Below are positions 1 to 29,797 of a DNA stretch of 29,797 bases, in pieces; position 1 is the stretch's first letter, and every line of letters begins with the position of its first letter. The translations under genes and the position numbers were made by a program. The stretch is from positions 1 to 29,797 of IMG/VR virus record IMGVR_UViG_3300028925_010097, one strand, 5' to 3'. Source of the DNA: a virus. The notes under the pieces are model-generated. The model did no database searches, was not told the origin of the DNA, and was given only the letters and a program-made list of their open reading frames with translations.

Positions 1-822
1 ATTCTGCGAACCTGTTGGCACTTCGAGAGCAATTGCGTCTGCATCATTCTTAAGAACAACGTCATTTGAACTGCCCTGGCCGGTCAGAATTGCCCCGTTG
101 ACTGAGTCATATCCGAAGGCTGCGTTGTCAGATGCACTTGTATCTCCTGTAGCTTCAATTGCGCCCGTAACAGTGAGGCCAGTAGTGGCAATGTTCAGAG
201 CGGTGGCCCCGTTTACGGATATACCGAGATTATTGGCCCCCAGGCGCGTCAAACCACAATCTGGGTCAGCAGTGAACGAGTAGTACGGGAGGGATGAAGT
301 GCCACTGCCGCCCAACCATTGAGCTGAAGTGTTACCAACCGTCGTGATCGATGTCCCTAAAGCGTCCCACGCCAGATACCCGTTAGCTACCGGCGCTGGC
401 AGCGACACGGACACAGAAGCCGATGTCGACACGGGCACCGTAATAGCCCTGCTTAAATTTTCTGAGAAGTCCTGTGTCATCTGCACGCCACGATCAAACG
501 CGGTCTCGAGAGTAACGGGAACAACAGCGCCTCGGTTAACGAGGTCGGTCGTTTGCGTTCGAGGTACTGCTCGAGTAATCGTTAGTGTGTCGGTGCTCGG
601 AGGAGCGACACCCATTGTCACGTTTCCGCCGCCGTCTGATCCTACACCGGAAACGCTATAGTGTGTGGTTAGCTCTTTCACAGTTTCTACGCCAGTCGCC
701 GTCACCGTCTGCGTGACGATCAAGTGACTTTGATCCAACGCTTTAAAAGCGTAGGCAAACACTGTGGTCGACCCATTTCCAGTCGTAGGGCCTGATTTTG
801 CTGTTTCGTCTAGAATGGTCAT
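1..822 (-). CDS. Tail fibre protein, T7 gp17-like N-terminal attachment domain (partial, runs off the left edge)
   Basis: An open frame of 274 codons starts at an ATG at 820-822 and reaches the window edge without a stop, so the C-terminal receptor-binding part is missing. The start follows a good Shine-Dalgarno (AGGAG, 7 bases upstream). The first ~130 residues (MTILDETAKSG, FAYAFKALDQSHLIV, a TLTITRAVP strand, then TAFDRGVQMTQDFSENLSRA) follow the pattern of the T7 tail-fibre N-terminal domain, which binds the fibre to the tail. The rest, ending in DADAIALEVPTGSQN, is Ser/Thr/Gly-rich and resembles the beta-rich shaft of phage fibres. It follows the giant ejection protein, the same place as T7 gene 17. 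The family call rests on pattern and position; receptor specificity cannot be seen. Confidence 0.82.
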   Translation of the reverse strand, partial: MTILDETAKSGPTTGNGSTTVFAYAFKALDQSHLIVTQTVTATGVETVKELTTHYSVSGVGSDGGGNVTMGVAPPSTDTLTITRAVPRTQTTDLVNRGAVVPVTLETAFDRGVQMTQDFSENLSRAITVPVSTSASVSVSLPAPVANGYLAWDALGTSITTVGNTSAQWLGGSGTSSLPYYSFTADPDCGLTRLGANNLGISVNGATALNIATTGLTVTGAIEATGDTSASDNAAFGYDSVNGAILTGQGSSNDVVLKNDADAIALEVPTGSQN

Positions 823-868
823 TTGGTGCTCCTAATAATCCTATACATGATACCACGGGCCATTGATA

Positions 869-3800
869 CTACCTCTGGTTCCGCTCGGCTCGATCCTCAT
901 CATAACCGCGCAGCAGGTCCATATAGCTCCACCCAGCCTCCTCATCCATTCTGGCAATCCACCCATCGAGGGTGCGGTTAACCTGCGCTGCCGGTAAGCC
1001 CAGCAGGATGCCGAAGGTTGTGATCAGGGGCTTTATCGTCTTCAAGTCCATCAGCTCCGCTTCGTTCTCACTGTCGGACACATCAGCCAGCCGCTGTATC
1101 CCACGCGCCACGTTCTCACCGAACATCGAGAGCGGGGTCGGGCTGTAGCCAAATTTCTTTTCAATGGCACCGGAGACAAGATCGCGTCCCAGCGGCACCC
1201 CCGCCGTTGCTGCTAACAACGTCTGCTTGGCGAGGTACTTAATCATGCCTTCCTTGTCTTCGTCTTCCGGTTCAAAGTCCGGCAACTCACCACGGATCAA
1301 CGCCATGCCCAGCTCTTGCAACGTAAGCACAACAAAGATGCGACCCATGCCGCGCAGGATACCCATCGGCCCGTGGTTACCCACGACCTCTTGACCAATC
1401 TGCCGCGTGATGCCGTACAGCACTGAGAAGAAACTGTAGAACATGGTGACGGCACGTCGGAGACCACGATGCCGCTGCATCGCAGATAAATCTTTTAAGC
1501 CGCCGCCGGACTGGCTGATGCGAACAACGCGGTCGGCGTAATTCACTGCGCCCTGCACGTCAGCCGGGTCGGCGCGTAACGCTCTACTGTAAGCTGCCGT
1601 CCAGGCGGGCATGTCAACCGTGTACAGCTGCGCACCTGCGATCATCATCATGATGCCCTGCTGCGTGCGCGACCGGACGTCCTTCTTACCAGCGACCTTG
1701 CGCAAACCTGAACGAAGTTCTCTGTCGGTGTTCTTCAACCGGAAGCGCATCTCTTTCGACAGTGCAAACACCGCCTGCCAGTGACGAGGGTCGGTCGACT
1801 TAACAATACCGTAAGACATATCGCGCAGCGTGTGCGCATGCCCCGACAGGCCGTAAGTGTCATCTGCAGTCAGTCGATCATACGTCGTGAGCAGACCTAG
1901 CGTCTGAGCGCCCAGCGTGCTGTATGACAGTCCGAGTACGGCGATGGTTGTGTTTGTTGTTAGCGTGCCGACGATGCTGTCCGCCCAGTCTGCAGCAGGT
2001 TTGTCGTGGCCGTTCGCAGCCAGCGCACCGACCCACTCATCCAACTCTTTAGCATACGCTTTGCCGACCTTGCCTTCGAGGTCTTTGCGCAACTCTGGAT
2101 CGGTTAGGATGCGCTTCGCGTTCTGCACTGCAGGATAATGTGTGAGGTAATGGATCGCCATGTCGAACGAGTTACCAATTTTCGTAACATCGAGCGACAC
2201 AGGTGCGACGAAAGCAGAGCGGCCTTTGGTCATCGATGAGTTAACAGCCGCACGTCCCACGTTCTGCTGCATCATCTCTAATGCTGTCAGAGCTTCGAGG
2301 CGTGATCCTTTGCCGTCTTCGTTCAGTGTGGTGTCGTAGAACATTGGGAAGTAACCACCGCTGCGCTCGATGCCGCCAATCATAAGCGTGCGCGGCTCAA
2401 CCCTATCTGGACTGACGCCGTTCTCTCTGCGATATATGCTCTCGATGGTCGGCCACAATTTTTCCGAGTGATCCCACACAGCTTGAATTAAATCGCCCTC
2501 TTCTTTACTGAGCTGCTCAAGGGCCTCTGTCACTAAGTCTTCGCTGATATTCCAGCCAATGGTTTTGTAACCCTCTACAAGCTTGTGCAGGTTGCTCTCG
2601 TTACCGCTGTTCATTGCCAGCATGATGAGGTTGCCCCGTGTGAAGGGCCGTCCGTCACCAAGGTCGCCCACGTTGACGGGATGGCCCATTGATTTACGGA
2701 TACTGGTCGGCAGCACCATGAAGTGTGCACTGAGGAGATCGGTGACCTGCTGTGTCAGAACTTGCTTGTCGCCCTCCGCGTTAGCAAACGGCTGGTATAT
2801 CGTCTGATGCCACACACCCATCGGGCTGCCATCGATAGCTTCGAGTAACTGCTCCACCTTGAGCAGGCTTGCATCCATCTTAGCAGCGAACCCAGCCACC
2901 CCATACGCGAGACCTGCGTTGTCGGTGCTTACAAACTTATCACGCAGCTTGTTGACCAGCGCACGATCCTGGCCGATTAACGCAGCACGCATCCTCGCGA
3001 TGGTAAGCTGCCGGTCCATGCGCTCCTGGCCTACCAGCAGTTTCTTTTTATTCTTACCCTGCTTCTCCATCTGCTTGACGCTGTCGTGCAGCTCTTTGAA
3101 CTGCCCGACAGACAGCTCACGGATGTGCTCCTTCGTGTTCTCATCAAACAGCCACGTCGGGATGTCAAAGATGGCTGCCTCGTCGGTTTCCTGTGCAATG
3201 ATGAAATCCATGATCGCTTTTAATTCTTCCTTGGCTTTTGACGCCTCACTCTTGCGCGGTCCAAAATCGTATGCGTCCACCAGACGACGGATGTTGTCGA
3301 CGTAGTCAGCATCGATGCCGGGGTACTTCTTGCGCGTGCTCTTAAAGCCGCGCATGTAGCTCATGTTTTTGGCGAAGGTCTTCTGGAACTTCATCGCCTC
3401 TGTTGCCATGTAATGGTTCAGCAGCCGTTGGAACTGGTGCGCGTATGCGTCAGCACGATCACCTTTGCGCAGTGCCGTTCCCGCCTTCTGTGCATGACGC
3501 CGCTCCGCCGACAGGAACTTGGTTTGCCGTGCCTCGGTGACAGTGCTCTCTAAGATGCGCTGCTGTGCGTATGCTTTTAAAAACTTAGGGTTCAGCGCAG
3601 TCTCGGTTGTGCGTAACGCAGCCAGCTCGGCGGCCATAACTTTCGCGACCGGGTCGTTGTGAATGCTGGCGATGGCCTCGATCTCCGCGTCTTGATCCAT
3701 GTCGCCGTGCGCCTGCTTCATACGGTTGTCTAACTCAGCCTCGACAGCTGCGTTGTACTCAACTACGTTAAGCAACGCGTCGATCATTGCAGGGGCGTCA

Positions 3801-6800
3801 CCAAAACCGAACGCGGCTGCAACCGCGCTCGGAGATGACGTGTCACCTTCTTGCTTCCCAATTTCGTAGACTGCCCGGTTAACGCGTGGCAGATCGGCTA
3901 GTGTGACACCTTCCGGCAACAACGCTTCCAGTGCGCTCTTCTCCATGCGGTTGAGCAGCAGCTCCGCAGGTAACGCGGACCCATCGGCGAGACCACCTTG
4001 AGTGACGGCCCATAACAGCTGGTACACAGGCTGGTGCGCGATCTTGGTGCGCACGTCGTCGCGCAGCGCCTCGCGCTCTGTCTTCCACCACTTCAGGCGT
4101 TCGCGCTCGATCTCTTTAATATGCTTGGCGAGTTGATTTGCTTTGCTGTCTTCCTTCGACCGGGCGATGGCAGCTTGGTGTTCGACGAACTGCTTCTTCG
4201 TCATACCCGCTTCCTGCGCGGTGCCGAATAAACCTGTCAGCTCAAATTGACTGGCGGCAAGTTCAATCTCATCATCGGTAGCCAACATCTTGTCGAGTAC
4301 CTTCACAACCTCTGGCGAGAACTGCACGTCCATCCCAATCATGCGCCGGTACACAGACTTGATCCATTGAGCAAACGCGATGAAAGCATCTGCTAATTGA
4401 ATGGACGGTGCGTGCCCGGTGCTGAAATAATTTTCGACGCCGCGTGCAAACTGCTCATGCATGGCGACAGACAAGTACCGCTCTGTACCTTCGCCCCGCA
4501 AGTTGCCGGTCGCTATGAATGACTTGACCTGCCCCTCAGTCATCCCCTGCAGTACTGCAACAGACGCCATGTCTTTGGCTTTGCGTGCACGCACGATGGC
4601 TTCTTCTTTTATGTTGGGTGCATTGTCGCCCCACCACTTACGAACGGTGAGCCAGTCCTTTTCAAAGGTGTCTTTGAAACGCGCAGCGTCATCCTTGAGC
4701 TGCTCCAACCAGAAGTGCCCGCTCTCATGCAGGAACGTCGTCGGGTCACCCTTCTCAAATATCTGGATAAGGTTGATAGGAGCACCGTTCTCATCCGGCA
4801 TTAAGTCGGATGGAGTGAAGCTACCACGCGGTGCGTCACCCTTGCCCGTCTCCTGATTGAATACTCTCTGCTCTAATTCACTCGCAGGCTGGTGTATGCG
4901 CAGCTCCTCTTGCCGTGCCGCTAACTCTTTGCCTGAGTACCTTTCGACAATGGCTTCAAACGCCTCTCGCCTATCCCGAACCCAGCTTTGTAAATCGGGT
5001 CGTCCGCTGGTATCGATGGTATCGAGGACCACCTGTCCGTCGGGGTCTGCGCCCCAGTCGTGGACTGGGCCGTACTGACCTTCTGATCCGAACTTGGCAA
5101 GTCCGGTGATGCCGATTGCTTGGCCATCTGTGGCCTCCATTTCTTGTATGCCCGCCATGAAGTCTTGGTCGTCCACGAAGGGCAAGCCTGTTTCGTCATC
5201 CCTGAAGTTGATGACTACGATCTCACCATTTATCTTACTATACCCTGCGTCTTCACCCAAGTGTTTTATCAGTATCTGAAAGAAGGCTTCTTCGGTCGCC
5301 TGATCCAGCGGTGCCTTAAATGAGATACGAACACCTCTGGCCAGATTGCCACCGCCGACTGTCCACGTCGCCAAGTCGTCGAGCTTCTCTTGAATACCGG
5401 CCTTGAGGGTGCCGTCCTTTTTGGTGGATGCCTCCAGCTTCTCCCGGCGTGCGACGATCTCGGCTTCCGCCTGCGCCTGCGTCGGGAACGACCGCACCGA
5501 TTTACCTTGGCTGTTTTTGACCGAGTAGTCCTTGGTGAAATCCATCTTGCTCTCGGCGCGGAACACAGGGACGGCATCTTGCTTGAAGATGTACTGGATG
5601 GCTCGGGCGTAATCCAAGGCCGTCTGGTTGTCGAACGCGCCAGCCGGTTTGATCGGGATCAACGTCGTGATGGCGTTGGTGTTTATATCTCCGGCGTAGC
5701 CGCCGGTTCCCAGCTCGGCCAGATTGAGCGGCACGCCTAGAAGGTCGGCAAGTAGGTCATGCCCGCTGTCGTCGATCAGCAGGCTGATGGCCTCTTCTGT
5801 AAACTGTTGCCGGATGTCGGGGTCAGCCGACGTTATGTCGAGGTTGAGGGATGCGCTCGGTATGGCCTCCCATGTGATGTGCTGTGCGATCCTGTTCAGC
5901 ATGGTGCCGAACGACCCCTTGGCAGTCTCGACTGATTTCTGCACGTCTTCGTCGGCAGCCGCCAATGCGTGCTTCCGCCAGATCATCATGTGCTTACGTT
6001 TGTTTGGTGTGTTCTGCGCGGGTGCCGCCCACTTGCCTGTCTCCTCGTCATACTTCGAGAAGCCCTTCTTGACGCTCTCAGCTATGGTCGCCTTTTTGAC
6101 CGACGGCACTTCGTAGCGTGCCTTGATGGCAGTCCACAACGCGGCCTGCACTTGATGCGGCAACCAGCGTCGCTCACCGTCTGCCAGCTCTGCGTTCAGA
6201 ACACCGGCAAGCCGCCTGATCTCATTCTCTGAGAAGGAGTATTTCCCCGCCAACCCTTCGCTGTTACCGGCACTATCCAACTCATACCCCAGAGCGCGGA
6301 GAACCCACAGGTCGACGGTTGCCCTGTCGATCTGAGAAGTAACGTCTTCGGGGATAGCCAGAGAAGCCAACGAGGTCGGGTCGGCTTTTGTCAGCAGCTC
6401 CTTCATCAAATTCAGGTAGAACGAGTTGACCTTACGGCCCCCCCAATCTTTGCCAGTCTCTAGCCACGCCTGCGCCTTATTATTTTGGTTATCTGTTTTG
6501 ACCGTGATCGGCTCACCGTTCTTCCACTGGGTGTACGCCTTGATGGCGAAGCCGGTGTTTGGAAAGACACCCGTCTGTGGAGAGTAGATGGCCAGCAGGC
6601 CGATGAGCCGCTCCGCGTCGGCAAAATTACCGTTGGTTATGCGCAGCACTTCGAGTGCGCTATCCTCATACCAGAACCTACCGGGTAGCCCTTCACGGGT
6701 CAGCCCGGCCAGCAGCTTGCGCAGCCTGCCGAGGCCGCCAGCGTTCTTCACCCACTCAGGAACGCCAATAAATTTTCCAGCCTTCGTCTTCGTTGGTTTC

Positions 6801-9800
6801 AGCGCACGCCAGCGGGCGTCGTCGACTTCACCATCTGAGCTGCCCTTCAGTTCGTTCACAGGCACTTCCTGTCCGCCGGTCAATGTGCCGGACTGGAACA
6901 GGAAGTCTTGCGCCTCGCCTTTGACAGCGTTGCGGGCAAGGATCAATGGGCCGACCTGTATTGCTTCGGTGGCCGACAGGATAGGTTCCCCGGTTGCCCT
7001 GTCGTAAAAGAATGAATGGCGTTGCGGATCATAACCAACCTGCGTCCACTCAGGATCGTTCAGCACTTCTTGAGAGCGGGTGACGAGAGCCTCGACGTCT
7101 GCTGACTGGAAGTCTCCGTCTACCCGTGCAAACGGAGCTTTGGCTGCGCCCTGCGAAACACCAGCGGCCTTCTCCTGCTCCTTACCTGTCGGCTCGAAGT
7201 CTACGTTGGTTATATGGACGGCAGCCTCGTGTACGTTGCCGACCGGCGTGCCGTGGATCGTAGGCACCCATACTCCGTGGTTTGTATATGCAGGGATGTC
7301 CAGACGGATGCCAACACGGTGCCCCACTGGTATCTTCTTAGACTTGCCTAGTTTCGTCTTCTTGTTCTTGTCTAGGGCGTCGCGCATCTCTTTGGTCGTA
7401 GATGGCTCAGGGACGGCCTCGAACGGAAGGACGGTCTTCAGCTTATCTACTTCACGCTGGTACTCCTCGGCAGTGATCTCACCAGCCTGCCGTTTGGCGG
7501 CTGCCTCTGCCAGACCCGGCACTGACTTGGTGACATCTTTTAAATCTAGTTTTGTGCGGTCCACTTGGTTGAAGCTGACGGTCGCGGCGTTGCGCGTCGT
7601 GTCCGCCGGTCCGCGTATCTGCAGGTTGTCCTCCAAGAATAAGTCTAGTGCGCTCACCTGTGCACCCGTCGCCTTGGTGGCGCGTACTGCACGCACGAGA
7701 TACCGCTGTGCGGTCACCATCGCCATGAAGTGAGCCCGCTCTCCGCTGTACTTATCTAAGGCGACCAGTTGTGCGGTGACCTCAGTACGGATTGCTTCAG
7801 CGTCGCTGACAAACACTTCGAGGTCGGCGTCTTCCACACCGAGTGCCGTCGTGATCCGCTCCATCGCTTTCGTTTCAAGCTCGGCTATGATCTGCGCTTC
7901 ACCCCCGGCCTCTTTAAACTCTTTAGCCTCCGCCGGGGAGAAGCCGTCCAGCTCGGTGCGCGTGTGCTCAATGAGAGCGTCGAAGCCCTCCTTGGTCAGG
8001 ATATGCCGAACATAACTCTCGACACTGATCTGCACGTCCAGCCCCTCGTTGGCCGCAATCTGCACCTCGGCCTCTGTAAGGCCCAGCGTCTCAATCACGT
8101 TGCCGTCAGGGTCGTCTTGATTAAACTTAATAATCTCGTCGGCGGCGATAAAGATTTCTTCGACGCCTTCCGTCTTCAGCTTCTCACCTAAAACTTCGGA
8201 CGCAGTCTTCAGCGCCTCGACATCGATGTCCTTAACGTGGCCGGACAGCTCCTTGCTGCCTTTGAGAAACGCTATAGATTTTTCCCTGTCCCGTTTGTCG
8301 GCTGCGTCGTTCGTCGTCGCGATGAGAATATCGGCCATGACTTGGCCGGGATGCGCTTCCGCCAGCCCTTCTAAGAATGCTTCAGACAGAACGATCTTAC
8401 CGTCGGAGAATAACTGCGCGGCCAGCTCTGATGTAAAACCTTCTGCAGCCTGGAACGGCGTCTGCAGTGCCACGTTAGCCAAGCCGCTGGATGCCAGCCG
8501 CAGGCGTGCAACGCCCAAGCTTACCCCGGCACCCAGCGCAATTGGTATGGCCCTGCCCTTCAAGAAACTGATGGATCGCTTCTGTACCTCTTCCCTCTTT
8601 ATAAATTCAGCAGCGCCTTCGGGCGTCAGTACATCGATGCCGAACTCATCTTTAATAAATTTAGCGGGTAATTGAAACCGCTCTTGTATGAATGCAGACG
8701 ACACCATCACACCGCCACCGACGAGAGGCCGACCGGTTAGCCGAGAGCTGGCAACAGACAATCCGATGGGGATCGACTGCTCCACTAGTACTTCTGTTAT
8801 AAATTCTAATGCAGATACTGGATTGCGTGCGATGGCTTGGAAAAATAGCGAACCCACGTTGAAGAAGCCCTGCTCTTTACCCATGCGCTCGACGTCTTCC
8901 TGGAAGGGTTTAGCTGCGTCAGAGAACCCCAGCTTCGACATGCTTTTGTATATCTCAGCGGCCCGCATAATGTTGGTGACGGCGCCGCGCTTCATGGCGT
9001 CCGCCTCACTCTCGGTGGTGGTTACTTTATCAAACACACGCGATGCAAAGTCGAACATAAAACCAGGGGTATTGGATATTGCATTAAACGCAGGGTGCAG
9101 AAAGCTCTCCTTGTTGCTGGGTTTATCCCTACCAAAGTTGTCTTCGAGCGAAGACATAAATATTTCTTGTATGCTACGACCGCTGTCTGCAGCTGTCGAC
9201 ATGACGTCCTCGACGTCATTGACGATAGAGTTGATCTGCATGCGCAGAGCGGATCGGTGTATGGACCGTCCTAAGCCCTGACGGATCGACACAGGCTCCG
9301 GCACGAGAGGCACAGCACGCAGCGGTACTTTGAACGGCAGCATGATCTCAATACCAAGCCGTTCGATGGCCTGTTCGCTTGCAGCCATGACCGGTATCTG
9401 TTTTTGCAGTACGGCGGCGGCCTCGATGTTCTCCGCCATCTTCTTACGCGTCACTCGCGCCTTCTCAAGTGCCAGCACCATCTCGTCCCGGTCGAGCGCC
9501 TTCTGCAGCGTCTCCGGTGGCATCGCATCGACTATGGGTTGCGGCAGGTTCATCGTCTCGGCAACGAGCTTACGTTTTGCAACGTCAGTGATCGCGAGGC
9601 TATCAACAAGATTGAGATTGTGCAGCACGTCGGTGGTGCGCGGGTCTAGTGGTTTACGCCCTTCCTTCTCGGCGTCACTGCCCGGTAACGGTGTACCAAA
9701 CACACTGAACTGGTTGTGATCGACACGCGGGTTGCGAGGCTGCGGTGGAGCGTTCGACAGCTCAGTCTCTTCCGGCTCGGTGCCGATGTCTAACGCATCC

Positions 9801-9898
9801 ACAGCACTGCGCGGCGTCGTCACAGGCGAACTTACTGGGGTCAGCTCTGTGGCGTCGTCGTCATTAGCGGGGTCGATGATTAAACCTTCGAGCGCCAT
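869..9898 (-). CDS. Giant internal virion/ejection protein, gp16 position, with polyvalent-protein modules and an HExxH metallopeptidase-like domain
   Basis: At 3009 residues this is by far the largest gene, about twice T7 gp16, and closer to the giant virion proteins of Bcep22-like podoviruses. The N-terminal ~90 residues are acidic and Pro-rich. Visible modules: an alpha-helical region with Gly/Ala-rich hydrophobic stretches (~350-500); a conserved-looking block VESYVRHILTKEGFDAL (~622-662); a module at ~858-988 with GIRLDIPAY, WTQVGYDPQRHSFFYDR and VGPLILARN; and a domain at ~1050-1270 with IYSPQTGVFPNTGFA and ATVDLWVLRALGY, which I tentatively match to DUF7178. A zincin-like domain has HESGH at 1724-1728, with Glu candidates in HEQFARGVENYF at 1814-1825. 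A helical C-terminal ~500 residues with hydrophobic patches resembles the C-terminus of other phage giant proteins. The ATG overlaps the upstream stop (TAATG). I saw no lytic transglycosylase motif. A role in DNA ejection and cleavage of host proteins is inferred from position and domains. Confidence 0.8.
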   Translation of the reverse strand: MALEGLIIDPANDDDATELTPVSSPVTTPRSAVDALDIGTEPEETELSNAPPQPRNPRVDHNQFSVFGTPLPGSDAEKEGRKPLDPRTTDVLHNLNLVDSLAITDVAKRKLVAETMNLPQPIVDAMPPETLQKALDRDEMVLALEKARVTRKKMAENIEAAAVLQKQIPVMAASEQAIERLGIEIMLPFKVPLRAVPLVPEPVSIRQGLGRSIHRSALRMQINSIVNDVEDVMSTAADSGRSIQEIFMSSLEDNFGRDKPSNKESFLHPAFNAISNTPGFMFDFASRVFDKVTTTESEADAMKRGAVTNIMRAAEIYKSMSKLGFSDAAKPFQEDVERMGKEQGFFNVGSLFFQAIARNPVSALEFITEVLVEQSIPIGLSVASSRLTGRPLVGGGVMVSSAFIQERFQLPAKFIKDEFGIDVLTPEGAAEFIKREEVQKRSISFLKGRAIPIALGAGVSLGVARLRLASSGLANVALQTPFQAAEGFTSELAAQLFSDGKIVLSEAFLEGLAEAHPGQVMADILIATTNDAADKRDREKSIAFLKGSKELSGHVKDIDVEALKTASEVLGEKLKTEGVEEIFIAADEIIKFNQDDPDGNVIETLGLTEAEVQIAANEGLDVQISVESYVRHILTKEGFDALIEHTRTELDGFSPAEAKEFKEAGGEAQIIAELETKAMERITTALGVEDADLEVFVSDAEAIRTEVTAQLVALDKYSGERAHFMAMVTAQRYLVRAVRATKATGAQVSALDLFLEDNLQIRGPADTTRNAATVSFNQVDRTKLDLKDVTKSVPGLAEAAAKRQAGEITAEEYQREVDKLKTVLPFEAVPEPSTTKEMRDALDKNKKTKLGKSKKIPVGHRVGIRLDIPAYTNHGVWVPTIHGTPVGNVHEAAVHITNVDFEPTGKEQEKAAGVSQGAAKAPFARVDGDFQSADVEALVTRSQEVLNDPEWTQVGYDPQRHSFFYDRATGEPILSATEAIQVGPLILARNAVKGEAQDFLFQSGTLTGGQEVPVNELKGSSDGEVDDARWRALKPTKTKAGKFIGVPEWVKNAGGLGRLRKLLAGLTREGLPGRFWYEDSALEVLRITNGNFADAERLIGLLAIYSPQTGVFPNTGFAIKAYTQWKNGEPITVKTDNQNNKAQAWLETGKDWGGRKVNSFYLNLMKELLTKADPTSLASLAIPEDVTSQIDRATVDLWVLRALGYELDSAGNSEGLAGKYSFSENEIRRLAGVLNAELADGERRWLPHQVQAALWTAIKARYEVPSVKKATIAESVKKGFSKYDEETGKWAAPAQNTPNKRKHMMIWRKHALAAADEDVQKSVETAKGSFGTMLNRIAQHITWEAIPSASLNLDITSADPDIRQQFTEEAISLLIDDSGHDLLADLLGVPLNLAELGTGGYAGDINTNAITTLIPIKPAGAFDNQTALDYARAIQYIFKQDAVPVFRAESKMDFTKDYSVKNSQGKSVRSFPTQAQAEAEIVARREKLEASTKKDGTLKAGIQEKLDDLATWTVGGGNLARGVRISFKAPLDQATEEAFFQILIKHLGEDAGYSKINGEIVVINFRDDETGLPFVDDQDFMAGIQEMEATDGQAIGITGLAKFGSEGQYGPVHDWGADPDGQVVLDTIDTSGRPDLQSWVRDRREAFEAIVERYSGKELAARQEELRIHQPASELEQRVFNQETGKGDAPRGSFTPSDLMPDENGAPINLIQIFEKGDPTTFLHESGHFWLEQLKDDAARFKDTFEKDWLTVRKWWGDNAPNIKEEAIVRARKAKDMASVAVLQGMTEGQVKSFIATGNLRGEGTERYLSVAMHEQFARGVENYFSTGHAPSIQLADAFIAFAQWIKSVYRRMIGMDVQFSPEVVKVLDKMLATDDEIELAASQFELTGLFGTAQEAGMTKKQFVEHQAAIARSKEDSKANQLAKHIKEIERERLKWWKTEREALRDDVRTKIAHQPVYQLLWAVTQGGLADGSALPAELLLNRMEKSALEALLPEGVTLADLPRVNRAVYEIGKQEGDTSSPSAVAAAFGFGDAPAMIDALLNVVEYNAAVEAELDNRMKQAHGDMDQDAEIEAIASIHNDPVAKVMAAELAALRTTETALNPKFLKAYAQQRILESTVTEARQTKFLSAERRHAQKAGTALRKGDRADAYAHQFQRLLNHYMATEAMKFQKTFAKNMSYMRGFKSTRKKYPGIDADYVDNIRRLVDAYDFGPRKSEASKAKEELKAIMDFIIAQETDEAAIFDIPTWLFDENTKEHIRELSVGQFKELHDSVKQMEKQGKNKKKLLVGQERMDRQLTIARMRAALIGQDRALVNKLRDKFVSTDNAGLAYGVAGFAAKMDASLLKVEQLLEAIDGSPMGVWHQTIYQPFANAEGDKQVLTQQVTDLLSAHFMVLPTSIRKSMGHPVNVGDLGDGRPFTRGNLIMLAMNSGNESNLHKLVEGYKTIGWNISEDLVTEALEQLSKEEGDLIQAVWDHSEKLWPTIESIYRRENGVSPDRVEPRTLMIGGIERSGGYFPMFYDTTLNEDGKGSRLEALTALEMMQQNVGRAAVNSSMTKGRSAFVAPVSLDVTKIGNSFDMAIHYLTHYPAVQNAKRILTDPELRKDLEGKVGKAYAKELDEWVGALAANGHDKPAADWADSIVGTLTTNTTIAVLGLSYSTLGAQTLGLLTTYDRLTADDTYGLSGHAHTLRDMSYGIVKSTDPRHWQAVFALSKEMRFRLKNTDRELRSGLRKVAGKKDVRSRTQQGIMMMIAGAQLYTVDMPAWTAAYSRALRADPADVQGAVNYADRVVRISQSGGGLKDLSAMQRHRGLRRAVTMFYSFFSVLYGITRQIGQEVVGNHGPMGILRGMGRIFVVLTLQELGMALIRGELPDFEPEDEDKEGMIKYLAKQTLLAATAGVPLGRDLVSGAIEKKFGYSPTPLSMFGENVARGIQRLADVSDSENEAELMDLKTIKPLITTFGILLGLPAAQVNRTLDGWIARMDEEAGWSYMDLLRGYDEDRAERNQR

Positions 9899-12036
9899 TA
9901 TTGTCCCTTGCTCTCAAGATACTGTATCATGATGGCGGGATACTTATTGCGTTGGCTGCCACTGAGGGACTTAATTATACGCGGCACTGTTTTGTCATTA
10001 TACGCCAGCTTCTTAGTATCTGCGATAAACTTAATAAGACCCGGCGGGTAACCTGCCTCAACAGCCAAGCTGTCGTACTCGGTTTCAGCGGCGAACGCCT
10101 TCACGAGGCTCGGTGCCTGCACGGGTTTTGTGCCGAGTAGCTTACCGATGTTGTCTATCGTCTGCTCACTATCGTTCCGGTCGACGGCATCTTGCACCTT
10201 GTCCTTAGACACACCGAAGTACATTGCGATCAATCTAAGGTTGCGATCACCTGTGCCTACTTCGAGCGTGCCAACAGCGACGTTATCTTCTTCTGCTTTG
10301 CTCAGTGTGTATAGATCAACCGCTGTATTCTTCCACCAGAGCGTTTTGCCGCCGGTCTCAAATTCGACAGACACAAGGTGCTGCGCGATCACGCCGCGCA
10401 AGTCTTCCTCAGTGGCAGCCTGTCCGGTCTGTTTAAATATCTCTTCGCGCTTGTCGTTAATGTCATTGCGCAGCGTGAGGTCCGTCATAAGTGCGTCGCG
10501 CTTCTTCTTCAGGTTTGATTTACCGAAACCGACCTTCATGAGAAAAGCATTAAGTGGGAATTGCTTACCAGTCTTAATGTCGAGTAGCTTGCCCTTCACT
10601 TCAGCGCGTTTAGAGCGCAGCTCTTGGAACTGCTCAAAGTTAACCAGAGCCTTAACGCCCGTCGATTGCTTCATAAGTTGTAAGAACTGCTCCGGCTTAG
10701 TCTCGGCCATCGTCTTGTAATGCTCAGTGATGTTGTTGCTGCCTTCGGGGCTACCGCCAGTGCGCTCATACGCAGCGGCGTCGCCCTGTCGGCCCCTCTT
10801 ATGGTTGTTGCTTATAAACCTGTCACCTAACACCCACGGCATCATCAGCGCGGGGTTGTTCTTCACGACTGTTGCCAGATGCTCGGGGTTAACCCCAGCA
10901 AGACTTTTATTCTTAAGGATGTGCACCAGCACCGCTGTAGACGCGATGCTCTCTTCCTCACGAGTGACAGCGTTCCGTGCACTAAGGAACGTCGTCAGCT
11001 CCTTCATCAGACCGGCGCGTTCTTTAACATCCTTGACTGCGGTGACATGGTTGTATAGGTCGACCGCCTTATCCTTCATGTCGGTGCGCAGCACCTGGAA
11101 CTTGTCCGCAAACTTCTGCGCCTGCTGCAACGACAACAGCGACGACTGTAGACCGATGCCTTCTTTGGTGCCGACAAGTATACCTTTAAGCGGCTCGTCC
11201 TTGGTTGGCGTGCCACCCGTCAAAGCCTGCGACAGCAGCTCGTTAGCTTTGGCTGTGTCGCCGGTCGCGATCAACGTATCGATCACACGCTTCGCTACGA
11301 TACCTTGCTGCTGCTTAACAAGCTCTGCAACCAGCTCCGGCTGGCCTACCAAGCTTCTACCTGAACCAATGTCAGGGTCCGTGACAGATGACTTCGCTTG
11401 GTTTAATGAAATCGTTATTGCGTTGGCGAGAACAGGACTGGGCTGCCCGACGGCGAGTGCAGCGTTCTCTGCAGCGCGTGCTACACGCGCAGAGACCAAT
11501 GCATCGTCGACCTTCTTCTGCTCCTCGATCTGCTTCTTATTTGTGTGGGCGGTGAATTTATTAGTCGCCATCACTCCGGCAAGGTCTAACGTCTCCTCCA
11601 TCTGGCTACTCGCGCCAGCACCGTGCCGTGCGCGTATCTCAGCCAACCTGCCCGCGTAAATATCCGCTATACCTTCGACGTCGTCCTCGCTACCATCAAA
11701 ACCTAAACCTTCATTAGTGCCGTTGATGGCATTGAGCGCAGCTTGTCCTTGTTTATTTGCCAGTCCGGTTTGCGGGTTGAGCAGCATCTCGTTGTTGAGT
11801 GCGCCAACATCCGCTTCATATTCTAACAGCGTGCGCTTCTCGTTCTCCTTACGCGCAGTTTCGATTGCGGCACCCAGCTGCTTACCGGTCGATTGAATAT
11901 CGCTACCAGCCTTGATGAGCAGCTTGCTCGATGCTGAGAAGTCGGGCACGCTAAAGTTTTGGAACGGGGTGTCCGCTTGTGCGGCTCCGACATTTCCAAT
12001 CCCTAACTGATCCGGTGATGGTACGCGTGGTGCCAT
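9898..12036 (-). CDS. Internal virion/ejection protein, gp15 position
   Basis: A 712-residue protein lying between a gp14-like and a gp16-like gene, close in size to T7 gp15 (747 residues), which forms part of the periplasmic DNA-ejection channel. The sequence is mostly charged and helical: long stretches rich in Glu, Lys, Ala and Gln (for example the region around KQIEEQKKVDDALVSARVARAAENAA) with no signal peptide or clear membrane segment. The N-terminus (MAPRVPSPDQLGIGN) is Pro/Gly-rich and the next ~60 residues contain FSVPDFSASSKLLIKAG, an opening I recognise from phage internal core proteins. It begins 6 bp after the upstream gene and its stop overlaps the next start (TAATG). The assignment is by synteny, length and composition, not by a catalytic motif. 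Confidence 0.72.
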   Translation of the reverse strand: MAPRVPSPDQLGIGNVGAAQADTPFQNFSVPDFSASSKLLIKAGSDIQSTGKQLGAAIETARKENEKRTLLEYEADVGALNNEMLLNPQTGLANKQGQAALNAINGTNEGLGFDGSEDDVEGIADIYAGRLAEIRARHGAGASSQMEETLDLAGVMATNKFTAHTNKKQIEEQKKVDDALVSARVARAAENAALAVGQPSPVLANAITISLNQAKSSVTDPDIGSGRSLVGQPELVAELVKQQQGIVAKRVIDTLIATGDTAKANELLSQALTGGTPTKDEPLKGILVGTKEGIGLQSSLLSLQQAQKFADKFQVLRTDMKDKAVDLYNHVTAVKDVKERAGLMKELTTFLSARNAVTREEESIASTAVLVHILKNKSLAGVNPEHLATVVKNNPALMMPWVLGDRFISNNHKRGRQGDAAAYERTGGSPEGSNNITEHYKTMAETKPEQFLQLMKQSTGVKALVNFEQFQELRSKRAEVKGKLLDIKTGKQFPLNAFLMKVGFGKSNLKKKRDALMTDLTLRNDINDKREEIFKQTGQAATEEDLRGVIAQHLVSVEFETGGKTLWWKNTAVDLYTLSKAEEDNVAVGTLEVGTGDRNLRLIAMYFGVSKDKVQDAVDRNDSEQTIDNIGKLLGTKPVQAPSLVKAFAAETEYDSLAVEAGYPPGLIKFIADTKKLAYNDKTVPRIIKSLSGSQRNKYPAIMIQYLESKGQ

Positions 12037-12042
12037 GATGTT

Positions 12043-12600
12043 CTATCCAGTAAAGAAGATGCTGCCTTTGTTATTGCCGCTCGATGCAAAGCCCGACGAC
12101 GCCATCCCCCCAATACCACTAATCAGAGATGTCGCGCCGGACAGCAGCGGATTGGCCTGACTGGCTTGGAAGTCGTACAGCGAAGCCTGCGCTCCGAAGT
12201 TCGTCGCCTGGATGCGTGCGTTGCGTTCTTTAAGTTTTGTGGCGTGACCTATGCGTAATATGTCCAGCTCACCCATCTCCGCGAGGTCAGCACGAAATCC
12301 TACGTTGGTGCTGTCGGCAGTGTCGTCAACTAAGAACCCCTTCGCTGCTTGCGCGGGTGCGACCTTACCCATCGCCAATTTTATTTTTCGGCGATGGTCT
12401 GCTTTGTCTTGCTTACCTTGCTCAACAATAGCGTCAGCATTCTGGTTAGCAATGATCTGGTTGTTTCGTGCAACAGCTGCTTGGAAGTTCGCTTGATCCT
12501 TCTGCGCCTGCGCCTGCTGCACGGCACCGACTGTGCCGACAACGGTGCCTACCGCCGAGAAGGCTAATGCGACAATTGCACCGGTTCCCATCGCGGCCAT
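12043..12600 (-). CDS. Internal core/ejection protein, gp14 position (one N-terminal membrane segment)
   Basis: A 185-residue protein. Residues ~5-27 (GAIVALAFSAVGTVVGTVGAV) form one hydrophobic helix. A Gln/Ala-rich amphipathic region (QQAQAQKDQANFQAAVARNNQ) and a charged middle follow, then a Gly/Ser-rich tail (GISGIGGMASSGFASSGNN pattern). This is the usual make-up of T7 gp14-type proteins (196 residues in T7), which form the outer-membrane part of the ejected channel. The start overlaps the upstream stop (TAATG) and gp15- and gp16-position genes follow at once, so the three probable ejection proteins form one coupled translation unit. The function is inferred from position and architecture. 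Confidence 0.74.
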   Translation of the reverse strand: MAAMGTGAIVALAFSAVGTVVGTVGAVQQAQAQKDQANFQAAVARNNQIIANQNADAIVEQGKQDKADHRRKIKLAMGKVAPAQAAKGFLVDDTADSTNVGFRADLAEMGELDILRIGHATKLKERNARIQATNFGAQASLYDFQASQANPLLSGATSLISGIGGMASSGFASSGNNKGSIFFTG

Positions 12601-13058
12601 TAGTTCAAGTCCTTCACATAAACACGCTCGATGGCGTGGTAGCCGATGCGCTCAAAAACCTTTCCGACATCGCGGTGCAGCTTCACCTTCTGATACAGCT
12701 TCGTCGCACCTAAGTCCTTCATCATCTTCTCTGCAGCCTGCAGCAACCGAGTACCGGCGCTGCCTTTGCGGTGGTCAGGGTGCAGGAAAAATATGTCACC
12801 CTCCGCCCACTTGACTTCCTTATAGCGCAGATGCGGCATCATAGTACACACCGAGTAGCCGACCAACTCGCCAGCCTCCGTGCGTGCTGTCATAATGTGG
12901 CCGAACCCCTGCGAGAATAACATACGGTACGTTTCCCAATTTGGGTCCAGCGGCACCTCATCTTTATTAAGCGCAACGTCCTGCCAGTGATCGATGATCA
13001 AGTCCATGCACTCGTCACACACGTCCTCAAAATCTTCCTTTTGATATGTCAGGGGCAT
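12600..13058 (-). CDS. GNAT-fold acetyltransferase-like protein at the T7 gene 13 position
   Basis: A 152-residue protein with a GNAT core. A beta hairpin with GHIMTARTEAGELVGYSV is followed by DIFFLHPDHRKGSAGTRLLQ, where HRKGSAGTRL fits the acetyl-CoA pyrophosphate-binding motif A (R/Q-x-x-G-x-G/A). A helix (AEKMMKDLGATKLY) and a C-terminal VGKVFERIGYHAIERVYVK strand follow, as in GNAT enzymes. It lies exactly between the tail nozzle and gp14-like genes, with TAATG overlaps on both sides. From memory, T7 gp13, required for virion maturation, is of similar size and belongs to the same fold clan. The substrate is unknown. It may act on a virion or host protein, or be a catalytically silent structural protein; the intact motif A favours cofactor binding. 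Confidence 0.8.
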   Translation of the reverse strand: MPLTYQKEDFEDVCDECMDLIIDHWQDVALNKDEVPLDPNWETYRMLFSQGFGHIMTARTEAGELVGYSVCTMMPHLRYKEVKWAEGDIFFLHPDHRKGSAGTRLLQAAEKMMKDLGATKLYQKVKLHRDVGKVFERIGYHAIERVYVKDLN

Positions 13059-15847
13059 TAACGAGCACCTCCAACTACTACGTCGGGGATAATTCCCAAT
13101 ATCGTCATCGGTAACGGGTCGCGTTGCTGTATGACTATTTGGCCGTTTTTATTCCAGCTAGGAGATAGGGTGACTGATTTGTCTTCGGTGACCATAGACA
13201 GCTCCTGCCCGTACAGCAGCGGTAGTCCGAACTTGGCCTCACGCATATGGGTGAGGTCCGGGCCATGCCATAATCCCATTGTCTTCTCCAACCGAAGTGT
13301 CAGACCTGAAATCTTCTTCACTCGAGACTGTATGGTGTCAAGCGGATTGCCGTTGTCTAGCTTCAGTGTTTGTATCGTCGTGGTGTAAGGCTTACCGATC
13401 ATGACGCGACTGGCTGCGTTGGGCAATGTAACCGTACCACTGGCAACTGTTAAAGGACCAGTAATGTACCCGTTAGCAAGACCGACGACGCTCTCTCCTT
13501 CCAGGTGCCACAGGCCGCCTACTGACGTTACCGCTTTCCGAACCTTACCGCTGCTGTGGTACACGGCATACCCTGTGCTGTTAACATTAACAGCGTTGAG
13601 CTGCAACTCAAACGTGTTCGTCGCTTTGTTAGCCACGGTCCAGCCCGAGCCGGTCAACTCTGTTTTAAGAGATACCGACCGGCCTTGATCGACCGATGCG
13701 TCGGCTACTAAAATGTCTGATAGGTCGACGGTGTCTCCATTCACCAGCCCGTGTGACGAAGCTGTGATCACGATAGGGTTGGCGTTGGTGTACCCGGTGA
13801 TTGTTATAGGAGAGTCAAGTTTAAGACCGCTGTCGACGTGAAACGCATCCTGCACGCTGGTGATATCTGCGTCATGAAGCCGCTCGATGTACTGACGCGT
13901 CCGCGTGCCAATTTTCCGCTGCACGACGGTATACATAAAATCATCGTCGCCCTCTTGCACGGACGCCACGGATTTGAAGTCGCCCTGTGTTATGTGTCGC
14001 GCCCATGCGAACACCTCCTGTTCACGCACATAGGTCATGGAGCAGATGACGCCATCGTTTCGTACTAGCCAGATCAGAGAGTGCGGAGCAGGCGCGTAGT
14101 CCCAGTCGACAAAACTGTAGTCGTCAAACATGTGACGAGCGAGGATTGAGATGTCGTTTCCGTTGTAGCTGTCAGTCTCAAACTTGAACCCCAAGTCACG
14201 CACGGTCCAGCCCGGCTGCATATACAGCACGATGTCACCGGCAGTGATCGGAGGTAGCTGCTCAGACCCGTAATATGTCTGCGGCTCAATCTGGAACGTC
14301 GATGGTGTTACGACACCGTCGACTCCTTGCGCAAGCCATTCTCCGCCGGACGTCAGTACGAGCAGGTCTCTCAGCTGTACCATGTGGCGTATCTCGTTCA
14401 CTTGCAGGCTGGCGATGGTAACCGTTATGGCGTCGTCGTCCTTCGTCGGGCTGGACACACCCAGGTTGTAATGGTTCGCTGTCTGCGTCAGCCACATGCG
14501 CTGCTTTTGATTTGTGCTGCTACCGAACAGTCGACGCTGCCCGAAGTAACCGACGGTAGAGGGCTTATACCCGCTGCCGACAAACGGATCTCGGAACTTA
14601 GGCGGCGTATCTTCTAGGTCAGCATCGATGTTGTTATCTGTGAAGCTGTCGATCTCGCTGCGGCCTATGAATCCAAATATGCCATCTTTCTCATAATAAA
14701 CATTGTAGCTGATGGCGCCTGCGACAGCGGTCCATGTGATGGTGTTATCTCTGGTCGCCGCACCATTGGTGATGAGATCATAAGCAGGGTAGGCGTTGCC
14801 CGCAGAGCTGTAGGCAGTGAACCCGGTGCCGTCGATGTTGGTGCGTGACAAGTCCTGCAGCTCGAACGTGTGCGTCGTCTTGTTTGCCACCTTGTATCGG
14901 AAACCATTCAGCTCCGTCATGCCGACGATGTTGTCTATATGTACCTCATCCAAGTTAGTGAACCCGTGAGAGCTTGCTGTGATGACAACAGGGTTAGCCG
15001 CGGTGGCTCCTGTGATTGTCTTACCAGCGCCGATGCCGACGAGGCTCTCCTCCGCATTCTCCTCGTTTACTGCGGTCACAGCGTAACGCTCGGTCTCGCT
15101 TCCGGTTGTGTTTGCTGCAACAGCGACGGCAGTGGGGAACGTCTGTTGCGGTGCGAACACGATGTCGGTAAGGGTCCACGCCGCGTGCCCCGTCCGCGTC
15201 AACTCTGCCGGGCTGTGGTCTTTGTGCACGAGGGTCATAACATCTGCAGACTGGACGAACTTAATGTCGAACAGCTCCGCCGTCGTATATGGTGTGACGA
15301 TCTCGTAAACAGCCTCTGCTGTCCCCGCGCTGCCGTAGGCTGTATAGGCCGACGTGTTTATATTGTTGCCGTCGTAATCGTTAAGCTCGAAGGTGTTCGT
15401 CGCCTTGTTAGCGACGCGCATTGTGCGCCCGTTGAGCTGTGTCATCCCAACTACGCCAGTGACGTACACGTCATCTCCGTTGCTGAAGCCGTGGCTCGTC
15501 GCTGTAACGACGCCGGGGTTCGCCCTGGTAACGGCGCTAATGGTCTTAGCTGTGCCGTTGAGGATTTGTCCTGCATCTTTAACGATGCGGATGTAGTGGT
15601 TTCCTAGCTCTAGGATGTATGTCTGAGAGGTGTTGAAACTGAATGGGATAATGCGCGTAGCTAACGTACCGCTCTTGCACTCGCAGATATACTGCATTCC
15701 AGGACGATTTGATACGCCGCCGTGTACTTGCACATATGCGTTCTCGGCAACAGCCAGAGATGATTTGTACTTACCAATGTCCACCCGCGCCCCAATGGCC
15801 GGTGAGACTTCACCGCCAGCGAGGTTTGATTGAATTACTTTGGTCAT
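13058..15847 (-). CDS. Tail tubular protein B-like (tail nozzle), with three FCCH-like beta repeats
   Basis: At 929 residues it is longer than T7 gp12 (794). The N-terminus (IQSNLAGGEVSPAIGARVDIGKY, then GGVSNRPGMQYI and RIIPFSFNTSQTYILELG) is the classic start of podovirus nozzle proteins. Three copies of a ~80-residue beta module occur at about 103-183, 277-357 and 678-772. Each has ANPxVVTASSHGFxNGDxV, a middle GMTxLNGxxxxVANKxTNTFEL and a final TAYxSAG. They look like the FCCH-type beta domain that decorates many phage tail proteins. A fibronectin-III-like stretch (ITWTAVAGAISYNVYYEKDG) lies at ~367-405. The protein should form the hexameric nozzle at the tail tip. Its start overlaps the stop of the adaptor gene and its stop overlaps the GNAT start. 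Confidence 0.86.
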   Translation of the reverse strand: MTKVIQSNLAGGEVSPAIGARVDIGKYKSSLAVAENAYVQVHGGVSNRPGMQYICECKSGTLATRIIPFSFNTSQTYILELGNHYIRIVKDAGQILNGTAKTISAVTRANPGVVTATSHGFSNGDDVYVTGVVGMTQLNGRTMRVANKATNTFELNDYDGNNINTSAYTAYGSAGTAEAVYEIVTPYTTAELFDIKFVQSADVMTLVHKDHSPAELTRTGHAAWTLTDIVFAPQQTFPTAVAVAANTTGSETERYAVTAVNEENAEESLVGIGAGKTITGATAANPVVITASSHGFTNLDEVHIDNIVGMTELNGFRYKVANKTTHTFELQDLSRTNIDGTGFTAYSSAGNAYPAYDLITNGAATRDNTITWTAVAGAISYNVYYEKDGIFGFIGRSEIDSFTDNNIDADLEDTPPKFRDPFVGSGYKPSTVGYFGQRRLFGSSTNQKQRMWLTQTANHYNLGVSSPTKDDDAITVTIASLQVNEIRHMVQLRDLLVLTSGGEWLAQGVDGVVTPSTFQIEPQTYYGSEQLPPITAGDIVLYMQPGWTVRDLGFKFETDSYNGNDISILARHMFDDYSFVDWDYAPAPHSLIWLVRNDGVICSMTYVREQEVFAWARHITQGDFKSVASVQEGDDDFMYTVVQRKIGTRTRQYIERLHDADITSVQDAFHVDSGLKLDSPITITGYTNANPIVITASSHGLVNGDTVDLSDILVADASVDQGRSVSLKTELTGSGWTVANKATNTFELQLNAVNVNSTGYAVYHSSGKVRKAVTSVGGLWHLEGESVVGLANGYITGPLTVASGTVTLPNAASRVMIGKPYTTTIQTLKLDNGNPLDTIQSRVKKISGLTLRLEKTMGLWHGPDLTHMREAKFGLPLLYGQELSMVTEDKSVTLSPSWNKNGQIVIQQRDPLPMTILGIIPDVVVGGAR

Positions 15848-16437
15848 TAAGCCCTCGCCTGTATCCAGTCCGCGTCCGGCTGATCATCTTCAAGGCCCTC
15901 GTTGCTGTCAGTCTCCCATGCACTGTTGATTATGTTACGGGCCTGCGTCGCGAGGTCGCCCGCAATCTGTCGGTCCCCTGTCAACGGCATAGCCATCTTA
16001 GCAGCCAGCGCATAGGAAAACGCCATCGTGAACTCCGGGTCAAAGGAGGCCGGGTTCGTAACAAGTGACGTGTACTTAAACTCAGCAGTCGATTGGTTTG
16101 TTAAAATTACTTTAACATCTTCGCTGTTTCGGGCCACCTCAAACTCTATGACCGTACCCGCGTCAAGTGGGTCGACCACATTGAGAACCCTCACAGCATC
16201 CGTCATGTATATGTACATATAATCGAAATTGTTAGGTACTGTACCCGTGAGCGCAGTGGGTGTCGCGAACTTAGTTGCAAAGTTCCACGGGTGCTGGCGC
16301 AGCAGCCATGCCCGTGTGTCGGCGTAGATTAGATTGACCTGCTCGGCCTCGACACTCTCCTCCGTTAGATCGGCGATGTCGTACCTATCGCCGAGATGCT
16401 GCAACGCGAGCTTACCTATCTGTGTGTCAGACGCCAT
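15847..16437 (-). CDS. Tail tubular protein A-like head-to-tail adaptor, gp11 position
   Basis: A 196-residue protein, the same length as T7 gp11. The opening (ASDTQIGKLALQHLGDRYDIADLTE) followed by NLIYADTRAWLLRQHPWNFATKFA is the hallmark of the podovirus adaptor family: a helical pair, then the RxxxLrxhPWnFA segment. A beta insertion with YMYIYMTDAVRVLNVVD follows and the C-terminus is helical again. The protein forms a ring below the portal and carries the nozzle. The start follows AAGGAAATTGACCA-ATG. The stop overlaps the nozzle start, which suits two proteins of one complex. Confidence 0.88.
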   Translation of the reverse strand: MASDTQIGKLALQHLGDRYDIADLTEESVEAEQVNLIYADTRAWLLRQHPWNFATKFATPTALTGTVPNNFDYMYIYMTDAVRVLNVVDPLDAGTVIEFEVARNSEDVKVILTNQSTAEFKYTSLVTNPASFDPEFTMAFSYALAAKMAMPLTGDRQIAGDLATQARNIINSAWETDSNEGLEDDQPDADWIQARA

Positions 16438-16449
16438 TGGTCAATTTCC

Positions 16450-16821
16450 TTATCTCTTTGCGGCTTTCTTCTTGCCAATCTTGGGTGCAATGACTTTGTC
16501 TCTACCTTCGACCGGAGTGGCACGCTTCTCTACTTCTGACGGTGCATATGCGTCGGTCTCGACTGCGTCGTCTTCTGCATCAGACCCCGGCTTACTGTCC
16601 TGGTCCGGCGTGAAGCGCCCGTCTTTACGCTGTGTACGACGCGGCGGGTGATCGACGCGGTACACGCTCGAGCCTGAGACTATGACTGCAGTCTCCGGCA
16701 ACGTAGTGGTATCCGGCAGCGTGTAAATGGTATCGCTGTCGTCGCCGCCGCCCAGCAAGCCAAATTGATTGTGGTAGAATGGATTGCGAAATCTTACGTC
16801 CAGTGTTGTAATCTGAGTCAT
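16450..16821 (-). CDS. Hypothetical protein between capsid and tail modules
   Basis: A 123-residue protein that I do not recognise. Residues 1-60 could fold as a small beta domain (ITTLDVRFRNPFYHNQFGLLGGG, then DTIYTLPDTTTLPETAVIV and SSVYRVD). Residues 60-123 look disordered: charged, Pro-rich, an acidic patch (DAEDDAVETDAY) and a Lys-rich end (KIGKKKAAKR). It has a strong GGAGGAGAG Shine-Dalgarno and lies between a hairpin after the cement gene and the tail adaptor. Position suggests a minor head or head-completion protein, but nothing in the sequence proves this. Confidence 0.7.
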   Translation of the reverse strand: MTQITTLDVRFRNPFYHNQFGLLGGGDDSDTIYTLPDTTTLPETAVIVSGSSVYRVDHPPRRTQRKDGRFTPDQDSKPGSDAEDDAVETDAYAPSEVEKRATPVEGRDKVIAPKIGKKKAAKR

Positions 16822-16854
16822 GTTGTTCTCTCCTCCAAGAAAAATCGGTAGGTA

Positions 16855-16884
16855 TTGGGCGGCACCATTCTAGATGCCGCCCAA
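16855..16884 (-). terminator. Perfect 10-bp hairpin after the cement gene (attenuator or weak terminator)
   Basis: TTGGGCGGCA (16855-16864) and TGCCGCCCAA (16875-16884) are exact inverse complements around a 10-base loop. The hairpin starts about 17 bp beyond the cement protein stop. In the leftward transcript it is followed by TACCTACCGATTTTTC, so the T-run begins 9 bases after the stem. A partial terminator or an mRNA-stabilising 3' hairpin fits better than a strict intrinsic terminator. It could keep capsid mRNA levels above those of the tail genes. Confidence 0.6.
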
Positions 16885-16901
16885 ACCGCAAGCCTTACGA
16901 C

Positions 16902-17393
16902 TTAGTTGATAGCGTCGGGATACGTCTTCCCTGCAGCCATGTTTGGATCGAGCGTCAGGTAGGCGTTAATCGTGCCAGCCGTCGTTGTGGTCGTCGCCGT
17001 TGTGGCGAGGATACCAAGATACCGCTCATAGTTTCCACCAGTTCCAACAGGAATCGGCGCACAGTAGATCAACCCGCCTGCGTTCAATTCTACATCATTG
17101 GCAGCCGCATCGTCCGTCACGAACGCTTCCGTCAGTACATGCTCGGTGGCAGTGCCGTCGGTAGCGATGGCGGCGGCAGCATCCGACGCCAACGTGAACT
17201 GTAGTGTACCGGCTGATCCACCGGTAATGATCTCGGTGCTGCCCGTGCGAAGGACAAGGTAGAGCGGTTGCCCGTTACCAATGTCTTCGCCAGCTGCACC
17301 CAAATCGATGACGTCGCCAATAAGTGCCGTGCCCGCGGAAGCGGATACATCTGTGTTATCAGCAAACTCAAGTCTTTCGTCTAAGATAGCCAT
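16902..17393 (-). CDS. Bbp16-like capsid cement (decoration) protein
   Basis: A 163-residue, beta-rich, Ala/Thr/Gly-rich protein beginning MAILDERLEFADNTDVSASAGT. It continues with VIDLGAAGEDIGNGQPLYLVLR, a central TLQFTLASDAA strand and a closing RYLGILATTATTTTTAGTINAYL region. This matches the pattern I associate with the Bbp16 family, the beta-sandwich cement protein of Bordetella phage BPP-1, which binds the outside of the capsid. It lies directly downstream of a Bbp17-like major capsid gene, as in BPP-1, and has a very strong GAAGGAGATTTACA-ATG start suited to high expression. Confidence 0.82.
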   Translation of the reverse strand: MAILDERLEFADNTDVSASAGTALIGDVIDLGAAGEDIGNGQPLYLVLRTGSTEIITGGSAGTLQFTLASDAAAAIATDGTATEHVLTEAFVTDDAAANDVELNAGGLIYCAPIPVGTGGNYERYLGILATTATTTTTAGTINAYLTLDPNMAAGKTYPDAIN

Positions 17394-17442
17394 TGTAAAT
17401 CTCCTTCTTAATCAAATGGCGCTACAGGAATAACGGACAGAT

Positions 17443-18444
17443 TTAGCTGACCGTAGCTTCATCGGGGCGCAACGCGTCGCAACGACGGATTGGAATACCG
17501 CCCCAGCTCGTCTGCATCGTTCCACCAACCATGTCTACCGACAGCGTCGAAGAGGACACTGCGCTGGACGTCTGACGCCGCAGCATGGATAAGATGCTCT
17601 TATCCATATACCAAGAGCAACGTCCTGCAGCCGTCGAAGGCAGCTCGGTCCACGCTTGGTGCATTAGGTCATTGAGATCAGCAGAAGTACCAGTAGCCGC
17701 TACTAAAAGTAGCGAACGGTCGATGTTCGCAATACGCACAGCGTAACGCCAATCGCGAACCGTAAGGCCCACGTCCCAGCGATAGTGTGTGCGGAAAGCT
17801 TGCATACGGCCATTTGAACCATCTGCGTCTTCTATGGTTACTTCGCCAAGGTCGCGCTGTTGGATACCCGCTTTGGAGCCTTTGGGGATAATCCCGTGGC
17901 ACGTTTGTGGGGACCAGCAGACTAACCAAATCGAAGCGTTGTCTGAACCGCTGCCGCCGCCATTAATGATGTTGTCGCCGTTGGCTGCAGACAGAGAGTT
18001 GTAGCGGGGGGCCAGACCAGTAAACTCTTCTGGTGCTGTGCTCTCATCTCCGTAGAAGAGAGTAGCCGCGAACTCTTGGTTCATGCCCTCGATGTGAGGG
18101 CGATCTTCTTGAAGACGGAAGGCGGCTGGGTCACCGGCCATCCCAACGAGGGCGGCGTCGACTTCAGCGTAGTCTTCCATCATGCCGCAATTGTCTGTGA
18201 CCTGTACCGCTCGACTTTTAGTCGGCTGCACGCCACCATACATTTTACGCCATGTCGGGCTTGGTAAACCCGAACGGATCGATGAGCGGTTACCTGTCGT
18301 AAGGTTACCTTCTTGCCACGACATATCCGTGAGGATTTCATTTGTCGCGTTTAGAATTTCGACCACGTCGGCGACGGAGCCGTCGGGGTCGGTGACCTTA
18401 GCCAGGTCGGCCAGGGTCGGGTTTGTAACACTTAGAGTAGCCAT
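17443..18444 (-). CDS. Major capsid protein, Bbp17-like
   Basis: A 333-residue protein of BPP-1 major-capsid length. The N-terminus (NPTLADLAKVTDPDGSVADVVEILNATNEIL) and the following SWQEGNLTTGNRSSIRSGLPSPTWR are typical of this family. So are YAEVDAALVGMAGDP, the FRLQEDRPHIEGMNQEFAATLFYGDE helix, and a late segment (TELPSTAAGRCSWYMDKSIL) near the C-terminus. The BPP-1 protein has an HK97-like fold with permuted topology; that this protein folds the same way is inferred from family resemblance. An AAGGAGATAACTA-ATG start suggests strong translation. Scaffold lies upstream and the cement protein downstream. Confidence 0.9.
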   Translation of the reverse strand: MATLSVTNPTLADLAKVTDPDGSVADVVEILNATNEILTDMSWQEGNLTTGNRSSIRSGLPSPTWRKMYGGVQPTKSRAVQVTDNCGMMEDYAEVDAALVGMAGDPAAFRLQEDRPHIEGMNQEFAATLFYGDESTAPEEFTGLAPRYNSLSAANGDNIINGGGSGSDNASIWLVCWSPQTCHGIIPKGSKAGIQQRDLGEVTIEDADGSNGRMQAFRTHYRWDVGLTVRDWRYAVRIANIDRSLLLVAATGTSADLNDLMHQAWTELPSTAAGRCSWYMDKSILSMLRRQTSSAVSSSTLSVDMVGGTMQTSWGGIPIRRCDALRPDEATVS

Positions 18445-18459
18445 TAGTTATCTCCTTTA

Positions 18460-19191
18460 TTAGGCTGCTGCTTCGTCTTTGAACATGCTGGGGTACATGC
18501 GCCGAAGAGAAGCATCACTTTCGAGTTTACTGACGTCGCCGTCAGCAAGCTCTCCGCTCTCTTTAACTTGTGTCCCAACTCGATGGAGCAAACGGATGAT
18601 CTCTGGATGATTACCGATTCCGAGGCCCTCTGGATTTTCGGGTGACGGCTTCTTGAACAGTGCGTTCAACTCCGGCGTCCCAAATTGTTTCATCCCAAGT
18701 GCCGCGTTGGATAAGGTGAGCTTAAGATCGTCACCGCCCATCTCCTTATCATTACGGGTAGTCTCACCCCATCCGTGCACACGCTGCTGATAGTCACCGG
18801 CCATTTTCTCCATGACCCCGCGACCCCGTCTGATTTCATCTGAGACGAGCGTCTGATACTGATCTTGTGTCAGGTTCGCGTTCTTGGCTCGTACTCCAAA
18901 CTCATCAAACTGTGCTTTGACAGCATCGGTCATATCAATCTCACCGATGTCATCAGGAGAGGTGAACGTGTACGCGTCTGGCACACCCGTGTCACCTCCG
19001 GCTCCATCATCCTCGTCATCCGACAGCAGGACTTTGGTATCCGCTTCCGGTCCACCACTGGCGGACCCTTCAGTTGTTCCGCCGGGTGCAGCATCTAATG
19101 CTTCGGCGGATTTTGTTTCTGCGGCTGCGGCATCTGGCGCAGCGTCGGCGGCTTCAATTGCTTCGCCGGTATCTTGTGTTTCTTCAGTCAT
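18460..19191 (-). CDS. Scaffolding protein
   Basis: A 243-residue acidic protein. Residues 1-70 are Ala/Glu/Asp-rich and probably disordered. A short conserved segment (PDAYTFTSPDDIGEIDMTDAVKAQFDEFGVRAKNANLTQDQYQ) precedes helical, charged sequence and an Arg-containing C-terminus (RRMYPSMFKDEAAA). The composition, a helix-turn-helix-like C-terminal end and a position just before the major capsid gene are what podovirus scaffolds show. I chose the ATG at 19189-19191, 10 bases after GAGGAG; a TTG one codon upstream is possible but less likely. The start overlaps the end of the Bbp19-like gene by 8 bp. It is expected to guide procapsid assembly and leave before DNA packaging. Confidence 0.84.
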   Translation of the reverse strand: MTEETQDTGEAIEAADAAPDAAAAETKSAEALDAAPGGTTEGSASGGPEADTKVLLSDDEDDGAGGDTGVPDAYTFTSPDDIGEIDMTDAVKAQFDEFGVRAKNANLTQDQYQTLVSDEIRRGRGVMEKMAGDYQQRVHGWGETTRNDKEMGGDDLKLTLSNAALGMKQFGTPELNALFKKPSPENPEGLGIGNHPEIIRLLHRVGTQVKESGELADGDVSKLESDASLRRMYPSMFKDEAAA

Positions 19192-19492
19192 CAAAATGAT
19201 ACTCCTCTAACATTTTTATATACATCTTCGGTGTCTCTCGCCGAATGATGATCTCCAACGCAGAACCAATACTCCGCGCTCCCTCATTAAATGCCGTACT
19301 GTCTTTGTCAGACGGCACATGACTAATCGAATCCTTGTGGCAGGTGCGCCAAATCAAATCGTAAATCCACCGCCTGCCACGGGGCTGCCCCATCAAAGCC
19401 ACAACGTCCTTATCCCGGTCAGCCATGTCTTTCTCAGCTTCGTGGACTTGGTCAGGATCGCTGGCGTCATATAGGTGTACGTTCTTTACCAT
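19184..19492 (-). CDS. Bbp19-like small protein between portal and scaffold
   Basis: A 102-residue protein. The recognisable features are DVVALMGQPRGRRWIYDLIWRTCHK and a later FNEGARSIGSALEIIIRRETPKMYIKMLEEY, which match small phage proteins annotated as Bbp19-like and found beside BPP-1-type portals. In that family a Gly-Arg-Arg-Trp core followed by a helical hairpin is typical; no biochemical function is known to me. The ATG at 19490-19492 shares a base with the portal stop (TGATG), so translation is probably coupled; a TTG one codon earlier is the alternative. A minor head or assembly role is inferred from location only. Confidence 0.72.
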   Translation of the reverse strand: MVKNVHLYDASDPDQVHEAEKDMADRDKDVVALMGQPRGRRWIYDLIWRTCHKDSISHVPSDKDSTAFNEGARSIGSALEIIIRRETPKMYIKMLEEYHFDD

Positions 19493-21228
19493 CAAACTGT
19501 GCTGCCTACGCCTAGTAAATCTGTGAGGGCGTTAGGGTTCTGCGTGTCAGCTTCGGATAATGTCTTCGCTCCTTGAGCTGCTTGAGACGCATGCTCGATC
19601 TGTTGAGCTTGTTGCTGCTGCTGCGCACGCTCCTCGCGCTTCTTCTTGACTGCACCCTTGTCGACGAGCAGGTTAGGTGAGTTGCCGAGGATTTCAGCGT
19701 ATTGCCTGATGCCTTCGTCGAAGTCGATGTTGTCGATGACGTCTTGTTGCACGGCGACTAGGTTACCAGTAAACGCCATTGTGCGCTCGAGAGCCGACGC
19801 TGCAACAGCCTGTTGGGCCTGCGCCAGCAAGCTGACGTACTCTACGCGCAGGTCTTGTCCCTGCAATGCTTCTGGAGGCTCGGGGAGGAGATTGGCTTCC
19901 AGAGCAAATGCAAACACATCGTCCAGCAGCGGATCAAGCAGTTCTGTATTCAACCTTTGTAGAACTGGACCCAACAGTACGAGCTTTTCTTCTTGGCGAA
20001 CAGCCACTTCTGTAGCGGTGATGTTCCTACGGTCTGAGTTGATCATCATCGCGAAGAGGTCTGCGAAGAAGCCGCGTTGGATGCGCTCTTGCACTTCTGC
20101 AATGTCTTGCTGCATCTCACCAAGGCGGGGCGTTACTGTGTACGCGGGCGAGAACCCTTGGCCACCCTGCAACGGATCGACATACGTCGTGCCGCCGGGT
20201 ATCACGGTCGAAGGCTTACCGCGTAACGAAGTTGGAGCAGTCATTGGAGGGTTGACCATCTTGTCGATAGCCTGCGCCTTCCTCTTCTGCTGTTGTTGTA
20301 ATTGTTTGATGTCACCGAGGTTGTCCATGCCGGGAGATCGCCCATAAACATCACCCTGCAGTACATCCCACCGCGGGACGTATGCCGGGAATGTTTTGAA
20401 GCCACCGTTGAACAGCATCTCATCGCCGTCGGCGCCTTGTTCCATGTAGCAACTCTTGATGGGCATATGCTCTGACGTGAAGTTCTTAGGGTCTCGCTCG
20501 GCTTTTCGTCGAGGCTCGATCATATGTATGATTGGCACCAACGCATCATAGTTCTTCTGGTTCCACATATGACGCGTCGCACGACTGACGCCTGTCCAGT
20601 CATCGACGCCACGCTGTCCGTCGATGACAAACTTCTCGACGACTTGGCTGACTGTCATGGTGAATGATCGACCAAGCGTGTCAACCTCGCCTTGCGAGTT
20701 CTCCGCGATGACGTACTCGCCGACCGTGAAGGGCCGGAACCTGATAACGTCGTCTATAGAACGCTGTCGATATAAGGGCGCGGTGCCGAATGCACCCAGC
20801 TCTGAATAAACTGTGAATGCTGAGTTGTAGAAGTTCGACTTCTGTAAGATGCCTCTAATTATACGCTCGACATCAGACAACCACTTCTTAACATCGTGAC
20901 GTTCGTTGGATTCCATATCCTGGGTCGCAAACCTGAACCACGGACGCGCAGGGCTGGTCATGCCGGACATCATACCGGCGGCCATCGTGCGCAGTGCTTG
21001 CGTGCCAGAGCTGTCGATGATCTTCGTCGTGCGCTTCTTGCCCCTGTCGTTCTGTGACGTGAATAGGAAGCGCCCACGGCGCGGTAGCAAGTAGTCGCTA
21101 ATTTCCATCCAGTGATTTCGCCACGACGTGCGATCTTGCTCAAGAGTTGCATAACGACGTAACAGCGTCGCCTTCGTACCGTGAGCGGGCGCGTTGTCGC
21201 TGGCATTACCTGGGTTTATTAATGGCAT
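19492..21228 (-). CDS. Portal (head-tail connector) protein, T7 gp8-like
   Basis: At 578 residues it is close to T7 gp8 (536). The N-terminal part has RYATLEQDRTSWRNHWMEISDYLLPRRGRF, followed by IIDSSGTQALRTMAAGMMSGMTSPARPWFRF, the signature of the podovirus head-to-tail connector family. Further family features are LYRQRSIDDVIRFRPFTVGEYVIAEN, a helical stem/wing region around MDNLGDIKQLQQQQKRKAQAIDKM, and NITATEVAVRQEEK before a Gln-rich C-terminal helix (EERAQQQQQAQQ). Twelve copies should form the channel through which DNA is packaged by the terminase. No Shine-Dalgarno is evident; the upstream small gene ends 7 bp earlier, so coupling is likely. Confidence 0.92.
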   Translation of the reverse strand: MPLINPGNASDNAPAHGTKATLLRRYATLEQDRTSWRNHWMEISDYLLPRRGRFLFTSQNDRGKKRTTKIIDSSGTQALRTMAAGMMSGMTSPARPWFRFATQDMESNERHDVKKWLSDVERIIRGILQKSNFYNSAFTVYSELGAFGTAPLYRQRSIDDVIRFRPFTVGEYVIAENSQGEVDTLGRSFTMTVSQVVEKFVIDGQRGVDDWTGVSRATRHMWNQKNYDALVPIIHMIEPRRKAERDPKNFTSEHMPIKSCYMEQGADGDEMLFNGGFKTFPAYVPRWDVLQGDVYGRSPGMDNLGDIKQLQQQQKRKAQAIDKMVNPPMTAPTSLRGKPSTVIPGGTTYVDPLQGGQGFSPAYTVTPRLGEMQQDIAEVQERIQRGFFADLFAMMINSDRRNITATEVAVRQEEKLVLLGPVLQRLNTELLDPLLDDVFAFALEANLLPEPPEALQGQDLRVEYVSLLAQAQQAVAASALERTMAFTGNLVAVQQDVIDNIDFDEGIRQYAEILGNSPNLLVDKGAVKKKREERAQQQQQAQQIEHASQAAQGAKTLSEADTQNPNALTDLLGVGSTV

Positions 21229-21235
21229 CTAACTG

Positions 21236-21466
21236 CTACAACAAAGTCTTGTTTGAAGTACTCGCGTCAGCGACCAGCACACCGCCTGTCTTATTGGTGC
21301 CTGCTTGACCTGCTGCCAGCTTTGACCTCTTGATCTCATCAGCACGCGCTTGCTGCACGGCGACGTCCGGCTTCTTTGGCGGGACGGGGGGAGCTGCGGG
21401 TGCTGGTGGTGGGGCTGGTGCGCCACCTCCCATGCCAGGGGAGAATAATAGTATGAACCACTTCAT
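21236..21466 (-). CDS. Small Pro-rich protein with shared C-terminal tag (tandem family member 3)
   Basis: A 76-residue protein that starts MKWFILLFSPGMGGG, continues with a Pro/Ala-rich linker (residues 16-32) and a charged helix (AVQQARADEIKRSKL), and ends GGVLVADASTSNKTLL. The same plan is found in the two genes just upstream: a hydrophobic opening, PGxGxG, a Pro-rich linker, then a final GVLxxD...L. It has a good AAGGATACCATC-ATG start. Small Pro-rich proteins beside phage portals are common, but I know no function for them. It is probably a minor head or tail-junction component whose C-terminal tag binds a shared partner. Confidence 0.72.
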   Translation of the reverse strand: MKWFILLFSPGMGGGAPAPPPAPAAPPVPPKKPDVAVQQARADEIKRSKLAAGQAGTNKTGGVLVADASTSNKTLL

Positions 21467-21478
21467 GATGGTATCCTT

Positions 21479-21697
21479 CTAGTTTTCGAGTAACGACTTA
21501 TTGTTATCACTGATGAGTACACCGTCGCGGTTGCTATCTGTTTTAGGTGCTTTTGAACCTGCCCCCTTCTTCTTCGTCGTGCTGCCATCCGGGCTCTTGG
21601 ATGACGTTGGCGCCGACACTGCCGCGGGCGGCGTGGGCTGTGCGTTGTTCGATCCGCTACCAAAGCCCGGTAAGAAAATAAGGTGTGATAGTTTCAT
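21479..21697 (-). CDS. Small Pro-rich protein with shared C-terminal tag (tandem family member 2)
   Basis: A 72-residue protein. It opens MKLSHLIFLPGFGSGS, followed by an AQPTPPAAVSAP linker very like QQPVPVAVSAP in the upstream protein. A basic Lys/Ser stretch (TTKKKGAGSKAPK) follows, and the end is DGVLISDNNKSLLEN. The gene lies 10 bp after the peptidase-like gene and 12 bp before the third member. The Shine-Dalgarno is weak (AGGTCAGCAGAC-ATG). The similarity to both neighbours supports a real gene that arose by tandem duplication. Function unknown. Confidence 0.68.
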   Translation of the reverse strand: MKLSHLIFLPGFGSGSNNAQPTPPAAVSAPTSSKSPDGSTTKKKGAGSKAPKTDSNRDGVLISDNNKSLLEN

Positions 21698-21707
21698 GTC
21701 TGCTGAC

Positions 21708-22325
21708 CTATTTTAACATTGTAGTGTTACTAGTGCTGCCGTCGTCGTCTTCAAGTAACACGCCGTCGGGGTCCGCTTCAGCTGCATCGGTCTTTTGCTG
21801 TGCACGCCGCGCTTTCTCTTCATCGCTGGCCTTAACATTACCTGCGATCATGCTGGCATCTTGCGGTGCCGACACTGCTACGGGCACAGGTTGCTGGCTA
21901 GTACTGCCACCACCAAAGCCGGGCAGTAATGGATAAGGAAAAGAATTTAAGGCTGTCGTTAAACAGGATGGTGTGCGGGTCATGTGCCGGTACAGCTGGT
22001 AAGGCGTCCATGAATTGCTTCGGATGCCCAGCAGTATCTTGACGTTGCCAACGCAATTATTCAGACTGAATGTAGTGCGAACAACCGAGGGGTTATGGTC
22101 GGCAAGGTCTAGAACGCGCCAGCCCTCGTCTCGGTAAAAGCCTGCTACGTCAAACTCAATGGGCGCCTCGGCACGAACAACCGGTAGGCCCATGTCCCAA
22201 TTATAACTAAGCCAACACTTGGCTCGTTCGTCTGCGATGATGCACCAACAATGTTTGAAGCCGGTGCGCAGCAGGCCACCAAGGGGATGGATGTTGTCGT
22301 CGCCAAATAAAATGAATGCTTTCAT
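21708..22325 (-). CDS. Putative permuted NlpC/P60- or papain-like cysteine peptidase domain joined to the Pro-rich/tagged tail (tandem family member 1)
   Basis: A 205-residue protein from the ATG at 22323-22325 (GCGGAG just upstream). The frame stays open 17 codons further up, into the end of the large terminase gene, but MKAFILF matches the openings of the two downstream paralogues. Residues 1-125 contain FKHCWCIIAD (His25), an APIEFDV segment (Glu57) and NNCVGNVKILLGI (Cys91) followed by TPYQLYRHM. His before Cys, with Cys at the start of a helix, suits a circularly permuted papain/NlpC-P60 fold, but I assign it by pattern only. Residues ~130-205 repeat the plan of the next two genes: LLPGFGGGS, a VPVAVSAP linker, a charged helix and DGVLLEDDD...TTML. 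It could be a virion-associated hydrolase. Confidence 0.7.
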   Translation of the reverse strand: MKAFILFGDDNIHPLGGLLRTGFKHCWCIIADERAKCWLSYNWDMGLPVVRAEAPIEFDVAGFYRDEGWRVLDLADHNPSVVRTTFSLNNCVGNVKILLGIRSNSWTPYQLYRHMTRTPSCLTTALNSFPYPLLPGFGGGSTSQQPVPVAVSAPQDASMIAGNVKASDEEKARRAQQKTDAAEADPDGVLLEDDDGSTSNTTMLK

Positions 22326-22359
22326 ACGCTCCGCATTACCACAAACCGATAAGCTGCGT

Positions 22360-23862
22360 CTACCCCATTGGGTCATACTCGCTCACCGTTACAGAGACCT
22401 CCTTGGGATTGTACGGCACTTTCTTCGCCACGACAGGGAATGCAAACGTGATGGCCAGAGCGTCTGCACGGTTAGGCGATGCCAGCCCTCGCTCTTTCAT
22501 GTGCTCTTTGCTTTCGAGCTGCTTCTTACCATCGAGGCGTGGCACCAGCTCGACGCCGGTCAGGTCAGCCTTCATCAGCTCATCGTCCTCAAGGCATCCT
22601 CCCTTCTTCAGCCACTGCTGCATAGATACCCACATCTCGGAACGCTTGTTGATACAGCCTGGATCGTTACTGGCTTCACCGAACCACACGATTTGCCAAT
22701 CCTCTCGGCCCATCGTGTGACCAACGCTTACGATGCCTGTACCGAAGCCGCCGTCAATGAACACGGCATCGGCGTTATGATCATCCTCGAACTGTGCAAT
22801 CAGCTGTGCCATCTGCACGTCGTTATCGTTGAATGAATAAAAACCAAGTATCTTTGCGTTCATGCCTTGTCGCAGATAGATCACGAAGTCGTCGTTCCCT
22901 GTCCATGCTGGGTCGACACCTATGATGGTCGGCGCGAAGTTGTATTCATGTGGCAGCATATCCCGAGCCATCGCTGCCTCGACATCCCTGCTGTTGATGA
23001 ACTGATGCTCCGACGCTGATGGGAACGTGCCGAGCACGCGCACCTTAACGAAGTCACTATCGATGCCATAGTCGTCTATGAGGCGGGTCAAGTACAACTT
23101 GTTTGTGATTGACACGCTGCGGCTATCAATGAACCGCTTAATGAAACTGTGCCGGAACTTGCCGAGCATGTTGTCGTGGAAGCGACCGCTGTTACGCGTT
23201 GGGTTGCCGAAGTCGAACGTCATCGGCTCACCGTCGGTCAGTCCCCCTTCACGCACCTCAAATATTTTATTAGGTATGCCACCTGCTTCATCGAAGAGAT
23301 AATATGATGTGCTGTCGGCCCTATGCTGACCGGCGAACGCCTCGCTGTTTTCTTCTCGGCACGTCTGTCCATCGACACGCCAAGTTTTTGGATGCGCCTT
23401 GTGGTACATGTTGAGTGAGCCGCCGCCGCCTGCGTTCAGCATCCACCAATGCTTGGTCAATGCCATGTCGTGCCACTTGGCCAGCTCGGCAAATGTTTTA
23501 CTGCGCAGCTGCTCGGCGGTGTTAGCTGTGATGGTGCCGACGCTGTTCTTGCGAGTATCAGCAATCCATCTTATGATCCACGCCGACAAGCACGATTTTC
23601 CAATGCCGTGGCCCGAGGCTGTACTAAATTGTATAGGAGCGACGGGGTTGATGCCGTCGAAGCCGCGCTTGGCTACCTCGTTCCCCAGTTCAATGAGAAA
23701 CTCTCGTTGCCAATCATCCGGCCCGTCACGTCCAACGAGTGATCCGTGACCCCAAGGATAACTGATGAGCACATGGCGAAGAGGATCAGCATAGCAAGAA
23801 GCCATCTCTTCGTTGATTTGTTGCTCGACATTGGTGGCCTCACTTAATTGGGTTGTAGTCAT
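22360..23862 (-). CDS. terL: Terminase large subunit (packaging ATPase and nuclease)
   Basis: A 500-residue protein of normal TerL length. The ATPase half shows a Walker A-like loop SGHGIGKS (residues 83-90), a Walker B YYLFDEA (187-193) with catalytic Glu192, and a coupling-motif-like FDFGNPTRNSGRFHD. The RNase H-fold nuclease half has GVDPAW (~315-320), FIDGGFGTG (~366-374) and a late Asp in NRADALAITFAF (~463), giving the three expected acidic metal ligands. It pumps DNA into the procapsid through the portal and cuts the concatemer. Its start lies inside the 70-residue gene upstream (23-bp overlap), with only a weak GAGCGAGA ribosome-binding site, so translation may depend on coupling. Confidence 0.95.
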   Translation of the reverse strand: MTTTQLSEATNVEQQINEEMASCYADPLRHVLISYPWGHGSLVGRDGPDDWQREFLIELGNEVAKRGFDGINPVAPIQFSTASGHGIGKSCLSAWIIRWIADTRKNSVGTITANTAEQLRSKTFAELAKWHDMALTKHWWMLNAGGGGSLNMYHKAHPKTWRVDGQTCREENSEAFAGQHRADSTSYYLFDEAGGIPNKIFEVREGGLTDGEPMTFDFGNPTRNSGRFHDNMLGKFRHSFIKRFIDSRSVSITNKLYLTRLIDDYGIDSDFVKVRVLGTFPSASEHQFINSRDVEAAMARDMLPHEYNFAPTIIGVDPAWTGNDDFVIYLRQGMNAKILGFYSFNDNDVQMAQLIAQFEDDHNADAVFIDGGFGTGIVSVGHTMGREDWQIVWFGEASNDPGCINKRSEMWVSMQQWLKKGGCLEDDELMKADLTGVELVPRLDGKKQLESKEHMKERGLASPNRADALAITFAFPVVAKKVPYNPKEVSVTVSEYDPMG

Positions 23863-24052
23863 GCGTCGTCTCGCTCAATCCCTCGGCTGGTCGACCAATG
23901 CACTCGGCGCGGTCGGTGTACGTTGTCAGTTTCTCGCCGCACGCTTTGCACACCTTCATCGATCCAGCGCCGGGCAACGGTGCACCCCAATCGTGATTGT
24001 GCGACGTATGCGCACCACCCGGTGCCACGCCACTATTCTGCTCCATCCTCAT
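23840..24052 (-). CDS. Small zinc-ribbon-like protein between the terminase genes
   Basis: A 70-residue protein. The centre has MKVCKACGEKLTTYTDRAECIGRP: a CxxC knuckle, then a Cys 14 residues on, with His residues nearby (HTSHNHDW at 16-23), so a small metal-binding fold is plausible. The ATG shares four bases with the TerS stop (ATGA), and the 3' end overlaps the TerL start by 23 bp. The lock-step arrangement suggests the three products are made together. I do not know its function; it may help terminase assembly or be a simple structural zinc protein. The overlaps and the Cys pattern argue that it is a real gene. Confidence 0.66.
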   Translation of the reverse strand: MRMEQNSGVAPGGAHTSHNHDWGAPLPGAGSMKVCKACGEKLTTYTDRAECIGRPAEGLSETTHDYNPIK

Positions 24053-24801
24053 CGCTTGTCCTCCGACACACGCTGACGGCCGCGTGCCAACGCCTCAGTT
24101 AAATCATCGCTATGAATTGTAAGGTCTTGCTTCTCACTCGGATACAAACCGCCGAGCCTACCAATCTCACGCACCGCACCTGTCATAGCACCAGCGTTGC
24201 CAGTCTCCTCGGCAAGGTCTTTCGCCTGCTCCTGCCCCGCCAAGCACCACTCGAGATCGTATTGTGTCTTCTTTATGACCGGTGCACGCAGCTCTGCTAT
24301 CCTTGATACTAACTTGACCTTACGCGTCAGCTTCGCAGACATTTCATTTATGGATTTCTTCGTCGCGTTCTTAGGATTGTACGCGATACGATAGCAGTCC
24401 GATGCGTTACCACTTACACCACCAGCCATGAGCTGGCAGAACTTCTCTTCCTTTGCAGTGAGGTTCACCGACACTGTCTTCTTCGTTGCCTTCACACCCT
24501 CACCACCAACAGATTTGTTCACGAGGTTGTCGAGACCAATCTCCTCGATGACGCGCTTCTCTTCCCTGAGTGCATCGTCTTCAACGTCGTGATGAGATAA
24601 GACAATAGCACCGGGCTGCAATCCTTTATCGCGGATGCTCTTGATGATTTTAAATTTGTCGCTGGTCTCAGCACCGGCCATCTCTTTTGAGACACTGCGG
24701 AAGTGCTGCACCTTGCGGTCGCCGCTGCCCTTGCCAACGTAGAACGGCTGCCCAAATTTGGTCGGGTCGGTCAGCGCGTAAACGTAATGGTGTTTTGCCA
24801 T
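24049..24801 (-). CDS. Terminase small subunit fused to an N-terminal GIY-YIG nuclease domain
   Basis: One uninterrupted frame of 250 residues holds two domains. Residues 1-100 are GIY-YIG-like: YVY (6-8) and YVGKG (21-25), then Arg29, His33, a Glu80/Glu81 candidate in ALREEKRVIEEIG, and a closing DNLVNKSVGGEG. This matches the LEM-3 type (YVY...YVGKGxxxR...H...E...N). Residues 113-180 (NLTAKEEKFCQLMAGGVSGNASDCYRIAY) match the helix-turn-helix DNA-binding part of terminase small subunits. A helical part and acidic C-terminus follow. It sits 9 bp after the resolvase gene and shares ATGA with the next gene. TerS normally recognises pac or cos DNA for TerL; a linked nuclease domain is unusual and could make or shape the initial cut. 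Family calls are strong; the joint role is inference. Confidence 0.86.
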   Translation of the reverse strand: MAKHHYVYALTDPTKFGQPFYVGKGSGDRKVQHFRSVSKEMAGAETSDKFKIIKSIRDKGLQPGAIVLSHHDVEDDALREEKRVIEEIGLDNLVNKSVGGEGVKATKKTVSVNLTAKEEKFCQLMAGGVSGNASDCYRIAYNPKNATKKSINEMSAKLTRKVKLVSRIAELRAPVIKKTQYDLEWCLAGQEQAKDLAEETGNAGAMTGAVREIGRLGGLYPSEKQDLTIHSDDLTEALARGRQRVSEDKR

Positions 24802-24810
24802 CTGTTGTCT

Positions 24811-25290
24811 TTACCCCATCGGGTTGTTGGTGTCTAGATACCACTGCGCCATCAGTGCGGCCTCAGCGACCCCGTCATCGGCAAGCTTATCCCAATAAAA
24901 CCGCGTACCATATATCTCCTGCGCGAGAACGATGCTCTCGTTTTTAATTTTACTAAGACCAAAATGTTTTTTCCAGCGCTGTGGCGTCACCCAATTTACA
25001 ACACGGGCGTGTATCAGTGCGAGGCTCTCAACTGCGCCTGTGTTGCGGCCAAATGAAAAGGAACTGGACACGCCTTGCTTCGGCATAGCGTGCACGCTTT
25101 CCAGTACAGCGACATCGATGCGCGGCACCTCAATGAGCCACATATTTATTTCTCTTGCGTCGACGATCCTCTTTTTACCACACCTGACCGTCGGCATCCT
25201 CATCCCGCTCTCGATGATGTGGCCACTCGTATGTGCCCGGACCAAAACGAGGCCGCCGCTGATTCCGGGGTCGATTCCCAAGATGATCAT
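24811..25290 (-). CDS. RuvC-like Holliday junction resolvase
   Basis: A 159-residue protein with the RuvC/RNase H fold: GIDPG at 5-9 (catalytic Asp7), a central VLESVHAMP with Glu64, a Ser/Phe-rich SSSFSFGRNTGAVE helix (typical of RuvC sFsfGrs/n), VTPQRWKKHFG, and a C-terminal KLADDGVAEAALMAQW with Asp138/Asp139 and Glu143. The four-acid set looks complete. It should cut branched replication or recombination DNA before packaging, and it lies just upstream of the terminase genes, a common place in tailed phages. The ATG is preceded only by a weak GGGG; the start is chosen because MIILGIDPG is the family N-terminus. The upstream 271-bp gap probably carries its promoter. Confidence 0.9.
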   Translation of the reverse strand: MIILGIDPGISGGLVLVRAHTSGHIIESGMRMPTVRCGKKRIVDAREINMWLIEVPRIDVAVLESVHAMPKQGVSSSFSFGRNTGAVESLALIHARVVNWVTPQRWKKHFGLSKIKNESIVLAQEIYGTRFYWDKLADDGVAEAALMAQWYLDTNNPMG

Positions 25291-25352
25291 TTAGGCCCCA
25301 CACAAAATTTCCGCTTTATATTTTTACACATAAATTTCTCTCTCTACCTCAT

Positions 25353-25377
25353 GAGGGTGCCGCCCAAGGCGACCCTC
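25353..25377. repeat. Stem-loop in the gene-free gap upstream of the resolvase gene
   Basis: GAGGGT (25353-25358) pairs with ACCCTC (25372-25377). Inside it, CGCC (25361-25364) pairs with GGCG (25368-25371) around a CAA loop, leaving a two-base bulge. It is followed on the plus strand by TTT and then AGAGG, which can also pair with the preceding CCTCT. On the leftward transcript no T-run follows, so it is not a standard terminator for the genes to its right. It could be an attenuator in the resolvase/terminase leader or part of an origin. Confidence 0.5.
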
Positions 25378-25386
25378 TTTAGAGGA

Positions 25387-25473
25387 GTAGACGTAGTAGT
25401 AGGCATAACACATTGATCTCATTGAGTAAAACACCCACCTACCAGCGTCTACCGCAAAGTAGACGGTAGTAGG
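25387..25473. repeat. Three copies of GTAGACG-N-GTAGG (one inverted), iteron-like
   Basis: Copy 1, plus strand, GTAGACGTAGTAGTAGG at 25387-25403. Copy 2, minus strand, GTAGACGCTGGTAGG at 25438-25452. Copy 3, plus strand, GTAGACGGTAGTAGG at 25459-25473. Copies 2 and 3 face each other across a 6-base spacer and pair over 15 positions with 2 mismatches, so they can form a long hairpin or cruciform. The copies lie in the only sizeable gap of the leftward block, close to the primase-polymerase/helicase gene, which would suit an origin or a regulatory protein site. The role is not shown by the sequence. Confidence 0.6.
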
Positions 25474-25482
25474 CCGTAGCCC

Positions 25483-25505
25483 TTGATATTAAACGATAAT
25501 ATCAA
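25483..25505. repeat. 8-bp inverted repeat TTGATATT-N7-AATATCAA
   Basis: The two arms (25483-25490 and 25498-25505) are exact inverse complements around a 7-base AT-rich spacer, with the symmetry of a dimeric repressor site. The sequence GATATTATC, read on the minus strand, occurs again ~20 bp away beside the ATCAG-type palindrome. Being AT-rich, the segment could also be a DNA-unwinding element of an origin. Confidence 0.5.
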
Positions 25506-25512
25506 TGTGAAT

Positions 25513-25525
25513 TTCAGATGCTGAT
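25513..25525. promoter_or_regulatory. Third copy (one mismatch) of the ATCAG-N3-CTGAT palindrome
   Basis: TTCAGATGCTGAT differs at one base from the operator-like site at 28095-28107. It lies between the small 91-residue gene and the resolvase gene. Unlike the two copies at 28.1 and 28.9 kb, no good -35/-10 pair brackets it on either strand, so I call it a candidate protein-binding site only. Confidence 0.5.
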
Positions 25526-25561
25526 AATATCTACCTGTCCGATATGACGACATTTTGAACG

Positions 25562-25837
25562 TCATTCGACTGGCACCCGCGTCCATAAATCATCCCCCGT
25601 GGCGCGTTGTTCGAGGATATGATGCGACATGCCGTCGTCTCTGTGTGTGGTCTTCCAGCGTAGCTCCAAGGTCGGCTTAGAGGTGCTCACATCGTAGAGA
25701 TGTGCCTGCGCACGCAGATAGATACTGTCACCATCAACCGACGCGGCCAGCTCTGCGATGTCCTGCGCACGCTCATCAATATTTTTAAACGGACCATTTT
25801 CTTCAAGCTCGATAGCTAAATCACTCATACGTCCCAT
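25562..25837 (-). CDS. Small hypothetical protein downstream of the primase/helicase
   Basis: A 91-residue protein that I do not recognise. The first half is acidic and helical (MSDLAIELEENGPFKNIDERAQDIAELAASVDGD). The second half looks like beta strands (SIYLRAQAHLYDVSTSKPTLELRWKTT), ending DDLWTRVPVE. I chose the ATG at 25835-25837, one base after the primase stop and 10 bases after GAGGAG; the frame extends to a TTG inside the primase gene, and an ATG three codons later is also possible. Tight spacing to the primase-polymerase suggests co-expression in replication. No function is claimed. Confidence 0.72.
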   Translation of the reverse strand: MGRMSDLAIELEENGPFKNIDERAQDIAELAASVDGDSIYLRAQAHLYDVSTSKPTLELRWKTTHRDDGMSHHILEQRATGDDLWTRVPVE

Positions 25838-25838
25838 T

Positions 25839-27992
25839 TTATTTGCTCTCCTCAATTATAATGCGCCACTTGCCCTTGCCACTGCGGCGGACCTCGACGC
25901 TGCCGTTCTCTACAAAATATTTCTCACCGTACATGGTGAGCAGTTTTTCCTTGCCTTCAGTTTTTGCTGTGTCGGGCCACAACTGGTGGCCTGACATCAA
26001 CCTCTTGCACTCCGTCATATTGTCGTGCTGACCAGCACCCATCGTGTTTACCATCGCAATGCCAAGCTCACTGGCAGCCATGTGATCAACGCTCGATGCA
26101 AGCAGTGCGTTGTTTGCTGATGCCTCATCTGACAGCTGGCAGACCCCTATAGGATCGCCCTCGCCCTTGTCCATATCTTGCGGGACCAGCTCCATGATCA
26201 CCGGGTCGACCGACGCGCCCTCCCTAATCTTTCCCGTGTCGAGCACGATGAACCGAGATAGCTTCGCTGTTAAAAATTGCTGCTTCCATGCCTTACGGTT
26301 CTCTTTGTTGTAAGGCATCCAGTTCGACAGCGTGAAGCCGCAGTCGAGAGCCGAGTAGATCGCGCCGGAGCCACGCCATGCTGATGCATCGCCGAGCTCC
26401 CAGTCGGGGTCTTTGTTTCTATCCTTGGGTGTGTGATGTGCGTGGATGACAGCGCAGCCGGTCATCGATGTCACCAACAACATTGCCTTCGTCAGCATCG
26501 ATGCGCTGTTCGCTGAGTTCTCATCAGCTGCATCAGACAACGTAACATATGGATCGAGCGCACACAGCTCCGCCCTAGCCTTCCTGATCTCGTCCACCAA
26601 CAAAGCGACGTTCTTCTCATCAATTTCTAAGTTGCCTGCTTCATTCATTGCGACGAGCCTGAGCATACCCGACGCTTTGCCGCGCACGACGATGTCCGCG
26701 CTCTCAGTGTCACCATTCTGCAGCGCCACCGCTTTTAGGCGACGGTAGATGTCTTCGACGCGCTCTTCGTTTGCAACCCACAGCGTGGTAATTTTCCGCT
26801 CTACCTGTGGCAGGCCAATGCGTGCTGTATCCCCGACGGCAAGTCCGACGACGAGCGACGCCAGCCAGCGCGTCTTGCCGACGTTGCTCATACCTGCCAA
26901 CGACACAGTACCCATCTCAGGGATCATGCGAGGTAGCACCCACTTAATCGGCGGCAGGGTTGTGCTTCTTAAATCCGCTACGTTTACGGACGCGAACGCG
27001 CTTGTAGTTTCGTTTTCGCTCGTCGGAGTGTCTCCGATTGCCGCAACGCGCACCTCGATGTCTTTCGGTGTTGTCTCGCGCTGCGGCCCGATGAAACGCG
27101 GGCCTATCGCAATCGTATCTATAAAACTATCGCCCTCAGATAAGGCCTCGATCTCCATGTCGGTCAACCCAACACCGAGACCATCGAACGCTTTTTTAAA
27201 CGATGTGCCAACGAGGTCGGGTATTTTGCCTCGTCGATCAAGCCAGTCATCATGCCTCGGATGTGCCTCGCTCGCCCCGACCGACGTATCGCAGATATTC
27301 TCAAGAATGTTGATGGCCTCGGTCTCAGTCAAATACGAGCCGTCAGGCTGCCGCCTGCTCGGCATCCGATAGGCCAACGACCGCAGCGCAGGGTACAGCT
27401 CGGTAGCCTGCTCGATTTGCTCGATCAATTGTGCGTCGGTGTACTGGTTGTAGCTGTCCATCTGGATGACGTTGCCGGTGCTACCCTGGGCGACCACCCC
27501 AGCAGCCGGGAAATCTTTGACCGTCCTCTTATGCAGCACCGTGTACCCGCCTGACGGCGGGAATACGACGTAGCCGCCGTGCCCCTTGACGTCGACACCA
27601 GCCGCCAGCGTCGCCGGGAAGCGGCGCGTCGTGTCTGTACATTTAAAAATGTAATGCAGACCACCGGACTGCGTCTCATGGCAGAGCGTCTTCTCCAGCC
27701 ATTCGCGGTTGGCCTCGTGCCATTCGACGACGTGCGGCCCCTTATATATGTCGACGTCGATGCATAGTAGGCCTGACATAGTAGCCCCGGTCGGGACTGA
27801 CACCGTCTCGGCGTTGCGGTGTGAGAATAATTCTTTGACCCGCTCAGGGTCTTGGGTCGCTATCTTGAACCCGCCCTCGCCCTTCTTGACGCCGAGTTCT
27901 TTGTTCGACCAGCAGGGCATCTTCTTGGATGTAGTGGGAAAAACGGGATAATTCTTCGCGACAGCGAGGGCTGCCAATACGAGTGGACTCAT
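25839..27992 (-). CDS. Primase-polymerase/RepA-like helicase fusion (replication protein)
   Basis: A 717-residue protein from the ATG at 27990-27992. The N-terminal ~160 residues form a Prim-Pol (archaeo-eukaryotic primase-like) domain: FPTTSKKMPCW, then IDVD (Asp81 and Asp83, counted from the ATG at 27996-27998), GGLHYIFK (His115) and GVDVKGHGGYVVFPPSGG. The C-terminal half is a RecA-like ATPase of the RepA/hexameric helicase type: Walker A LAGMSNVGKTRW at ~364-375, a Walker B-like LCALDPYVTLSDAAD and a CAVIHAHHTPKDR sensor strand. It probably primes and unwinds DNA. AGGAGG lies 2 bases before the first ATG and 8 before the second, so the second start is more likely. A promoter is seen upstream at 28023-28052. 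Confidence 0.9.
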   Translation of the reverse strand: MSPLVLAALAVAKNYPVFPTTSKKMPCWSNKELGVKKGEGGFKIATQDPERVKELFSHRNAETVSVPTGATMSGLLCIDVDIYKGPHVVEWHEANREWLEKTLCHETQSGGLHYIFKCTDTTRRFPATLAAGVDVKGHGGYVVFPPSGGYTVLHKRTVKDFPAAGVVAQGSTGNVIQMDSYNQYTDAQLIEQIEQATELYPALRSLAYRMPSRRQPDGSYLTETEAINILENICDTSVGASEAHPRHDDWLDRRGKIPDLVGTSFKKAFDGLGVGLTDMEIEALSEGDSFIDTIAIGPRFIGPQRETTPKDIEVRVAAIGDTPTSENETTSAFASVNVADLRSTTLPPIKWVLPRMIPEMGTVSLAGMSNVGKTRWLASLVVGLAVGDTARIGLPQVERKITTLWVANEERVEDIYRRLKAVALQNGDTESADIVVRGKASGMLRLVAMNEAGNLEIDEKNVALLVDEIRKARAELCALDPYVTLSDAADENSANSASMLTKAMLLVTSMTGCAVIHAHHTPKDRNKDPDWELGDASAWRGSGAIYSALDCGFTLSNWMPYNKENRKAWKQQFLTAKLSRFIVLDTGKIREGASVDPVIMELVPQDMDKGEGDPIGVCQLSDEASANNALLASSVDHMAASELGIAMVNTMGAGQHDNMTECKRLMSGHQLWPDTAKTEGKEKLLTMYGEKYFVENGSVEVRRSGKGKWRIIIEESK

Positions 27993-28022
27993 AATCATAA
28001 CCTCCTGAAAAATAGGACTATT

Positions 28023-28052
28023 TCTATACGCAGATTTTGCGTCCCTTGTCCA
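28023..28052 (-). promoter_or_regulatory. Predicted sigma-70-type promoter for the leftward replication gene
   Basis: On the minus strand TGGACA (28047-28052) and TATAGA (28023-28028) are 18 bp apart, just upstream of the AGGAGG of the primase gene. The -35 matches consensus at 5 of 6 bases and the -10 at 4 of 6. It abuts a perfect 16-bp palindrome on its upstream side. No other promoter of this quality is seen before the leftward block. Confidence 0.5.
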
Positions 28053-28068
28053 GAAATTAATTAATTTC
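28053..28068. promoter_or_regulatory. Perfect 16-bp palindrome GAAATTAATTAATTTC
   Basis: The 16 bases equal their own reverse complement and touch the -35 of the leftward promoter. A factor bound here could activate that promoter or block it. The AT-rich core is also compatible with a bent or easily melted site. Confidence 0.55.
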
Positions 28069-28088
28069 GGTCATATGCTGATTTGTTG

Positions 28089-28117
28089 TATACAATCAGA
28101 TGCTGATACTGTATGTT
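28089..28117 (+). promoter_or_regulatory. Rightward promoter with palindromic operator ATCAGATGCTGAT in the spacer
   Basis: TATACA (28089-28094) and TATGTT (28112-28117) are 17 bp apart; each matches the sigma-70 consensus at 4 of 6 bases. The palindrome ATCAGATGCTGAT fills 28095-28107, starting directly after the -35, exactly as in the second rightward promoter at 28912. A second palindrome, TTGTATACAA (28086-28095), overlaps the -35, and half-sites ATGCTGAT (28075-28082) and ATCAGAT (28121-28127) flank it. Transcription would start near 28124 and serve the genes from 28150. Confidence 0.55.
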
Positions 28118-28149
28118 CAGATCAGATTTAAACGAAAGGAAATTTTGAC

Positions 28150-28596
28150 ATGACCTTCACCTCCGCCCAAGACGCCCTCAAGTTTATCACCGGCTCAAAC
28201 GCCACCGTGATCCTCGAGTTCGCCACCCGCCGCTTCACCCTCAAGGTCAAAAAGCCTTGGGATAAAGAAACCAACAAACGCGATCACGACGCCAAAATCT
28301 TCTTCGTGAATGAGCTGACCGGCGATCCCAACGACGATGACTTCAACCACTTCGTCGGTTTCTTCTTCGCCGACGGCGACCGCCTCAACCAGTCGAAGAA
28401 AGACAAGGCCTCCGGCACGCCCCCATGTGACGCCTTCAAAGCTTTCGCATGGGTTCTTAAACGCCTCGTCGCAGGTGAGTTACCTGACGGCGTTACCATC
28501 GGGCACTCCGGCAACTGCTGCCGTTGTGGTCGCGAGATCACCACCGAAGCAAGCCTTGCGGCCGGCATCGGCCCCGAATGCATCAAACACTTTTAA
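28150..28596 (+). CDS. DUF6011-like protein with C-terminal zinc-binding motif
   Basis: A 148-residue protein. The C-terminal end GNCCRCGREITTEASLAAGIGPECIKHF is the compact metal-binding motif (CxRCGRxLT...S...GIGPEC) that I know as DUF6011, widespread in phages and actinobacteria. The N-terminal ~110 residues are probably alpha/beta (AQDALKFITGSNATVILEFATRRFTLKVKK; FFVNELTGDPNDDDFNHFVGFFF) and typical of small phage proteins that end in this motif. AAAGGA lies ~10 bases before the ATG. It is the first gene of the rightward block and so probably an early, host-directed or DNA-binding protein. Its activity is unknown. Confidence 0.78.
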   Translation: MTFTSAQDALKFITGSNATVILEFATRRFTLKVKKPWDKETNKRDHDAKIFFVNELTGDPNDDDFNHFVGFFFADGDRLNQSKKDKASGTPPCDAFKAFAWVLKRLVAGELPDGVTIGHSGNCCRCGREITTEASLAAGIGPECIKHF

Positions 28597-28610
28597 TAGG
28601 AGATATGATT

Positions 28611-28856
28611 ATGCATCAGACAATTGTAAATATTTTAAAACGCGGCGGGCGCACAATTATCAGCCGCGTCTCACTGAGTAAAAAATACCCCGACACCATC
28701 GAGATTACGGATGATGGGGACGTCTACACCCGGTACTGGGGCGTCGATGACCTCATCGCCCAAGGCGGTGAGAACTGGGCGGCAGAGGGCGGCGCCTACA
28801 AACATATTTACCTGCACTCGGTCGACGTGCCGCTATCAATTCAAGGAGTATTATAA
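28611..28856 (+). CDS. Small hypothetical early protein
   Basis: An 81-residue protein starting MHQTIVNILKRGGRTIISRVSLSKKY. It goes on with DTIEITDDGDVYTRYWGVDDLIAQGGENWAAEGGAY and ends VDVPLSIQGVL. The pattern of short beta strands and acidic turns suggests a small alpha/beta protein; no family is recognised. TAGGAGAT lies 2 bases before a first ATG (28605) and 8 before a second (28611), so the second is preferred, although the frame is open further upstream. It follows the DUF6011-like gene by 14 bp. Confidence 0.65.
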   Translation: MHQTIVNILKRGGRTIISRVSLSKKYPDTIEITDDGDVYTRYWGVDDLIAQGGENWAAEGGAYKHIYLHSVDVPLSIQGVL

Positions 28857-28876
28857 AGGGATAAAATTTTCCGGTT

Positions 28877-28904
28877 CTGACACCCGCAGTCAGGGGCGGT
28901 TTTC
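28877..28904 (+). terminator. Possible terminator between the two early transcription units
   Basis: CTGAC (28877-28881) and GTCAG (28889-28893) form a 5-bp stem with a 7-base loop, followed by GGGGCGGTTTTCTT. An alternative pairing of ACCCGC with GCGGT places the stem directly before TTTTCTT. Either form would end transcripts from the first rightward promoter just before the second one at 28912. Confidence 0.42.
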
Positions 28905-28911
28905 TTCCCCC

Positions 28912-28940
28912 TGGACAATCAGCATCTGATATGCTAAAAT
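28912..28940 (+). promoter_or_regulatory. Rightward promoter with palindromic operator ATCAGCATCTGAT in the spacer
   Basis: TGGACA (28912-28917) and TAAAAT (28935-28940) are 17 bp apart, each 5 of 6 to consensus, and the -10 has an extended TGC. The palindrome ATCAGCATCTGAT (28918-28930) begins right after the -35 and fills most of the spacer. It is the reverse complement of the site in the first rightward promoter. A repressor bound here would block RNA polymerase sterically. Downstream genes are the 94-residue protein and the ArdC-like gene. Confidence 0.68.
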
Positions 28941-28978
28941 TCGTTATTAAAGATTAACCACACTTAGGAGACATGATT

Positions 28979-29263
28979 ATGAAAAAGACAGTAGACCAAT
29001 TCATCACCCTCGACGCTCAAATTAAAGAGCTGTCCAAAGTGCGTGCCGCGTTGCGCACTAGGTTAATTGGCAGCCGCCCGGCTGGCACTTTCATCCCCGG
29101 CTCAAAAAACGAAGTCGGCGTCGTCATCGTACACGCCGACCGCGTGGTCATCGACAGCAAGGCTTTCAAAGCCGAGTTGCCTGAGCTGGCCGCACGCTTT
29201 TCTAAAGCGTCGGTATCTGTGTCGCTGCGGATCAGCGACAACCATTTGAAGGTGGCTGCATAA
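28979..29263 (+). CDS. Small hypothetical early protein
   Basis: A 94-residue protein with a helical N-terminus (VDQFITLDAQIKELSKVRAALRTRL, likely coiled coil), then an IGSRPAGTFIPGSKNEVGVVIVHADRVVID beta region, and a C-terminal helix and strand (SLRISDNHLKVA). I recognise no family. TTAGGAGAC is 2 bases before an ATG at 28973 and 8 before the one at 28979, so I use the latter. It follows the second operator-bearing promoter and ends 2 bp before the ArdC-like start. It may be a small DNA-binding or host-takeover protein; nothing visible proves this. Confidence 0.7.
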   Translation: MKKTVDQFITLDAQIKELSKVRAALRTRLIGSRPAGTFIPGSKNEVGVVIVHADRVVIDSKAFKAELPELAARFSKASVSVSLRISDNHLKVAA

Positions 29264-29265
29264 TT

Positions 29266-29797
29266 ATGAAAAAGAAAATTGACGTCGAACAGCTCGTAAC
29301 TGATCAACTCATCGCGATGCTCGAGCAGGGCACCGGGGCTTGGAAAAAGTCCTGGGCCTCGCTCGGCGGCGAACTGCCTACGCGGTTCACCGGGCAGCAC
29401 TACAAAGGCATAAACCTTTTCATCCTTGCCTTGACCGGCAGGGGCAACCCGCATTGGATGACATACAATCAGGCCAAGTCGGTTGGCGGTCAGGTGCGCT
29501 CCGGCGAGAAGGGCACGACCGTCGTGTTCTTCAAACCGCTCAAGGTTAAAGATCGCAACAACCCCGACAAGCTCGTCACCATCCCCCTCATGAAAGCGTA
29601 CACTGTATTCAATGCGCTGCAGATCGACGGCTTGCCTGAGAAATATTTTCCGGTGCTCGACCTCGAAGACATAAACAGCGCACCGCGAATTGAGGCGGCG
29701 GAGCTGTACATTAAAAATACCAAGGCGATTATCAATCACGGTGGCAACCGGGCCTACTACGTCCCAGGCACGCATCGCATCCAGCTCCCCGAGTATG
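29266..29797 (+). CDS. ArdC-like antirestriction protein, N-terminal part (partial, runs off the right edge)
   Basis: An open frame of 177 codons to the window edge. Residues 1-100 match the ArdC N-terminal (DUF1738) ssDNA-binding domain: GTGAWKKSWASLGGELPTRF, GQHYKGINLFILAL, HWMTYNQAKSVGGQVRSGEKGTTVVFF. A linker with MKAYTVFNALQIDGLPEKYFP follows, then the start of a second domain (IEAAELYIKNTKAIINHGG...YYVPGTHRIQLPEY), which in the family leads into a zincin-like metallopeptidase with HExxH, lying beyond the window. ArdC proteins protect incoming DNA from restriction in plasmids. The start ATG is 2 bp after the preceding stop, with no clear ribosome-binding site, so it is probably coupled. 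Confidence 0.86.
   Translation, partial: MKKKIDVEQLVTDQLIAMLEQGTGAWKKSWASLGGELPTRFTGQHYKGINLFILALTGRGNPHWMTYNQAKSVGGQVRSGEKGTTVVFFKPLKVKDRNNPDKLVTIPLMKAYTVFNALQIDGLPEKYFPVLDLEDINSAPRIEAAELYIKNTKAIINHGGNRAYYVPGTHRIQLPEY

Follow-up and report, generated by a model that had tools for sequence, protein, structure and literature searches.

A podovirus-like phage, one of a group of uncultured tailed phages sharing this trait, encodes, as one protein of 250 aa, a GIY-YIG nuclease domain followed by a complete small terminase (TerS). The window, meaning the whole analysed stretch of an IMG/VR virus record (29,797 bases), carries its terminase, portal and capsid genes on the minus strand, and the fusion gene is one ORF with an ATG start (24049 to 24801, minus strand). 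Strong purifying selection has long preserved the protein sequence of the nuclease half. Whether the TerS half positions this nuclease at the packaging site, where it would nick or process DNA at initiation, we regard as evenly poised. The portal (19492–21228, PF12236) and the major capsid protein (17443–18444, GP7) are also encoded on the minus strand, as is a single ORF of 3009 aa (869–9898), which is very long for such a phage and is possibly an internal virion protein.

The initial annotation had proposed a LEM-3-type GIY-YIG module joined in one frame to a TerS-like helix-turn-helix (HTH), and profile searches recovered both parts. The Pfam family LEM-3_GIY-YIG (PF22945) matched residues 20 to 100 (49.6 bits against a cut-off of 27 bits; 5.5e-13) and the terminase small subunit family phrog_51 matched residues 104 to 188 (7.1e-10), each of them in all eight lineages of the fusion. 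The LEM-3/CMoRE-like nuclease domain occupies residues 1 to 103 (24493 to 24801, minus strand) and was also matched by the PD-T4-3 profile (2e-11). Eight residues (Y6, Y8, Y21, R29, H33, K49, E81 and N95) were invariant across the eight lineages (alignment A2). Among the catalytic residues initially named, Tyr6, Tyr8, Arg29 and His33 are thus retained, and Glu80/81 is narrowed to E81, since position 80 varies. In ANKLE1, Y453, Y486, H498, K519, E551 and N565 were mutated and every mutant was impaired (PMC10287932). The equivalent positions in the fusion, Y8 (with Y6 as an extra tyrosine), Y21, H33, K49, E81 and N95, are all invariant, and the Tyr-His, Lys-Glu and Glu-Asn spacings (12, 32 and 14) equal those of ANKLE1. 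Judged from these alignments, the GIY-YIG domain is apparently intact at the known catalytic positions. LEM-3 and ANKLE1, which share PF22945 with the fusion, come from animals, carry LEM and ankyrin domains and have branched DNA as their substrate; here, by contrast, the nuclease is joined to a phage TerS.

The closest solved GIY-YIG domain was that of CMoRE (PD-T4-3), a type IV restriction enzyme of E. coli (PDB 9u75 and 9u7u; 31–34% identity), and a PDB sequence search with the first half of the protein returned CMoRE GIY-YIG proteins. The YxY arrangement is the GIYxY-YIG signature of CMoRE (PMC12923530), and this motif is present in the fusion, in which Y6-V-Y8 ... Y21 aligned to CMoRE Y17, Y19 and Y31. 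The PD-T4-3 profile covers only its positions 15 to 113 of 256, the remainder of the fusion protein being TerS, and by this comparison the C-terminal 5hmC-sensing domain of CMoRE is absent. CMoRE also possesses an acidic autoinhibitory loop that lies over the active site, and neutralising it (mutant 4A) makes the enzyme toxic to the cell (PMC12923530). Most CMoRE members have this feature, but no DDDD-like run was found in the loop in any of the eight lineages of the fusion.

The small terminase region spans approximately residues 113 to 228. It is preceded by a variable Lys-rich linker (residues 104–115; 24457 to 24492, minus strand), which is predicted to be disordered (pLDDT under 50 at residues 102–111) and has a mean identity of 37% across lineages. 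The predicted DNA-binding HTH and helical oligomerisation core (residues 116–222; 24136 to 24456, minus strand) was assigned from phrog_51 and from the structures 21di, 2cmp and 6w7t, and is followed by a variable C-terminal tail with a conserved GRxR (residues 223–250; 24052 to 24135, minus strand; alignment A2). Further matches were to phrog_1595 TerS (residues 113–195, 0.008), to Pam5 TerS in a PDB sequence search with the second half (21di, 9.7e-7) and to Pfam Terminase_2 in five of the eight lineages (best 6e-5), the window not being one of the five. In lambda and P22, TerS binds TerL through its C-terminal region (PMC9611059), and by analogy residues 223–250 may contact TerL. Unfused TerS proteins from Xanthomonas phage Kintu (134 aa), from Klebsiella phages and from bacterial-genome loci, the last encoding a TerS of 130–132 aa and then a TerL-like gene, align from about residue 114 on, which indicates that the GIY-YIG domain has been added to a TerS that is complete without it. 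Terminase_2 TerS proteins (SPP1-like SF6 G1P, PaP3, Pam5 and epsilon15) resemble the fusion in possessing an HTH and a helical hairpin and in their proximity to TerL. Unlike the fusion, in which GIY-YIG precedes the complete TerS, the members seen are about 130–200 aa long and lack a nuclease.

An AlphaFold2 model of the 250-aa protein, of moderate confidence (pLDDT 72.6), predicted three strands with flanking helices at residues 1 to 100, followed by an HTH and then by a long hairpin of helices. With VIA-align, residues 1–96 were matched to CMoRE (9u7u, Z 8.6) and residues 3–102 to the I-TevI catalytic domain (1mk0, Z 8.0), while UvrC scored lower (Z about 6; 1ycz, Z 6.2). Residues 113–173 were matched to the TerS DNA-binding domain of the SPP1-like phage SF6 (2cmp; 55 of 56 residues, rmsd 1.7, Z 7.0), ahead of both PaP3 TerS (6w7t, Z 6.5) and full-length SF6 TerS (3zqq). 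Foldseek searches against the PDB gave weak E-values (best 3.4e-3), and the fold evidence consists of VIA-align and sequence together. Z scores of such size alone are suggestive; joined to the sequence profiles they make the predicted fold assignments convincing.

The TerS half is probably translated only as part of the fused chain. No start codon at the junction was common to all lineages, and in one of them (L004) ATG, GTG and TTG were all absent in-frame from the stretch scanned round the junction. Production of two proteins by internal initiation therefore seems unlikely from the sequences. A second, separate TerS elsewhere in the genome, a possibility raised in the initial annotation, was not found either, as the phrog_51 scan gave a single TerS per record in all seven records searched (the window and six relatives, the records being fragments).

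Scans of viral contigs detected the whole fusion, encoded beside TerL, in 11 IMG/VR contigs. Together with the window, and with near-identical contigs joined, these form eight lineages, of which the seven others show 52–73% identity to the window fusion. The contigs are independent assemblies with the same fused frame. A sequencing frameshift or assembly joint can therefore be rejected, and the fusion is stable, as had been suggested from the window alone. In each relative read whose contig extended far enough the gene order was primase-polymerase, RuvC-like resolvase, fusion, small Cys ORF, TerL and portal. Within the main clade, identity to the window was 83–90% for the GIY-YIG half, 63–66% for TerS, 42–51% for RuvC, 75–80% for TerL and 80% for the portal. 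Distant lineages at times break this ranking; in L009 the GIY-YIG half was 56% identical and TerS 68%.

Synonymous differences per site were near saturation and alike in both halves (0.64 and 0.64 between the window and L002), and synonymous codon identity was equal in the fusion and its neighbour genes (0.51–0.55). Within the main clade the nuclease half is the better conserved of the two although its synonymous sites are near-saturated, which indicates an old, selected domain rather than one inserted recently by homing, since a sweep of that kind would leave low synonymous divergence. We also looked for a conserved DNA element inside the fusion gene, but synonymous conservation did not rise above that elsewhere. 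Trees of both halves agreed on a deep split between L009 plus L024 and the rest, with good support for the GIY-YIG half and moderate support for TerS, so the two halves were probably inherited together. Pairwise identities had hinted at a swap in L009, but this was rejected because the trees group L009 with L024 in both halves.

The large terminase is epsilon15-like (22360 to 23862, minus strand; phrog_2, 5.5e-32, with a match to the Sf6 gp2 profile) and is 44% identical to that of epsilon15 and 54% to that of Ab31. Its motifs are intact in alignment A3 with epsilon15, Ab31 and others, including Walker A (GHGIGKS), Walker B (FDEA) and the nuclease residues D317, D370 and D467. The GIY-YIG domain as a substitute for a lost TerL nuclease was rejected on this ground. 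Unfused TerS proteins are found in phages with related TerL (epsilon15, Ab31 and L012), and since the nuclease aspartates are also kept, the GIY-YIG domain comes on top of the terminase nuclease rather than in its place. A TerL search of the viral contigs with the single window sequence found only three loci. In L009 (2341–3825) and L024 (3178–4677) the nuclease half of TerL was clearly different (GVDVARFGDD and FIDGGGVGGG) from that of the window clade (GVDPAWTGND and FIDGGFGTGI), which suggests an exchange of the TerL C-terminal domain.

Between the fusion and TerL lies a 70-aa Cys-containing ORF (23840 to 24052, minus strand; HxWG ... CxxCGE ... ECxGRP), which is kept in all eight lineages at 56–74% identity, matches no Pfam family and has a weak PHROG match only. 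Directly upstream of the fusion is a RuvC-like Holliday junction resolvase (24811 to 25290, minus strand; phrog_1770, 3.4e-21), kept in all relatives whose contig covers the site and far less conserved (42–52% identity). The HNH families PF01844 and PF13392 were not found in the window record. An HNH_3 nuclease gene directly follows TerL in L002 (7781–8320) and occupies the same place in L003; it was seen only in these two near-identical relatives and is probably a homing gene.

We found no description of a GIY-YIG and TerS fusion in the open-access literature searched. Phage records, plasmids, genome contigs and a sample of 754 genomes from two bacterial classes yielded no fusion beyond the present clade, and none was present in the related phages inspected. 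Matches in the 754 genomes covered the GIY-YIG half or the TerS half, never both. The 35 GIY-YIG matches in genome contigs, whose full sequences were judged by eye, showed no apparent TerS-like C-terminus, and an Erwinia phage protein aligning over residues 1–175 had no TerS match. These searches rely on similarity to the present family, so that an independent fusion elsewhere could escape them.

We prefer a role in packaging on two grounds: the only TerS found carries the nuclease and is encoded next to TerL, and the HK97 terminase is helped in cos cleavage by an HNH protein, gp74 (PMC9410871). The TerS half would form the usual ring and bind the phage packaging site. Several GIY-YIG domains, on flexible linkers, would then be held on the DNA-binding side of the ring, where they would nick or cut phage DNA at or near the packaging site and so start packaging, working with and not instead of the intact TerL nuclease. 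The fusion would thus do from within TerS what the stand-alone HNH protein does in HK97. In both cases the packaging module encodes a nuclease besides that of TerL, which is intact; gp74, however, is a separate gene with an HNH fold, whereas the window has a GIY-YIG fold inside the TerS chain. That one TerS ring finds the packaging site and, by means of a captured CMoRE/LEM-3-type GIY-YIG domain, also introduces the initiating nick or cut is a tentative proposal that we hold with a little less than even confidence. The retention of the residues tested in ANKLE1, the selection on the nuclease half, the lack of a shared internal start and the probable joint descent of the two halves count in favour of the packaging role. 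Against it, the TerL nuclease is intact and phages with related TerL manage with an unfused TerS, so that in general a further nuclease is dispensable; the fusion gene showed no conserved DNA element above background, and close phage GIY-YIG relatives carry homing-nuclease annotations. The initial annotation had raised the possibility that a homing nuclease became a working part of the packaging motor; a working part agrees with the strong purifying selection, while the nick at pac or cos, like any cutting of phage DNA by the fusion protein, is hypothesised.

The main rival to the packaging role is homing or interference, since nucleases of such kinds gather beside terminase genes. Guided by the DNA binding of TerS, the fused nuclease would cut the terminase region of competitors, thereby spreading its allele or excluding the competitor, with self DNA remaining protected. 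We consider this unlikely, though it has several points in its favour. Homing nuclease is the annotation of the nearest viral GIY-YIG proteins (phrog_314), the HNH_3 gene of L002 and L003 lies just after TerL, and GIY-YIG-type nuclease genes cluster beside phage terminase genes in 35% of T5orf172 neighbourhoods (PMC10448857). The authors of that survey noted that both readings can hold at once (PMC10448857). Phage GIY-YIG homing endonucleases (phrog_314 and phrog_5356) likewise have an N-terminal GIY-YIG domain followed by a further part, but they are free-standing or intron-borne, lack TerS and, as far as seen, are not fixed in a clade in this manner. The fusion shows neither a presence/absence pattern nor recent spread, and is not free-standing but in one frame with TerS. 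It was present in all 11 contigs found, with no empty or free-standing close version in the viral contigs, although with so few contigs rare empty alleles could be missed. The synonymous divergence of its GIY-YIG half is as large as that of its neighbours. Homing nucleases usually decay, but the main clade has kept its GIY-YIG half better than its TerS half.

Two further roles were considered. A nuclease that cuts junctions in the manner of ANKLE1 and LEM-3 could trim branches from the concatemer before TerS hands it to TerL. The Pfam family of the domain is consistent with this, and ANKLE1, the studied animal member of the LEM-3-like family, is specific for branched DNA (PMC7610144, PMC10287932). 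However, the RuvC-like resolvase encoded next door would already serve this purpose, and the closest solved relatives are CMoRE restriction enzymes and not junction resolvases, which makes branch trimming improbable. The same relatives, together with the PD-T4-3/CMoRE defence profile and the shared GIYxY-YIG signature, would fit a restriction-type role in which the domain destroys host or rival phage DNA and TerS merely supplies DNA binding. This we think very improbable, as the modification-sensing domain and the autoinhibitory loop of CMoRE are missing and coupling an unspecific nuclease to a protein with self DNA as its target would put the phage at risk.

TerS is known to recognise DNA and to regulate TerL, in which the enzymatic activities sit (reviewed in PMC9611059). 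This is the arrangement in described terminases, a division of labour that would be called into question by a TerS carrying a selected nuclease of its own. If the packaging role is true, DNA cutting in a headful or cos motor would be divided between TerS and TerL, and a nuclease type of anti-phage defence and homing would have been taken into the packaging machine. The fusion would offer a simple protein for asking what directs the initiating cut to the packaging site, and it could reveal how these phages mark or prepare their DNA for packaging.
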